NCBI GenBank assembly: GCA_016790285.1
Contig: JAEUPJ010000020.1
Coordinates: 62,001 to 126,000, forward strand
Direction of reading: 5' to 3'
DNA length: 64,000 bases
Source: Roseateles sp.
GTDB lineage: Bacteria; Pseudomonadota; Gammaproteobacteria; Burkholderiales; Burkholderiaceae_C
Position 1 is the stretch's first letter. Each line of letters begins with the position of its first letter. Made by a program: the position numbers and the translations under genes. Below, in pieces: positions 1 through 64,000 of this stretch. A model generated the notes under the pieces. That model worked only from the letters and a program-made list of their open reading frames with translations. It ran no database searches and was not told the DNA's origin.

Positions 1-323
1 TCCTTCATGGCGTGGAAGTGATGTTCTTCCCGGAAGAACGAGGTCAGGTTGGTCGTCAGGCAGTTGACGAACTCCTGCCACTCGACGGCGCCGGTGGGGC
101 CGGTCGAGCTCTCCAGCCACTGCAGGTAACTCGCGAAGCTCTTGTGGCCCGTCTCGCGCAGGCGGCGCGACAGGCGGCTGTAGACCATCGCGTGCTTGCC
201 GTCGTGCAGGCTGATGCCGGCATGCCGGTAGATGAGCTCGCGCACCCGGTCGAAGTCGGCCTTGCTGAAGCTGAATTCGTGATCGAGGGCGTCCGTGCCG
301 GAGGCGAGTTCGGGTGCGGGCAT
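1..323 (-). CDS. cheR: CheR chemotaxis receptor methyltransferase (5' part only)
   Basis: CheR uses S-adenosylmethionine to methylate glutamates on chemoreceptors, setting adaptation in the chemotaxis pathway. The minus strand is open from an ATG at 323 to the window edge, giving about 107 residues. It shows the alpha-helical N-terminal domain (FDRVRELIYRHAGISL, then YSRLSRRLRETG) and the conserved junction into the methyltransferase domain (TTNLTSFFREEHHF). The C-terminal catalytic domain lies outside the window. It is transcribed away from the GGDEF gene, with about 200 bases between them. No other chemotaxis gene is visible here, but the neighbours beyond base 1 are unknown. The family call is firm; the exact start is less so because no strong ribosome binding site precedes this ATG. 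Confidence 0.9.
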   Translation of the reverse strand, partial: MPAPELASGTDALDHEFSFSKADFDRVRELIYRHAGISLHDGKHAMVYSRLSRRLRETGHKSFASYLQWLESSTGPTGAVEWQEFVNCLTTNLTSFFREEHHFHAMK

Positions 324-523
324 GTGGTGTATCAGTTTTGTGGGTGCTCGCAGCAGTTATGGCGTAGGCGCGCCGATTCTGCACCGCAGGCCCCTTTGTA
401 CGGCCCGGGCCAGATCCAGAATAGTGCAATCAGCCCTCAGGAACGTGCCTGTTTCACGACCTGGGCTGGCTGGGGCCGCTGCTAGACTGCCCCGAAACCA
501 CAATCCTGGCTATCGGCCACCCC

Positions 524-1261
524 TTGGAACACCGCTTGCCCGATCCCCAACTGGTCGACGCCTCGGCGCTCGATCTGGACCAGGCCCTGCAATTGCTGCA
601 GCAGGCCGGGGCATTGCTGCCAGACGAGGCCCCATTGACCACGGCCTGGCTGCAGGCCGTGCTGGACGCGCTGTGCGATCTGTCGAGCAAGGATGCGCTC
701 ACCGGCCTCGTCAACCGGCGCAGCTTCGAGATGTCGCTGGCCCGCGAAGTGGATCGCGTCGCACGCGCGGGCGAACCGGCCCTGCTGCTGATGCTGGACA
801 TCGACCATTTCAAGGCCGTGAACGACACCCACGGGCATGGCGCCGGGGACCAGGTCATCCGCGCCGTGGCCCGCGCCATCGAGCAGACGGTGCGCCCGAT
901 GGATCTCGTCGCCCGCGTGGGCGGCGAGGAGTTCGCCATCATCCTTCCCAACTGCGCCTCGCACGTGGGCCTGGCCGTGGCCGAACGTGTGCGCGAGCGG
1001 GTGTCGGAGCTCGACATCGAAGTCGGCCCCGGCCAGATGCTCAACGTCACCGTCAGCCTCGGTGGCGCCTTCGCGCCGCAATGGGTGCGCTCGTCGCCCT
1101 TGCTGTGGACCGAGCGCGCCGATCGGCAGCTCTACCGCGCCAAGGCCGAAGGCCGCAACCGCGCCTGCCTCGAGCCCCAGGTCGACTCCCTGGTCAGTGC
1201 CGAAGAAAAGGGCATGTTGTACGCCACGCTGAATCTCGAATCGCAACAGGACCTGCCATGA
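524..1261 (+). CDS. GGDEF-domain diguanylate cyclase
   Basis: Predicted to make cyclic di-GMP from two GTP. The 245-residue protein has an N-terminal helical stretch of about 70 residues with no recognised sensor domain, then a full GGDEF domain from about residue 75 (DALTGLVNRRSF) to 215. The active-site motif is GGEEF at residues 133-137. The inhibitory-site motif RPMD sits at 124-127, exactly five residues before it, so product feedback inhibition is likely. There are no membrane segments, so it should be cytosolic. The start is a TTG, chosen because the frame has no better in-frame ATG before the domain. Its stop overlaps the next gene by 4 bases (ATGA), which implies co-translation with the MinD-like ATPase. 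Confidence 0.88.
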   Translation: MEHRLPDPQLVDASALDLDQALQLLQQAGALLPDEAPLTTAWLQAVLDALCDLSSKDALTGLVNRRSFEMSLAREVDRVARAGEPALLLMLDIDHFKAVNDTHGHGAGDQVIRAVARAIEQTVRPMDLVARVGGEEFAIILPNCASHVGLAVAERVRERVSELDIEVGPGQMLNVTVSLGGAFAPQWVRSSPLLWTERADRQLYRAKAEGRNRACLEPQVDSLVSAEEKGMLYATLNLESQQDLP

Positions 1262-2055
1262 GCACGACCCCCGATCCTGCTGCTCCACGCCCCACACGCT
1301 CCGGCGCCCGCACGCTAGCCGTCACGAGCGGCAAGGGCGGCGTGGGCAAGACCTTCGTCACCGCCAACCTTGCGGCGGCACTCGCTGCGCGCGGCCAGAA
1401 AGTGCTGGTGCTGGACGCCGACCTCGGCCTGGCCAACCTCGACGTGGTGCTGAACCTGCACCCCAAGCTGACGCTGCACGACGTCTTCACCGAAAAGGCC
1501 ACGCTCGAGCAGGCCATCCTGCCTGCGCCCGGCGGCTTCTTCGTGCTGCTGGCGGGCTCGGGCATGGTCGAGTACTCGCGCCTCACGCCCGAGGTGCGCG
1601 ACAAGCTGCTGCACATCATCGACCTGGTCAAGCCCCGCTTCGACTGGGTGCTGCTGGACACCGGCGCCGGCATCTCCGACGTCGTGCTCTTCGCCATTTC
1701 GCTGGCCCAGGACGTGCTCGTCGTGGCCACGCCCGAGCCCACGTCGCTGACCGACGCCTACGCCACCATCAAGGTGCTGGCGACACAGCAGGAGCGCCGC
1801 CAGGTCGGCCTGCTGGTCAACCAGGCCAACCGCGTCGGCGAAGGCAAGCTCATCTGCGGCCAGTTGCAGCAGGTGCTGCAGCGCTTCGTCGGCCCCTCGC
1901 CGGGGCAGACCTTCCGGCTCGAACTGTTCGGTGAGGTCAAGTCCGACCCCGCCGTGCGCCAGGCCGTGCTCAAGCGCCAGCTCATGCTGGAGCATTACCC
2001 GGGCTGCGACGCGGCCCAGGCGATCAAGGCCCTGGCCTCCAAGCTCCTTGGCTGA
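1258..2055 (+). CDS. MinD/ParA-family P-loop ATPase (FlhG-like)
   Basis: A 265-residue deviant Walker A ATPase. The P-loop SGKGGVGKTF is at residues 24-33, with both signature lysines (K26 and K31). The switch region DADLGLANLDVVL and the Walker B region VLLDTGAGISD follow. Proteins of this build position flagella (FlhG), division machinery (MinD) or chemosensory arrays (ParC). The DADLGLANLD stretch is typical of FlhG and MinD. The N-terminal FlhF-activating motif of classical FlhG is not evident, and neither flhF nor fliA is adjacent, so I do not assign a symbol. It overlaps the GGDEF gene by 4 bases upstream and the globin gene by 8 bases downstream. The operon with a c-di-GMP enzyme suggests a role in motility or polarity. 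Confidence 0.85.
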   Translation: MSTTPDPAAPRPTRSGARTLAVTSGKGGVGKTFVTANLAAALAARGQKVLVLDADLGLANLDVVLNLHPKLTLHDVFTEKATLEQAILPAPGGFFVLLAGSGMVEYSRLTPEVRDKLLHIIDLVKPRFDWVLLDTGAGISDVVLFAISLAQDVLVVATPEPTSLTDAYATIKVLATQQERRQVGLLVNQANRVGEGKLICGQLQQVLQRFVGPSPGQTFRLELFGEVKSDPAVRQAVLKRQLMLEHYPGCDAAQAIKALASKLLG

Positions 2056-2443
2056 TACCGCACCCTCCACCGCCTTCGAGTGGCTGGGCGGCGAGGCCCG
2101 CGTGCGCGAGCTCGTCGACCGCTTCTACGACCTCATGGAGCTGGAGCCCGCCTACGCGCGGTTGCGCGCCGCGCACGGTGACTCGCTCGACAGCGCGCGC
2201 GACAAGCTGTTCTGGTTCCTGTGCGGGTGGCTGGGCGGGCCCGACCACTACATCAGCCGCTTCGGCCACCCGCGTCTGCGGGCACGCCATTTGCCCTTTC
2301 GCATCGGCATCGCCGAACGCGACGAGTGGCTTGCCTGCATGGCCCAGGCGATGCAGGAAACCGGCGTCGACCCGGCGTTGCAGGCGCGCCTGGCGGAGTC
2401 CTTCGCCGGCACAGCCGACTGGATGCGCAACGTCGGCGCTTGA
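2048..2443 (+). CDS. Group II truncated haemoglobin
   Basis: A 131-residue haem globin of the 2-on-2 (trHbO) type. These proteins bind O2 and NO and are linked to NO or oxidative stress, or to O2 delivery to other enzymes. The diagnostic block LFWFLCGWLGGPDHY lies at about residues 54-68, followed by FGHPRLRARHLPF. His81 is the likely proximal haem ligand, Tyr27 is near the B10 position, and Trp94 (DEWLACM) is the invariant G8 tryptophan of groups II and III. The start is a TTG at 2048, inside the end of the ATPase gene. An upstream extension of the frame would read through that gene and is not credible. It is the last gene of the GGDEF-ATPase-globin chain. Confidence 0.9.
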   Translation: MADTAPSTAFEWLGGEARVRELVDRFYDLMELEPAYARLRAAHGDSLDSARDKLFWFLCGWLGGPDHYISRFGHPRLRARHLPFRIGIAERDEWLACMAQAMQETGVDPALQARLAESFAGTADWMRNVGA

Positions 2444-2444
2444 G

Positions 2445-2460
2445 CCCCCCGCTTCGGGGG
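2445..2460 (+). terminator. Hairpin after the globin gene
   Basis: A CCCCC/GGGGG stem with a short GCTTC-type loop starts just after the globin stop. A run of six T lies further on at 2483-2488, not directly abutting, so termination efficiency is uncertain. It separates the globin operon from the response regulator gene. Confidence 0.35.
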
Positions 2461-2536
2461 CGCAAGGTCTGCTTCGCGCGACTTTTTTGTAACGGCTGCA
2501 GGCGTGTTCCGCCCGCTCCTTTAGCATGCCGCCTCA

Positions 2537-2923
2537 ATGAATTCTGCTTCCGAGTTTGCGCACGTGCTGGTCGTCGACGACAACGTCGACGCCGCTGAAG
2601 TCCTGGCCCTGTTGATCGAGACCGAGGGTTTCACGACGTCCACCGCGCGCACGCTGGCGGCCGCTCGCGAGCAGATGGCTGCGGCGCGGCCCGACATCGT
2701 GCTGCTCGACCTGAACCTGCCCGATGGCAGCGGCATTAGCCTGCTCGCCGACATCAAGGCCGACCAGCACACAGCAGGCGTCCAGGTCGTCGTGCTCAGC
2801 GGCATGCTCGACGACAAGGTGCGCGAGCAGGCGCACTTGTTGGGCGCCGCTGCCTTCCTCCTCAAGCCCTTCGAACACGACCAGCTCAGCCGCGTCCTGC
2901 AGCAGGTGTCCCCCGCCCCGTGA
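2537..2923 (+). CDS. Single-domain response regulator (partner of the phytochrome)
   Basis: A 128-residue receiver domain with no output domain. The acidic pair is Asp14-Asp15, the phospho-acceptor is Asp58 (LLDLNLPDGSG), the conserved Ser88 is in VVLSGM, and Lys110 is in LLKPF. All catalytic positions are therefore present. Its stop codon overlaps the GTG start of the bacteriophytochrome kinase by 4 bases, so the two are almost certainly a cognate pair, with the regulator made first. Receiver-only proteins of this type usually act by protein-protein contact or as phosphate sinks in a relay. The output partner is not identifiable here. Confidence 0.9.
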   Translation: MNSASEFAHVLVVDDNVDAAEVLALLIETEGFTTSTARTLAAAREQMAAARPDIVLLDLNLPDGSGISLLADIKADQHTAGVQVVVLSGMLDDKVREQAHLLGAAAFLLKPFEHDQLSRVLQQVSPAP

Positions 2924-5106
2924 ACGGCGGGCCTCAAGGCGCCGGGTTCGCCGCCCCCCTGACACTCGACAACTGCGACCGGGAGCCCATCCACATCCCC
3001 GGGTCGATCCAGCCGCACGGCGCGCTGTTGGCGTTCTCCGCGGCAGGCCGCCTTGTCGCGATGAGCGCCAACGCCAACGCGCTGCTGGGCCTGTCCCTGC
3101 AGCTCGGCGAGGTGCCGCCGCCCGATGCGCTGGGCGGTGACCCCGACGTCGCCGAAGCCATCCAGCAGGCGCTGGCGCTGCTGGGCAGCGGCGAGACGGT
3201 GCCGGACTCGCGCGAGGTGACGGTGACCGGGCGGGCGTTCGACATGGTCGTGCACACGCATGCCGAGCTGGCCCTGTGCGAGTTCGAGCTGCGCGATGCC
3301 AGCGCCGAGCGCCTGAGCCGTTTCGCGCAGATGGCGTATGGGTCCATGGACAAGCTCAAGCGCCAGCGCGGCATCGACAAGCTGCTGGAGGTCGCCGTGG
3401 CCGAGGTGCGCGCGATGACCGGCTTCGACCGCGTCATGGCCTACCGCTTCCGTCACGATGACAGCGGCGACGTCGTGGCCGAGTCCCGCCGCGACGACCT
3501 CGAGCCCTACCTCGGCCGGCGCTACCCCGCCAGCGACATCCCCGCCCAGGCACGCCGCCTGTACGTGCTCAACACCCTGCGCCTGATCGCGGACGTCGGC
3601 TATGCGCCAGTGCCGCTGCTGGCCGAGCCCGGTCACGCGACGCCGCTGGACCTCAGCCACAGCGTGCTGCGCAGCGTGTCGCCCGTGCACGTCGAGTACC
3701 TCACGAACATGGGCGTGGGCGCCTCGATGAGCGTGTCCATCGTCGTCGCGGGGCGCCTGTGGGGCATGGTGGCCTGCCACCACATGGCACCGCTGCGCGT
3801 GCCGTATGCCATCCGCATGGCGTGCGACGTGGTGGCGCAGCTGATTGCGGCATCGGTGCAGTCGTTCGATGCACGGGAGCGTGAAGCCGCCGTGGCGCAG
3901 GCGGCCGTGCTGCGCACCGACATCGCCGCGCTGGTGGCCCAGGGGCACGACGCGGCCGACGTGCTCGGCCAGCACGCGGCGGCGCTTTGCGACAACCTGG
4001 GCGGCGATGCCCTGTTCGTGAGTATCGACGGCCGTGTCCACAGCCATGGCGCTGTCGACGAGGCCTGGGCAGGCGACGTGGTGGCGCAGTTGCAGGCCAG
4101 CGCCCAGCCCATCGTCCACGTGCATCGCGTCGGCGACTTGCCGGCGGCTGCCGCCGAGCCGCACTACAGCGGCGTGCTGGCCCTGAGCTTCGACCCGTCG
4201 CGCGCCGGCTGGCTGGTGCTGTTGCGCCGGGAGCAGATCGAGACGATCCGCTGGGGTGGGCGGCCGGAGAAGGTCTACACGCATGGCCCCCTGGGCCCGC
4301 GGCTCACGCCACGCGGCTCGTTCGCCGAGTGGCGGGAGACCGTGCGCGGCACGGCCGTGCCGTGGTCGGACACGGCGCTGGAGAGCGCGCGCCTGCTGCA
4401 GGCGGCCGTCAGCCGCGTGCACACGGACCGCGTGATGGAGCTGGACCGCCTGCGCTCGCAGTTGTGGGCCGTGTTGGGCCATGACCTGCGCGACCCGCTG
4501 CAGGCGTTGAGCGTCGCCTCCGTCGCCCTGGACCGCCAGCCCACAACGGGGCGCCTGACATCCGTCATCCGCAATTCCACCAACCGTATGCAGCGCCTGC
4601 TGCGCGACCTGCAGGACATCACCCGCATCCAGAACGGCCTGGGACTGGCGATCGACCTGGAGGACATCGACCTGGCTGCGCTGCTCAGTCAATTGCTGGA
4701 CGACCAGCGCGCCACCTACCCGGGCATGGCCATCGAGGCGACGCTGCCCGAGCGGCTGCTCGCGCGGGTCGACCCGATGCGCTACCTGCAGATGAGCGCG
4801 AACCTGCTGAGCAACGCGCGCCACCACGGCGACGGCCTCGTGCGCGTGGTGCTCGCTGAGCGCGGCGGCCATGCCGAGCTCGAGATCCGCAACCCCGCGC
4901 CGCCGATCGATGCGGCGCTTCTGGAGGGGCTCTTCGACCCCTTCAAGCGCAGCGCGATCCGCAACACGCGCAATCCCGGCAGCATGGGGCTGGGCCTGTA
5001 CATCGTCGACCAGGTCGCCCGCGCGCATGGCGGGCAGATCCGCTACGAGCCGGGCGAGGGCGAAGTGATCTTCGTGCTGCGCCTGCCGCTGCGGCCGGCG
5101 GGTTGA
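2920..5106 (+). CDS. bphP: Bacteriophytochrome sensor histidine kinase
   Basis: A red/far-red light sensor kinase of 728 residues with the canonical layout PAS, GAF, PHY, HisKA and HATPase. Cys19 (DNCDREPIHIPGSIQPHG) is at the position that attaches biliverdin in bacterial phytochromes. The GAF domain carries the PASDIP motif at about 203-208. The PHY region has the WGGRPEK and PRGSF motifs of the tongue. The kinase half has the H-box LGHDLRDP with His521, and an ATP-binding G-box (MGLGLYIV) near 690. There are no membrane segments. It starts at a GTG overlapping the response regulator stop. Biliverdin synthesis needs a haem oxygenase, and none is encoded in this window. The family call is very firm; the physiological output is unknown. 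Confidence 0.95.
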   Translation: MNGGPQGAGFAAPLTLDNCDREPIHIPGSIQPHGALLAFSAAGRLVAMSANANALLGLSLQLGEVPPPDALGGDPDVAEAIQQALALLGSGETVPDSREVTVTGRAFDMVVHTHAELALCEFELRDASAERLSRFAQMAYGSMDKLKRQRGIDKLLEVAVAEVRAMTGFDRVMAYRFRHDDSGDVVAESRRDDLEPYLGRRYPASDIPAQARRLYVLNTLRLIADVGYAPVPLLAEPGHATPLDLSHSVLRSVSPVHVEYLTNMGVGASMSVSIVVAGRLWGMVACHHMAPLRVPYAIRMACDVVAQLIAASVQSFDAREREAAVAQAAVLRTDIAALVAQGHDAADVLGQHAAALCDNLGGDALFVSIDGRVHSHGAVDEAWAGDVVAQLQASAQPIVHVHRVGDLPAAAAEPHYSGVLALSFDPSRAGWLVLLRREQIETIRWGGRPEKVYTHGPLGPRLTPRGSFAEWRETVRGTAVPWSDTALESARLLQAAVSRVHTDRVMELDRLRSQLWAVLGHDLRDPLQALSVASVALDRQPTTGRLTSVIRNSTNRMQRLLRDLQDITRIQNGLGLAIDLEDIDLAALLSQLLDDQRATYPGMAIEATLPERLLARVDPMRYLQMSANLLSNARHHGDGLVRVVLAERGGHAELEIRNPAPPIDAALLEGLFDPFKRSAIRNTRNPGSMGLGLYIVDQVARAHGGQIRYEPGEGEVIFVLRLPLRPAG

Positions 5107-5133
5107 GCCAGGCCGGCCGGGCAGCGGCCCGTG

Positions 5134-5781
5134 TCAGTCGACGCGGAAGGCGAAGTCCTGCTGGAACATGGCGTCGCCCTGGCACTGGTAGCCCGCCAAC
5201 GCCGACTCGACGGCGCGTTGCAGCGCGCGGCGGGTCTTGCCATCGACGGCACCCTGCGCCACGCGGAAGTCACTGCCCACGACGCGGCCGCCGCGCACGG
5301 TGGCCACAACCTGCAGCACCGCTTCGCCGCTCCAGCTGACCACCGGCACCTCGGGGCGTGGCATCACGGAGCAGACGGCGCCCGGCGCAGTGATCTTCGT
5401 GCCGGCGTCGCCGACCGGCGGCGTCACCGGCCCCACGATCGACCCCGTGCCGGTGCCCGTGTTCCCCAGCGGGATCTGCGGCGTCTCGCCCCGATGCAGC
5501 GGGTCGACCCGCTGCGTCGGCGCTTCTTCCCAGATCGGCGGCTGGATGGGGGTGAGTTCGGGTGCCTTCAGCGTCGGCTTTTCCGCCTTGACCGGTTCGG
5601 GCTTGGGAAGCTCGCGCTTGACGTCGTCCAGCTTGGGCAGCAGCACCGTGGCTTCGTGCGGCCGGGTCGGCGGCCTGATGAGCCCGGCGCTGAGGGCATA
5701 GATGCCTGCCAGATGCAAGGCGACGACCAGACCGATGCCCACGTAACGGGTGGGGGCGGGGGAGTGGCGGGACAGGTTCAT
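5134..5781 (-). CDS. TonB-like energy-transducing protein
   Basis: A 215-residue protein with a single N-terminal membrane anchor (about residues 13-33). A Pro/Lys/Glu-rich periplasmic spacer follows (KRELPKPEPVKAEKPTL), then a C-terminal TonB-like alpha/beta domain (about 135-215). TonB proteins couple the proton-motive force, through ExbB and ExbD, to outer-membrane receptors. No exbB, exbD or TonB-dependent receptor is adjacent, so its partners are unknown. The C-terminal domain has two cysteines (one in GAVCSV, one in GYQCQG) that could form a disulfide. It converges on the phytochrome gene, with 27 bases between the stops. Confidence 0.8.
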   Translation of the reverse strand: MNLSRHSPAPTRYVGIGLVVALHLAGIYALSAGLIRPPTRPHEATVLLPKLDDVKRELPKPEPVKAEKPTLKAPELTPIQPPIWEEAPTQRVDPLHRGETPQIPLGNTGTGTGSIVGPVTPPVGDAGTKITAPGAVCSVMPRPEVPVVSWSGEAVLQVVATVRGGRVVGSDFRVAQGAVDGKTRRALQRAVESALAGYQCQGDAMFQQDFAFRVD

Positions 5782-5935
5782 GGGCGCTCCTTGGCTTGGG
5801 CTGGGAAAACCTGGTGTCGCGCGTTGGCGGCTTGGAATCCAGGCTACCCCGGCGTTGCGCCGACGGTCAATGGCGTTAGACCGCGTCGCGGCGATACGAC
5901 GGCGCCACCATTCCCCAGGCAGCGTCAGCGGCGCG

Positions 5936-6580
5936 TCAGACCGTGCCGCTGAGCAGCACCATCAGCGCGCCGGCGCCGCCGTCGCTGGCGCGCGCCTGCA
6001 CGAAGGCCAGCACCTCGTTCTTCTGCACCAGCCAGCGGCGTACGCGGCCCTTGAGCACGGGCTCGCGGCCCGGCGAGCCATGACCCTTGCCGTGCACCAC
6101 ACGCACGCAGCGCAGGCCGCGCCGGGCGCTGTCGTGGATGAAGAGGCCGAGCGCCTCGCGGGCCGCGTCGCGGCGCAGGCCGTGCAGGTCGAGCTGCGCC
6201 TGCAGTGACCAATGCCCGCGGCGCAGCTTGCGCACCACCTCCAGGCTGATGCCCTCGCGGCGGAAGGACAAGGTCTCGTCGGTGTCCAGCAGCGTGTCCA
6301 CGTCGATCTCGTCGGACAGGGCCTGCAGCAGCACGGCGCGCTCATCGGCCTCGCGCTGCCGGGGTTCGGGGGCGGGCTGCTCGCGCTCGTGCAGCACGCG
6401 GTCCACGCGGCGCAGCGGCGTCACCGGCCCGACCGTCAGCTCGAACACGCGCCGCTCCTGCTCCGCCAGCCGCAGGGCAGCAGCCAGGCGTTCACGTTCG
6501 ACCTCGGCGGCCAGGCGAGCGGCGGTGAGCTCGCGGGCCAGCGGCTTCAGGTCCGCCAGGCTGCGCACGACCTTGCTCAC
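5936..6580 (-). CDS. Smr-domain nuclease-like protein
   Basis: A 214-residue protein with a charged helical N-terminal half (probably coiled coil, about residues 10-50) and a C-terminal Smr domain (about 125-205). The domain shows the two family motifs: [15 protein letters not shown], with the conserved LDLHG, and [13 protein letters not shown], with the HGKG loop. Free-standing Smr proteins are DNA or RNA endonucleases, for example SmrB in collided-ribosome rescue. It begins at a GTG that overlaps the radC stop by 4 bases, so the two are co-translated. The biological substrate cannot be told from sequence. Confidence 0.88.
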
Positions 6581-7251
6581 AGCAGCCCCCGCTCGGCGAA
6601 CGACACCACGTCGCCGGCGCCGACGATGAAGTGGTCGACCACCCGCACGTCCACGAGGGCGAGCGCGTCGCTCAGGCGGCGCGTCAGCATCTCATCGGCC
6701 CGGGAGGGCTCCGCCACGCCGCTGGGGTGGTTGTGGGCGAGCACCACGGACGCTGCGCCGAGGGCGAGCGCGCGCTTGACCACCTCGCGGGGGTGGACGG
6801 TCGTGGAGGTGAGGGAGCCCTGGAAGAGCGTTTCCAGCGTGATCAGCTTGAGCTGCGCGTCCAGGAAGAGGACGGCGAACACCTCATGGCCGAGGCCGCC
6901 AAGGTGCAGGCGCAGATAGGTCTTGACCGAGGCGACATCGCTCATCGCCGGTTTGTCCGCCAGGCGCTGGTCGAGCGAGCGGCGCGTGATCTCGAGCACG
7001 GCGGCAATCTCCGCGCGCTTGGCGGGCCCGAGGCCCTTGACCTGGGCCAGGTCCCGCACATCGGCCGCCAGCAGGCCCGCCCAGCCGCCGAAGCGGTCCA
7101 GAAGCCCCTGCGCCAGCTGCAGCACCGACGTGCCCTGCACGCCGGTGCGCAGCAGCAACGCCAGCAACTCGGCGTCCGCCAGCGCCTGCGGTCCCCGGGC
7201 GAGCAGCTTCTCGCGCGGGCGGGCGTCCGGGGGCAGGTGGGTCAACGGCAT
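6577..7251 (-). CDS. radC: RadC / JAB-domain protein
   Basis: A 224-residue RadC homologue. The N-terminal part (about 1-100) has a helix-hairpin-helix type segment ([12 protein letters not shown]). The C-terminal JAB metalloprotease-like domain has the motif HNHPSG followed by Ser and Asp (SRADEM). The name comes from an old repair mutant; the true role of the family is unresolved. The ATG at 7251 lies back to back with the SlpA gene, and a TAAAAT sequence over this start codon is a candidate -10 for the plus-strand gene. It heads a two-gene minus-strand unit with the Smr gene. Confidence 0.93.
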
Positions 7252-7290
7252 AAAATCGGCAGTCTAGCCAAGCGCTTCCAACCCTTGCCA

Positions 7291-7734
7291 ATGAACCCCA
7301 TCCAGGCCGGCTCCTTCCTCACGCTGCATTACCGGCTCTCGGGCCCGGACGGCGCCGACATCGTCAACACCTTCGATGACAAGCCCGCGACCCTGTCGCT
7401 GGGCGCCGGCCAGCTCTCGCCCGCCATCGAAGCCCGCCTCATCGGCCTGCCCGAAGGCGCCCGCGAGCGTTTCGAGCTCGCCCCGGGCGAGGCCTTCGGT
7501 GAACGCAACCCCGAGCTGCTGCAACGCGTGAAGCTGTCGCTGCTGCGCGAGCTGGGCGACCCGGACGAGGTCTACAACATCGGGGACGTGGTGCAGTTCC
7601 CCGGCCCGGACGGGCAGGGCGGTTACGCCGGCGTCGTGCGCGAACTCGGCGACGACGCGCTGCTGTTCGACTTCAACCACCCCCTTGCTGGCCAGCCGGT
7701 CAGCTTCGAGGTGCAAGTGATCGGGGTGCTGTGA
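7291..7734 (+). CDS. fkpB: SlpA-type FKBP peptidyl-prolyl isomerase
   Basis: A 147-residue FKBP-family protein. The N-terminal FKBP strand pattern ([13 protein letters not shown]) is followed by the inserted-flap region and PPIase core ([19 protein letters not shown], then [14 protein letters not shown]). The overall length matches SlpA/FkpB, which catalyses proline isomerisation and acts as a chaperone. There is no signal peptide, so it is cytosolic. The ATG at 7291 starts exactly at the family N-terminus. It overlaps ispH by a TGATG junction, and the slpA-ispH order is conserved in many proteobacteria. Confidence 0.92.
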
Positions 7735-8711
7735 TGACGGGTGTCGTCCATCCCCAGGAAGTGCTGCTGGCCGAGCCGCGAGGCTTTTGCGCCGGCGTGG
7801 ACCGCGCCATCGAGATCGTCGAGCGCGCCCTCGTCAAGTTCGGTGCGCCCATCTACGTGCGCCACGAGATCGTCCACAACACCTATGTCGTCAACGACCT
7901 GAAGTCGCGCGGCGCCATCTTCATCGAAGACCTCGCCGAGGTCCCCGCCGGTGCGACGCTCGTGTTCAGCGCGCATGGCGTGAGCCAGGAGGTGCGCCGC
8001 GAGGCCGCTGAGCGGGGCTTCCAGGTGTTCGATGCCACCTGCCCGCTGGTGACCAAGGTCCACGTCGAGGTCGCCAAGCTGCACCGCGAGGGTTTCGAGT
8101 TCATCATGATCGGCCACAAGGGGCATCCCGAGGTCGAGGGCACGATGGGCCAGCTCACCGACGGCATCTACCTCGTGGAAGACGTCGAAGACGTCGCCAA
8201 GGTGCAGGTGAAAGACCCGTCGCGTCTGGCGGTCGTCACGCAGACCACCCTCAGCGTGGACGACGCCGCGGAGATCCTGGCCGAGGTCAAGCGCGTGTTC
8301 CCGCAGGTGCGCGAGCCCAAGAAGCAGGACATCTGCTACGCCACGCAGAACCGCCAGGACGCCGTGAAGGTGCTGGCGCCGCAGGTCGACGTCGTCATCG
8401 TCGTCGGCAGCCCGACCAGTTCCAACAGCAACCGCCTGCGCGAACTCGCCGAGCGCCTGGGCACGCCGGGCTACATGGTCGACGCCGCGGAAGACCTGCA
8501 GCCCGAATGGCTCGAAGGCCGGGCCCGCGTGGGCCTCACGGCCGGCGCCTCGGCACCCGACGTGCTCGTGCAGGCCGTGATCGACCGCCTGCGCGCCATG
8601 GGGGCCACGACCGTGCGCAGCCTGCCCGGCGTGGAGGAGCACGTGCGCTTCCCGCTGCCGATGGGCCTGGGCGACAAGTCCATGGCCGAGGTGAGTTCCT
8701 CCCGATCTTGA
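7734..8711 (+). CDS. ispH: 4-hydroxy-3-methylbut-2-enyl diphosphate reductase
   Basis: This is the last enzyme of the MEP isoprenoid pathway, an iron-sulfur reductase making IPP and DMAPP from HMBPP. It is 325 residues, normal for the family. The three cluster-binding cysteines are Cys19 ([14 protein letters not shown]), Cys103 ([11 protein letters not shown]) and Cys201 (ICYATQNRQ). The substrate-binding histidines (YVRHEIVHN and MIGHKGHPE) and the TSSNSNRL motif are present. The ATG at 7734 overlaps the slpA stop; a GTG one codon earlier is an equally possible start. The gene is followed by a hairpin and then serS. Confidence 0.97.
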
Positions 8712-8732
8712 CGCCGGCGTCTCCTGCACCCG

Positions 8733-8755
8733 GCGGCGCCTGACTTCGGCGCCGC
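8733..8755 (+). terminator. Hairpin between ispH and serS
   Basis: Perfect 8-base stem GCGGCGCC/GGCGCCGC around a 7-base loop, 22 bases after the ispH stop. No T-run follows, so it may be a weak terminator or an mRNA end-protecting structure rather than a strong stop. Confidence 0.4.
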
Positions 8756-8774
8756 TGTCGTATCTGAATCCTGA

Positions 8775-10101
<1,327 letters not shown>

Positions 10102-10136
10102 GGCCGGCTTCACTCGCACCACAGCGATCAGTTCCA

Positions 10137-10227
<91 letters not shown>

Positions 10228-10240
10228 AGTAGTAAGCAAA

Positions 10241-10263
10241 GACGGGCCTTCGGGCCCGTTTTT
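10241..10263 (+). terminator. Rho-independent terminator after tRNA-Ser
   Basis: Stem ACGGGCC / GGCCCGT with a short TTC-type loop, followed directly by TTTTT. This is a textbook intrinsic terminator 14 bases after the tRNA end. Confidence 0.9.
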
Positions 10264-10722
10264 CATTTCCGTTCTACCAATAGATCTACCAATGGCTGCG
10301 CCCATTGGAGCCTCGGGAGAGGCGGGTGAGACAGGGGAAAGTCGGTGCCTCCGGGGTCCTGAGCACATCTGCAGCGCTCAGGTCGATCTCAGTCTTGGGG
10401 CGCTGCAGTGAAACCGTGGGGCGAAGGATCTGGATGTGGCTAATGCGTCATTCAGCCGCTGCGCCAATCGCCAGGGCCATGGCTTCTGCAGCGGCAGGGC
10501 TGACAGTACGCCCGAGCATGGCTGTCGGGATTGGCTATCGCTTTGGTGGAGGCAACGATGCCCAGGGGTTGATTGGTTGTGGTGTTCCCAGGGAGCGTGA
10601 TTGCCGTCTTGATGGGTGCAACTACCACTCGGAGTACGGTCAAGGGGCGAGTCGATGACCTCTTGAGCCCCCCCGTGTATGCCCGATGCATTGGCTTACG
10701 CCGGCTCGTTGCACTTGGCCAC
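10264..10722 (+). other. Gene-free stretch after the tRNA
   Basis: No convincing gene on either strand. Open frames here lack recognisable domains, ribosome binding sites or family-like composition. The left end holds a short direct and inverted repeat (separate entry). One plus-strand frame from about 10450 (ending near GVIGYRFGG-like residues) looks faintly like a decayed coding end, but I cannot name a family. The stretch marks the change from the conserved serS block to the accessory block. Confidence 0.5.
10273..10308. repeat. Direct plus inverted short repeats next to tRNA-Ser
   Basis: TCTACCAAT occurs twice in tandem at a 12-base period (10273-10281 and 10285-10293). The second copy runs into an inverted repeat CCAATGG (10289-10295) / CCATTGG (10302-10308). 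This kind of arrangement next to a tRNA 3' end is compatible with an old integration site, but no integrase gene or second copy of the tRNA end was seen. Confidence 0.5.
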
Positions 10723-10764
10723 TTGCACGGATAGTTTCCCAGTAATATGATGTGCGTCATACAT
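10723..10764 (+). promoter_or_regulatory. tetR promoter with overlapping operator
   Basis: TTGCAC (10723-10728) and TATGAT (10746-10751) form a -35/-10 pair with a 17-base spacer. The palindrome AATATGA-TGTGCG-TCATACA (10744 onward; core TATGA-N6-TCATA at 10746-10761) overlaps the -10. It is a variant of the operator seen at 11393, 14526, 16424 and 19069, so the TetR gene downstream is likely autorepressed. Confidence 0.65.
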
Positions 10765-10776
10765 TGGAAACCATCC

Positions 10777-11352
10777 ATGGCACGATTCGTCCAATCCCGC
10801 AAGGAAGCCTCCCACGAGAGGATCCTGCAAGCCGCAACCCGCGCGATCCGCCGTAGTGGATATGCCGGTGCCGGTGTCGCAGACATCATGCGCGAGGCAG
10901 GCCTCACGCATGGCGGCTTCTACGCGCATTTCGATTCGCGTGAGGCGATGCTGGCAGAGGCGGCGGACCGCGCAGGTGCCGAGACCGTCGGGACGCTTGA
11001 TGGGTTCGCGGCCGCAGTGCCTCGCGAGGACGCCTACCGGACGCTGCTGAAAACCTACCTGTCGTCGAAGCACAAGGAACTCGTGGAGACCGGATGTCCA
11101 GTCGCTGCCCTCGGCTCCGAGATGCCGCGGCAGGCGCCCGATGTGCGGCATGCGGCGACCCGACGCATCAAGGACATGATCGACCTCGTGGCGCGATACG
11201 CACCGGACGGCGGCACGGAGGCTGGTCGGCGCCGTGCGCTGACGACGACGGCCACGATGATCGGATCGCTGATCCTGAGCCGGGCGGTCGACGACCCGCA
11301 ACTCGCTGACGATGTACTGGCTGCAGCACTTGAGCACCTGACGGGCGAGTGA
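10777..11352 (+). CDS. TetR/AcrR-family repressor (likely local master regulator)
   Basis: A 191-residue TetR-family DNA-binding protein. The N-terminal helix-turn-helix covers about residues 12-55 (RILQAATRAIRRSGYAGAGV, then DIMREAGLTHGGFYAHFDSR). The C-terminal ligand domain includes KHKELVETGCPVAALGSEM, a pattern seen in TetR proteins that sit beside short-chain dehydrogenases. The ATG at 10777 (MARFVQSRKEAS) is preferred over the upstream in-frame ATG at 10747, which lies inside the operator. The operator overlaps its own -10, and the same palindrome precedes the next gene and three further promoters. I infer that this protein represses the cluster and releases DNA on binding a pathway compound. 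The ligand is unknown. Confidence 0.9.
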   Translation: MARFVQSRKEASHERILQAATRAIRRSGYAGAGVADIMREAGLTHGGFYAHFDSREAMLAEAADRAGAETVGTLDGFAAAVPREDAYRTLLKTYLSSKHKELVETGCPVAALGSEMPRQAPDVRHAATRRIKDMIDLVARYAPDGGTEAGRRRALTTTATMIGSLILSRAVDDPQLADDVLAAALEHLTGE

Positions 11353-11392
11353 TGTCCATCACTGGGGACACCTCGCCCTTTCTTTCGCCCCA

Positions 11393-11414
11393 AAATATGA
11401 CACTAGTCATATTT
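11393..11414. promoter_or_regulatory. Perfect palindromic operator upstream of the SDR-MFS operon
   Basis: AAATATGA-CACTAG-TCATATTT: an 8-base perfect inverted repeat, and since CACTAG contributes C..G the dyad extends to 9 bases per side. It lies 39 bases before the SDR start codon. It is the best match to the motif shared by five promoters in 10.7-19.1 kb. Confidence 0.75.
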
Positions 11415-11452
11415 ATTCATTATCCCGCTTGAACTTTCTCCAGGAGCCTTCC

Positions 11453-12160
11453 ATGAACATTCACGGATCCATTGCCCTCGTGACGGGTGCCAACCGCGGC
11501 CTGGGCGCTGCCTTCGCCCGTGTGTTGCTCGCGAACGGTGCAGCCAAGGTGTATGCCGCTGCGCGCGATCCTTCCAGCGTGAAGCAGGCCGGCGTGGTGC
11601 CGGTCCAACTCGACGTGACGAAGCCGGATCAGGTCGCCGCTTTGGCGCGCGATCTGCGAGACGTGACGCTGGTGGTGAACAACGCCGGCGTGTTCGAACC
11701 AGGCCCGCTGCTGGCGCCCCAGTCGGCGGATGCCCTGATGCGTCAGATGGAGGTCAACGCCTTGGGGCCCTTGCGAGTCGTGCAGGCCTTCGCACCGGTG
11801 CTCGCCGCGAATGGCGGCAGCGCCGTCATCAACATGCTTTCGGTGCTGAGTTGGCTGACCCTCGCCAACGTCAGTGGCACCTACAGCGCGTCCAAGGCGG
11901 CTGCCTGGGCGCTGAGCAACGGTCTTCGCCAGGAGCTGAAGGCGCAAGGGACCGAACTGCTGTCGGTGCATGCAGGTTTCATCGACACGGACATGGCCAG
12001 CGGCGTGCAGATGCCCAAGACCTCTCCGGACGACGTCGCGCGCATCGCACTCGAGGCGCTGCAAGCCGGGCAGAGCGAGGTTTTGGTCGATGACATCTCC
12101 CGCCAGGTGCGCCAGGGCTTCAGCGCCTCGCCGGCCATCTACCTCGGTACGGGCGCGTGA
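11453..12160 (+). CDS. Short-chain dehydrogenase/reductase
   Basis: A 235-residue classical SDR. The cofactor-binding glycine motif TGANRGLG is near the N-terminus, NNAG is near residue 77, and the active-site serine region is followed by Tyr-x-x-x-Lys as YSASK. It should oxidise or reduce an alcohol/carbonyl with NAD(P). The ATG at 11453 has a good CAGGAG site 7 bases upstream. One base separates its stop from the start of the MFS gene, so the two form an operon under the operator at 11393. The substrate cannot be told from sequence; the neighbourhood points to an aliphatic alcohol or ketone. Confidence 0.9.
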   Translation: MNIHGSIALVTGANRGLGAAFARVLLANGAAKVYAAARDPSSVKQAGVVPVQLDVTKPDQVAALARDLRDVTLVVNNAGVFEPGPLLAPQSADALMRQMEVNALGPLRVVQAFAPVLAANGGSAVINMLSVLSWLTLANVSGTYSASKAAAWALSNGLRQELKAQGTELLSVHAGFIDTDMASGVQMPKTSPDDVARIALEALQAGQSEVLVDDISRQVRQGFSASPAIYLGTGA

Positions 12161-12161
12161 A

Positions 12162-13565
12162 ATGCGTGCCGACGCTGCCCCAACGAACCCGGCAACGCCG
12201 GTAGGCCCGACGCCCTGGGGCGTCTTCGCCGTGTCGAGTGTTGCCGTCTTCCTGGTGTCGATGGATGGGACGCTGCTGTACGCCGCCTTCAATGCCGTAC
12301 GGGCCGGTTTCCCGGGCAGCACGGCAGCCGATCTTTCGTGGGTGCTGAACGCCTACACCGTCGTGTACGCCGCCTTGCTGGTGCCGGCCGGTCGGTTGGT
12401 GGACGCCCAGGGACGTCGGCGCGTGTTCCACATCGGGCTGGCCTTGTTCCTGGCGGCGTCAGCAGCCTGCGGGATCGCCCCGACGGCTGGCGCGCTGGTG
12501 GCCGCCCGCGTGTTGCAGGCGATCGGCGCTGCGCTGCTCACGCCATCGTCGTTGGCGTTGGTGCTGGGGGCCTTTCCGGCCGAACGGCGTGCGGTCGCCG
12601 TCAGTCTCTGGGGTGCCGTTGGTGGTCTTGCCGCCGCGCTCGGGCCCAGCCTCGGGTCCGCGGTGGTGGACATGCTCGGGTGGCGATGGGCGTTCTTCAT
12701 CAACGTGCCGATCGGTGCCGTGGCCTGGTGGCAGGGGCGGCAACGGCTGACCGAGTGGCGCACGAGCGACAAGGCGCCGCCCTTGGATGTTGTGGGCATC
12801 GCCATGCTGATGGCGGCGGTCGGAGCCTTGGCGTTCGGCATCGTGCAGAGTGAAACGCTCGGGTGGCAGTCTCCGGTCGTGGTCGGGTCGGTGGTGGGTG
12901 GGCTCGCGATGCTCGCCGCTTTCGTGGCCTGGGAGCGAAGCGTCCGCCACCCGGCGGTCGACCTGACGCTGTTTGCGGACAGCACGTACCGCTACGTCAA
13001 CGTCGCCACCTTCGTGTTCGGCGTGGCGTTCGCGATGATGTTCTTCGGCTACTTCTTCTTCCTGATGCAGGTGTGGCACTACAGCCTGCCGCGCGCCGGG
13101 TTGGCCATTGCACCGGGGCCGCTGCTGGTGGTGCCGGTGGCCATGGTCGCCGGTCGCTGGGCTGCACGTGTCGGGCATCGGCCGCTCCTCGTGCTGGGCT
13201 GTCTGCTGTACGCCCTGGGCGGCGTGTGGTTGCACCAACGGACCGGCACCGACGCTGACTATCTGGGCACCTGGTTGCCGGGTTTGGTGTTGACGGGTAT
13301 TGCCGTCGGCATGGTCCTCCCGTCCTTGGGTGGCGCAGCTGTCGCCAAGCTGCCACCCGCGCGCTTTGGCGTCGGCAGCGCCGTGAACCAGGCGGTTCGC
13401 CAAATGGGCGGCGTCATCGGTGTCGCGGTCACCGTGGCGCTGGTCGGCCATGCGAACCCACGCCTCGTGGACTTCCACGCCCTGTACCTCACCCACGTCG
13501 TGCTTGCGCTTGGCACCGGGCTGCTGTGCCTGCGTGTCGACACGCGACCGGCAGTGCGGCGCTGA
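12162..13565 (+). CDS. MFS transporter, DHA2 (14-helix) type
   Basis: A 467-residue inner-membrane protein with about 14 hydrophobic segments. It has the DHA2-type motif A region (GRLVDAQGRRRVF) and the antiporter-type motif C region (GPSLGSAVVDMLGWRWAFFI). Such proteins are proton-driven drug or solvent exporters. The start is the ATG at 12162, directly after the SDR stop; reading farther upstream would run through the SDR gene in another frame. It probably removes a toxic substrate or intermediate of the cluster. Confidence 0.9.
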   Translation: MRADAAPTNPATPVGPTPWGVFAVSSVAVFLVSMDGTLLYAAFNAVRAGFPGSTAADLSWVLNAYTVVYAALLVPAGRLVDAQGRRRVFHIGLALFLAASAACGIAPTAGALVAARVLQAIGAALLTPSSLALVLGAFPAERRAVAVSLWGAVGGLAAALGPSLGSAVVDMLGWRWAFFINVPIGAVAWWQGRQRLTEWRTSDKAPPLDVVGIAMLMAAVGALAFGIVQSETLGWQSPVVVGSVVGGLAMLAAFVAWERSVRHPAVDLTLFADSTYRYVNVATFVFGVAFAMMFFGYFFFLMQVWHYSLPRAGLAIAPGPLLVVPVAMVAGRWAARVGHRPLLVLGCLLYALGGVWLHQRTGTDADYLGTWLPGLVLTGIAVGMVLPSLGGAAVAKLPPARFGVGSAVNQAVRQMGGVIGVAVTVALVGHANPRLVDFHALYLTHVVLALGTGLLCLRVDTRPAVRR

Positions 13566-13619
13566 AGGCAGCGTCGCCGTCTACCTCTTCGTCACTACAG
13601 ACCCTTGCGTCTTTTCATC

Positions 13620-14441
13620 ATGAGCAGAACTTCTCCTTCGGCACCTCCTCGCGTGGCCCTCGTCACGGGCGCAAGCGCAGGGATCGGCCAAGCGACCGCC
13701 CTCGCGCTCGTGAAGGCCGGCTACCGCGTCTTCGGCACCTACCGCAAGTCGCCCCAGCGCAAGTCGCTCGGCATCGACTACCTGTACTGCGACGTGACCG
13801 ACGATGCGTCCGTGGCAGCCGCCGTCGATGAAGTGCTCAGGGTGTCGCATCGCCTGGATCTGCTCGTCAACAACGCGGGCATCGGTCTTGTCGCGGGCGC
13901 TGAGGAATCGTCCGTCGAGCAGGCCAAGGCGCTGTTCGATGTCAACCTCTTCGGCGCCATTCGCATGACGCAGGCCGTGCTGCCGGTGATGCGCCGCCAG
14001 AAGGCCGGGCGCATCGTCAACCTGAGCTCGATCCTCGGTGTCATTCCGTCCCCGTACTCGGCGTTGTACGCCTCGACCAAGCACGCGATGGAAGGGTATT
14101 TCGAATCCCTCGACCATGAGGTGCGTGCCTTTGGCGTGCGTGCCGTGCTGGTCGAGCCGGCGTACACGCGCACCGCCTTCGAGGGCAATGTGCTGCATGC
14201 CGACCGCAAGCTCGACGACTACCAGTCCGCGCGCTCGCGAGCCGAAGAGCATTTGCGCAAGGTGATGCAGGACGCCGACGCCGCCGAGACCGTCGCCGAC
14301 GTGGTGGTGCGCGCAGCACAAGACCCCAACCCGCAACTGCGATACACGGCGGGCAGCGTGGCCAAGCGCGTCAGCATGCTGCGCCGGTTCGTGCCTGCGA
14401 GCGCATTCGACAAGAGCCTGCGCAAGCAACTCGGCCTCTAG
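13620..14441 (+). CDS. Short-chain dehydrogenase/reductase
   Basis: A 273-residue classical SDR with TGASAGIGQATALAL for cofactor binding, NNAG near residue 83, and the catalytic YASTK. The C-terminus (SMLRRFVPASAFDKSLRKQ) resembles SDRs annotated simply as oxidoreductases acting on hydrophobic substrates. The ATG at 13620 is chosen over a TTG five codons upstream, where no family residues lie. It sits 54 bases after the MFS gene and has no operator of its own, so it likely belongs to the same transcript. It is not closely similar to the first SDR, so the two probably act on different substrates. Confidence 0.88.
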   Translation: MSRTSPSAPPRVALVTGASAGIGQATALALVKAGYRVFGTYRKSPQRKSLGIDYLYCDVTDDASVAAAVDEVLRVSHRLDLLVNNAGIGLVAGAEESSVEQAKALFDVNLFGAIRMTQAVLPVMRRQKAGRIVNLSSILGVIPSPYSALYASTKHAMEGYFESLDHEVRAFGVRAVLVEPAYTRTAFEGNVLHADRKLDDYQSARSRAEEHLRKVMQDADAAETVADVVVRAAQDPNPQLRYTAGSVAKRVSMLRRFVPASAFDKSLRKQLGL

Positions 14442-14468
14442 GCCTGTCCCTCTCACTCTGTCCCAGTT

Positions 14469-14498
14469 CTCAAGTCACGCCATGGCGTGCGACTTGAG
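14469..14498. terminator. Near-perfect hairpin after the second SDR
   Basis: CTCAAGTCACGCCAT pairs with ATGGCGTGCGACTTGAG apart from a two-base bulge, giving a long stable stem 27 bases after the SDR stop. There is no T-tract. It is plausibly a terminator or mRNA 3' stabiliser separating this operon from the hydrolase promoter. Confidence 0.5.
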
Positions 14499-14525
14499 TG
14501 TTGTCGTCCCTGGCCGATCGTCCAT

Positions 14526-14547
14526 AAATATGACGGCCAACATTATT
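14526..14547. promoter_or_regulatory. Operator-like site upstream of the alpha/beta hydrolase
   Basis: AAATATGA-CGGCCA-ACATTATT. The left half is identical to the consensus and the right half is degenerate. It ends 12 bases before the start codon and touches the ribosome binding site (TAGGAGA), so binding here should block the gene. Confidence 0.55.
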
Positions 14548-14558
14548 AGGAGATCGTC

Positions 14559-15548
14559 ATGCTTGGAAGCCATCCTGTGTCCGCCGCCACCAGCCATCCG
14601 GAGGCCGGCACGTCCACCCGTCGTCAGGCGCTTCTGACGGGCGCTGCCGTCATCGCCGGCGCCAGCCTGCTCGAAGCCGGTCGTGCGGAGGCGGCGGCCT
14701 TGTCGTCCGCCACGGCGGTAACGCAGTTCGTCGAAGTGGATGGCCGCAAGCTCGCCTACCGGTCGGTGGGGCAGGGCAAGCCGCTGGTGCTCTTCCATCG
14801 CTTCCGGGGTGTGCTGGGTCTGTGGGATCCCGCCTTCATCGATGCGCTCGCGGCAGAAGGCTTCCAGGTGATCACGTTCGACTACTCCGGCATCGGCCTG
14901 TCCACCGGCAAGCCCAGCTACAACCCCGCCACCATGGTCAAGGACGCCAAGGACCTGATCGATGCGCTGGGCCTCAAGGATGTGGCGATCGGCGGATGGT
15001 CGATCGGCGGCATCGTGGCGCAGATCTACCTGGCGATGTTCGGCGCCGGTGTAAGCCACGTTGTGCTGCTGGCCACGACCCCGCCGGGCAAGCTGGTCAA
15101 GGCAGGCGAGCAGCTCTTCTACGACGCTGCTGCCGTGCCGGGTATCGGGCTGGACAACTTCACCACCATCTTCTTCGAGCCCACTGACGAAGCCAGTCGT
15201 GCGGCGTCGAAGCGCTCATTCGACCGCATCATGTCCCAGAAGGTGGCGCGCAGCCCGGACGTCCCGGCGGACTGGGCGATCGCGCAGATCGGCAACACGC
15301 CGCGCAATCCGGTCTTCCCGGTCGAAGAAGTGCTGCACGTGCTGAAGACCACCAACGTGCCCATCCTGCACATCGGTGCAGACCACGACATCGTGTTCCC
15401 GATCGAGAACTGGTACGCCTTGAACGGGCAGCTGCCGACCACCCGCCTGATCACCTACCCCAAGACAGGTCACGGTCCGCAGCACCAGTTCCCTGAAGAG
15501 GCTGCGAAGCACATCGCCGGCTTCATCCGATCGACCCGCAAGGGCTGA
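14559..15548 (+). CDS. Exported alpha/beta hydrolase
   Basis: A 329-residue alpha/beta hydrolase. The nucleophile elbow is GWSIGG with Ser148; the acid is Asp275 or Asp277 (GADHDIVFP) and the base is His305 (KTGHGPQ). The N-terminus has a twin arginine followed by a hydrophobic stretch and an Ala-rich cleavage region (STRRQALLTGAAVIAGASLL, then AEAA), consistent with Tat export, so the mature enzyme begins near residue 47. It would hydrolyse an ester or similar bond in the periplasm. It has its own operator-like site and a strong ribosome binding site. The substrate is unknown. Its place beside FadL and a thiolase suggests a lipid or ester substrate. Confidence 0.85.
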   Translation: MLGSHPVSAATSHPEAGTSTRRQALLTGAAVIAGASLLEAGRAEAAALSSATAVTQFVEVDGRKLAYRSVGQGKPLVLFHRFRGVLGLWDPAFIDALAAEGFQVITFDYSGIGLSTGKPSYNPATMVKDAKDLIDALGLKDVAIGGWSIGGIVAQIYLAMFGAGVSHVVLLATTPPGKLVKAGEQLFYDAAAVPGIGLDNFTTIFFEPTDEASRAASKRSFDRIMSQKVARSPDVPADWAIAQIGNTPRNPVFPVEEVLHVLKTTNVPILHIGADHDIVFPIENWYALNGQLPTTRLITYPKTGHGPQHQFPEEAAKHIAGFIRSTRKG

Positions 15549-15778
15549 TCGAGAAGCACCTCCTCGCGCGCGTGACGCCGCGGGGAGGTTGTCGTTGCAC
15601 TTCAATGGGAAGCGCCATGAACACACATGAGGTCACGAGCCCGTCCAGCTATGCGCGGATGCTGATCGTCGCGAAGCGCAATTTCCAGCGCCAGCGAGAT
15701 GCGTTGAATCTCGCTGGTCTGCCCGGAAGTGAACCAGCCCCTGCGCAAGTTGGGCCGGTGGCTGCACAGCCGGGTGCG

Positions 15779-16318
15779 TCAGGCCTTGGCGGGCGGCAGA
15801 TCGAAGATCAGGCAAGTCGTCGTGGCGTGCGCGTACAGCTTGCCGTCAGGGCCAATGATGCGCGCCTCTGACGTGGCGACCTGCCGACCGCCGTGGATGA
15901 GTGTTCCCTCGGCGCGAACCATCGGCACCACATCGGTCAGCGCGCGCACCAGGTTCACCTTCAGCTCCAGCGTCGTGTAGCCCTTGCCCGCAGGCAGTGT
16001 GGAATGAATCGCGCAGCCGAGCGCGGAGTCGAGCATGGCTGCGAACCAGCCGCCATGCACGGTGCCCATGGGGTTGTAGTGGCGCTTGTTGGGGCGCCCC
16101 TGAAAGATCGCCTTGCCAGGCTCGACGCGGATCGGAATGAAGTCCAGGGTGCTGCCCATCGGCGGCTGCGGCAGCTGCCCTGCGGAGATGGCATCGAAGA
16201 TCTGCATGGCCGACATGCCGGCAACCTGGTCCGGCGTAGCAACGCCCGGCGCCGCGAGCGTGGCGCGAGCGGCCTGTTCTTCAGCGATCCATTGCGGAGT
16301 CAGGTCTTCTTGGGGCAT
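15779..16318 (-). CDS. PaaI-like hotdog-fold thioesterase
   Basis: A 179-residue protein whose second half is a hotdog-fold thioesterase domain (about residues 60-170). The family signature NPMGTVHGGWFAAMLDSALG carries the His-Gly-Gly turn and the acidic helix residue, followed by LELKVNLVRAL. Such enzymes hydrolyse acyl-CoA or aryl-CoA thioesters and free CoA from dead-end intermediates. The N-terminal 60 residues are helical and not otherwise recognised. It is divergent from the aldehyde dehydrogenase gene, and the shared intergenic region holds an operator palindrome at 16424, so both may be co-regulated. The 230 bases between its 3' end and the hydrolase stop hold no supported gene. Confidence 0.88.
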   Translation of the reverse strand: MPQEDLTPQWIAEEQAARATLAAPGVATPDQVAGMSAMQIFDAISAGQLPQPPMGSTLDFIPIRVEPGKAIFQGRPNKRHYNPMGTVHGGWFAAMLDSALGCAIHSTLPAGKGYTTLELKVNLVRALTDVVPMVRAEGTLIHGGRQVATSEARIIGPDGKLYAHATTTCLIFDLPPAKA

Positions 16319-16423
16319 GGGTCTTCTCCTGATGTGGCGGCGCTGGGCTCATCCGCCGAGGTTGTGATGTCGTCTTCGCGCACGGAACGCGGTGGGGTCG
16401 GCATCAAACTATTGGCGACATCA

Positions 16424-16445
16424 TAAGATGACTAGCGTCATTTTT
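16424..16445. promoter_or_regulatory. Operator between thioesterase and aldehyde dehydrogenase
   Basis: TAAGATGA-CTAGCG-TCATTTTT, with the perfect core GATGACTAGCGTCAT. It lies 106 bases before the minus-strand thioesterase start and 163 bases before the aldehyde dehydrogenase start. A candidate promoter for the latter (TTGATG at 16502, CATATT at 16526, spacer 18) lies further downstream. Confidence 0.6.
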
Positions 16446-16607
16446 GGCGTTGATCAACCCCGGCTGCAATTGCCCTCGTGCCTCAGTGGCCAAAATGGCT
16501 CTTGATGCCAATTGGCAGTGAGTGACATATTCTTGCGTTGACGGAAGGGCGTCCTGGGCTGCGGCCCTTGCAACTCCATCCGCCTTCGTCAACTCAAGGA
16601 ACACGTC

Positions 16608-18047
16608 ATGTCTTCTCCCGCCTACACCGACCTTTACCTTTGGATCAACGGACAAAAGCTGTCCGGAGGCGGCCGTGCGCACAGTGCGGTCATCAACCCG
16701 TTCGACGGCAGCACGCTGGGTCAGATGCCCCACGCGACTGCGGACGACCTGCAGGCGGCCCTGGCGTCGTCCGAGCAGGGCTTCAAGGCCTGGCGCGCCG
16801 TAACCGCTTGGCAGCGTGCCGCAGTGATCGAGCGCGCGGTGGCATGGCTGCGCGAGCGCAGCGCCCAGCTGGAAGAGCTGCTGACGCTGGAAGTGGGCAA
16901 GCCCCTGGCCGAGGCTCGCATGGAGTTGGGCCTCACGCTGGAGTCCATGACCTGGTGTGCCGAGGAGGCAAAACGCATCTACGGCCGCACGCTCGAGCCC
17001 CGCATCCCGCACGGCCGCATGGTCGTCTCGCGTGAGCCGGTGGGCCCTGTGGCCGCCTTTGCACCCTGGAACGTGCCCGCGCTGCTCACCGGCCGCAAGA
17101 TCGCCGCCGCATTGGCCGCTGGCTGCTCGATGGTCATCAAGCCGTCCGAAGAGACGCCTGCCACCTGCTTGATGATTGCCGAGGCGTTCGCGGCAGCGGG
17201 CCTGCCGTCAGGGGTCCTCAACGTGGTGCTTGGCGAGCCTGACTTCATCTCCCGTACCCTGCTGGCCTCGAAGGTCATCCGCAAGGTCTCGTTCACCGGG
17301 CCCGAGCCCGTCGGGCGGCAGTTGGCCAAGCTGGCCGCAGAGAACATCACGCCGATCACGATGGAGCTCGGCGGCCATGGGCCCGTCATCGTGTGCGACG
17401 ACGCCGACGTCGAAGCCGCCGCAGCAGCCTCCGTGCCGAACAAGTTCTTCAACGCAGGCGCGAGCTGCATCGCCCCGACCCGCTTCTACGTGCAGGATGC
17501 GGTGTACGACCGCTTCGTCGCCGCTTTCGTCGCCGGGGCCAAGGCCATCAAGCTGGGCAGCGGCTTCGACCCCGAGACGCGCATGGGCCCCCTGGCCAAT
17601 GCCCGGCGCCTGGTGGCGATGGAACGGCTCATCGGCGACGCGGTCGCCCGGGGCGCCAAGCTCGAGACGGGCGGCAAGCGCGTCGAAGGCGACGGATTCT
17701 TCTGGGAGCCGACCGTGCTCACCCACGTGCCCGAGGACGCCGACATCATGAACCACGAGCCCTTCGGCCCCGTCGCGACGATCTCCCGCTTCACCGAGCT
17801 CGATGACGCCATCGAGCTCGCCAATCGCCTGCCGTTCGGCCTCGGGGCCTACGCGTTCACGCAGTCGCTGTCCCGTGCGCACCAACTGGCAGACCGCATC
17901 GAAAGCGGCATGGTGGGCATCAACACCTACTACTTCGGCATGCCGGAAGGCCCGTTCGGCGGAGTCAAGCAGAGTGGCTATGGCAGCGAGAATGGCACCG
18001 AAGGCATCGATGCCTACTTGGTGACCAAGTTCGTTCACATCGTCTGA
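16608..18047 (+). CDS. NAD(P)-dependent aldehyde dehydrogenase
   Basis: A 479-residue member of the aldehyde dehydrogenase superfamily, closest in style to the succinate-semialdehyde dehydrogenase group. The catalytic cysteine is Cys287 (FNAGASCIAPTRFYV) and the general base is Glu253 (MELGGHGP). The cofactor region reads KPSEETPATC and SFTGPEPVGRQLAKLAA. It would oxidise an aldehyde to the acid, consistent with taking up the product of an upstream SDR. The ATG at 16608 follows AAGGAACACGTC. A TetR gene follows it almost directly. The exact aldehyde is unknown. Confidence 0.92.
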   Translation: MSSPAYTDLYLWINGQKLSGGGRAHSAVINPFDGSTLGQMPHATADDLQAALASSEQGFKAWRAVTAWQRAAVIERAVAWLRERSAQLEELLTLEVGKPLAEARMELGLTLESMTWCAEEAKRIYGRTLEPRIPHGRMVVSREPVGPVAAFAPWNVPALLTGRKIAAALAAGCSMVIKPSEETPATCLMIAEAFAAAGLPSGVLNVVLGEPDFISRTLLASKVIRKVSFTGPEPVGRQLAKLAAENITPITMELGGHGPVIVCDDADVEAAAAASVPNKFFNAGASCIAPTRFYVQDAVYDRFVAAFVAGAKAIKLGSGFDPETRMGPLANARRLVAMERLIGDAVARGAKLETGGKRVEGDGFFWEPTVLTHVPEDADIMNHEPFGPVATISRFTELDDAIELANRLPFGLGAYAFTQSLSRAHQLADRIESGMVGINTYYFGMPEGPFGGVKQSGYGSENGTEGIDAYLVTKFVHIV

Positions 18048-18112
18048 CGATGACCGGGGCGGCCGCCGCGAGGTGCGCTGCCCCGTTTGCCCCGCTTCTG
18101 GAGGGAACTGCA

Positions 18113-18700
18113 TTGGGATTGCGAGAGTCCAAGAAGGACAAGACCCGCCGGCAATTGCTGGACACGGCGCTCGACCTGTTCACGCGGCAGGGCTACGAGG
18201 AGACCACGATCGCCGAGATCGCCGCACAGGTGGAGGTCTCGCCTCGCACGCTCCTTCGCTACTTCCCAACCAAGGAAGACATCGTCGTCAGTTGGATCGA
18301 GGACAGCATGTCCAACTTCCTCACGGGTCTCGCAGATCGCCCCCCGGGTGAAACTGTTCAGCAGTCGCTGATCGCCTGCGCTCGCACCCTGCTGGCGACC
18401 TACGAAAGCCGCAAGGCGTTCTACCTCACGCTCGAACGCGTCATCGCTGCATCGCGGCCCATCGCCGATCGCAAGCAGGCCATGACCGCCAACTTGGCCG
18501 ATGAGGTGGCTGAAGAGATCCTTCGATCTCGTGGCGCGCGGGCACCGGACGTCCTGGCCTGCCATGTCTATCCTCAAGCGCTGTTCGCCGTCATTCGCGC
18601 GGTGATCACGCGTTGGGTGGCCGCTGGCGGGAAGCCCAGCCTGCAGGGCTTGTTTGATGAGGCCTTACGGCTGGTGGATTTCGAGCCCAAGCGTTCCTGA
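18113..18700 (+). CDS. Second TetR-family regulator
   Basis: A 195-residue TetR-family protein with the helix-turn-helix in residues 10-55 (RRQLLDTALDLFTRQGYEE, then TTIAEIAAQVEVSPRTLLRYF). The ligand domain has no recognisable subfamily mark. The TTG at 18113 is chosen because a GGAGGG ribosome binding site lies 7 bases upstream. An ATG at 18050, just after the aldehyde dehydrogenase stop, would add 21 residues of no family character. It has no operator-like site of its own and probably rides on the aldehyde dehydrogenase transcript. It is not closely similar to the first TetR protein, so it may sense another compound. Confidence 0.85.
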   Translation: MGLRESKKDKTRRQLLDTALDLFTRQGYEETTIAEIAAQVEVSPRTLLRYFPTKEDIVVSWIEDSMSNFLTGLADRPPGETVQQSLIACARTLLATYESRKAFYLTLERVIAASRPIADRKQAMTANLADEVAEEILRSRGARAPDVLACHVYPQALFAVIRAVITRWVAAGGKPSLQGLFDEALRLVDFEPKRS

Positions 18701-19068
18701 GCTTGACGCGCATCAAGGCTGTTCGACCGTCGTGGCAAGTCGCCGCCGAAAAGCAAAGCGCGGTCGTCAGCTTCCTCAAGCAAGTGGCCGCCCCATGTAT
18801 TCCAGGGACGAATCGATGGCCGCCGACCGCTTGTTTCACGTAGGGATCGCCGGCTTTGCATCGACACCAAAGACCTTTGCCGGTCGCTGTGACCGTCGCC
18901 TCCGGGCTCGGTGCGGTCTTCACCCATCGCCCGCCGAGCGGAACGCCACTCCCGGTAGAGCCGGCCAACTCAGCCATTCCATGCTCTGTCAGTGGGGCGT
19001 TGCGCCGATTGTTGAGCTTGCGCGAATGCTCTGTTCACACGGACTGTCGCTTTGAGAATCGACTTCAA
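18701..19068 (+). other. Gene-free stretch between tetR and the FadL operon
   Basis: Several open frames cross this region on both strands but none has a recognisable domain, a ribosome binding site or normal composition. Nothing like a transposase or RNA gene is evident. It may be decayed sequence or a long upstream region for the operon controlled at 19069. Confidence 0.45.
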
Positions 19069-19090
19069 AAATATGATTTATCACATATTT
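19069..19090. promoter_or_regulatory. Operator upstream of the DUF4148-FadL-thiolase operon
   Basis: AAATATGA-TTTATC-ACATATTT. The outer arms AAATATG/CATATTT form a perfect inverted repeat, and the left half equals the consensus. It lies 78 bases before the DUF4148-like start codon in an AT-rich patch that stands out from its surroundings. Confidence 0.65.
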
Positions 19091-19168
19091 GCGGTCGAGT
19101 GACCAAGGCAAGACGTGGCGCCAGCAAGCACCCGGCGCCACCCATACAGACCACAGCAGGAGAGAAAC

Positions 19169-19540
19169 ATGCATGCCTTCCCGACCGAGCGCGGTCTCAC
19201 GATCTTTGTTCAGCACACACATTGGATTCGTCATGCCGCAGCAGCACTGCTGGGTGTTGCCATTGCTTCGGTCCCGATGAAGGCGCCAGCGTCTCCGGCG
19301 GCAGAGCCTTCGGTGGCAACGGCAGAGAGCAAACCGCTCAGCCGTGCTGAGGTCATTGCGGATCTTCGTCTCTGGCGTCGTGCACGTGTGGATGTGTACG
19401 CCGACCTTGCACTCAGCTATCAGGTGCACGTGGCGGAGTATGAGAAGGCCCTTGCCGAGTACCGCAAGCTGCGTGCCGGCCCGGCGTATCAGGCCGAGGT
19501 CGAGGCCGTTCGGCGAGAGATGGATCAAGCAAGCCAGTGA
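19169..19540 (+). CDS. Small exported DUF4148-like protein
   Basis: A 123-residue protein with a hydrophobic export segment (about residues 21-37, IRHAAAALLGVAIASV) and a short mature part. The core PLSRAEVIADLRLWRRARVD is the pattern of the DUF4148 family, small periplasmic proteins common in Burkholderiales with no known function. The tail is helical and charged. The ATG at 19169 has a strong AGGAGAG site. It is the first gene after the operator at 19069 and is followed 100 bases later by the FadL channel, so it is probably co-expressed with it. The family call is moderate and the function unknown. Confidence 0.65.
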   Translation: MHAFPTERGLTIFVQHTHWIRHAAAALLGVAIASVPMKAPASPAAEPSVATAESKPLSRAEVIADLRLWRRARVDVYADLALSYQVHVAEYEKALAEYRKLRAGPAYQAEVEAVRREMDQASQ

Positions 19541-19640
19541 GCGTTGAGCGCTGGGCAAGCACCGTGCTTGCCCTTGGATGGACATGTGCCGTGCGGTACT
19601 GAATGAGAAGACGGACCCTGTGTCCTGGAGAAACAGAACA

Positions 19641-20966
19641 ATGAATTCGCGTCGGAGTTTCGAGTTGGCCCTGGTTGCGGCCTGTGCCACGTTGGCTTGT
19701 GCCGATGCCGCTCATGCGGCAGCGTTCCAGTTGAAGGAGCAGAGCGCGCTGGCCCAGGGGCGCGCTTTCGCGGGTTCCATCAGCGAACCCGGGGATGCGT
19801 CGGTGGTGGCCAACAACCCGGCGGCCATGACGCTGCTCAAGGGCCGTGTCTTCCAGGCCGACGCTTCAGTCATCGACTACTCGGTGAAGTTCTCCGGGGC
19901 CGGCAACGATGCGATCGGGCGCCCGCTGGGCGGAGGCAATGGCGGGGACGCCGGGGCCACGGCGGGCGTGCCCTCGCTCTATCTTCATCTGCCGGTGTCC
20001 GACCGTCTGCGTGTCGGCTTGTCAGTGACTGTGCCGTTCGGCTTCAAGACCTCCTATCAAGAGGGCTGGGCCGGTCGCTATGAGGGCATCAAGACGGAGC
20101 TCAAGGCCTATGACCTGGGAGCCGCTCTCGCCTACAAGGTCACCGACTCCCTGTCGCTGGGGGCCTCCGTGTTCGCGGAGCGCGCCGACGTGAAGCTGCG
20201 TGATGCGGTGGACTACGGGGCGATCCTTGCCGGTGCGCGGGTGGCGGGGTTCCTGCCGACGGGCGCCGACGGCGACGTGCGGATCCATGGCAAGCACACG
20301 GCGGCTGGCTTCACCTTGGGTGCCCTGTTCAAGCCGTCGGCGGATACCTCCATCGGTCTGGCCTACCGATCCAAGGTCGAGCACAAGATCGACTCGGTCG
20401 ATGTCAGGTTCTCCGTCCCTGCCGCGGCGAAGTCCGTCCTCGCGGTGGCGCGTCCGGGATGGTTCGTCGACACGACGGCCAGCGCAGAGATGGACCTCCC
20501 GTCGTCGTACACGCTGAGCGTCAGTCAGCGCGTCAATGCACGCTGGCGCGTGATGGCGGATTTCTCCCGCACGAAGTGGAGTCAGTTCCGGGACATCGAC
20601 CTCGACTTCGCCTCCAACCAGGCCACCCAGACCTTGGTTTTCGGCTACCGCGACACGTCCTTCTATTCGGTCGGCAGCGAGTACGAGGCCGGAGACGGAT
20701 GGACCTTGCGTGCAGGTCTTGGGTATGACCAATCGCCTGTCACCGACGCCGTGCGTGATGTCCGCGTGCCGGACACCAATCGGCGCTGGATCGCCCTGGG
20801 TGCCACCTGGCAGGCAAGTGAGCGGCTCAAGTACAGCCTGGCCTACACGCATCTCTTCCTCGGCGACCCTTCCGTGGACCTCCGCTCGGCGACCGGCAGC
20901 ACCTTGCGCGGCACGTACAAGCTGGGCAGCGATGTCCTTGCTGCCTCGGTGCAGTACAGCTTCTGA
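19641..20966 (+). CDS. FadL/OmpP1/TodX-family outer-membrane channel
   Basis: A 441-residue beta-barrel that lets hydrophobic molecules (long-chain fatty acids, alkanes, aromatics) cross the outer membrane. The signal peptide (about 1-27) ends at AHAAAF. The mature N-terminus AFQLKEQSALAQGRAFAG and the NNPAAM motif (VVANNPAAMTLL) are the family hatch signature. The C-terminus ends in Phe (VQYSF), the barrel insertion signal. The ATG at 19641 is preferred over an upstream frame extension because the signal peptide starts there. It lies 18 bases before the thiolase gene, giving an uptake-plus-degradation pair. The ligand cannot be deduced. Confidence 0.92.
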   Translation: MNSRRSFELALVAACATLACADAAHAAAFQLKEQSALAQGRAFAGSISEPGDASVVANNPAAMTLLKGRVFQADASVIDYSVKFSGAGNDAIGRPLGGGNGGDAGATAGVPSLYLHLPVSDRLRVGLSVTVPFGFKTSYQEGWAGRYEGIKTELKAYDLGAALAYKVTDSLSLGASVFAERADVKLRDAVDYGAILAGARVAGFLPTGADGDVRIHGKHTAAGFTLGALFKPSADTSIGLAYRSKVEHKIDSVDVRFSVPAAAKSVLAVARPGWFVDTTASAEMDLPSSYTLSVSQRVNARWRVMADFSRTKWSQFRDIDLDFASNQATQTLVFGYRDTSFYSVGSEYEAGDGWTLRAGLGYDQSPVTDAVRDVRVPDTNRRWIALGATWQASERLKYSLAYTHLFLGDPSVDLRSATGSTLRGTYKLGSDVLAASVQYSF

Positions 20967-20984
20967 CCCATGCCGGGATGAGCC

Positions 20985-22271
20985 ATGACCGTTGATCCCC
21001 GTCGCGACCTGTGGCTGGCCTCGGGCTTGCGCACGCCGTTTGCCAAGGTGGACGGCGCCCTGGCCGCACATGACGCGCTCGGCTTGTCCGTTCCGGTGGC
21101 GAAAGCCATGCTGGACCAGCAGGCGGTATCGGGTCTGCCTGACTTCGCCGTGTGGGGAACTGTCGTGCCCAACCTCACCTGGAGCAACCTGGCGCGCGAG
21201 GTGCTGATCGAAGCCGGGGCGCCGGCCGTCATCCCAGCGTTCTCGACGGGCATGGCCTGCTCGACGAGCATGACAGGCGCACTGCAGGCCGCCAGCATGA
21301 TCGACGGCCGAAGCCGTCACCTGGCCTTGGTGGGTGGGGCCGAAAGCATGAGCCGCATTCAGCTGGGCCTTGGGCAGAACCTGTCGGACTGGCTGCGCGG
21401 GTTCCAGCGACAGCGCACGTGGGGTCAGAAGCTCGCGCATGCGCTGGCATTGAAGCGGCGTGATGTCGCGTTGTACCTGCCGGCGATTCGCAACCGCACC
21501 ACCGGGCTCAGCATGGGCGAGCACACCGAGATCACGGCCAAGGCCTGGTCCATTGCGCGTGAAGACCAGGATCGGGTGGCGTTGGAGAGCCATCAGAGAG
21601 CGGTCTCTGCCTGGGAGAAGGGGTTCTTCGACAGTCTGGTGATTCCGGCCGGCAAGGTCACGCGCGACAGCGTTCCCCGACCGGATACCTCGTTGGCGAA
21701 ACTCGCGAAGCTGTCGCCAGCGTTCGACCCATCCTCTGGCGCGGGGACGCTCACGGCGGGCAACTCCTCACCGCTGACTGACGGTGCCGCGGGACTCTGG
21801 GTGGGCGATACCGCGGGCATGCAGCGCCTGGACTCGTCACTTCCTCGGGTGCGGCTGGTCGACTGGGAATTGACGGCCGTGGACTTTCGGACAGAAGGCC
21901 TGTTGATGGCGCCCGCCTATGGCGTTCCTCGGCTGCTGGCTCGCCACGGGTTGCGCTTGCCCGATATCGCGCTGTGGGAAATCCACGAAGCCTTTGCTGC
22001 CCAGTTGCTCTTTCACATCAGGGCTCTGGAAGACGCCAACTTCCTGCGTGAGAAGGTGGGCATCACCGCACCGCTCGGTACCTTCCCTCGCCAGTCCGTG
22101 AACCCCAATGGCGGCAGCACCGCGATTGGCCATCCGTTTGGCGCAACAGGAGCGCGCCTGTTGAGTCAAATCGTCAAGGAGCTAGCCGCCATGCCGCGCG
22201 GTAGCTACGGCGTCGCCAGTATCTGCGCGGACGGCGGGCAAGGCAGCGTGGCCCTGCTTCAAGCCGCGTGA
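20985..22271 (+). CDS. Acetyl-CoA acyltransferase (thiolase, FadI-like)
   Basis: A 428-residue thiolase that cleaves 3-ketoacyl-CoA to acetyl-CoA and a shortened acyl-CoA. The nucleophile is Cys92 (STGMACSTSMTGAL), the base is His334 (WEIHEAFAAQ), and the second cysteine is Cys414 (SICADGGQG). The NPNGGSTAIGHPFGATGAR loop is intact. It resembles the anaerobic-type FadI branch more than short-chain AtoB. No matching hydratase/dehydrogenase subunit or acyl-CoA synthetase is in the window, so the rest of beta-oxidation must come from elsewhere. It directly follows the FadL gene. Confidence 0.92.
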   Translation: MTVDPRRDLWLASGLRTPFAKVDGALAAHDALGLSVPVAKAMLDQQAVSGLPDFAVWGTVVPNLTWSNLAREVLIEAGAPAVIPAFSTGMACSTSMTGALQAASMIDGRSRHLALVGGAESMSRIQLGLGQNLSDWLRGFQRQRTWGQKLAHALALKRRDVALYLPAIRNRTTGLSMGEHTEITAKAWSIAREDQDRVALESHQRAVSAWEKGFFDSLVIPAGKVTRDSVPRPDTSLAKLAKLSPAFDPSSGAGTLTAGNSSPLTDGAAGLWVGDTAGMQRLDSSLPRVRLVDWELTAVDFRTEGLLMAPAYGVPRLLARHGLRLPDIALWEIHEAFAAQLLFHIRALEDANFLREKVGITAPLGTFPRQSVNPNGGSTAIGHPFGATGARLLSQIVKELAAMPRGSYGVASICADGGQGSVALLQAA

Positions 22272-22338
22272 GTGTGTCGAATCGCCAGGCAACCCCCGAT
22301 CACGGATCAAGCCCGGCTTGGGCCTGTTCAGCCGTGGT

Positions 22339-22716
22339 TCAGTAGGTGCTGGCAGATGCCCGCGACATCAACCAGTGGGCGCCCATCTGACTGAAGTCGA
22401 TCTCCAGTTGCAGCGGCCATGTGCCTCGGGCGCCCCAGATATCAGCCTGCACGCGGTTTTGTCCACGCAGGCGGCGATTGGCGCCCGTGCCGAGGATGGT
22501 GACTGACTCCTCGACGGATGAGAAGTACAGCATCTTTCCCGACTCGATGTGCCGCAGCCATTCGGTGCCGGACTGCGCATAGCCGGTCATGTGGATCAGC
22601 ACAAAGTCCTTGGTCAGCAATCGACGCAGCGCTGCGGTGTCCGCTTCCACCATCGCCACATGCATTCGCCGGTAAGCAGCGATCCAGGTGCGGGTTTCCA
22701 AAGAGTCGTTCGGCAT
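22339..22716 (-). CDS. SnoaL/NTF2-fold protein
   Basis: A 125-residue protein with the cone-shaped NTF2-like fold pattern: an N-terminal helix pair (WIAAYRRMHVAMVEADTAAL), then RRLLTKDFVLIHMTGYAQSG, and alternating strands to the end. This resembles the DUF4440/SnoaL-like group, whose members bind small ligands or act as isomerases. No catalytic residues can be assigned. It lies 58 bases upstream of the antiporter gene on the same strand, so the two may share a transcript. Function unknown. Confidence 0.8.
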   Translation of the reverse strand: MPNDSLETRTWIAAYRRMHVAMVEADTAALRRLLTKDFVLIHMTGYAQSGTEWLRHIESGKMLYFSSVEESVTILGTGANRRLRGQNRVQADIWGARGTWPLQLEIDFSQMGAHWLMSRASASTY

Positions 22717-22774
22717 CTTGTTTCCTGTGAGGGGCTGCTCTGCCTGTGCAGCCGCTGTTGAATTGGGGGCGCCT

Positions 22775-24349
22775 TCAGCCGGTGCCGCCAGCGGCGAGTT
22801 CGGCCCAGTCCAACTCCTGGATCAGGGCGCGGTATGCCTGCTCTCCGATGACCTGCCGGTTACGCAGGTCGATGGCACGCTCACGCGCCGTGGTGATGGC
22901 CTGTCGGCGGAGCATCCCGCCTGGGACTTCGTGGAGCGGCTCGGCCGCTGCGGGGTCGGCGTTGAGCTCGATGATGGCCTGGTACTCCTTGGCCAGCAGG
23001 CGCGCATGCAGCGAGTCGTTGTCCTTCACTGAGGCCAGCAGGGCCTTGTAGATTTCGACCCGACCGATCCGCACTTCTCTTGCCACGGGGTCGACGGTCT
23101 CTCGGACAGCCAGCCGGCGGATGATGGCTTTCATGGTCACCCCTTGCAGCACCAGGGTGCCGAACACCACCGTGAATGCACACAGCAAGATCAGGTCCCG
23201 GTAGGGGAAGGGCTGACCGTTGGGCAGCGTCTGCGGGATGGCGAACGCGGCTGCCAAGGTGACGATGCCGCGCATGCCCGACCAGGCGACAACGACACCC
23301 TGGCGCCAATGGCCGCCGGACGGCGGGTTGTGCAGCGGCTGATGGCGGTGATGCCTGCGGTGATGGCTGGCGAGCGCACCATAGGTCAGCACCCACAGGA
23401 AGCGGGTCACGATGGCCGTCACGAGCACGGCCATGGCCACAGCCATGGCGTCCAACCGGGCGGCCCCGGTGCCCAGGCGCTCCCAGATCGGTTGCAGCTG
23501 CAGGCCGATGAGCACGAAGGCCATCGCATTCAGCACGAAAACCGCTGTCTCCCAGACGGCCCAGATCGGCACCCGCATGCGCGCCGGCATCTGCGGGCCG
23601 CCGCCACGCGCCATGGCCATCGCGAACGTCACCATGGTCAGGATGCCTGACAGGCCAGCCTTCTCCGCCACGACCCAAACGCCGAAGGTGAGTGCAAATT
23701 GAAGAATCAGCGAGGTCGGTGCATGTTGGGGAATGCCGAGCACCGGGCGCAGCACTTTGGCGATCAGCAGCCCGGCGATGACGCTGCCCACAAGCGTGAG
23801 CAGCAAGGTGGGCAGCAAATCGCCCAGGCCCAGCGGGCCGCCAATGGCAGCAGCGAGCGCAAGCCGGTAGATGATCAGTGCGCTGGCGTCATTCAGCAGG
23901 CTCTCGCCTTCCAGAATGCTCATCAACCGGTGCGGCAGGCCGACCTGTCGCATCACCGCGGTGGCAGCCGCTGCGTCGGGCGGCGCCACGATGGCGCCGA
24001 GGGCGATGGCGATCGCCCAGGGCATGTCCGGCAGCAGCCAGCGGCAGACGACGGCCACGCCCAGCACGGTGCTGGCCACGGCGGCGATCACCAGCCCGGT
24101 CACGGGCCGCCAGTTCGCGCGCAGGTCTCGCAGGGACGTGTCATAGGCGGCGTCCAGCAGGACGGGCGCCACGAACAGCGTCAAGGCGAGTTCAGGATCC
24201 AGCACCCACCGCGGGCCATCGGGAATCAAGGCGAGCGCTGCGCCGCCGAGGGCCAGCAGGGTGGGGTAGGGCGCGCCGATGCGCCTGGCGAGCTCTGCCA
24301 GGCCCGCTGCGCAGACCAGCAGCAGGATGATCCACTCGAAAGTTTCCAT
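22775..24349 (-). CDS. CPA1-family Na+/H+ antiporter
   Basis: A 524-residue membrane protein with about 12 transmembrane segments across residues 5-410 and a cytoplasmic C-terminal tail. The transport motif is GAIVAPPDAAAATAV with the ion-binding acidic residue, followed by LEGESLLNDASALIIY, both typical of CPA1 (NhaP/NhaG-like) exchangers. A long His-rich loop (HHRRHHRHQPLH) precedes the late membrane segment VVAWSGMRGIVTLAAAF and could sense pH or bind metal. The C-terminal 100 residues are helical (KALLASVKDNDSLHARLL). It may support Na+ or pH homeostasis and is not evidently tied to its neighbours. Confidence 0.9.
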   Translation of the reverse strand: METFEWIILLLVCAAGLAELARRIGAPYPTLLALGGAALALIPDGPRWVLDPELALTLFVAPVLLDAAYDTSLRDLRANWRPVTGLVIAAVASTVLGVAVVCRWLLPDMPWAIAIALGAIVAPPDAAAATAVMRQVGLPHRLMSILEGESLLNDASALIIYRLALAAAIGGPLGLGDLLPTLLLTLVGSVIAGLLIAKVLRPVLGIPQHAPTSLILQFALTFGVWVVAEKAGLSGILTMVTFAMAMARGGGPQMPARMRVPIWAVWETAVFVLNAMAFVLIGLQLQPIWERLGTGAARLDAMAVAMAVLVTAIVTRFLWVLTYGALASHHRRHHRHQPLHNPPSGGHWRQGVVVAWSGMRGIVTLAAAFAIPQTLPNGQPFPYRDLILLCAFTVVFGTLVLQGVTMKAIIRRLAVRETVDPVAREVRIGRVEIYKALLASVKDNDSLHARLLAKEYQAIIELNADPAAAEPLHEVPGGMLRRQAITTARERAIDLRNRQVIGEQAYRALIQELDWAELAAGGTG

Positions 24350-24425
24350 GGTGCAGGCCTGAACGTTGGTGGGTGGTTGGACTGGGGCGCGGCCACGCCC
24401 CGCGCAGGGGAGGGCCGTGCTGGGG

Positions 24426-26672
24426 TCAGGCCGTCGGGAAGGGCAGTTCGCGCACGCGCTTGCCGGTCAGCCGCGAGACCGCGTTGGCGAAAGCCGGCGC
24501 CAGCGGCGGCAGCCCCGGCTCGCCCAAACCGGTCGGCGGCTCGGCGCTGGGCACGATGTGCACCTCGATCTTCGGCATGTCGGTGATGCGGGCGACCGGG
24601 TAGTCCGAGAAGTTGCTCTGCTCCACCACGCCGTCCTTCAAGGTGATGGCCGCACCCGGCAGACAGGTGGTCAGGGCCATCACGGCGGCACCTTGGATCT
24701 GTGCCTCGACGCTGCGCGGGTTGACCGCCAGGTTGCAGTGCACGGCGGCGGTGATGCGGTGCAGGACGGGGCGCCCGGCCTTCATCGAAGCTTCCACCAC
24801 GTAGGCCACCACCGTCTTGAACGACTCGTGCACCGCCACCCCCCAGGCACGGCCGGCAGGCAGCTTGCGCTTGCCGTAGCCGCTCTTGTCCACGGCCAGC
24901 TGCAACGCCGCCTTGTGCCGCTCGGCCTCGGGGCCGAACAGCTTCATGCGGTACGCCACGGGGTCCTGGCGGCTGGCCAGCGCGATCTCGTCGATGAGCG
25001 TTTCCATCACGAAGGCCGTGTGGGTCGACCCCACGCTGCGCCACCACAGCACCGGCACGTTCACGCGCGGATGGTGCACGCTCAATCGCATCGGCAGGGC
25101 GTAGGGCTCGCGCATGCCTTCCACGGTGGATTTGTCGACGCCGTACTTGACCAGCCAGTTCTCGAAGGGCGTACCGGCCGCGATGGACTGCCCCACGATG
25201 ACGTGGTCCCAGGCCAGGACCTTGCCCTGCGGGTCGAAATCGATGCGTGCCTTGTGCACATGCATCGGCCGGTAGAAGCCGCCGCGGATGTCATCCTCGC
25301 GGCTCCACAAGGTGCGCACGGGCGCGTCGAGCCCGGCTTGCCGGGCGGCCAGCGCCACGCGGCAGGCTTCCACCACCAGCTCGCTGCCGCCCGTGGCCCG
25401 GCGGCCGAAGCCGCCGCCGGCCATCTGCACGCGCACGCGCACCTGCTCCGGCTTCAGGCCCAGCACCTCGGCGGCGGCCTCGCCGTCGCGGCCCGGGAAC
25501 TGCGTGCCCACCCAGAGGTCGGCGCCGCTCGCATCGAACTGCACGGTGCAGTTCAGCGGCTCCATCGGCGCATGGGCCAGGTAGGGGAACACATACTCGG
25601 CGTCGATGTGCCGCGGGCCCTTGCCGAGGGATGGCAGGTCGGCGTCGAAGTGCACGGTGCCCGGCTTGGCAGCCAACGCGCGGTAGGCGGCCAGCTGCCG
25701 GGTGCTGTCGACCTTCTCCCCGGCACGGCTGTCCCAGCCGAGTTGGAGCGCTTCACGCCCTTGGCGGGCGGGCCAGTAGCCGTCAGCGATCACGGCGACC
25801 ACCTCAAGCCCCTGGCCCATCGGCACGCGGAGCACCTTCTTCACGCCTGGCACCGCCAGCGCAGCCTGGTCGTCGACGGACACCAGCTTGGCGCCGAACA
25901 CCGGCGGGCGGGCGACCACGGCGGTCAACTGGCCGGGCAGCCGCATGTCGATGCCGTAAGACTGACCGCCGCTGCTCTTCGGCGCGGCATCCAGCCGCGT
26001 CGTCGGCTGGCCGATCAGGCGGAAGGTCTTGGGATCCTTGAGCGTCACCGTGGCGGGCACGGGCATGGCCATCGCCGCCTCGGCGAGTTCGCCGTAGCTG
26101 GCCCGGCGACTGTCAGGGGCGATGACCGCACCCGATTCGGTGCGCAATTGCGCAGGGTCGAGCTGCCAGCGGGCCGCGGCGGCGGCGATCAACATGGCCC
26201 GCGCCCGCGCACCCAGCTCGCGGTATTGCGTGTAGCTGTTGCGGATGGCCGAAGAGCCGCCGGTGATGTGCATGCCGGACACCGGGTCCACGTAGGCCGG
26301 GTCGTTGCTGCCGTGCACGCTGCGGACCTGGCGCCAGTCGGCGTCCAGCTCCTCGGCCAGGATCATGGGCAGGCCGGTCTGCACGCCCTGGCCGAAGTCC
26401 AGGCGGTTGATGGTCACGGTCACCGCGCCATCGCGGTCGATCTTGACGAAGGCGGACGGCTGCTGCGTCGGCTTCAGTGCAGCCGCTGGCGTGGTGGCGC
26501 CAGCCTGCGCCGCTGCCCCCAGCGGAAAGGCGCCCAGGGCAAAGCTGCCGACACCGATGAGCTTGAGGAAGCTGCGCCGCGCCAGCGGCTCTTCAGCCCG
26601 TTGCGAGTCGGAATCCGGCCGGTGCTGCAGCAGGGCCTTGGGCCATTCGGAAGAGGAGTCGTGGTTCAGCAT
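24426..26672 (-). CDS. Molybdopterin-binding oxidoreductase, large subunit (IorB-like)
   Basis: A 748-residue catalytic subunit of the xanthine-oxidase family, in the branch of isoquinoline 1-oxidoreductase beta and related aldehyde/N-heterocycle hydroxylases. A Tat signal with two arginines (ARRSFLKLIGVGSFALG) shows export, so it works in the periplasm. The molybdopterin cytosine dinucleotide contacts are seen in MAGGGFGRRATGGSELV, and the active-site glutamate motif is GLGEPGLPPLAPAF near the C-terminus. The iron-sulfur subunit is encoded 9 bases upstream in the same operon. No cytochrome c subunit is adjacent, so the electron acceptor is unknown. The substrate could be an aldehyde or an aromatic N-heterocycle. 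Confidence 0.92.
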   Translation of the reverse strand: MLNHDSSSEWPKALLQHRPDSDSQRAEEPLARRSFLKLIGVGSFALGAFPLGAAAQAGATTPAAALKPTQQPSAFVKIDRDGAVTVTINRLDFGQGVQTGLPMILAEELDADWRQVRSVHGSNDPAYVDPVSGMHITGGSSAIRNSYTQYRELGARARAMLIAAAAARWQLDPAQLRTESGAVIAPDSRRASYGELAEAAMAMPVPATVTLKDPKTFRLIGQPTTRLDAAPKSSGGQSYGIDMRLPGQLTAVVARPPVFGAKLVSVDDQAALAVPGVKKVLRVPMGQGLEVVAVIADGYWPARQGREALQLGWDSRAGEKVDSTRQLAAYRALAAKPGTVHFDADLPSLGKGPRHIDAEYVFPYLAHAPMEPLNCTVQFDASGADLWVGTQFPGRDGEAAAEVLGLKPEQVRVRVQMAGGGFGRRATGGSELVVEACRVALAARQAGLDAPVRTLWSREDDIRGGFYRPMHVHKARIDFDPQGKVLAWDHVIVGQSIAAGTPFENWLVKYGVDKSTVEGMREPYALPMRLSVHHPRVNVPVLWWRSVGSTHTAFVMETLIDEIALASRQDPVAYRMKLFGPEAERHKAALQLAVDKSGYGKRKLPAGRAWGVAVHESFKTVVAYVVEASMKAGRPVLHRITAAVHCNLAVNPRSVEAQIQGAAVMALTTCLPGAAITLKDGVVEQSNFSDYPVARITDMPKIEVHIVPSAEPPTGLGEPGLPPLAPAFANAVSRLTGKRVRELPFPTA

Positions 26673-26681
26673 GGTGCAGCC

Positions 26682-27155
26682 TCAGGCCAGTGCGCGGGCG
26701 GCATCGGCCACCGCAGCGCGGATACGTGCATAGGTGCCGCAGCGGCAGATGTTGCCGGCCATGGCAGCGTCGATGTCTGCATCGGTCGGGCGCTTGCCCT
26801 TGGGGAGCGATTTCAGGAAGGCCGTGGCGGACATGATCTGTCCACTCTGGCAGTAGCCGCACTGGGCGACGTCGTGCTTGATCCAGGCATGCCGCACGGC
26901 AGTGCCCACGCGGTCGCTGCCACCCGTCACGGCCTCGACCGTGGTGATCTGGCGCCCTTCGGCCGACGAAATCGGTGTGATGCACGAGCGGATGGCCTGA
27001 CCATCCAGATGAACGGTGCAGGCGCCGCACAGCGCAGCGCCGCAGCCGAACTTCGTGCCCGTCAGGCCGAGGGTGTCTCTGAGCGTCCAGAGGATGGGCG
27101 TTTCCGCCGGGATGTCCACCGCGTGGGCGCGGCCGTTGACATTCAAGGTGGGCAT
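26682..27155 (-). CDS. (2Fe-2S) small subunit of the molybdenum hydroxylase (IorA-like)
   Basis: A 157-residue electron-transfer subunit. The plant-ferredoxin-type cluster is held by cysteines in [17 protein letters not shown] and RSCITP. The second, buried cluster is held by [11 protein letters not shown] and NICRCGTY. Both clusters are complete. There is no signal peptide; the family is exported by hitch-hiking on the Tat signal of the large subunit. The ATG at 27155 marks the family N-terminus ([15 protein letters not shown]); upstream reading would enter the MFS gene. Stop-to-start spacing with the large subunit is 9 bases. Confidence 0.94.
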
Positions 27156-27168
27156 GGAGGGATTCCAG

Positions 27169-28602
27169 TCAGTGGGTCGAAGAGGGCACCTTGGACACCG
27201 GTGCCGGGATGTGCCGGACCACAAAGGCCAGCACAAGGAACAAGGCCAAGGCCAGCAGCACGGCCCCCGTCGACAGGGCCATGCTGATGCGGTGAGACAG
27301 CTCGACGACGCCGGCTGTGCCTGCGGGCACGGTGCTGCTGGCGAAGGCCACCACGAGGATGGACAGCCCCAGGGCACCACCCAGCTGGTGGGCCACGCCG
27401 ACGAGGCCGGAGGCCGACCCGGCATCCCGGGGCTGCACACCGGCGACGCCGGAGATGGTCAGCAGTGACAGGGAGGCACCCATGCCCGCGCCGACCAGCA
27501 CCATGGGCAGGGCCACGCCCAGCAGGAACGGGGAGTCCGCCCGCACCTGGCCGAGCCAGGCCATGCCCACCAGCGAGATGAAGATGGCAGCGGGCAGCAC
27601 CACATGCGCACCCACGCGGCGCACCAGCCTGGGCGCGGCCAGCGCACCGAGAAAGTTGACCAGCATCGACGGGAAGAAGGCGATGCCGGCCAAGAGCGGT
27701 CGCATGCCCAGCACGCCTTGGAGGTACTGGGTCGAGTAGAAGAAAAAGCCCATCGCGGCGCCGACGAACAGCACGCGGGCCGCGTTGGCGCTGGAGCGCT
27801 GCGCGCTGGCGAAAAGCCGCAGCGGCAGGATGGGCTGCTTGGCGTGCCGCTCGGCCCGCACGAACAGCGCGACGAGCACCACGCCGGCCGCCAGCGGCAC
27901 GGCGGTGCCGGCATGCAGCCAGCTCTCCTCCGCAGCGTGCACCAGCCCGTACACCAGGGCGACGACGCCGAACGTGGAGAAGGTGGCGCCTGCGAGGTCG
28001 AAGCGACCGGGCTGCTGCGGCGTCTCGGCGATGTAGCGGCGCGCGGCCCAGATCAGCACCGCGCCGATGGGCACGTTGATGAAGAAGCCCGCGCGCCAGG
28101 ACACCAGGTCTGCGACCACACCGCCCGCCACCAGGCCGATGCTCGCGGTGATGCCGCCGACGGCCCCGTACCAGCCCAGCACCCGGTTGCGCTCGGGGCC
28201 CTCGGGGTAGCTGGTGGACAGCAGGGCCAGCGTCGCCGGCGCCAGGATGGCCGCGCCGGCCCCCTGGATCGCGCGCGAGACGATGAGCCAGGCCGGCGAC
28301 ATGGCCAGCCCGATCGCCAGCGAGGCCGCCGTGAAGATGGCCAGGCCCGCCATGAAGACGCGCTGCCGACCCAGCAGGTCACCCGCGCGCGCGCCCAGCA
28401 GCATCAGGCCGCCGAACGCCAGCGCGTAGGCGTTCTGCACCCAGGACAGTCCCACGGTCGAGAACCCCAGCCCCGCACGGATGGCCGGCAGGCCGGTGAT
28501 GACGATCGAGTTGTCGATCACGATCATGGCGTAGCTCACCAGCACGAGGGCCAGCATGGCGCCTCGATGCGGGTGGGCCTGGGAGTGGGTTGCCGTGGAC
28601 AT
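27169..28602 (-). CDS. MFS transporter, DHA2 type
   Basis: A 477-residue inner-membrane pump with about 14 hydrophobic helices. Motif A region: [15 protein letters not shown]. Motif C region: [20 protein letters not shown]. The asymmetric [18 protein letters not shown] at the first helix is typical of multidrug exporters of the EmrB/QacA group. It lies 13 bases upstream of the molybdenum hydroxylase small subunit on the same strand, so it may export a product or protect against the substrate of that enzyme. Only the general family is certain. Confidence 0.9.
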
Positions 28603-28715
28603 GGTGTGCTCAGCTTGTTCTGGCGAGCAGGCTTTCGCTCGCGCTGAAAGGTCCCGCCCAGGCCCGCCTTGTGGACGAGCTCGGGCGGGCAGGCCGGGGG
28701 TGGGCCCGTTCGGAA

Positions 28716-29549
28716 TCAGCCCGGTGTCGGCAGCTTGCCGGCGCGCATCGCAGCGATGACGCCACCGTCGATCAGCAGGTCGCTGCCGGTGATGAAGCCG
28801 GCATCCGGCCCGAGCAGGAAGGACGCGGCCGTGGCGATCTCATCCGGCGGCGCCATGCGCTTGCTGGGCGATGCCTCGACCATGGCCTGATAGATGTGGC
28901 CGATCTCGGATTCGAGTTCATGGCGAGCGAGCGGCGTGACGATGATGCCGGGGCTGATGCAGTTGACCCGGGCGCCTCGCGCGCCCCAGGTCATGGCCGA
29001 GGCCTGGACGCGCAGGATGTTGGCGCGCTTGGACAGCATGTACGCGACCAGCGTGTTCGGAATCTTGTCGGCCTGCAGCATGGGCAGCTTCAGCAGCTCC
29101 TCTGTCGGCGTGTGGGCCAGGGCCTGGTCTTGTTCCGGCGGCAGGGCCGGCATCATGTGGCCGGCCATGCTCGAGATCAGCAGACCCGAGCCGCCCGGGG
29201 CGATGACGCGCTCGAATTCGTCGAACACCACGGCGGAGCCATAGAGGTCCACGGCGAGGATCCGATCGACCGGGGCCATGTTGGGAGAAACGCCCGCGGT
29301 GTTCACGACCTGGACGACGGCGCCGAGGCTGGCGGCGTGGGCCGCCAGCTTGGCGACCGAGGCCCGGTCGGACACGTCGACCAGCTGGGTCTCGACGGTG
29401 TAGCTCGCACCGCGCAGATCCTGGGCGGCGGCCTGCAGCGTCTTCTCGCTGTAGTCGGCCAGCAGCACGGTCTTGCCGACGCCCTGGCGGCGTGCGATGG
29501 CAATGCCGATGCCGCCGGCGCCGATGATGACGATCACGTCCTTCTTCAT
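28716..29549 (-). CDS. SDR-family oxidoreductase (paralogue A)
   Basis: A 277-residue SDR with an unusual glycine motif, IGAGGIGIAIARR, in place of TGxxxGxG, and NTAG in place of NNAG. The catalytic residues are AYMLSKRAN, with Tyr and Lys present. It ends in GSDLLIDGGVIAAM, the C-terminal SDR signature. It shares most of its motifs with the SDR at 31033, on the other side of the AraC gene (INCISPGII / NTISPGII, and APPDEI / GTPDEV equivalents), so the two are paralogues. It lies 113 bases upstream of the MFS gene and 95 bases downstream of the AraC gene, on the same strand. Substrate unknown. Confidence 0.88.
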   Translation of the reverse strand: MKKDVIVIIGAGGIGIAIARRQGVGKTVLLADYSEKTLQAAAQDLRGASYTVETQLVDVSDRASVAKLAAHAASLGAVVQVVNTAGVSPNMAPVDRILAVDLYGSAVVFDEFERVIAPGGSGLLISSMAGHMMPALPPEQDQALAHTPTEELLKLPMLQADKIPNTLVAYMLSKRANILRVQASAMTWGARGARVNCISPGIIVTPLARHELESEIGHIYQAMVEASPSKRMAPPDEIATAASFLLGPDAGFITGSDLLIDGGVIAAMRAGKLPTPG

Positions 29550-29644
29550 TCAGTTTCTCCTTCAGGGATGAGTGCGTCCCTGGCGCTTCGTTCGGAAGCG
29601 CCATGTGCGTGGGGATGGGTTCGCAAGGCCTCGCCTTGCCGGGG

Positions 29645-30616
29645 TCAACTCAGGCGGCTTGCCTGCGCGAGCTGGGCCTCGCGCAGCCGCTTGATGTCTC
29701 GTGCCGGGGGATCGCCGAAGAACCGGCTGTACTCCCGGTTGAACTGGGACTGACTGTCATAGCCAACGCGGTGCCCCGCGGTGGCCGCATCGATGTCTTC
29801 GACCAGCAAGATGCGCCGCGCTTCCTGGAGGCGCAACTGCTTCTGGTACTGCAGCGGGCTCATCGCCGTGATCTGCTTGAACTGGTGGTGGAGCGCGGAG
29901 GTGCTCAGGTGCACCTCCCGCGCCAGGTCGTCCATGCGCACGGTCTCCCGGTAACGCTTGCGCAGAGTCTGGATGACGCGGGCGATGCGTTGGCTGTTGC
30001 TGTCCACCATGGCCAGCTGCATCAGCCGCCAGCCTTGCGGTGACTTGAGCAGCCGGTACAGGATCTCGCGCACGATGAGGGGCGCGAGCGCCGGGATGTC
30101 GTCCTTGCGCTCAAGCAGTCGTGTCAGCCGGATCAAGGGGTCAAGCAGCTCCTCGGTCAGATCCTCGGTGTAGATGCCTCGTTGCGCGACCTTGCCCGGT
30201 GACTTGCTGCTGATCTGCAGCTCCAGCGCCAACTCGGCGATCTCGCGGATGTCGAAGTCGAGCCGCAGGGCGAGGTGGGGCATCTCGGGGCTGGCTTCCA
30301 GGACATGCCCGGTCACCGGCAGGTTCTGTGCGAACACCAGATAGCGGCTGGTGTCATAGACGTACATCTCCTCGCCGAGCAAGACCTGCTTGCTGCCCTG
30401 CGCGATGACGCACAAGGCCGGTTCGTAGACCGTGTGGATCGGCGGATGCGTGTGGGACACCTTGCCCAGGCGCAGTCGGGGAATGGCCGTCTCGTACACG
30501 CCATCGCCGCCGGCCAGCCTGTCGATCTGCGCCGCGAGGGGGGCGCGCAGCAGGGTGACCTGGACCGCCTCATCTGCGTGGGCTGCCCTCAACTTGGAAG
30601 CGGTGCTTGTGACCAT
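29645..30616 (-). CDS. AraC-family transcriptional regulator
   Basis: A 323-residue regulator. The N-terminal half (about 25-190) is the AraC_N cupin-like domain (HPPIHTVYEPALCVIAQGSK), seen in regulators of aldehyde and alcohol metabolism genes such as YqhC. The C-terminal half has two helix-turn-helix units (VRMDDLAREVHLSTSALHHQF and YDSQSQFNREYSRFFGDPP). It sits upstream of the SDR-MFS-molybdenum hydroxylase genes on its own strand and faces the second SDR across a 416-base gap that contains repeated ATCAA/TTGAT boxes. It is the most likely activator of both SDR genes. Confidence 0.9.
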   Translation of the reverse strand: MVTSTASKLRAAHADEAVQVTLLRAPLAAQIDRLAGGDGVYETAIPRLRLGKVSHTHPPIHTVYEPALCVIAQGSKQVLLGEEMYVYDTSRYLVFAQNLPVTGHVLEASPEMPHLALRLDFDIREIAELALELQISSKSPGKVAQRGIYTEDLTEELLDPLIRLTRLLERKDDIPALAPLIVREILYRLLKSPQGWRLMQLAMVDSNSQRIARVIQTLRKRYRETVRMDDLAREVHLSTSALHHQFKQITAMSPLQYQKQLRLQEARRILLVEDIDAATAGHRVGYDSQSQFNREYSRFFGDPPARDIKRLREAQLAQASRLS

Positions 30617-31032
30617 GCCGACAGCTTAAGCAGACCTTGCGCAAAAGTCCTGTGCCGGCGTGGAAGCTTGCAGGATCGTGCAAGGACTGGGCAAGTCTCT
30701 GCAATCGCGGCGCATGCCTGGCGCCATACGGTCACGGGCGGCCTCGCCACACAGTCGATGGATGTCGGTTGAGACCTGGTCGCGCGGCAGCCGATGCGCC
30801 GCGCACGCAAGCGCGCAAGAGTATCAATCTCCGCTTGATGGAGGATCAAGCCAGAGGTGCCTAGCGGGTCGCGGCGGCACTGCATAGAGTGCGGGCCATG
30901 GATCGGGCTTGGACTGAACTGCAGGCCTCGATCAAAGGCTCCGTACAAACGTCCAACGTGCACAGACGGAAAGCTGAACCACAGAGGCCGAGTCTGCTTG
31001 GCCAACTTCGAACCACAAAGCAGGAGTCTGAA
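30617..31032 (+). other. Divergent control region between araC-type gene and SDR
   Basis: No gene is supported in these 416 bases; an open frame from about 30889 is only an upstream extension of the SDR without family features. The region holds the repeat array at 30823-30850. The SDR ribosome binding site is GCAGGAG just before 31033. Confidence 0.6.
30823..30850. promoter_or_regulatory. Alternating ATCAA / TTGAT / ATCAA boxes
   Basis: ATCAA (30823) - 7 bases - TTGAT (30835-30839) - 5 bases - ATCAA(G) (30845-30850). Boxes one and two, and boxes two and three (CTTGAT-GGAGG-ATCAAG), each form an inverted repeat. The layout suggests a multi-site operator for the AraC or the nearby LysR regulator. 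Confidence 0.5.
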
Positions 31033-31860
31033 ATGAAGGATGTTGTTGTCGTCGTAGGAGCCGGCTTTATCGGCCAGGCCATCGCCCGGCGCGTGGGTGC
31101 CGGCAAGCACCTGGTCGTGGCCAACCTGACGCAGGAAAACTCCCAGCAGGTGGCCGATGTGCTGGCCGATGCCGGCTTCGATGTCAGCGCGCATGCGGTG
31201 GACATCACCTCCCGTGAGTCCGTGCAGGCATTGATCCGGCATGCGGCCGCGCAAGGGGCCATCAAAGGTTTGGTGCATGCGGCCGGTGTCTCGCCCTCGC
31301 AGGCCCCCGTCGAGACCATCCTGAAGGTGGACCTGTACGGCACTGCCATGCTGCTCGAGGAGTTCGGCCAGGTCATTGACCGGGGCGGTTCGGGCGTCGT
31401 GATCTCGTCGCAGTCCGGGCATCGGCTGCCGGCGCTGACGCCTGAAGACGACAAGGCCCTGGCGCTCACGCCAAGCGAAGCGCTGCTGTCTCTGAGCCTC
31501 TTGCAGCCCGGGCAGGTCAAGGACACGCTGCATGCTTACCAGCTGTCCAAGCGCGGCAACTCTCTGCGTGTGATGGCCGAGGCCGTGCGCTGGGGCGAGC
31601 GTGGCGCGCGTGTGAACACCATCAGTCCCGGCATCATCATGACGCCACTGGCGAGAGATGAGCTGACCGGGCCGCGAGGTGCGGGCTACCGGCACATGAT
31701 CGAAGCCTGCCCCGTGCGCCGCGCTGGGACGCCGGACGAAGTCGCCAATGTTGCCGCGCTGTTGATGGGGCAGGAGGGCAGCTTCATCACCGGCAGCGAC
31801 TTCCTGATGGACGGTGGCGTCACCTCGGCTTATCGCTTTGGATCACTGGCGAGCGGCTGA
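31033..31860 (+). CDS. SDR-family oxidoreductase (paralogue B)
   Basis: A 275-residue SDR with the same atypical glycine motif class as paralogue A (VGAGFIGQAIARR), HAAG in the NNAG position, catalytic YQLSKRGN, and C-terminal GSDFLMDGGVTSAY. The ATG at 31033 is preceded by GCAGGAG. The 3' end overlaps the end of the convergent LysR gene by 31 bases. Having two related SDRs on opposite sides of one regulator suggests duplicated or sequential steps on related substrates. The atypical cofactor loop could alter NAD/NADP choice. Confidence 0.88.
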   Translation: MKDVVVVVGAGFIGQAIARRVGAGKHLVVANLTQENSQQVADVLADAGFDVSAHAVDITSRESVQALIRHAAAQGAIKGLVHAAGVSPSQAPVETILKVDLYGTAMLLEEFGQVIDRGGSGVVISSQSGHRLPALTPEDDKALALTPSEALLSLSLLQPGQVKDTLHAYQLSKRGNSLRVMAEAVRWGERGARVNTISPGIIMTPLARDELTGPRGAGYRHMIEACPVRRAGTPDEVANVAALLMGQEGSFITGSDFLMDGGVTSAYRFGSLASG

Positions 31861-32840
31861 GTTGCTGGCTTGGCGTGCCTGCGCATTGACGTTGAGTTCA
31901 GCTGCGCCTGATGAAGCTCTTCCGGCGTGAGCATGAACTGGGAGTTTTCCGCCAACCTCTGAACGGCCAGCTCGATGAATTGACGCACGCGCTGGGTTTG
32001 CGTCTTGCGGCTGCCGTAGTAGAGGTAGAGCCGCATGGTGTCCACCATGTGCTCGGGCAGGATCGGCACCAGGCGCCCGGCGCGGATGTGCGACGCCGCC
32101 GACATGGCAGAGACCTGGGCGACGACCTGCCCCGTCAAGGCGGCCTCGAGTTCCAGGTCGATGTCGTTGGTCGCTAGGGTTGGCGGCATGCGGCGCTGAA
32201 TGACCTCGCCGTCCACGTTGACGTACCAGGGCAGCGTCTGGCCCGTCGCGGGGTGGCGGAAGACGCTGCAACGATGGGACCCAAGCGCTTCGAGGGAGTC
32301 CGGCCATCCGTACCTGGCCAGGTAGTCCGGCGCGGCGCAGATCAAGAGTTGGATGCGGAACAGCGGCCTGGCGATCAGGCCGTCTTCCGGGGGCGAGCCA
32401 ATCCGGAACCCGATGTCCACCCGATCATTCACCCAATTGCCGATGCCGTCGTCCAGTTGAACATCGGGCTCGACCTCAGGGTGCGTGGCGCAGAACTCGT
32501 CCAGCACGGGCCACAAGATCGAGGCGAAGCCCGACCGGGGTGCCACGATCCGCAGGGGGCCAGCCGTCGAGTCCTTCGACGCGCGGACTCTTTGCAAAGC
32601 ACGCTCAAGTGCATCCAAGGCCGGGCGCGTCGCCTCGAGCAACTGCTGCCCTTCGTCGGTGAGCGACAAGCTGCGCGTCGTACGGTGCAGCAGGCGTGCG
32701 CCGAGGTGCTCTTCCAGCTGGGCGACGGCCTGGCTCGCGGCTTGCGGCGTCACGCCCTGGGCAGCTGCCGCGCGGCGCAGGCTGCCGAGTTCGGCGGCCT
32801 TGGCGAACATTTCGATCGCGCGCAGTTCATTGATCGGCAT
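31830..32840 (-). CDS. LysR-family transcriptional regulator
   Basis: A 336-residue regulator. The winged helix-turn-helix is at residues 1-65 (MFAKAAELGSLRRAAAAQG, then VTPQAASQAVAQLEEHLGARL), followed by the periplasmic-binding-like effector domain (about 90-300). The C-terminus is longer than usual, with about 25 extra polar residues that lie over the end of the SDR gene. LysR proteins usually control a divergent neighbour. The sequence facing it is only a broken sugar-kinase fragment, so its present target is unclear. The SDR next door is a candidate. Confidence 0.9.
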   Translation of the reverse strand: MPINELRAIEMFAKAAELGSLRRAAAAQGVTPQAASQAVAQLEEHLGARLLHRTTRSLSLTDEGQQLLEATRPALDALERALQRVRASKDSTAGPLRIVAPRSGFASILWPVLDEFCATHPEVEPDVQLDDGIGNWVNDRVDIGFRIGSPPEDGLIARPLFRIQLLICAAPDYLARYGWPDSLEALGSHRCSVFRHPATGQTLPWYVNVDGEVIQRRMPPTLATNDIDLELEAALTGQVVAQVSAMSAASHIRAGRLVPILPEHMVDTMRLYLYYGSRKTQTQRVRQFIELAVQRLAENSQFMLTPEELHQAQLNSTSMRRHAKPATQPLASDPKR

Positions 32841-32914
32841 GGGGGTGACAGGGCTGTAAACCGGGGCAAATTCTCAAGCGCTGGTTGCGTCTGAAGAAAG
32901 CGAGCGAGACCTAG

Positions 32915-33151
32915 TCGGTCGCTGCAGCGACGCTTACCGTCGGTGCCGGCGACACATTCCAAGCGGCGTTGCTCACCTGGCTCGGGGAGCATGGCTTGCT
33001 TTCGGCCGAGGGCGTGGGTTCACTCGCTGCCGCGCAGCTGCGTCAGGCGCTCGAGTTCGCGTCGACAGCAGCGTCCATCACGTGTACCAAACTTGGTGCT
33101 GATCTTCCTCGCCGCTCGGAACTTCGAACGCTGCTCGCGTCAAGTCGGTAG
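32915..33151 (+). pseudogene. 3' remnant of a PfkB-family sugar kinase (fructokinase-like)
   Basis: The plus-strand frame from just after an in-frame TAG (32912-32914) to the TAG at 33149 encodes about 78 residues. They begin with the PfkB active-site signature TVGAGDTFQAALLTWL (the catalytic Asp is in GAGD) and continue through FASTAASITCTKLGADLPRR, the usual end of the family. About 220 residues that should precede this (substrate lid, N-terminal sheet) are absent and no start codon suits. It is therefore a decayed or truncated fructokinase-type gene, left at the junction between the LysR gene and the RND cluster. Confidence 0.85.
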
Positions 33152-33190
33152 GTGCGTTTCGCTGCCAGCCGCATGCAGCTTGTACTGCCG

Positions 33191-34654
33191 TCAGTCGGCA
33201 ACTGCAAGCCGGGGATCTTGAACAGTCCAGCCACCGCCGAGCGACTTGAAGGCAAGGATGGCTGCCCGCGCAGACTCGGTGCGCGCAAGCACTTCCGCAT
33301 CCGCAGCTCGCAGCACCGCCTTGTCCGCCTGAAGTAGTTCAATCTGGCTTAATGTTCCGCGCTGAAGGGCCGCCTCGGTGCTTGCGCGGGCATTCCGAAG
33401 TGATGCTGTTGCCGCCGCGATGGCTGAGGCTTGCTCGGTGCGACGCTCCATCGTGTAGACCGAGGTCTCGACGTCTTCGGTGGCCCTGAGTGCCGCCAAC
33501 TTGAAGGCGGCCAGCGCCTCGGCCTCCTGGCCCTTGGCTTGATCGATCTGGGCGTTGATCCGGCCGAAGTCGAACAGTCGCCAGCGTAGGCCGAGGCTCG
33601 CAGCGGATTGGTTGGCACCGTTGCTGAACAGGTTGCCGCCAGTCAGCGTGGTCGCGCTGCCCAACAGGGCATTGAGCGACAGCTTGGGGTAGTACTCCGC
33701 CACGGCAACGCCGATACGGGCGGTGGCCGAGGCTAGGCGCCGTTCGGCAACGATCAAGTCGGGGCGACGGCGCAGCAGGTCGGCGGGCGTGCCGACGGCA
33801 TTCAGGCTCGGTGGCGTGGGCAGGCCCGCTGGCTCGGACAGTTCGGCCCGATGCGAGCCGATGGGCGTGCCCAGCAGAACGTCCAGCGCGTTCAGAGCCC
33901 CTTCCAGTGCGGCCTCCAGCGCGGGCACAGCAGCTCTCGCCTCTGACGCGCTGGCTTCCGCTTGCCGGACCGTGCTGTCCGCGGCGAGCCCCTTCAGGTT
34001 GAGCAGCCTGACCTTGGCCAGGATGCCCTCCTCGGTCTTGACTTGGTCCTGGGCGATCGCGAGGCGCGCCTGCAGCCCGCGAATTTGGACGTAGACGTCA
34101 GCCGTCGCAGCTGCGACGGTCAGTCGTACCGCAGCGATACCAGCCTCAGAGGCCTGGTACTCCGCGAGCGCGGATTCGCGCTCCCGGCGCAAGCCGCCGG
34201 CGATGTCCAGCTCCCAGCTGGCGCTGGCGTTGACTTCGTACGAACTGCCGGAGCGGTCGAAGTTCGGCGTGCTGTTCAACACACGACCTAGCGGGGTCTC
34301 CACAGACTGATAGGACTTTGCAGCCTGGCCGGAGACGGCGCCGATCGGCGCCATCGCAGCACCTGCGGCTGCAACGCCGGCCCGTGCTTGAGCGGAGCGC
34401 GCGGTCGCCTGGGCCAAGTCGAGGTTCTGGCTCAAGGCTTCGCTGATGAGCTGGGTGAGCAAGGGGTCGTGAAATCCCGTCCACCAGGACGCCAGCTCCT
34501 CGGCGTCCACTGCTTTCTGGCGCTTCAGGGCCGCGCTGCCGTGAAAGCTGTCCGCGACTGCTTTTGGTGGTGTCACATAGTTCGGGCCGACCGCGCAGCC
34601 GCTGAAAAGGAGGCTGGCTGCAACAGAGAGGGCGAGAGCGGGGGTACGAGGCAT
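33191..34654 (-). CDS. RND efflux outer-membrane factor, NodT-type lipoprotein
   Basis: A 487-residue TolC-like outer-membrane channel with a lipoprotein signal (lipobox LLFSGC, then AVGPNY), standard for NodT/OprM-type factors. It contains two repeats of the OEP domain; SWWTGFHDPLLTQLISEAL starts the first and the RRRPDLIVAERRLASATARI segment is highly typical. The ATG at 34654 (MPRTPALAL) gives a proper signal peptide; an ATG 33 bases upstream lies within the operator. It is divergent from the TetR gene and completes the adaptor-pump pair on the other strand. Confidence 0.93.
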   Translation of the reverse strand: MPRTPALALSVAASLLFSGCAVGPNYVTPPKAVADSFHGSAALKRQKAVDAEELASWWTGFHDPLLTQLISEALSQNLDLAQATARSAQARAGVAAAGAAMAPIGAVSGQAAKSYQSVETPLGRVLNSTPNFDRSGSSYEVNASASWELDIAGGLRRERESALAEYQASEAGIAAVRLTVAAATADVYVQIRGLQARLAIAQDQVKTEEGILAKVRLLNLKGLAADSTVRQAEASASEARAAVPALEAALEGALNALDVLLGTPIGSHRAELSEPAGLPTPPSLNAVGTPADLLRRRPDLIVAERRLASATARIGVAVAEYYPKLSLNALLGSATTLTGGNLFSNGANQSAASLGLRWRLFDFGRINAQIDQAKGQEAEALAAFKLAALRATEDVETSVYTMERRTEQASAIAAATASLRNARASTEAALQRGTLSQIELLQADKAVLRAADAEVLARTESARAAILAFKSLGGGWTVQDPRLAVAD

Positions 34655-34678
34655 GTCGGTTCGTCCGTCGGCGAGAGT

Positions 34679-34704
34679 GGTGACCATATTACCAAACGGT
34701 CACC
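34679..34704. promoter_or_regulatory. Operator between outer-membrane factor and tetR
   Basis: GGTGACC-N12-GGTCACC, an inverted repeat centred in the 88-base divergent intergenic region. The core GTGAC-N14-GTCAC recurs with the same spacing upstream of the adaptor gene. It is the likely binding site of the adjacent TetR protein. Confidence 0.7.
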
Positions 34705-34742
34705 ATTTGTCCAGTCGCTCTGGGTCGCGTAAGCTTCGCGGC

Positions 34743-35360
34743 ATGAGCAACACGAGCGTCTATCCAGTGTCGGCACGCGGGCCGGCAGAGCACGAAGTGC
34801 GGGGCCAGATCGTCCAGGCGGCCACGGAGCACTTCAGCCGTTACGGCTACGAGAAGACGACCGTCTCCGATGTGGCGAAGGCCGTTGGCTTCTCGAAGGC
34901 CTACATCTACAAGTTCTTCGAGTCCAAGCAGGCCATTGGGGAACTGATCTGTGCCAACTGCCTGCGGGAGATCGAGGGGGAGGTCATCACCGCCATTCAG
35001 AGCGTCGATGCGCCGGCGGAGAAGTTGCGCCGGATGTTCAAGGCATGCACAGAGGCGAGCCTTCGTCTGTTCTTCCAGGATCGCAAGCTCTACGACATCG
35101 CAGCGTCTGCGGCGACTGAGCGTTGGCAGTCGGTGATCGCCTATGAAGAGAGAGTCCAGAAGCTGATCAGCGAAGTGATCCAGCAGGGGCGACAGAGTGG
35201 TGACTTCGAGCGCAAGACACCCTTGGACGAGGCGGTGATGGCGATCTACCTGGTGATGCGGCCCTACATGAACCCGCTGCTGCTCCAGCACAACTTCGAG
35301 AACACCGAGCACGCCCCGATGCTTCTCTCCAGCCTCGTGCTCCGCAGCCTATCCCCTTGA
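34743..35360 (+). CDS. TetR-family repressor of the RND pump
   Basis: A 205-residue TetR-family regulator. The helix-turn-helix covers about residues 20-65 (QIVQAATEHFSRYGYEKTTV, then SDVAKAVGFSKAYIYKFFES). The C-terminal domain is of the AcrR-like C-terminal type seen beside RND pumps. It lies between the divergent outer-membrane factor gene and the adaptor-pump operon, with an identical-spacing inverted repeat in front of each transcription unit. Control of all three parts, with relief by a pump substrate, is the obvious inference. Confidence 0.92.
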   Translation: MSNTSVYPVSARGPAEHEVRGQIVQAATEHFSRYGYEKTTVSDVAKAVGFSKAYIYKFFESKQAIGELICANCLREIEGEVITAIQSVDAPAEKLRRMFKACTEASLRLFFQDRKLYDIAASAATERWQSVIAYEERVQKLISEVIQQGRQSGDFERKTPLDEAVMAIYLVMRPYMNPLLLQHNFENTEHAPMLLSSLVLRSLSP

Positions 35361-35368
35361 AGATGCAA

Positions 35369-35394
35369 TGTGACTGTTGACTGAATTGGTCACA
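35369..35394. promoter_or_regulatory. Operator upstream of the adaptor-pump operon
   Basis: TGTGAC-N14-GTCACA, the same GTGAC-N14-GTCAC core and spacing as the site at 34679. It begins 8 bases after the tetR stop and ends 43 bases before the adaptor start codon, so the operon has its own controlled promoter. Confidence 0.7.
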
Positions 35395-35437
35395 AGTTCC
35401 AGAATGAAAGGGCAAAACTTTCATCGAAGGGACTTCC

Positions 35438-36550
35438 ATGTCGCATGGCCGGCTCGCAACTGCTGCTGTTTGCCTTCTTCCCCTGGTGCTGGCGGCCTGC
35501 GGTGACCAGACGCCCGCAGACCCCAGGACCGATCCGCCGCTGGTGCGTGTCGCCACGCTGACTGCGGCCAATCAAAGCGCTCGTTCATTCACCGGCACCA
35601 TCGGCGCCAGGGTTCAGAGCGACCTCGGTTTCCGTGTCGGCGGCAAGGTGCTCGAGCGCCTGGTCGAGACAGGGCAGACGGTGCGCCGAGGCCAGGCACT
35701 CATGCGCCTGGACCCGGTCGACCTGCGGCTCGCCGTATCGGCGCAACAGGAGGCCGTCACCGCAGCCCGGGCGCGCGCGCAGCAGGCTGCGGAAGACGAA
35801 GCGCGTTTCAGAGACTTGAAGGGCACGGGCGCCATCTCTGCGTCAGCCTACGACCAGGCCAAGGCTGCCTCGGATGCAGCACAGGCGCAGCTCCGCGCGG
35901 CTGAGGCTCAAGCTGACGTGGCTCGCAACGCGAGCCGGTATACAGAGCTTGTGGCTGACGCGGATGGCGTCGTGGTGGACACCATGGCTGAGCCTGGTCA
36001 AGTCGTGCCTGCGGGCCAGCCGGTTGTGCGTCTGGCGCAGGCCGGCTCCCGGGAAGCAGTGGTCCAACTCCCAGAGACGCTCCGCCCCAGCGTGGGCAGC
36101 AGCGCGACCGCTTCGCTGTACGGCCAGGAGGACGTCACGGTCGCTGCCAAGCTGCGCCAGATTTCCGGCGCGGCAGATCGACTGACCCGCACGTTCGAAG
36201 CGCGCTACCAGCTCGAAGGGGCGCTGGCGAGCGCCCCGCTCGGTGCGACGGTGACAGTGCGCATCCCCGATGGGCGATCGAAGACTCCTGAGCAACTCAG
36301 CGTGCCCGTGGGAGCCCTGCTCGACAAGGGCAATGCGCCGGGCGTGTGGGTGATCACGGGTCAGCCGGCCATCGTGTCCTGGAAGCGGGTTGTTGTGCAT
36401 GGCATTGACGACGAAACGGCGCGCATCTCCGGAGGTGTGCGGAGTGGAGATCGCGTCGTCTCGCTGGGCGCTCATCTGCTGACCGATGGCTCGGCGGTCC
36501 GAATCGAGTCCAAGCCGGCCGCGGCCCCGGTGGCAGGAGGCCGGCCGTGA
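35438..36550 (+). CDS. RND efflux periplasmic adaptor (membrane fusion protein)
   Basis: A 370-residue lipoprotein adaptor. The signal ends at the lipobox LVLAAC. The family layout follows: a barrel-sandwich half (LGFRVGGKVLERLVETGQTV), an alpha-helical hairpin (about residues 95-165), the second lipoyl half (DGVVVDTMAEPGQVVPAGQP), a beta-barrel and a membrane-proximal end. It links the inner-membrane pump to the outer-membrane factor. Its stop overlaps the GTG start of the pump by 4 bases. Confidence 0.93.
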   Translation: MSHGRLATAAVCLLPLVLAACGDQTPADPRTDPPLVRVATLTAANQSARSFTGTIGARVQSDLGFRVGGKVLERLVETGQTVRRGQALMRLDPVDLRLAVSAQQEAVTAARARAQQAAEDEARFRDLKGTGAISASAYDQAKAASDAAQAQLRAAEAQADVARNASRYTELVADADGVVVDTMAEPGQVVPAGQPVVRLAQAGSREAVVQLPETLRPSVGSSATASLYGQEDVTVAAKLRQISGAADRLTRTFEARYQLEGALASAPLGATVTVRIPDGRSKTPEQLSVPVGALLDKGNAPGVWVITGQPAIVSWKRVVVHGIDDETARISGGVRSGDRVVSLGAHLLTDGSAVRIESKPAAAPVAGGRP

Positions 36551-39500
36551 CTGAGAGTCGATTCAACCTGTCAGCGCTCGCCGTGCGCGAGCGCTCGGTC
36601 ACCCTGTTCCTGATCCTGCTCATCTCGCTGGCGGGCGTCCTGGCGTTCTTCAAGTTGGGTCGCGCCGAGGATCCAGCCTTCACGATCAAGGTGATGACGG
36701 TCATCACCGCCTGGCCGGGCGCCACCGCCCAGGAGATGCAGGACCAGGTCGCCGAGAAGCTGGAGAAGCGCCTGCAAGAGCTGCGCTGGTACGACCGCAG
36801 CGAGACCTACACGCGACCCGGCCTTGCGTTCACGACGCTCAACTTGCAGGACAAGACGCCGCCGTCCGAAGTGCAGGAGGAGTTCTACCAGGCACGCAAG
36901 AAGATCAGCGACGAGGTCCGCAACCTGCCGCCCGGCGTCATGGGGCCATTCGTCAACGATGAGTACTCGGACGTCACCTTTGCGCTGTTCGCATTGAAGG
37001 CCAAGGGCGAGCCTCAACGCCTGCTGGTGCGCGATGCCGAGACCTTGCGCCAGCGTCTGCTGCACGTGCCTGGCGTGAAGAAGGTCAATATCGTGGGTGA
37101 GCAGTCCGAGCGCATCTACGTCGAGTTCTCGCATGAGCGCCTGGCCACGCTGGGCATCAGCCCGCAGGACGTCTTCGCTGCACTGGCCAACCAGAACGCG
37201 CTGACGCCCGCCGGTTCCATCGAAACCAAGGGGCCGGAGGTCTTCATCCGTGTCGATGGTGCATTCGACAACCTGCAGAAGATGCGCGACACGCCCATCG
37301 TCGGGCAGGGGCGAACGTTCAAGCTGTCCGACATTGCCAAGGTCACACGGGGCTACGAGGACCCCGCGACGCTGTTGATCCGCAACGGCGGGGAACCTGC
37401 CTTGCTGCTTGGCGTTGTGATGCGCGATGGCTGGAACGGCCTCGACCTGGGCAAGGCCCTGGACGCCGAGTTGAAGTCCATCAACAGAGGACTGCCGACC
37501 GGCGTCAGCCTCACCAAGGTGACCGATCAGGCGGTGAACATCAGCTCGTCGGTCGACGAGTTCATGCTCAAGTTCTTCGCCGCCCTGCTCGTGGTGATGC
37601 TGGTCAGCTTCGTGAGCATGGGCTGGCGTGTGGGCGTCGTCGTGGCTGCGGCTGTGCCACTGACGCTGGCGGCAGTCTTCGTGGTCATGTACGCCACGGG
37701 GAAGAACTTCGACCGCATCACGCTCGGTTCATTGATCCTGGCGCTGGGTCTGCTGGTGGACGACGCCATCATCGCCATCGAAATGATGGTCGTGAAGATG
37801 GAGGAGGGCTACAGCCGGGTGGCCGCCTCCGCCTACGCATGGAGCCACACGGCGGCGCCGATGTTGTCGGGCACGCTGGTCACGGCGGTGGGCTTCATGC
37901 CCAATGGGTTCGCGCGATCGTCAGCGGGTGAGTACACGAGCAATATGTTCTGGATCGTCGGCACCGCGCTGATTGCATCCTGGCTGGTGGCGGTGGTCTT
38001 CACGCCCTACCTGGGCGTCAAGCTGCTGCCTGAGATGAAGAAGGTCGAAGGCGGGCATGACGCGATCTACGACACCCCCCGATACAACCAGTTCCGTCGC
38101 GCGCTGGGCACGGTGATCCAGCGTAAATGGCTCGTTGCCGGGAGTGTGGTGGGGCTGTTCGGCCTGTCCGTGGCGGGCATGGCGGTCGTGAAGAAGCAGT
38201 TCTTCCCGGTCTCTGATCGCCCCGAGGTGCTGGTCGAAGTCCAGATGCCGTACGGCACGTCGATCACTGCCACCAGTGCTGCCACCGAAAAGGTCGAGGC
38301 GTGGCTGGACAAGCAGCCGGAATCGAAGATCGTCACGGCCTATGTGGGCCAAGGCGCTCCGCGGTTCTATCTGGCCATGGGCCCCGAGCTGCCTGACCCG
38401 TCGTTTGCCAAGATCGTCATTCGCACGGACGACCAGAAAGAGCGCGAAGCCTTGAAGCACCGCCTGCGGCAGGCGATTGCTGACGGCCTCGCGCCGGAGG
38501 CCCGCGTGCGGGTCACGCAACTCGTCTTCGGTCCCTACTCGCCTTTCCCTGTGGCCTACCGGGTGTCGGGTCCCGATCCTGCGGTGCTTCGCCAGATCTC
38601 GGACGAGGTGTTCAAGGTCATGCACGACAGCCCGATGATGCGGACCGTGAACACCGACTGGGGCGTTCGCACACCCACGCTGCATTTCACGTTGCAGCAG
38701 GACCGGCTGAACGCGGTGGGCCTGACCTCGACCGCCGTGGCGCAGCAGCTGCAATTCCTGCTGACGGGCATTCCGTTGACGACGGTGCGTGAGGACATCC
38801 GCACAGTGCAGGTGGTCGCGCGCTCGGCGGGTACGGCGCGTCTGGATCCGGCAAAGATCGGCGACTTCACCTTGACGGGTGCCAACGGCCAGCGCATCCC
38901 GTTGACGCAGGTCGGCACGGTCGAGGTTCGCATGGAGGAGCCGGTGATTCGCAGGCGCGACCGGGTACCGACGATCACGGTGCGTGGCGATATCTCCGAT
39001 GGGCTTCAGCCACCGGATGTCTCCGCGTCGATCACTGGGCAGCTGCGGGCCATCGTGGAAAAGCTCCCGGCAGGCTATCGCATCGATGAGGCCGGCTCCA
39101 TCGAGGAGTCAGGCAAGGCCACCGTGGCGATGCTGCCGATCTTCCCGATCATGTTGGCGGCCACGCTGCTCATCATCGTTCTGCAAGTGCGCTCGATGTC
39201 TGCCATGACGATGGTGTTCCTCACCAGCCCCCTGGGCTTGATCGGCGTGGTGCCGACGCTCATTGCCTTCCAGCAGCCGTTCGGCATCAATGCGCTCGTT
39301 GGGCTGATCGCTCTCTCGGGCATCCTGATGCGCAACACGCTCATCCTGATCGGGCAGATCCACGAGAACGAGCAGGCCGGGTTGGATCCCTTCAAGGCCG
39401 TGGTGGAGGCGACCGTCCAGCGAGCCCGCCCCGTCATCTTGACGGCGCTTGCCGCCATCCTGGCCTTCATGCCGCTGACGCACTCGGTGTTCTGGGGAAC

Positions 39501-39606
39501 GCTTGCGTACACCCTGATCGGCGGCACGTTCGCGGGAACGATCCTCACGCTCGTCTTCTTGCCCGCGATGTACTCGATCTGGTTCCGCATTCGTGCGCCC
39601 GGTTGA
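36547..39606 (+). CDS. RND efflux pump permease (AcrB/MexK-like)
   Basis: A 1019-residue proton-driven inner-membrane pump with 12 transmembrane helices and two large periplasmic loops. The proton-relay pair in helix 4 is Asp405-Asp406 (LGLLVDDAIIAIEMM). Helix 1 starts near residue 20 ([19 protein letters not shown]). The length and loops fit the hydrophobe/amphiphile group, with overall character closest to the MexK/TriC branch. It starts at a GTG overlapping the adaptor. With the divergent outer-membrane factor it forms a complete tripartite pump. The substrate is not predictable. Confidence 0.94.
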   Translation: MTESRFNLSALAVRERSVTLFLILLISLAGVLAFFKLGRAEDPAFTIKVMTVITAWPGATAQEMQDQVAEKLEKRLQELRWYDRSETYTRPGLAFTTLNLQDKTPPSEVQEEFYQARKKISDEVRNLPPGVMGPFVNDEYSDVTFALFALKAKGEPQRLLVRDAETLRQRLLHVPGVKKVNIVGEQSERIYVEFSHERLATLGISPQDVFAALANQNALTPAGSIETKGPEVFIRVDGAFDNLQKMRDTPIVGQGRTFKLSDIAKVTRGYEDPATLLIRNGGEPALLLGVVMRDGWNGLDLGKALDAELKSINRGLPTGVSLTKVTDQAVNISSSVDEFMLKFFAALLVVMLVSFVSMGWRVGVVVAAAVPLTLAAVFVVMYATGKNFDRITLGSLILALGLLVDDAIIAIEMMVVKMEEGYSRVAASAYAWSHTAAPMLSGTLVTAVGFMPNGFARSSAGEYTSNMFWIVGTALIASWLVAVVFTPYLGVKLLPEMKKVEGGHDAIYDTPRYNQFRRALGTVIQRKWLVAGSVVGLFGLSVAGMAVVKKQFFPVSDRPEVLVEVQMPYGTSITATSAATEKVEAWLDKQPESKIVTAYVGQGAPRFYLAMGPELPDPSFAKIVIRTDDQKEREALKHRLRQAIADGLAPEARVRVTQLVFGPYSPFPVAYRVSGPDPAVLRQISDEVFKVMHDSPMMRTVNTDWGVRTPTLHFTLQQDRLNAVGLTSTAVAQQLQFLLTGIPLTTVREDIRTVQVVARSAGTARLDPAKIGDFTLTGANGQRIPLTQVGTVEVRMEEPVIRRRDRVPTITVRGDISDGLQPPDVSASITGQLRAIVEKLPAGYRIDEAGSIEESGKATVAMLPIFPIMLAATLLIIVLQVRSMSAMTMVFLTSPLGLIGVVPTLIAFQQPFGINALVGLIALSGILMRNTLILIGQIHENEQAGLDPFKAVVEATVQRARPVILTALAAILAFMPLTHSVFWGTLAYTLIGGTFAGTILTLVFLPAMYSIWFRIRAPG

Positions 39607-39905
39607 CCTTCAAGGCGCCCGCTGACGGAGGCAGCAACACGGCTTCGGGCCCGTGTCAGCGCAGCCCCGTCGCGGGAACTTTCCAGTCGCTCCAAGAGCG
39701 ACACGCCATGCCAGTTGTTCGCCTGACGAATTCGCGTCTTCGTCGGGCGTTTGGAGCCATGTTCGTCCTGGCCGCTTTGTCGGGTGAGCGTGTTGACGCG
39801 TTAGCCAATCATTCAACCAGAGGTAGCACAACCATCTTCTCCGAGCGTCACCGCTCTACCTTTTTGCGCCCCGGAATTCCGCGAAGAACCCTTTTCTTTG
39901 GGGCT
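39607..39905 (+). other. Gene-free stretch between RND pump and multicopper oxidase
   Basis: The plus-strand frame starting at 39708 has a short hydrophobic run (FGAMFVLAALSG) but continues as the antisense of the oxidase gene, so it is not supported. This 299-base gap lies between convergent genes, is less GC-rich than its right flank, and is the right boundary of the accessory block. Confidence 0.5.
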
Positions 39906-41270
39906 TCAGTGGCCGGCGTGCCCGTGCGGCTTGCGCACCTGCACGTCCGCTTTGGCGGGCGAGGCCTGCGCATCCGGCGCCCTGGGGGCTGGGGGGGCAT
40001 CGCCCACCTCGCGTGCGAGCGTGCCGGCCGGGTGCTGGAACCAGCCCGGGTCGGCATAGTCACCGCGCCGCAGGCCGCGGCGCACCTTGAGCACGCTGAA
40101 CATGCCGCCCATGCCCACGGGGCCGAAGGGGCCCGTGCCGGTCATCATCGGTGCGGTGTTCTCGGGGCCGGGCATGTGCATGTGCGCCATCTCGTGCATG
40201 CCGCTGCTGCCCATGGCCATGTAGTCGGGCACGAGCTGCTGGATCTTCTCGGCCAGGTCGGCCTGCTCGACGCCGATCATCGTCGGCACGCCGTGCCCCA
40301 TGGCGTTCATCGTGTGGTGGCTCTTGTGGCAGTGGAAGGCCCAGTCACCCTCTTCATCGGCCACGAACTCGATCTGGCGCATCTGCCCCACGCCGACGTC
40401 CGTCGTCACCTCGGGCCAGCGCGCCGTGCGCGGCACGGGGCCGCCGTCGGTGCCGGTGACGCTGAACTCGTGACCGTGGATGTGGATGGGGTGGTTGGTC
40501 ATGGTCAGGTTGCCGATGCGGATGCGCACCTTGTCACCCTGGCGCGCCACGAGCGGCGCGATGCCGGGGAAGACGCGGCTGTTCCAGCTCCAGAGGTTGA
40601 AGTCCAGCATCGTCATGATCTTCGGCGTGGCGCTGCCGGGCTCGATGTCGTAGGCATTGAGCAAGAAGGCGTAGTCGCGGTCGACCTCGTCGATCTGCGG
40701 GTGGCGTGCCTTGGGGTGGGTGATCCACAGGCCCATCATGCCCATGGCCATCTGCACCATCTCGTCGGCATGTGGGTGGTACATGAAGGTGCCGGGGCGG
40801 CGGGCCATGAACTCGTAGACCCAGGTCTTGCCAGGCGGGATGGGCGGCTGCGTGAGGCCGGACACGCCGTCCATGCCGTTGGGCAGGCGCTGGCCATGCC
40901 AGTGCATGCTGGTGGCTTCCGGCAGGCGGTTGGTCACGTAGATGCGCACGCGGTCGCCCTCCACCACCTCGATGGTCGGCCCCGGGCTCTGGCCGTTGTA
41001 GCCCCACAGCCGCGCCGTGAAGCCGGGCGCCATCTCGCGCACCACGGGCTCGGCGACGAGGTGGAACTCCTTCACGCCGGCATTCATGCGCCAGGGCGCT
41101 GTCCAGCCGTTGAGCGTGACCACGGGGTTGTAGGGCCGGCCGTTGGGCGGCACGAGCGGGGCCTGGGTGTCGGGGGAGGTCTGGATGACGGGTTCGGGCA
41201 CGGCCGCGAGGGCCGCCTTGGAGACGGCCGCGAGTGAAGCCGCGCCGAGCAGGGAGCGTCGGTTGAACAT
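39906..41270 (-). CDS. CopA-like multicopper oxidase
   Basis: A 454-residue periplasmic copper enzyme, with a Tat signal (NRRSLLGAASLAAVSKAAL). The copper ligands are complete: MHWHGQ, FMYHPHADE, HPIHIHGHEF and AFHCHKSHHTMNAMG, the last holding the type 1 Cys with flanking His. A Met-rich stretch follows (MAMGSSGMHEMAHMHMPG), typical of copper-tolerance oxidases that handle Cu(I). At 454 residues it is shorter than PcoA/CopA (about 600) and matches the shorter two- to three-domain group. It is the last gene of a four-gene minus-strand unit, 16 bases after the TolC-like gene. Confidence 0.93.
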   Translation of the reverse strand: MFNRRSLLGAASLAAVSKAALAAVPEPVIQTSPDTQAPLVPPNGRPYNPVVTLNGWTAPWRMNAGVKEFHLVAEPVVREMAPGFTARLWGYNGQSPGPTIEVVEGDRVRIYVTNRLPEATSMHWHGQRLPNGMDGVSGLTQPPIPPGKTWVYEFMARRPGTFMYHPHADEMVQMAMGMMGLWITHPKARHPQIDEVDRDYAFLLNAYDIEPGSATPKIMTMLDFNLWSWNSRVFPGIAPLVARQGDKVRIRIGNLTMTNHPIHIHGHEFSVTGTDGGPVPRTARWPEVTTDVGVGQMRQIEFVADEEGDWAFHCHKSHHTMNAMGHGVPTMIGVEQADLAEKIQQLVPDYMAMGSSGMHEMAHMHMPGPENTAPMMTGTGPFGPVGMGGMFSVLKVRRGLRRGDYADPGWFQHPAGTLAREVGDAPPAPRAPDAQASPAKADVQVRKPHGHAGH

Positions 41271-41286
41271 GGGGTGTCCTGTGCAA

Positions 41287-42723
41287 TCAGTGGGAGGCTG
41301 CGGGCCCGGTGACGGGTGCGGCGCTGCCGGTGGGCAGCGAGGGCGTGACGGGGCCGAGCAAGGCCTGGTCGAGGTCGGCCTGGGCGAGCCAGAAATCGCG
41401 CACGGCGTCCTGGGCGGCGCTCACGGCGGCGACTTGGGCGCGCGCGTCGGCCAGCAGCTCGAAGACGCCGATGAGCATGGCGTTGTAGCGCAGCAGTTGC
41501 TCGTCGGAAATGCGTCGGGCCAGGGGCAGGGCCTCGTCGCGGTGCTGGCGCGCGATGTCCCAGGCGCTGCGGTACAGGCCATGGGCCTCGCGCACCTCGG
41601 AGCGGGCGCGCAGTGCTGTGTCCGCGGCGTCGTGCGCGGCCAGGCTCGCCAGCGCCTCGGCGCGGGGCAGGGGCCCGGGGCCGAAGAGCGGCAGCTCCAG
41701 GGCCACTTCCCAGCCGCGTTGCGTCGGCGCTTCGTTGGAGGAGTTGCGCACGGTGCCCAGCTCCAGCATCGACACCCAGCGAGTCGTGCGCGCGAGGCTG
41801 GCCTGGCGGCCGGCCTGCTCCAGGGTCAGCCGCGCGGCCTGTACGTCCAGCCGCTGGCTCAGCGCCAGCGTCTCGATGTCGACCTGTTCGCGCGGCGCTG
41901 CGGGCAGCTCGGGCAGGCGCTCGGGCAGGCGCAGCGCCGTCGCCTCCTCGCTGGAGAGGCCGAGCAGCCGCACTAGGCGCTCACGGGCCGCCAGGCGCTG
42001 CGCCTGCGCGCGCGCCAGGGCCAGACGTGCCTCGGTGGCGAAGCCCTGCTCCCGGGCGCGGGACAGCGCGTTGAAGTTGCCCGCGGCCTGCATGCGGCGG
42101 GCGAGTTCTTCGCCGGCCTCGGCTGCGCCCATGACTTGGCGGCGGTAGGTGAGCGCCTCGTCGGCCGCGACGGCGCGCACCCAGGCGCGGCGTGTGTCAG
42201 CCGCCAAGGCCAGCACCTGGGTGGCCGCCTGGCGCTCATCGGCCTGCAGGCGCCTGGCTTCGGCCTCGCGCACCAGCGGCAGCGTCAGCAGGCGGGCCAG
42301 GTCGACATGCCAGCCGCGTTCCAGCTCGACTTCGCTGCCGCGCGTGAGCCGGCTGAAGCGAAAGCCCGGGTTGGGCAGTCGGCCAGCCTCGGCGACCTCC
42401 GCCGCGGTGACGCCCAGTCGCGCCAGCCGGGCCTGCAGCGCGCGGTTGTTCTTCAACGCCAGCGCGACGGCCGCATCGGCCGACAGGGGCTCGCGCAATG
42501 CCGCGGCGAGGTCAGCGGCGGACAGCGGCTGCAGGGCCAGGGGCTGGCCGGTATGGGGTTGGGTCAGGCGGCTGACCTCGGTCACGGAGGCGCCTGGCGT
42601 GACGCTGGCGCAGCCAGCCAGCAGCAGCAGGGCAGCGCCGCTCAGTGTGGCGGCCAGGGCAGGGGGGCACCGGCCGGTTCGGGCGGCGCGCAGCGGCGTT
42701 CGCCGCAGGGCAGAAGGAAACAT
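41287..42723 (-). CDS. TolC-family outer-membrane lipoprotein
   Basis: A 478-residue outer-membrane efflux protein with a lipobox (LLLLAGC) after an N-terminal segment and long helical repeats (for example RLGVTAAEVAEAGRLPNPGF). It is more divergent than the NodT-type factor at 33191 and lacks that group's RRPDL block. The ATG at 42723 gives a normal signal peptide. It sits between the small His/Cys-rich protein and the CopA-like oxidase. In other bacteria such TolC proteins accompany CusA/CusB-type metal pumps, but no pump or adaptor gene is in this cluster. Confidence 0.88.
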   Translation of the reverse strand: MFPSALRRTPLRAARTGRCPPALAATLSGAALLLLAGCASVTPGASVTEVSRLTQPHTGQPLALQPLSAADLAAALREPLSADAAVALALKNNRALQARLARLGVTAAEVAEAGRLPNPGFRFSRLTRGSEVELERGWHVDLARLLTLPLVREAEARRLQADERQAATQVLALAADTRRAWVRAVAADEALTYRRQVMGAAEAGEELARRMQAAGNFNALSRAREQGFATEARLALARAQAQRLAARERLVRLLGLSSEEATALRLPERLPELPAAPREQVDIETLALSQRLDVQAARLTLEQAGRQASLARTTRWVSMLELGTVRNSSNEAPTQRGWEVALELPLFGPGPLPRAEALASLAAHDAADTALRARSEVREAHGLYRSAWDIARQHRDEALPLARRISDEQLLRYNAMLIGVFELLADARAQVAAVSAAQDAVRDFWLAQADLDQALLGPVTPSLPTGSAAPVTGPAASH

Positions 42724-42798
42724 GCAAGCCTCTCGGGCAGGACGAGAACCGGTCCGCACGCCTCGGGGGCGAGGCGGCGGGATTCAGGGGAGAGAGGC

Positions 42799-43149
42799 TC
42801 AGGCCCGCGGGGGCGGGTCGGGCAGGGGCGGGACGATGCCGGCCCAGGGTTCGGCCGGGGCCTGCGGCACGCGCGTGGCTGGAGCCGCGGCGGTGGCGTC
42901 GACGACCAGCACCGGCGGCGGCGCTGCTGCCAGGCAGCACGGTGCGCACAGCTTGCAGGGCTTCGTGGCGTGGTGATGGTCAGCTCCGGCAGCCGGCGCG
43001 CCATGGTGCGCATGGCCGGCCTCGGCATGGTGCGCCGGGGTGGGCGCTGGCAGCGGCTCGCAGCCCAGCTGGCCGGCCGCGAGCACGCTGCGCAGGGGCA
43101 GCAGCACGAGCAGCAGGCACAGCATCAGGAAGCGGCCGGGGCGGAGCAT
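42799..43149 (-). CDS. Small His/Cys-rich secreted protein (DUF2946-like)
   Basis: A 116-residue protein with a cleavable signal (MLRPGRFLMLCLLLVLLPL, ending SVLAAG). A histidine-rich stretch follows (PTPAHHAEAGHAHHG, then ADHHH), a dense cysteine block (KPCKLCAPCC), and a Pro/Ala-rich tail. The layout resembles DUF2946 proteins found beside copper genes, and metal binding in the periplasm is likely. It lies 10 bases after the AraC gene and 75 bases before the TolC gene. The open frame, signal peptide and operon position support a real gene; the exact family is not certain. Confidence 0.75.
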   Translation of the reverse strand: MLRPGRFLMLCLLLVLLPLRSVLAAGQLGCEPLPAPTPAHHAEAGHAHHGAPAAGADHHHATKPCKLCAPCCLAAAPPPVLVVDATAAAPATRVPQAPAEPWAGIVPPLPDPPPRA

Positions 43150-43159
43150 GACCGCGACT

Positions 43160-44017
43160 TTAACCGGCGTGCCGCTGCAACCATGCCCGTGGGGACAGCC
43201 CGCCGTGCTTTTGCACGAAGAGCCGGCTCAGCGCCGACGCGTTGGCATAGCCCAGCTCGCTGGCCAGCACCTTCAGCGGCTTGCCGGCGCGCAGCTCCCG
43301 CCGGGCGATGGCCAGCCGCCAGTCGGCGAGGTAGTCCGCCGGGGTCTGCCCGAGCGCGTCGCGGAAGGCCGCGGCGAAACGGCTGCGGGACATGCCCGCC
43401 TGTGCTGCCATGGCCTCCAGTGACCAGGGGTGGCCCGGTGCGTCGTGCAGCGCCGTCAGTGCGCGCGCCAGCGCCGGGTCGCTCAGGCCACGCATCAGGC
43501 CCAGGGGGAGCGGCGAGTCTGGCTGGTCGAGCATCCAGCGCAGCAGTTGCAGCAGCAGCACCTCGAACAAGCGGTCCGCCAGCAGGCGCTGGCCGCAGCG
43601 CACCTGCTCGGCTTCACCGAAGAGCAACGCCAGCGTGGCCTGGATGCCCTGCACCCGGGCCAGCGGCAGCACGATCAGCGGTGGCAGGGCCTGCGCGAGC
43701 GGGTGGCCGTCCTCGAAGTCGAGCGTGGCGCAGACGAAGTCGGCGCCTTCGGCCGGGGCGTTGTGAAAGTCATGCGCCAAGGGCCGTGGGTAGAAGACCA
43801 GGCTCGGCTCGCTCACCTGCAGCCGCTCGACGAGCCCTGTCTGTGCCGCGTGGCTCACCGCCATCTCGCCGTTGCGCATCACGTGCAGGAAGCCGCGCCC
43901 CGGTTGGGCGTCGAAATGCGTGACCCCGCACAGGGGCCCCGCATGGAAGAGGCTCGCGCGCACGCGAAACCGCTCGAACAGCGGGCTGAGGCGGTCCAAA
44001 GGCTGGGCGGCAGTCAT
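43160..44017 (-). CDS. AraC-family regulator (Cupin_6 type)
   Basis: A 285-residue regulator. The N-terminal domain is an AraC-type cupin (SLFHAGPLCGVTHFDAQPGR), followed by two helix-turn-helix units (HPWSLEAMAAQAGMSRSRF and YANASALSRLFVQKHGGLSP). The ATG at 44017 is used; an in-frame ATG upstream at 44095 would add 26 residues of no family character. It is the first gene of the unit that continues with the small metal-type protein, the TolC protein and the oxidase, and it is divergent from a carboxymuconolactone decarboxylase-family gene. It probably controls both sides. Confidence 0.9.
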   Translation of the reverse strand: MTAAQPLDRLSPLFERFRVRASLFHAGPLCGVTHFDAQPGRGFLHVMRNGEMAVSHAAQTGLVERLQVSEPSLVFYPRPLAHDFHNAPAEGADFVCATLDFEDGHPLAQALPPLIVLPLARVQGIQATLALLFGEAEQVRCGQRLLADRLFEVLLLQLLRWMLDQPDSPLPLGLMRGLSDPALARALTALHDAPGHPWSLEAMAAQAGMSRSRFAAAFRDALGQTPADYLADWRLAIARRELRAGKPLKVLASELGYANASALSRLFVQKHGGLSPRAWLQRHAG

Positions 44018-44115
44018 GCGACGATTGGGTTGATTGTCTGGACGAAAGGATACCTTTCGTCTTGCCTGGCCGGCGACAGTGAAGGCCTTCTCCACTGCCT
44101 CTGAAAGGCCACCCG

Positions 44116-44676
44116 ATGACTTCCTCCACCACCTCCCGCCTTCCCCTGCTCAACGCTGCAGACGCGCCCGCGGCCAGCCGCCCGCTGCTGGATGCGGTGC
44201 ACGGCGCCTTCGGTGCCACGCCCAACATGTTCCGGGCCGTCGCCAACTCACCGGCCGCGCTGCAGGCGATGTGGGGCTTCTTTGGTGCGCTGGGCGGCGG
44301 CACGCTGTCGCCGCGCCTGGGCGAGCAGATCGCCGTGGCCGTGGCCGACCGCAATGGCTGCGAGTACTGCCTGGCCGCGCACACGGTGCTGGGCCGCAAG
44401 GCGGGCGCGTCGGCCGAGGAAATGAGTGCTGCGCAGGCGGGCGAGTCCGCCGACCCGGCCACGGCGGCGGCGCTGCGCTTCGCGCTGCGCGTGGTCGAGC
44501 AGCGCGGGCAGGTCGCCGAGGGTGATGTGGCCGCCTTGCGTGCCGCGGGCTTTGATGACGGTCAGGTCGTGGAGATCCTCGCGCACGTGGCGCTGAACCT
44601 CTTCACGAACTACGTGAACGTGGCCTTCTCGGTCCCGGTGGATTTCCCCGGCGTGAAGCTGCGTCGCGCAGCCTGA
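44116..44676 (+). CDS. AhpD/carboxymuconolactone decarboxylase-family protein
   Basis: A 186-residue helical protein. The redox motif CEYCLAAH (two Cys and a His) at about residues 86-93 is that of AhpD-like alkylhydroperoxidase relatives. It could act in peroxide or peroxynitrite stress, or as a small decarboxylase. It has no signal peptide. It is divergent from the AraC gene, with 98 bases between starts, and is followed by a strong bidirectional terminator. The link with a copper-type operon would fit a redox stress response, which is inference. Confidence 0.88.
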   Translation: MTSSTTSRLPLLNAADAPAASRPLLDAVHGAFGATPNMFRAVANSPAALQAMWGFFGALGGGTLSPRLGEQIAVAVADRNGCEYCLAAHTVLGRKAGASAEEMSAAQAGESADPATAAALRFALRVVEQRGQVAEGDVAALRAAGFDDGQVVEILAHVALNLFTNYVNVAFSVPVDFPGVKLRRAA

Positions 44677-44687
44677 CCGCAGATGCG

Positions 44688-44716
44688 ACAAGGCCCCGGG
44701 AACGCCGGGGCCTTGT
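44688..44716. terminator. Bidirectional terminator
   Basis: ACAAGGCCCCGG pairs perfectly with CCGGGGCCTTGT around a 5-base loop, between two convergent genes. The T-tract is short, but the stem is long and GC-rich, so it can serve both strands. Confidence 0.75.
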
Positions 44717-44733
44717 GGGCGGGGCGGGGTCGC

Positions 44734-45477
44734 TCAGACCAGGCCCTGCTTGCTCGCGAGCACCGCAGCCTCGGCGCGGCTGCTGACGTTGAGCTTCTTG
44801 TAGATGCTCTTGATGTGGTCGTTGACCGTGAACCACTTGATGCCCATCAGGTTCGCAATCTCCTTGATCGTGAACCCCTTGCTCAGGTAGGTCAGCACCT
44901 CGCTCTCCCGCGGGGTGAGGCGTTCCCACTCGGGCGGCGGGTCCAGGGCCACGCTGCGGCTGTTGGCGAACGGCGCCTGCGAGGTGGACAGCGCGCCGAA
45001 GCCCGAGTTCAGCGGCATGGTGCCGCTGTCGCTGGAGCTGGGGCGGAAGTGCGACAGCAGCCGGCGCGCGATGGCCGGCGACAGCGGGGGCTGGCCGCGC
45101 ACGATGCGCTGGAGTTCTTCCACCAGCACCTCGAAGCGGTCTTCCTTCAACAGATAACCATCCGCGCCGCACTGCAGCGCGGGGAAGAGGTGGTCGTCGT
45201 CGGAGTACAGCGTCGTCACGATCTTGATGGCGGTGGAGCCGCTGAGCTCGGTCAGGAACTCCATGCCGTTGCCGTCAGGCAGCTCCAGGTCCACGAGGAT
45301 GAGCTTGAACCCCACCTCGCCGTTGGGCCCGCCGAGCTTGGCCACCTGGCGCCGCGCGTTCTCCAGGTCACCGACTTCGGTGAGCTCCATGGCGTCGCTG
45401 AAGCTCTCCCGCACGACCCGGCACAGGAAGCTTCGGGCAACGGGGTTGTCTTCGATGATCAGGACTTTGACGGTCAT
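44734..45477 (-). CDS. NarL/LuxR-type response regulator (orphan)
   Basis: A 247-residue two-component regulator. The receiver domain (1-125) has Asp10, phospho-acceptor Asp63 (LILVDLELPDGNG) and Lys (GYLLKED). A polar linker of about 60 residues leads to the LuxR-type helix-turn-helix (about 180-245, RLTPRESEVLTYLSKGFTIK, then MGIKWFTVNDHIKSIYKKLN). No sensor kinase gene is adjacent, so the partner must be elsewhere. Its long linker is unusual. Targets are unknown. Confidence 0.9.
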   Translation of the reverse strand: MTVKVLIIEDNPVARSFLCRVVRESFSDAMELTEVGDLENARRQVAKLGGPNGEVGFKLILVDLELPDGNGMEFLTELSGSTAIKIVTTLYSDDDHLFPALQCGADGYLLKEDRFEVLVEELQRIVRGQPPLSPAIARRLLSHFRPSSSDSGTMPLNSGFGALSTSQAPFANSRSVALDPPPEWERLTPRESEVLTYLSKGFTIKEIANLMGIKWFTVNDHIKSIYKKLNVSSRAEAAVLASKQGLV

Positions 45478-45579
45478 GGCGCGGGATGGGCAGCGGCTGT
45501 CGGTTCGACTGTTGAATGTAGCGCACGGCCCCCTAGAAACTCGGGTAAACCATTCCGAGGCACGCCCCCGTTTCAGGGT

Positions 45580-46557
45580 TCACGAATTGGTAAGAACCAA
45601 CTTGCCGACCACCTCGCGAGCCGCCATGCGCGCGAAGGCGGCGGGCAGCTCCTCCATGGGCAGCACCCGGTCGAGCACCGGCTTGACCTTGCCGGCGGCA
45701 TACCAGGCCGCGAGCTCGCCCAGCATCCGGGCGTTGCGCCCGGGCTCTCGCTTGGCGAACTCACCCCAGAAGACGCCCACCAGCGACGCCCCCTTGAGCA
45801 GGGCCAGGTTCAGCGGCAGCGAGGGAATGCTGCCCTGCGCGAATCCGATCACGAGGTAGCGGCCACGCCAGGCGATGGAGCGGAACGCGGCCTCGGCCAG
45901 GTCGCCGCCCACGGGGTCGTAGATGACGTCCGGGCCCTTGCCCTCGGTCAGCGCCTTGAGCTCGTCGCGCAGGTTCTGCGTGGCGTAGTTGATGGCCGCG
46001 TCGGCCCCCAGGGTCTTGCAGGCCTGGCACTTGGCGTCGCTGCCTGCCGCCGCGATCACGCGGGCGCCCGCCGCCTTGGCGATCTGGATGGCCGCCGTGC
46101 CCACGCCGCCCGCGGCGCCGAGGATCAGCACGGTTTCACCTGGTTGCAAAGCCGCACGGTCCATCAGGGCATGATGGCTGGTGGCATAGGTGCAGATGAA
46201 GGCGGCGGCGTCCTCGAACGCGAAGCCGTCCGGCAGCGGCATCGCGAGCATGGCAGGGATGCACACCTCGGTGGCGAACCCGCCCAGGCCGCCGAAGGCC
46301 GCGACACGCTGACCCACCGCGAAGCCCTTGACGCCTTCGCCGACCTCGGTGACCACGCCCGAGAACTCCGTGCCTGGCACGAAGGGCAGGGGCGGCTTCA
46401 TCTGGTACTTGTTCTGCACGATCAGCAGGTCAGGGAAGTTCAGGCTCGCCGCCTTGATCTGCACCCGGATCTGCCCCGCGGCCAGTGCCGGAGCCGGCAG
46501 GTCGCGCCACTGCAGCGCCTCCACGCCCACGGGGTTCTCACACAGCCAAGCCTTCAT
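45580..46557 (-). CDS. NADPH:quinone oxidoreductase, zinc-free MDR family
   Basis: A 325-residue medium-chain reductase. The N-terminal domain lacks the structural zinc cysteines. The cofactor fold is seen in ILGAAGGVGTAAIQIAKAAG, followed by VIGFAQGSIPSLPLNLALLK. It should reduce quinones or alpha,beta-unsaturated carbonyls with NADPH. The ATG at 46557 with an upstream GAGGAGA site is used; a longer frame reading through the surE promoter region is rejected. The gene is divergent from surE with 91 bases between starts. Confidence 0.9.
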   Translation of the reverse strand: MKAWLCENPVGVEALQWRDLPAPALAAGQIRVQIKAASLNFPDLLIVQNKYQMKPPLPFVPGTEFSGVVTEVGEGVKGFAVGQRVAAFGGLGGFATEVCIPAMLAMPLPDGFAFEDAAAFICTYATSHHALMDRAALQPGETVLILGAAGGVGTAAIQIAKAAGARVIAAAGSDAKCQACKTLGADAAINYATQNLRDELKALTEGKGPDVIYDPVGGDLAEAAFRSIAWRGRYLVIGFAQGSIPSLPLNLALLKGASLVGVFWGEFAKREPGRNARMLGELAAWYAAGKVKPVLDRVLPMEELPAAFARMAAREVVGKLVLTNS

Positions 46558-46634
46558 CGTCGTCTCCTCGTTCTGGATGCGGCGATGATAGGAATCAAGG
46601 GAGTTACACCCGGTCTCGCAGGTGACGCCTTCCC

Positions 46635-46640
46635 TACAAT
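46635..46640 (+). promoter_or_regulatory. Candidate -10 of surE
   Basis: TACAAT ends only 8 bases before the surE ATG, so transcription would begin at or just before the start codon. No good -35 is visible. A leaderless or nearly leaderless transcript is possible. Confidence 0.4.
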
Positions 46641-46648
46641 TGGCGCCC

Positions 46649-47392
46649 ATGCGCATCCTCATTTCGAACGACGACGGCTACCTCGCCCCCGGCCTTGCGG
46701 CCCTTGTGAAGGCTTGCGAGGGCCTCGGGGAGATCGAGGTCATCGCCCCGGAGCAGAACGCGAGCGGCACGTCCAACTCCCTGACCCTGAACCGGCCACT
46801 GAACGTCTACCGCGCCGCCAATGGCTTTCGCTACGTCAGCGGTACCCCTTCGGACGGCGTCCACCTCGCCCTGACCGGCCTGCTGGGCTACCGCCCTGAC
46901 CTGGTGCTCTCGGGCATCAACAACGGAGCCAACATGGGCGACGACACGCTCTACAGCGGCACCGTCGCGGCGGCCACGGAGGGTTATCTCTTCGGCATCC
47001 CGTCCATCGCCTTCTCGCAGGCCGAAAAGGGCTGGGTCGAGCTCGAAGCCGCGGCCCGCACGGCGCGCAGCGTCGTCGAGCAGGTCATCGCCGGTGGCCT
47101 GGAGCGGGGCTTCTTGCTGAACGTGAACATCCCCAACCGGCCTGATGCCGACAAGCTGCCGCGCGTCATCACGCGCCTGGGTCGCCGCCATGCGAGCGAA
47201 GGCATCATCGAGCAGGTGAACCCGCGTGGCGAGACGATTTACTGGATCGGCCCCGCGGGCGACGCGCGCGACGCGGGCGAGGGCACCGATTTCCATGCCA
47301 CGGCCAACGGCCAGGTTTCCATCACCCCACTGCAGGTGGACCTCACCGAGCACGCGTCGCTGGGCACCTGGAAGCAGCGCCTGGGCCTCTGA
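46649..47392 (+). CDS. surE: 5'/3'-nucleotidase SurE
   Basis: A 247-residue metal-dependent nucleotidase that removes phosphate from nucleoside monophosphates and short polyphosphates, and helps survival in stationary phase. The metal site is ISNDDGY near the N-terminus, with Asn in NASGTSNS and the loop [12 protein letters not shown]. The ATG at 46649 starts at the family N-terminus ([10 protein letters not shown]). It directly abuts pcm (TGAATG), giving the classical surE-pcm-nlpD-rpoS block. Confidence 0.97.
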
Positions 47393-48196
47393 ATGAGCGC
47401 ACCCAAGCGCTTCCCTGCCAGCCTCAAGTCGGCCACGGCGCCACAGCGCGAGCTGCTGATGCCGCAGCGCCATCTGCGCCAGGCCACGGCCGATGCGGCG
47501 CGGCTTGCGCGCCCCAGCGGCACCGGCCTGGACAGCGGCGCCGTGCGCGAGCGCATGGTGGCCCGGCTGCGCGCGGAAGGGAAATTTGACGAACAGGTGC
47601 TGGCCGCGATGGCGGCGGTGCCGCGGCATGAGTTCGTCGACAGCGCGCTGGCCGCACAGGCCTACGAGGACACGGCGCTGCCCATCGGCCACGGCCAGAC
47701 CATCTCCAAGCCCTCGGTCGTGGCCCACATGCTGGGCCTGCTGATGGCCGGCGGCGGCGCGCGCCAGCGCGGCTCGCTGGGCCGGGTGCTCGAGATCGGC
47801 ACGGGCTGCGGCTACCAGGCGGCCGTCATCGCGCTGCTGGCGCGGCAGGTCACGTCCATCGAGCGCGTGCAGGGCCTGCACGACAAGGCGCGGCTGAACC
47901 TGCAACGGCTGGCGCTGCCGCGAGCCCCGCGCCTCATCTGGGGCGATGGCCGCATCGGCCACGCGGCCAGCGGCCCCTTCGACAGCATCATCGCGGCCGC
48001 CGGCGGCGAGGACATTCCTCAGGCCTGGTTGGCGCAACTCGCGCCTGGCGGGCGCTTGATCGCCCCGACCGCGGCCAGTGGACGCGGGCAGGTGCTGGTG
48101 GTGCTGGACCACCTCGTGGAAGGCGGCGCGAGCTGCTGGGTTCGCAGTGAACATGAGGCCGTGCTCTTCGTCCCCCTAAAATCGGGCGTTCTCTGA
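47393..48196 (+). CDS. pcm: Protein-L-isoaspartate O-methyltransferase
   Basis: Repairs damaged isoaspartyl residues by methylation with S-adenosylmethionine. The core (about residues 50-260) has ARLRAEGKFDEQVLAAMAAV, YEDTALPIGHGQTISKPSVV (the ISKP motif), and motif I VLEIGTGCGYQAAVIALL. At 267 residues it is longer than the usual 210 or so because of a 45-residue N-terminal extension rich in basic and Ala residues. The ATG abutting surE is kept since no better start lies before the core. The long C-terminal overlap with nothing else supports the frame. Confidence 0.94.
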   Translation: MSAPKRFPASLKSATAPQRELLMPQRHLRQATADAARLARPSGTGLDSGAVRERMVARLRAEGKFDEQVLAAMAAVPRHEFVDSALAAQAYEDTALPIGHGQTISKPSVVAHMLGLLMAGGGARQRGSLGRVLEIGTGCGYQAAVIALLARQVTSIERVQGLHDKARLNLQRLALPRAPRLIWGDGRIGHAASGPFDSIIAAAGGEDIPQAWLAQLAPGGRLIAPTAASGRGQVLVVLDHLVEGGASCWVRSEHEAVLFVPLKSGVL

Positions 48197-48259
48197 CGGG
48201 GCCGCCGGCGCACCGCGCCACACAATCGGGTCGGCCTTCCAACGTGCCTACGCCACACG

Positions 48260-49171
48260 ATGCCCTCTAGCTTGCGCTTTCTCTTCGTTGTCACCACCTC
48301 GCTGCTGCTCAGCGCCTGCGGCACATCGCTGCAACGCGCGCCGGTCGAGGACCGCAACCCCCAGCCGCCCAAGGTGGCCGCCCCCGCCGCGCCGGCCTCT
48401 GCACCCGTGGCCGCTGCCGAAGTGAAGCCGCCGCTGCCCGGTGCCGAGAACGCGGGCAAGCCGGGCTACTACACCGTCAAGCCGGGCGACGCGCTCATCC
48501 GCATCGCGCTGGACAACGGCCAGAGCTGGCGCGACGTGGCCAAGTGGAACAACCTCGAGAACCCCAACCGCATCGAAGTGGGCCAGGTGCTGCGCGTCGT
48601 GCCGCCGGGCGTCGACCCGAGCGCCGTGACGGCCAAGCCCATCGGTACCGTCGCCAAGGTCGAGGCACGGCCGCTCGATGCGAAGCCGCCCGTCGGCTCT
48701 GCCAGCTCGGCCAGTTCGGCCAGCGCGGCGTCCGCGCCGGCCACGGTGGTGGCGCCCAAGGAGGCGTCCAAGGAGGCGTCCAAAGAGTCTGCTGCCGATG
48801 ACGACACGCTGTCCTGGGCCTGGCCCGTCGCGCAGTCCGTGAGTGCGGGCTTCGACGAGCAGCGCAACAAGGGCCTGGATTTCGCCGGCAAGCCGGGCGA
48901 CCCGGTCTATGCGGTCGCAGACGGTCGCGTCGTTTACGCCGGATCGGGCTTGCGCGGCTACGGCAACTTGGTCATCATCAAGCACAACAACACCTACCTC
49001 ACCGCTTACGCCCACAACCGGGCGATGCTGGTCGAACAGGAGCAGGTCGTGCGCAAGGGCCAGAAGATCGCCGAGATGGGTTCCACCGAGAGCGACAGCG
49101 TCAAGCTGCACTTTGAAGTGCGCCGGCTGGGCAAGCCTGTCGACCCCGCCAAGCTGCTGCCGCCGCGCTGA
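48260..49171 (+). CDS. nlpD: NlpD-type lipoprotein (LysM + degenerate LytM)
   Basis: A 303-residue outer-membrane lipoprotein (lipobox LLLSAC). A LysM peptidoglycan-binding domain lies at about 68-115 (YYTVKPGDALIRIALDN). A Pro/Ala/Ser-rich linker contains the repeated KEASKEASKE. The LytM domain follows (about 180-300). In it the zinc-binding His of active peptidases is replaced (NKGLDFAG) and only one of the two late His remains (KLHFEVRR), as in NlpD that activates the amidase AmiC at the division septum. It precedes rpoS, as in most proteobacteria. Confidence 0.94.
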   Translation: MPSSLRFLFVVTTSLLLSACGTSLQRAPVEDRNPQPPKVAAPAAPASAPVAAAEVKPPLPGAENAGKPGYYTVKPGDALIRIALDNGQSWRDVAKWNNLENPNRIEVGQVLRVVPPGVDPSAVTAKPIGTVAKVEARPLDAKPPVGSASSASSASAASAPATVVAPKEASKEASKESAADDDTLSWAWPVAQSVSAGFDEQRNKGLDFAGKPGDPVYAVADGRVVYAGSGLRGYGNLVIIKHNNTYLTAYAHNRAMLVEQEQVVRKGQKIAEMGSTESDSVKLHFEVRRLGKPVDPAKLLPPR

Positions 49172-49213
49172 AGCCGGCAGCTCACTTCCACGACCAGGGC
49201 CAGCGAACCCGCC

Positions 49214-50230
49214 ATGAAACGCGCTGCGCCCAAACTCAACGGTCACGCCGCGCCAGGTGAGCCTGCCGTGATGCTGTCGGCCTTGAATGGTCACGGTCAC
49301 GGCACCGAGGGCGAGGCGCCGCCGGGCGACGCCCCCGACGAGGACACGCAGGCCCTGCGCGCCGTCAGCGACGACGTCGAGGTGGGCAACGCGCTGCAGG
49401 CCTACCTGCGCGACATCCGCCGCACGCCGCTGCTGACGCCCCAGCAGGAATTCGACACCGCCCAGGCGGCGCGCGCGGGTGATTTCGAGGCGCGCCAGGC
49501 CATGATCGAGCACAACCTCCGCCTGGTCGTGAGCATCGCCAAGAACTACCTGGGCCGCGGCCTGCCGATGAGCGACCTCATCGAGGAAGGCAACCTCGGG
49601 CTGATGCATGCCATCGGCAAGTTCGAGCCGGAGCGCGGCTTTCGCTTCTCGACGTACGCGAGCTGGTGGATCCGCCAGAGCATCGAGCGCGCGCTCATGC
49701 ACCAGGCCCGCCTGGTGCGGTTGCCCGTGCACATCGTGCGCGAGCTCAACCAGGTGCTCAAGGCGCGCCGCGCGCTGGAGGCGCTGCAAAGCGCGCAGGG
49801 CGCCGAAGGGCGTGTGCGCGCCGAGGACGTGGCCCAGGCGCTGGGCCGGCCGGTGGACGAAGTTGCCGAACTCCTGGCCTATGCGGAGCTGCCCAGCTCG
49901 CTGGACTCTCCCGTGGACCGCAACGGTGAAGGCGGCGAGTCCATGCTCGACCTGGTCGCCGACGATCAAGCGATCGACCCCATGGGGCTGCGGCTGTCGC
50001 ACGAGGTCGAGGAGCTGCTCCAGCACGGGCTGGCGAGCCTGAACGACCGCGAGCGCGAGGTGCTGTCGGGTCGCTACGGCCTGTCGGACCGCGAACCCGA
50101 GACGCTGGACGTGCTGGCCATCCGCTTGAAGCTCACGCGCGAGCGCATCCGCCAGATCCAGATCGAGGCCCTGGCCAAGCTCAAGCGCAACATGATGCGC
50201 CACGGCGTGGACCGCGACTCCATCTTCTGA
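49214..50230 (+). CDS. rpoS: RNA polymerase sigma factor RpoS
   Basis: The general stress and stationary-phase sigma factor, 338 residues. Regions are clear: 1.2 ([17 protein letters not shown]), 2 ([19 protein letters not shown], then [19 protein letters not shown] and [17 protein letters not shown]), 3 ([15 protein letters not shown]), and 4 ([15 protein letters not shown], then [18 protein letters not shown]). The 40-residue N-terminal lead is rich in His, Gly and acidic residues and is not conserved. In enterics much of rpoS transcription starts inside nlpD, and the same layout is present here. Confidence 0.96.
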
Positions 50231-50260
50231 GCGCCCTGGCCGCCTCGGGATAATCGGGGC

Positions 50261-51613
50261 ATGACTCAGACAACAGATTGGCTCAAGGTCGAGAGCATCG
50301 AGCTTGAGGCGCAGGGCGTGGCGCACAACGCCGAGGGCAAGGTGGTCTTCATCGACGGCGCGCTGCCGGGCGAGATCGTCAAGGCGCACATCGCGCGCCG
50401 CAAGAACAACTGGGAGCAGGGCCAGCTCGCCGAGATCAAGAAGGAAAGCCCGCTGCGCGTGACGCCAGGCTGCCCCCACTTCGGCCTGCACGCGGGCGCC
50501 TGCGGCGGCTGCAAGATGCAGCACCTGCACGCTGGCGCCCAGGTGGCGGTGAAGCAGCGCGTGGTGGAGGACAACCTCTGGCACCTGGGCAAGGTCAAGC
50601 CCGAGGTGCTGCTGCGGCCCATCGAGGGCCCGACCTGGGGCTACCGCTACCGCGCGCGCTTCTCGGTGCGGTATGTTGCCAAGAAGGGCGAGGTGCTGAT
50701 CGGCTTTCACGAGCGCAAGAGCCGCTACGTGGCCGACATGCAGGTCTGCAAGGTGGTGCCCAAGGTCGTGAGCGACCTGCTGATGCCGCTGCGCGCCCTC
50801 ATTGCCAGCATGGCCGAACGCGACCGGCTGCCGCAGATCGAGCTGGCCATGGGCGACGAGGTCATCGCCCTGGTGCTGCGCCACCTCAACCTGCTGCCGG
50901 CGGGTGACATCGAGCTGTTGCGCGCGTTCGCCGCCCGGCACGGCGTGCAGTGGTGGCTGCAGCCCAAGGGCCCGGACACCGTCAAGCTGCTGGACGAAGG
51001 CGGCGCACAGCTGGCCTACCGCCTGCCCGAGTTCGGCGTGACCATGCCGTTCAAGCCGACGGACTTCACGCAGGTCAACCCGCACATCAATGCGGCGCTC
51101 GTGGGCCGGGCGCTGCGGCTGCTGGCCGTGGAGCCCGGCGACCGGGTCATCGACTGGTTCTGCGGCCTGGGCAACTTCACACTGCCGCTGGCCACCAAGG
51201 CCCGCGAGGTGCTCGGCATCGAGGGCAGCGAGACCCTGGTGCAACGTTCGCGCGAGAACGCCGCCGCCAACGGCCTCGCGCACAAGACGAGCTTTGTCGC
51301 GCGCAACCTCTTCGAGATGACGCCCGAGCTGCTCGCGGCCGACGGCATCGCCGACCGCTGGCTCATCGACCCGCCACGCGAGGGCGCCTTCGCCCTGGCC
51401 AAGGCGGTGGCAGACATCGCGCAGGACCCGTCGCTGGCGCCCGGCTGGGTGCCGCCCCGGCGCATCGTCTACGTGAGCTGCAACCCCGCCACGCTGGCGC
51501 GCGATGCCGGATTGCTGGTGAACGTGGCCGGCTACCGCTGCACGGCGGCCAGCGCGGTGAACATGTTCCCGCACACGGCACACGTGGAAAGCATCGCCGT
51601 CTTCGAGCGTTGA
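50261..51613 (+). CDS. rlmD: 23S rRNA (uracil-1939-C5)-methyltransferase
   Basis: A 450-residue RumA/TrmA-family enzyme. The N-terminal TRAM domain (about 1-60) precedes an iron-sulfur site with cysteines in [19 protein letters not shown] and a later ADMQVCK. The methyltransferase domain has [14 protein letters not shown] and [14 protein letters not shown], and the catalytic Cys is in [12 protein letters not shown]. The ATG at 50261 is preceded by GATAAT ending 6 bases upstream, so translation may start at the very 5' end of the mRNA. Confidence 0.96.
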
Positions 51614-51615
51614 CG

Positions 51616-51753
51616 GTTTAGTAAACAAGAAATCGGTGCGCCGCCGGCTTGGCGGGTGCGTCGTCCTGTTACTCGGGTCAACCCGAGGACGCTGCGCAGC
51701 CGAACTGAGAAAGAATGAATAAACAAATAGATTTTGTTTAGTTCATTCTCAGT
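51616..51753. promoter_or_regulatory. AT-rich palindromic control region upstream of GH5
   Basis: Four dyads stand here: GTTTAGTAAAC (51616-51626, perfect), CCGCC/GGCGG (51641-51655), CTCGGGT-CA-ACCCGAG (51672-51687, terminator-like, possibly for rlmD), and a large imperfect one at 51704-51753. The last has ACTGAGA/TCTCAGT outer arms and a perfect AAACAAA-TAGAT-TTTGTTT centre. The strong AT bias contrasts with the GC-rich flanks. It is probably an operator and promoter for the glycosidase; no regulator gene is adjacent. Confidence 0.6.
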
Positions 51754-51818
51754 CGGATGCGAGCGCCATGCACGCCGCGCACCGACGCCACCACCCCTCA
51801 GGAGACAAGAGGCTGGCC

Positions 51819-53339
51819 ATGTTGCGAACCCATCTTCCGCGCCTGTTCGGCGCTGCTTGCCTGGCCGTCGGCCTGGCGCTGTCGGCCACGAGTTCGGCGC
51901 TCGCCCAGGGCGCGGCCCTGCCGGCGCAGGCGCTCAAGCGCGGTGTCAACATCCTCGGTTACGACCCGATCTGGAAAGAGCCCGCGAAGGCGCGCTTCCA
52001 GATGCGGCACCTGCAGGTGATCCGCGACGGGGGCTTCGACCACGTCCGGCTGAACCTGCATGCCTTCGAGCACATGGACGCCGAGGGCCGTCTGCCGGCC
52101 AGCTGGTTCAAGACCCTGGACGAGGTGCTTGCTGCCTCGCTCAATGCGGGCCTGCAGGTCATCATCGACCAGCACAACTTCATGGACTGCGCCAAGTCCA
52201 TCGACACCTGCCGCACCAAGCTCAAGGCCTTCTGGCGCCAAGTGGCGCCGCGCTACAAGGACGCGCCCGACGCGGTGTTGTTCGAGATCCTGAACGAGCC
52301 CAATGGCGCAGCCGATGCCGTCTGGAACGACATCCTCGCGGAGAACCTGCAGATCATCCGCGAGACCAACCCCAAGCGCCGCGTGGTGGTCGGGCCGAAG
52401 TTCTGGAACTCGATGGATCACCTGGACAGCCTCAAGCTGCCGGAGGCGGACCGCAACCTCGTCGTCACTTACCACTACTACTCGCCGTTTCCCTTCACCC
52501 ACCAGGGCGCGCACTGGGTGGAGGAATTCAAGAACACCTCGGGCGTGACCTGGGGCACGGCGGCCGAGCAGGAGCAGATCAAGAAGGACTTCGACAAGGT
52601 CAAGGCCTGGGCGCTGAAGAACAACCGTCCCATCCTGCTGGGTGAGTTCGGTGCGCTGGAGACCGGCGCGCTCGCCCAGCGAGTGGCCTGGACCTCGGCG
52701 GTCGCGCGTGCGGCCGAGGCACGCGGCTTCGGCTGGAGCTACTGGCAGTTCGACTCCGACTTCATCGTCTGGGACATGAAGGCCGATGCCTGGGTCAAGC
52801 CCATCCTGAATGCGCTCGTTCCCTCGCCTGGCGCGCCCGCTGCCGCAGTTGCCCGCAGCAGCGACCCGGCGCTGGACCACCTCATCAACGTCGCCAAGGC
52901 CAGTGCCTGGTCGGTCTACGGCGAGGGCCAGACCACCCAGCAGGTGGCCTGCGAAGCCACGGGCAAGACCTGCCTGCGCGTGGCCCTGCAGGGCAAACGC
53001 GCCAACCCGTGGGACATCGGCGCCATCGCCCCCATCACCGGCGACATCCGCAAGGGCGACAAGCTCCAGGTGCTGCTATGGGCCCGGCTGGATACCGACG
53101 ACGCCAAGGCGCAGGTGCAGGTGCCGGTGTCGCTGCAGATCGGCACGCCGCCCTACACGGCCGTGCTGTCAGGCTCCGCGCTGCTGACGAACAAGCTCGA
53201 GCCGGTGGTGCTCAGCGGCACGTCGCAGCTTGACCAGGCAGGCGGCACCGTGAACCTGTCCGTGCAGATCGGCCAGGTCGGCCAGCCGCTGGTGCTGAGC
53301 GCGCCGTTCGTGCTGCGCAACTACACGCCGGCCAAGTAG
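51819..53339 (+). CDS. Secreted glycoside hydrolase family 5 with C-terminal domain
   Basis: A 506-residue secreted enzyme. The signal peptide (about 1-29) ends at SSALAQG. The catalytic GH5 barrel (about 40-340) shows IDQHNFMD, the acid/base Glu160 in EILNEPNG, TYHYYSPFPF, and the nucleophile Glu276 in ILLGEFGALE. GH5 enzymes cut beta-1,4-glucans or mannans (cellulase type). A Pro/Ala linker leads to a C-terminal beta-rich domain (about 365-505) that looks like a carbohydrate-binding or sandwich module but is not assigned to a family. The ATG at 51819 follows CAGGAGACAAG. Substrate class is inferred only. Confidence 0.9.
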   Translation: MLRTHLPRLFGAACLAVGLALSATSSALAQGAALPAQALKRGVNILGYDPIWKEPAKARFQMRHLQVIRDGGFDHVRLNLHAFEHMDAEGRLPASWFKTLDEVLAASLNAGLQVIIDQHNFMDCAKSIDTCRTKLKAFWRQVAPRYKDAPDAVLFEILNEPNGAADAVWNDILAENLQIIRETNPKRRVVVGPKFWNSMDHLDSLKLPEADRNLVVTYHYYSPFPFTHQGAHWVEEFKNTSGVTWGTAAEQEQIKKDFDKVKAWALKNNRPILLGEFGALETGALAQRVAWTSAVARAAEARGFGWSYWQFDSDFIVWDMKADAWVKPILNALVPSPGAPAAAVARSSDPALDHLINVAKASAWSVYGEGQTTQQVACEATGKTCLRVALQGKRANPWDIGAIAPITGDIRKGDKLQVLLWARLDTDDAKAQVQVPVSLQIGTPPYTAVLSGSALLTNKLEPVVLSGTSQLDQAGGTVNLSVQIGQVGQPLVLSAPFVLRNYTPAK

Positions 53340-53360
53340 GGCGCGAGCGAGCCAAAGAAA

Positions 53361-53384
53361 AAGGGCGGCCCGAAGGCCGCCCTT
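53361..53384. terminator. Terminator after the GH5 gene
   Basis: AAGGGCGGCC-CGAA-GGCCGCCCTT, a perfect 10-base stem with a tetraloop, preceded by an A-run (serving the opposite strand) and located between convergent genes. Confidence 0.85.
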
Positions 53385-53403
53385 GTCGTTGGTGCGGTGC
53401 GCG

Positions 53404-54096
53404 TCAGTCGCGGTCGCCGCCGAAGATACCCAGCAGGGCCAGCAGGCTCTGGAACACGTTGTAGATGTCCAGGTAGATGCACAGCGTGGCGCTGATGTAG
53501 TTCGTCTCGCCGCCGTCGATCACGCGCTTGATGTCGTACAGCATGAAGGCCGAGAAGATGGCCAGCGACATCACGAGCAGGGTCAGCATCAGGGCCGAGG
53601 ACTGCAGGAAGATGTTGGCGATGCCCGCGACCATCAGGATGACGGCGCCCACCAGCAGGAACTTGCCCATCGAGGACAGGTCGCGCTTGATGACCGTGGC
53701 GAGGCTTGCCATGGCGAAGAACACCGCCGCGGTGCCGCCGAAGGCTGTCATGACCAGCGACGTGCCGTTCTTGAAGCCCAGCACGTAGCCGACCATGCGC
53801 GACAACATGAGGCCCATGAAGAAGGTGAAGGCCAGCAGGGCGGCCACGCCCATGGCGCTGTCCTTCGTCTTCTCGACGACGAACATCAGGCCAAAGGCGC
53901 CGACGAAGAACACGAGTGTGCTGATGCCCGGGCTCAGGGTGGCGAAAAGGCCGGTGGCCACGCCGATCCAGGCGCCGAGCACGGTCGGCACGAGGGACAG
54001 GGCCAGCAGCCAGTAGGTGTTGCGCAGCACGCGCTGACGGTCGGCGGCAAGGCCCGCGCCGGCGAAGCGGTATTGGGTTTGCAAGCTTTCGTTCAT
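53404..54096 (-). CDS. Bax-inhibitor-1/YccA-family membrane protein
   Basis: A 230-residue protein with seven hydrophobic helices, ending GIFGGDRD. The family pattern is seen in VLRNTYWLLALSLVPTVLGA and SAFMLYDIKRVIDGGETNYI, the latter with the conserved Asp and the run to the last helix. YccA binds and restrains the FtsH protease, and related proteins are pH-gated calcium leaks. In this genome ftsH lies within 10 kb, but the two genes are not in one operon. The call is firm, the function indirect. Confidence 0.93.
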   Translation of the reverse strand: MNESLQTQYRFAGAGLAADRQRVLRNTYWLLALSLVPTVLGAWIGVATGLFATLSPGISTLVFFVGAFGLMFVVEKTKDSAMGVAALLAFTFFMGLMLSRMVGYVLGFKNGTSLVMTAFGGTAAVFFAMASLATVIKRDLSSMGKFLLVGAVILMVAGIANIFLQSSALMLTLLVMSLAIFSAFMLYDIKRVIDGGETNYISATLCIYLDIYNVFQSLLALLGIFGGDRD

Positions 54097-54188
54097 GACG
54101 ATCCTCCGAGGGTCGAATGGGAAACCGTGCAGATTCTAGGTCTGCAACGGAGCGCTACATTGGGCCATCTCCCTCCAATCGCAAGGCC

Positions 54189-54590
54189 ATGAAACAACAA
54201 GCCCAACTCGAACTCGCCGACGTCAAGCGCATTGCCGCCGCCGCCGAGGCCCACGCCCTGAGCCACAGCTGGGCGGTGTCCATCGCCATCGTCGACGCGG
54301 GCGGCCATCTGCTGTGGCTGCAGCGCCTGGACGGCGCCGCGCCCATCTCGGCCCAGATCGCCCCGGCCAAGGCCCACACGGCCGCCCTCGGCCGCCGCGA
54401 ATCCAAGGTCTACGAGGACATCATCAACCAGGGCCGCACGTCGTTCCTGAGCGCCCCAGGCCTGCAGGGCTTGCTCGAAGGCGGCGTGCCCATCCTGGTG
54501 GACGGCCAGTGCATCGGTGCCGTGGGCGTGAGCGGTGTGAAATCCACCGAAGACGCGGAGATTGCCAAGGCTGGCATCGCGGCTCTTTGA
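54189..54590 (+). CDS. GlcG/HbpS-family haem-binding-like protein
   Basis: A 133-residue protein of the GlcG/HbpS (DUF336) family. The fold is seen in AVSIAIVDAGGHLLWLQRLDG, a central helix with APAKAHTAALGRRESKV, and VDGQCIGAVGVSGVKSTED. HbpS binds haem and senses redox stress; GlcG accompanies glycolate genes. The ATG at 54189 is used because the 24 residues upstream in frame have no family match. It precedes the carA leader but is not obviously part of that operon. Confidence 0.88.
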   Translation: MKQQAQLELADVKRIAAAAEAHALSHSWAVSIAIVDAGGHLLWLQRLDGAAPISAQIAPAKAHTAALGRRESKVYEDIINQGRTSFLSAPGLQGLLEGGVPILVDGQCIGAVGVSGVKSTEDAEIAKAGIAAL

Positions 54591-54636
54591 GGCGTCACGG
54601 TCGCGTCACGAAGCCTCCGTACTAACCCCAGTCGGC

Positions 54637-54642
54637 TATACT
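54637..54642 (+). promoter_or_regulatory. Candidate -10 of carA
   Basis: TATACT lies 117 bases before the carA start codon. The -35 is weak. The leader of about 110 bases has no obvious riboswitch or pyrimidine-type attenuator, but a regulatory leader cannot be excluded. Confidence 0.35.
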
Positions 54643-54759
54643 CGATGGGTTTACCTGAACCCACCTGCTGCCCGGCGCGAACCCCTTTCGGTTTCCACAA
54701 GTTGACCCGTCTTCTGAGGGGTTGATGCTGGGCACGCGCCCCACTTGCGGAGACCCCCT

Positions 54760-55920
<1,161 letters not shown>

Positions 55921-55930
55921 GGAGAGCCTC

Positions 55931-56572
55931 ATGTTCGGCATCACCGACCTCGGCACCTTCTTCGCGGCAGCGGTGTTCATCATCCTGCTGCCGGGGCCTA
56001 ATTCGCTGTACGTGCTGTCCGTGGCCGCCCAGCGCGGCGTGCGCGCCGGCTACACGGCGGCCTGCGGCGTGTTCGTGGGCGACACGGTGCTGATGACGGC
56101 CGCCGCCGCGGGTGGTGCCTCGCTGCTGATGGCCAGCCCCCAGGTGTTCTTCGTCGTCAAGATGGCTGGTGCGGTCTACCTGGGCTGGATCGGCCTGCAG
56201 TTGCTGCGCGGCGCCTTCGCCACCTGGCGCGGTGACGCGCCCGCCGATGAGGCTCCTCGCCAAGTCGACGCCCGCCAGCCCTTTCGCAAGGCGCTGGTGG
56301 TGAGCCTGCTCAACCCCAAGGCCATCGCCTTCCTGCTGAGCTTCTTCATCCAGTTCGTCGATCCGGCCTACCCGCATCCCGCGCTGACCTTCCTGATCCT
56401 GGGCACCATCATCCAGGGCTTGAGCTTCCTTTACCTCTCGACGCTGATCTTTGCCGGCGCCCGCCTGGCCGCCGCCTTCCGCGCGCGCCGCAAGCTGGCA
56501 AGCACCGCCAACGCCGGCGTCGGCGCACTATTCGTTGGATTCGGGGCCAAGCTGGCCACGGCCACTCTCTAA
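55931..56572 (+). CDS. LysE/RhtB-family amino-acid exporter
   Basis: A 213-residue inner-membrane protein with six hydrophobic helices. The family start ILLPGPNSLYVLSVAAQRG, with its conserved Gly-Pro-x-x, and VYLGWIGLQLLRG are clear. Such proteins export amino acids (leucine, homoserine, lysine and others). It sits inside the carA-carB operon, 10 bases after carA and 21 bases before carB, so it is made with carbamoyl phosphate synthetase. The substrate is unknown; arginine or a related compound is one guess. Confidence 0.92.
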   Translation: MFGITDLGTFFAAAVFIILLPGPNSLYVLSVAAQRGVRAGYTAACGVFVGDTVLMTAAAAGGASLLMASPQVFFVVKMAGAVYLGWIGLQLLRGAFATWRGDAPADEAPRQVDARQPFRKALVVSLLNPKAIAFLLSFFIQFVDPAYPHPALTFLILGTIIQGLSFLYLSTLIFAGARLAAAFRARRKLASTANAGVGALFVGFGAKLATATL

Positions 56573-56593
56573 GTTCCAAGAGCGCAGACCGCC

Positions 56594-59869
<3,276 letters not shown>

Positions 59870-59885
59870 GATCCGCCTTCATTGA

Positions 59886-59933
59886 TTCCGCCGCAGCTGC
59901 CTGAAGCCGGGCCGCAGCGGCGGAACTGTTTTT
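59886..59933 (+). terminator. Terminator between carB and greA
   Basis: TTCCGCCGC (59886-59894) pairs with GCGGCGGAA (59917-59925), followed by CTG and five T. The loop is 22 bases with its own inner pairing. It should end or attenuate the car transcript before greA. Confidence 0.75.
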
Positions 59934-59951
59934 GCCCTTTCGGTTTTTGAC

Positions 59952-60428
59952 ATGACGACGATTCCCCTCACCAAGCGCGGCGCCGAGGCGCTCAAGGCCG
60001 AACTGCACCGCCTCAAGACCGTGGAGCGCCACGCCGTCGTGCAGGCCATCGCCGAGGCCCGTGCCCAGGGCGACCTGAGCGAAAACGCCGAGTACGACGC
60101 CGCCAAGGACAAGCAGGGCTTCATCGAAGGCCGCATCCTCGAGATCGAGGGCAAGTTGGCCGCGGCGCAGATCATCGACCCGGCCTCGCTGGATGCCGGC
60201 GGCCGCGTGGTGTTCGGCGCCACCGTCGACCTGGAAGAAGAAGCCAGCGGCACGGAAGTGACCTACCAGATCACCGGCGACGACGAAGCCGACATCAAGC
60301 TGGGCCGCATCTCGGTGAGCTCGCCCATTGCGCGCGCCCTCATCGGCAAGGAAGCCGGTGACGTGGCCGAAGTGCAGGCCCCGGGTGGCATCAAGCGCTA
60401 CGAGATCCTCGAAGTCCGTTACGAGTGA
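59952..60428 (+). CDS. greA: Transcription elongation factor GreA
   Basis: A 158-residue factor that rescues backtracked RNA polymerase by stimulating transcript cleavage. The N-terminal coiled-coil (1-75) carries the acidic tip ([20 protein letters not shown], with Asp and Glu), and the C-terminal FKBP-like domain (80-158) includes [20 protein letters not shown]. Length and layout are standard. It overlaps the next gene by one base (TGATG). Confidence 0.97.
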
Positions 60429-60871
60429 TGTTCGCCCGGCTGCAAGCCCTGCTGGCCGCCCTGTGGGGCGGCCTTTTGCTGTGCATCGCCTTCGTCGCGA
60501 CGCCGAGCGCGTTCGCCGTGCTGGAGCGGGCCCAGGCTGGCGCCTACGTGGCGCGGGTGTTTGCCATCGAGGCGCAGGTGAGCCTGGCGTTGGGCCTGGT
60601 GTTGATGATGATCGAGCGCCGCCTGGCGCGTGATGCCGCCGAGGCGGGGCAGGGCGGCAGCCAGTTCACGATGCGGCTCGTGCTGCCGGTGGTGGCGCTG
60701 TTCTGCACCATCGCCGGCTACTACGGCCTGCAGCCGCTGATGACCGATGCGCGCGCGGGCGTGGGCGTTGCGAGCTTTGCCGCCTTGCATGGCGTGTCGC
60801 TCGCCTTCTTCGGCGTGAAGGGCCTGGCGGTGCTGGCCCTGGCCTGGGTCAGTCTGCGAAAGACTTCTTGA
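60428..60871 (+). CDS. DUF4149 (TMEM205-like) membrane protein
   Basis: A 147-residue protein with four hydrophobic helices (for example LLAALWGGLLLCIAFVATPS and ALHGVSLAFFGVKGLAVLAL). The family DUF4149 commonly follows greA in Burkholderiales and has no known function. It begins with the ATG at 60428 overlapping the greA stop. The C-terminal end overlaps the end of the convergent yhbY by 23 bases. Confidence 0.88.
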   Translation: MFARLQALLAALWGGLLLCIAFVATPSAFAVLERAQAGAYVARVFAIEAQVSLALGLVLMMIERRLARDAAEAGQGGSQFTMRLVLPVVALFCTIAGYYGLQPLMTDARAGVGVASFAALHGVSLAFFGVKGLAVLALAWVSLRKTS

Positions 60872-61325
60872 CGCTGGTGGGCTTGCGGCGCTTGGCGCGC
60901 TTGACCTCGCCGCCCTGCGTCACGCGCTCGTTGCCCAGCACCTTGACCTTGCTGACCTGCGGGCGCGCGTTGCCGCTCTTGGAAAACTTCACGATCTTCA
61001 CGACGCGCGGGCCGGGGCGGGTGTCGTCGCGTTCGGCCTTGGCCTTTTCGGGAATGGGGCGCCACAGCACCAGCAGCTTGCCGATGTGCTGGATGGGCGC
61101 GGCGTTCAGCTCGTCGCAGAGCTGCGCCAGCATGGCTTCCCGCGCTTCGCGGTCGTCGCCGAGCACGCGCACCTTGATCAGGCCGTGGGACTTGAGCGCT
61201 GCGTCGGTTTCCTTGACGACGGCCGGCGTGAGCCCCTCGCCGCCGATCATCACGACCGGGTCGAGGTGATGGGCATCGGCGCGCTTTTCCTTGCGCTGGG
61301 CGGGGGTGAGATTGATTTGGGGCAT
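60849..61325 (-). CDS. yhbY: YhbY-type CRM-domain RNA-binding protein
   Basis: A 158-residue protein whose first 100 residues form the CRM RNA-binding domain ([20 protein letters not shown], then [17 protein letters not shown]). YhbY associates with pre-50S ribosomal particles. A basic tail of about 60 residues ([18 protein letters not shown] at the end) goes beyond the roughly 97-residue standard length. The ATG at 61325 is used; a longer upstream frame reads through the promoter. It is divergent from rlmE with only 20 bases between start codons. Confidence 0.93.
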
Positions 61326-61330
61326 CCTCG

Positions 61331-61337
61331 TATTATC
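61331..61337. promoter_or_regulatory. Back-to-back -10 boxes for yhbY and rlmE
   Basis: TATTATC reads as a -10 (TATTAT) for rlmE on the plus strand, ending 9 bases before its ATG, and as GATAATA on the minus strand, ending 5 bases before the yhbY ATG. Both genes would have almost no leader. The -35 elements would lie inside the opposite gene and were not identified. Confidence 0.5.
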
Positions 61338-61345
61338 CCGTAGGC

Positions 61346-62020
61346 ATGAAAACTCAAACAAAGAGCAAGAAACTCAACAAGGCTTGGTTGAACAACCATG
61401 TCTCGGATCCCTACGTCCAGCAGGCGCAGAAGGACGGCTACCGCTCGCGCGCGGCCTACAAGCTCAAGGAAATCGACGAGGAGCTCAAGCTCATTCGCCC
61501 CGGGCAGGTGGTCGTCGACCTGGGCGCCACGCCCGGTGCCTGGAGCCAGTACCTGCGCCGCAAGTTCGCTCCCAAGGAGGCCGGGCAGGGCGGGGCGGCG
61601 GTGGGCCAGCTCAATGGCACCATCATCGCGCTGGACCTGCTGGAGTTCGAACCCATCGAGGGCGTGCAGTTCATCCAGGGTGACTTCCAGGAGGAGGCCA
61701 TCCTCGCCCAGCTCGAGGAAGCTCTGGCGGGGCGGCCGGTCGATGTGGTCGTGTCGGACATGGCGCCCAACCTGTCCGGCATCTCGGTCACCGACTCGGC
61801 TCGCATCGCGAATCTGATCGAGCTGGCCGTCGATTTCGCGAGTACCCACCTCAAGCCCGAGGGGGCGCTGGTGGCCAAGGTTTTCCATGGCAGCGGGTAT
61901 AACGAGCTGGTGGCGCTCTTCAGGGCCCACTTCAAGACCGTCAAGCCTTTCAAGCCCAAAGCTTCCCGGGAGAGGTCTTCCGAGACATTCTTGGTCGGCG
62001 TCGGATTGAAAAACCGCTGA
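61346..62020 (+). CDS. rlmE: 23S rRNA 2'-O-ribose U2552 methyltransferase
   Basis: A 224-residue FtsJ/RrmJ enzyme that methylates U2552 in the ribosomal A loop late in 50S assembly. SAM-binding motif I reads [20 protein letters not shown]. The catalytic tetrad lies in SRAAYKLKE (Lys), SDMAPNLSG (Asp), LVAKVFHG (Lys) and [10 protein letters not shown] (Glu). It precedes ftsH by 85 bases, and the pair is a widely conserved order. Confidence 0.97.
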
Positions 62021-62105
62021 TTACAGGGGGTTGCCCCTTGCCTCCCCTAAAATCACCCCCACAGTCCTGAAACCCGCGCTGGGCCATCAGGGCCAAGGAG
62101 TCGCA

Positions 62106-64000
<1,895 letters not shown>

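Follow-up and report, generated by a model that had tools for sequence, protein, structure and literature searches.

Five AT-rich palindromes near a tetR gene of Roseateles sp. raise the question of whether they are copies of one operator, which regulator would read them, and how many of the genes behind them belong to its regulon. The analysis covered the window, the whole stretch of 64,000 nucleotides, together with related loci in other genomes. With a probability of about 0.7, TetR1, encoded at 10777, is the autorepressor of a local regulon spanning all five sites. These are listed with their scores from a weight matrix built from other genomes only:

10741..10766 (core 10746-10761), + strand: operator 1, over the tetR1 -10-like TATGAT and in-frame upstream ATGs; 28.5
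11391..11416 (core 11396-11411), + strand: operator 2, before SDR1-MFS-SDR2; 27.9
14524..14549 (core 14529-14544), + strand: predicted operator 3, before an alpha/beta hydrolase; 19.0
16422..16447 (core 16427-16442), no strand assigned: predicted operator 4, between thioesterase and aldehyde dehydrogenase (ALDH) genes; 14.1
19067..19092 (core 19072-19087), + strand: predicted operator 5, before a small ORF-FadL-thiolase unit; 12.0, the weakest site

An earlier, sequence-only reading had proposed five dyads with a six-base spacing. Their places were all recovered, but the half-sites had been drawn too short, as the conserved core is longer (ATGAY/RTCAT around a 4-base middle), and TATGAY-N4-RTCATA is the better shared core of all five. 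With up to three mismatches, ATATGA-N6-TCATAT matched the window at exactly these five dyads (10745, 11395, 14528, 16426 and 19071, with 1, 0, 3, 2 and 1 mismatches, respectively). This count alone is a weak test, since shuffled windows gave a mean of 2.02 matches and reached five in 2 of 100 cases.

The matrix was built from 79 sites (a 78-site model omits L047:7390), collected with a consensus that had been prompted by the window's own sites. The window's top five matrix positions were exactly the five sites, and the sixth scored 4.9. In 1.50 Mb of control DNA, 0, 0, 0, 2 and 3 positions equalled or exceeded the scores of sites 1 to 5. Dinucleotide shuffles of the five intergenic segments reached the observed scores in 0, 0, 1, 1 and 2 of 3000 cases, and shuffles of the 66 bp around each site in 0, 0, 1, 5 and 11 of 3000. 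The other-genome matrix, the control DNA and the shuffles thus uphold the claim that five such dyads in promoters are unlikely by chance. All five are intergenic and upstream of a gene; sites 1 and 2 are secure, and sites 3 to 5 are asymmetric and weaker, with two core mismatches apiece.

Site 1 also overlaps a -10-like hexamer of tetR1, in agreement with the sequence-only reading: TATGAT lies there, with TTGCAC (3/6 of the consensus) 17 bases upstream. At the tetR-proximal sites of relatives, 17 bases before TATGAY was likewise the best upstream offset for a TTGACA-like hexamer, with at least four matches in 9 of 41. A sigma-70 promoter scan gave nothing at its threshold, where shuffles average 0.7.

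The first candidate for the regulator is the gene that operator 1 precedes:

10777..11352, + strand: TetR1, Pfam TetR_N and TetR_C_13; alternative in-frame starts at 10747 and 10750

TetR1 carries the TetR_N helix-turn-helix (PF00440, 44.8 bits against a cutoff of 24) and a C-terminal domain matching TetR_C_13 (30 against 27) and, marginally, TetR_C_13_2 (27.3 against 27). Judging by site 1 and the conserved footprints, it also appears to share the repressor-family trait of a palindrome at its own promoter.

Among 200 genomes of the host family, 68 TetR1-homologous places were found besides the window's own, and 67 of them had a site just upstream of the homolog, which makes TetR1 very likely the regulator. 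In the building set, where a core with at most two mismatches was sought within 300 bases, the upstream site was present at 41 of 41 places in 40 loci, which held 79 sites altogether; about 0.2 sites were expected at the 41 places from the genome-wide core density. In the held-out set, where a matrix score of at least 12 was required, it was present at 26 of 27 places (25 of 26 independent ones, since locus L297 repeats the sites of L045). On the downstream side, a second site accompanied the homolog in 37 of the 40 building loci and, in the held-out set, at 19 of 27 places. The 40 sampled neighbourhoods had at most four sites scoring about 12 or more, with two in 34 of them; the window has five. 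Gene calls in the relatives' loci followed a codon-usage heuristic, so that coding and intergenic assignments there are approximate.

Outside the host family, 12 of 32 plasmid records were sampled (L259 having the same sites as L045), and a position scoring at least 13.6 lay near the homolog in 11 of them, and at least 24 in 10. The pairing of regulator and operator holds down to 36% identity in these records and reaches Agrobacterium, Rhizobium, Azospirillum and Deinococcus. No site was found near the homologs in L296 (37%, held-out set) and L268 (35%, plasmid). The recognition-helix residues T44, H45, G46, F48, Y49, H51 and F52 were identical in all 39 called homolog proteins, whereas position 39 is Arg in the window's TetR1 and Lys in 39 of 39 (these counts omit two of the 41 building homologs, L048 and L050, which were not called as genes). 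By this comparison, TetR1 very probably recognizes the five-site signal before its own and neighbouring genes.

The same data bear on the view that the dyads are mere AT-rich promoters of palindromic look, as the plain in-window count and the -10-like hexamer that the operator holds on both strands might suggest. Already unlikely for sites 1 and 2, it is made extremely improbable overall by the held-out conservation with one TetR subfamily and by the persistence of the pairing across phyla.

A second regulator lies within the cluster:

18119..18700, + strand: TetR2, second TetR regulator, in line with ALDH; start uncertain

That another regulator, TetR2 above all, reads sites 4 and 5 would fit its position in line with ALDH, the TetR2 homolog found beside an ALDH in Asticcacaulis (74% identical to the window's), and the rank of these two sites as the weakest. 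Against this, the recognition helix of TetR2 differs from the TetR1 homologs at six of the seven conserved residues, and a different dyad, CAAATGTCA-N5-TGACATTTG, adjoins the Asticcacaulis homolog. A two-mismatch relative of that dyad's core lies at 16512-16528 before ALDH, a weak match (at up to three mismatches, 10.6 were expected and 9 found). No position in the Asticcacaulis locus scored 10 or more with the TetR1 matrix, the best being 9.8, over a hydrolase start 6 kb away. A role of TetR2 at sites 4 and 5 is therefore improbable, and its helix makes TetR2 not likely to be the reader of all five sites. The sequence-only reading had named the TetR of 10777, and the held-out sites agree with this choice.

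The remaining genes of the cluster are:

11453..12160, + strand: SDR1, short-chain dehydrogenase, NCBIfam NF006119 above cutoff; recurrent TetR1 partner
12162..13565, + strand: MFS pump, DHA2/EmrB type, TIGR00711 above cutoff; order TetR-SDR-MFS in relatives
13620..14441, + strand: SDR2, PRK06179-type oxidoreductase, above cutoff
14559..15548, + strand: alpha/beta hydrolase, Abhydrolase_1; twin-Arg-like leader STRRQALL, read by eye
15779..16318, - strand: PaaI-type hotdog thioesterase, TIGR00369 above cutoff
16608..18047, + strand: ALDH, SSADH-like, Aldedh
19169..19540, + strand: small ORF, weak DUF4148 similarity, E 0.001, below cutoff
19641..20966, + strand: FadL/TodX-type outer-membrane transporter, Toluene_X
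20985..22271, + strand: thiolase, best model PRK09268 below its cutoff; TIGR01930 above cutoff

The second unit is an operon as first described, but it runs SDR-MFS-SDR and not just SDR-MFS; the fifth is a FadL-thiolase unit, but the small ORF precedes FadL as its first gene. SDR2 belongs to a protein cluster of 12, in which the 11 members from other loci lie directly behind an operator and the window's own comes third in its operon. Gene types that keep reappearing next to tetR in the relatives are thioesterase, MFS, SDR, NADP-dependent oxidoreductase, alkene reductase and hydrolase. Relatives of the thioesterase sit in the TetR1 clusters of L046, L258, L264 and L265, and this recurrence of PaaI thioesterases strengthens the case for site 4. 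Several names given to relatives' genes, such as MDR-type oxidoreductase and MATE pump, were read by eye. A tRNA-Ser end was considered as an attachment repeat and rejected, as no second copy was found in the window.

In the 5.88 Mb genome, ATATGA-N6-TCATAT with at most two mismatches occurred at 11 places, four of them in this cluster (reversed-pattern control, 3), and the core TATGAY-N4-RTCATA with at most two mismatches at 43 (control, 20). Both places with no mismatch and three of the 41 with two mismatches are the five sites. A model search of the genome yielded sites 1 and 2 and nothing else (a first look scored 150 of 1541 candidates), and pattern search with matrix scoring was therefore used. 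Among the 43 candidates, no other intergenic place before a gene scored above 2.2, so that the regulon looks local; one coding place scored 12.9, above site 5. On the question of density raised earlier, pattern search and matrix scoring showed that the motif is not equally dense elsewhere in the genome. The compact regulon also claimed holds in that the motif is confined to the cluster, with function at sites 3 and 5 and on the ALDH side of site 4 being predicted.

The weaker sites were also sought at homologs of their genes. No position scored 10 or more at 29 thioesterase loci other than the window's, drawn from more than 146 places, nor at the six FadL and two hydrolase loci except L246, where an 18.1 position near the FadL homolog was discarded as lying at the junction of two other genes. 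At the thiolase loci (80 named and 4 from the family, which also served as control DNA), the sole match with one mismatch allowed was in L119, 5.6 kb beyond the thiolase. This limit is too strict for a site-5-like sequence, and the loci were rescored by matrix: within 3 kb upstream, 2 of 84 reached 12 (18.8 in L093 and 15.6 in L111), and an 11.8 position in L130 lay between two other ORFs. The L093 position (an Afipia MAG) is a lead: read by eye, it has a LysR-type gene on one side and, on the other, an acetyltransferase-like ORF running towards the thiolase. The relatives' homologous loci gave no confirmation of sites 3 to 5. Close homologs of ALDH, TetR2, FadL, thiolase and hydrolase (E limits 1e-160, 1e-30, 1e-60, 1e-110 and 1e-40, respectively) are rare in the host family, so a footprint can hardly confirm them.

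These results bear on a narrower reading, in which TetR1 controls only itself and SDR1-MFS-SDR2, perhaps with the thioesterase, and sites 3 and 5 are AT-rich promoter stretches, either decayed or arisen by chance. It would account for the perfect core match at sites 1 and 2 only, the return of these two alone by the model search, the lack of a site in front of the FadL, hydrolase and most thiolase homologs, and the coding place at 12.9. It is nevertheless unlikely, given how rarely shuffled segments reached the scores of sites 3 to 5, the position of all three before genes no more than about 8 kb from tetR1, and the absence of any comparable intergenic candidate among the 43. Motif score and position suggest sites 3 and 5 as operators, and ALDH and FadL-thiolase as targets, of the five-site TetR1 regulon.

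In the favoured model, a TetR1 dimer would bind the palindrome AAATATGAY-N4-RTCATATTT. At tetR1 this covers the -10 hexamer TATGAT, so that bound TetR1 would block RNA polymerase. At site 2 it would block the SDR1-MFS-SDR2 operon; the hydrolase gene, the thioesterase/ALDH pair and the ORF-FadL-thiolase unit would be blocked from the three weaker sites. Release would come from an inducer that either binds TetR1 as a ligand or acts on its sole cysteine, Cys107; the most likely kind is an electrophilic lipophile such as a reactive carbonyl or a quinone. The weaker sites would open first, and the output would be efflux, reduction and hydrolysis, plus uptake and breakdown via FadL, ALDH, thioesterase and thiolase.

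All 39 called homologs and all 8 plasmid-borne ones have Cys107, which aligns with Cys106, the redox residue of E. coli NemR. The GC motif near Cys107 is found in other TetR proteins too (2fd5, 3qbm) and may therefore be structural. A carbonyl/electrophile response is suggested by the invariant cysteine aligned to NemR Cys106, together with the reductase, pump and hydrolase genes that keep turning up nearby. Like the TetR1 system, nemR-nemA-gloA is headed by a TetR protein that represses its own gene from an operator in the promoter, and a reductase gene follows; alkene reductase genes occur near TetR1 relatives but not in the window cluster. The two regulators share only 22% identity over 136 positions and no NemR model was among the NCBIfam matches of TetR1, which argues against orthology; the window cluster has more operator copies, and the genes scanned from 10.7 to 22.3 kb included no nemA or gloA family.

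LmrA/YxaF (QdoR) of Bacillus, a flavonoid-responsive regulator of a pump and enzyme genes, resembles TetR1 through the TetR_C_13_2 match just above cutoff, but its operator is not known to be related, and TetR1 falls far below cutoff for all NCBIfam equivalogs. The closest solved structure by sequence is PDB 2fd5 (E 2.3e-20), presumably P. aeruginosa PA3133, with the same GCP motif. Rv0078 is a weak match to TetR1. In the accessible part of its description, AltR of the Pantoea alt cluster is an autorepressor with an inverted repeat overlapping a predicted -10, further imperfect operator copies within the cluster and a decisive conserved cysteine, Cys100 (PMC13178969), all of which recall TetR1. 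This likeness is one of description; the AltR operator given there is CAATCTAC-N6-GTAGATTG, unlike that of the window, and the inducers are thiosulfinates (PMC13178969). DitR of Stenotrophomonas, a TetR repressor of the MFS genes mfsBC relieved by cysteine oxidation, is similar in gene setting and in the release predicted for TetR1, but needs Cys92 and Cys127 and has other boxes, and the accessible part of the paper mentions no SDR or hydrolase (PMC9342713). PA3973 was rejected as a match, as the motif in the accessible part of its source differs (PMC9736018).

TetR1 and its operator look like a real, fairly ordinary local genetic switch, whose regulator and signal occur together in many bacteria. 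No description of either was found in the open-access PMC literature, in keeping with the earlier label of probably undescribed. A wider reading is tentative: TetR1 may represent a widespread, unnamed pair, present in Burkholderiales, Rhizobiales, Azospirillum and Deinococcus, whose regulator detects electrophiles by means of an invariant cysteine and controls an interchangeable set of reductase, pump, hydrolase and PaaI thioesterase genes. Here ALDH, FadL-thiolase and the hydrolase would be unrelated newcomers that gained the operator after moving in, adding uptake and breakdown of the same compound to an efflux-and-reduce switch.

The plasmid records annotate this repressor class only as 'TetR/AcrR family'. 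An operator and a target set, both predicted, can now be assigned to it with held-out support from many genera, which makes its binding directly testable. If true, the five-site version in the window would show newly arrived catabolic genes placed under an existing stress switch.

The sequence-only reading had claimed five dyads, and all five were found in the window at the positions it gave, as the only matches to ATATGA-N6-TCATAT with up to three mismatches. Since shuffled controls gave a mean of 2.02 matches, with 2 of 100 shuffles reaching five, this plain pattern test is only suggestive that the dyads are not due to chance. The claim was supported by a weight matrix built from 79 sites, all outside the window's genome, which ranked the same dyads (sites 1 to 5) as the top five window positions, with scores of 28.5, 27.9, 19.0, 14.1 and 12.0 (next position, 4.9). 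Control DNA totalling 1.50 Mb (loci L087-L166) contained 0, 0, 0, 2 and 3 positions scoring at least as high as sites 1 to 5, respectively. The claim was also supported when the five intergenic segments were shuffled by dinucleotides, the observed maximum being reached in 0, 0, 1, 1 and 2 of 3000 shuffles (0, 0, 1, 5 and 11 when only 66 bases around each site were shuffled).

Site 1 (about 10741-10766): ahead of the TetR gene at 10777-11352 (TetR1)
Site 2 (about 11391-11416): followed by dehydrogenase SDR1, an EmrB-type MFS pump and dehydrogenase SDR2
Site 3 (about 14524-14549): followed by an alpha/beta hydrolase
Site 4 (about 16422-16447): flanked by a PaaI-type thioesterase and an SSADH-like aldehyde dehydrogenase (ALDH)
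Site 5 (about 19067-19092): followed by a small ORF (19169-19540), then FadL and a thiolase

The SDR-MFS, hydrolase, thioesterase/ALDH and FadL-thiolase units were thus as predicted, except that SDR2 ends the SDR-MFS operon and the small ORF heads the FadL-thiolase unit.

In the whole genome (5.88 Mb), ATATGA-N6-TCATAT with up to two mismatches occurred at 11 places, four of them inside the window (reversed pattern, 3), and the core TATGAY-N4-RTCATA, also with up to two mismatches, at 43 (reversed control, 20). Among these 43, sites 1 to 5 are all intergenic and ahead of genes. The best of the other 38 lie in coding sequence and score 12.9, higher than site 5, and 10.6; one place scoring 8.9 has no gene called beside it. 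Because the remaining intergenic places score at most 2.2, the predicted regulon looks confined to this locus. Among the 43 candidate places, sites 1 to 5 are the only intergenic ones above 2.2 with a gene behind them, in agreement with the description of the regulon as compact.

Homologs of TetR1 (E 1e-30 or better) were found in 56 of 200 host-family genomes, own genome counted. The matrix-building set comprised 40 neighbourhoods, covering 41 of the 68 non-own TetR1 places; at all 41, the 300 bases upstream contained a core match (up to two mismatches). A further match lay on the other side of tetR in 37 of the 40 loci, mostly ahead of SDR1, SDR2 or an MDR-type oxidoreductase. The consensus used for collecting these sites was prompted by the window's own sites, and for this reason the 27 places that had not entered the matrix served as a held-out test. 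An upstream site scoring at least 12 was present at 26 of them (25 of 26 without L297, which repeats L045), and a downstream site as well at 19. Beyond the family, 12 of 32 plasmid records with a TetR1 homolog were examined, of which 10 scored at least 24 near the homolog (L259 repeats the sites of L045), L266 scored 13.6 and L268 had no site there. Among these 12 records are plasmids of Agrobacterium, Rhizobium, Azospirillum, Aquabacterium, Phyllobacterium, Klebsiella and Deinococcus. All 39 called homologs share seven recognition-helix residues with TetR1, but six of the seven differ in TetR2, the second TetR of the cluster (18119-18700). At position 39 TetR1 has Arg where the homologs have Lys. 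These upstream sites in relatives agree with the earlier naming of TetR1 as predicted reader of the sites, and comparison shows a putative operator, its pairing with TetR1 and its local confinement.

In a more distant TetR1 subgroup (39-43%; L287, L289, L290, L294, L295), tetR is preceded by a pair of operators 25 bases apart. A TetR1 homolog on a water-derived Klebsiella plasmid (L262, 5001-5408), for which the match covers just 136 residues, has an upstream operator scoring 34.7 and is followed by amidohydrolase and amidase genes. An Agrobacterium plasmid has a third TetR1-type site (L258, 3559-3584; 19.8) at the annotated start of a methyl-accepting chemotaxis gene, as though this switch also governed chemotaxis.

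Two gene orders are common in relatives: TetR-operator-SDR2, and TetR-operator-SDR1 followed by an MFS or MATE-like pump. PaaI thioesterases also recur in TetR1 clusters, in L046 (66% identical), an Agrobacterium plasmid (60%), an Aquabacterium plasmid (65%; TetR-operator-MFS-thioesterase) and Deinococcus (49%; operator between thioesterase and tetR), which lends support to the thioesterase as a putative target of site 4, although thioesterase homologs are widespread (146 of 250 family genomes) and the 29 thioesterase loci examined had no site scoring at least 10 within 1.5 kb.

Relatives gave no confirmation for site 3, for site 5 or for ALDH at site 4, so these putative targets rest on motif and position. 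At the E limits applied, close homologs are rare (own genome counted): ALDH 1/250, TetR2 1/250, hydrolase 3/250, FadL 7/250 (the other six 33-38% identical) and thiolase 5/399. No site lay ahead of these genes at six FadL and two hydrolase loci, and 2 of 84 thiolase loci had a position scoring at least 12 within 3 kb upstream. One of these two positions, in an Afipia MAG (L093, 8905-8930; 18.8), precedes an acetyltransferase-like ORF adjoining the thiolase homolog, possibly an independent case of a thiolase under the same operator.

An Asticcacaulis plasmid (L256) carries SDR2-hydrolase (58%, 66%) and SDR3-TetR2-ALDH (72%, 54%, 74%), with no TetR1 match and no position scoring at least 10 (best 9.8, over the hydrolase start). 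A different dyad, CAAATGTCA-N5-TGACATTTG, lies near its TetR2 (19675-19697), and a two-mismatch relative of that dyad's core ahead of the window's ALDH (16512-16528) is possibly a separate TetR2 operator. A further SDR of the window (28716-29549) is 72% identical to the SDR beside the Asticcacaulis TetR2; the region at 22-32 kb and the regulon may share an origin.

TetR1 would repress by promoter occlusion, and an inducer would relieve this repression. Site 1 had been read as lying over the tetR1 -10. It does cover TATGAT, with TTGCAC 17 bases upstream, but a consensus promoter scan found no promoter. Among upstream positions in relatives, a TTGACA-like hexamer fits best at this 17-base distance, with at least four matches in only 9 of 41. 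In many relatives the tetR start codon lies inside the upstream operator, and site 1 of the window also contains in-frame ATGs. Close homologs of this kind include many of L042-L066 as well as L258 and L261; TATGAT stands directly ahead of the codon, and such a layout would be in keeping with a leaderless tetR mRNA.

The relatives' neighbourhoods encode an NADP-dependent oxidoreductase, SDRs, an alkene reductase, a flavodoxin-family protein, hydrolases and pumps, and these genes suggest reactive carbonyls, quinones or similar lipophiles as the probable inducer class. The single cysteine of TetR1, Cys107, is conserved in all 39 called homologs, likewise in 8 of 8 plasmid-borne ones, and aligns with Cys106 of NemR; Pantoea AltR operates in a comparable arrangement (PMC13178969). 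Since the same cysteine motif is also found in other TetR proteins, sensing through a plain ligand pocket has about the same probability as cysteine sensing.

The cluster begins just past serS and a tRNA-Ser gene, as judged by eye (window 10140-10228 onward), and none of the 19 other genomes of the genus searched had a close homolog of its thiolase. The cluster may be an island, but a second copy of the tRNA-Ser end was not found in the window. The regulon had been called probably undescribed, and in the open-access PMC literature no description of this operator or regulator was found. Local TetR regulons that include an autoregulatory palindrome are an already known type; the predicted regulon of the window is a well supported example, moderately unusual in its size and content.
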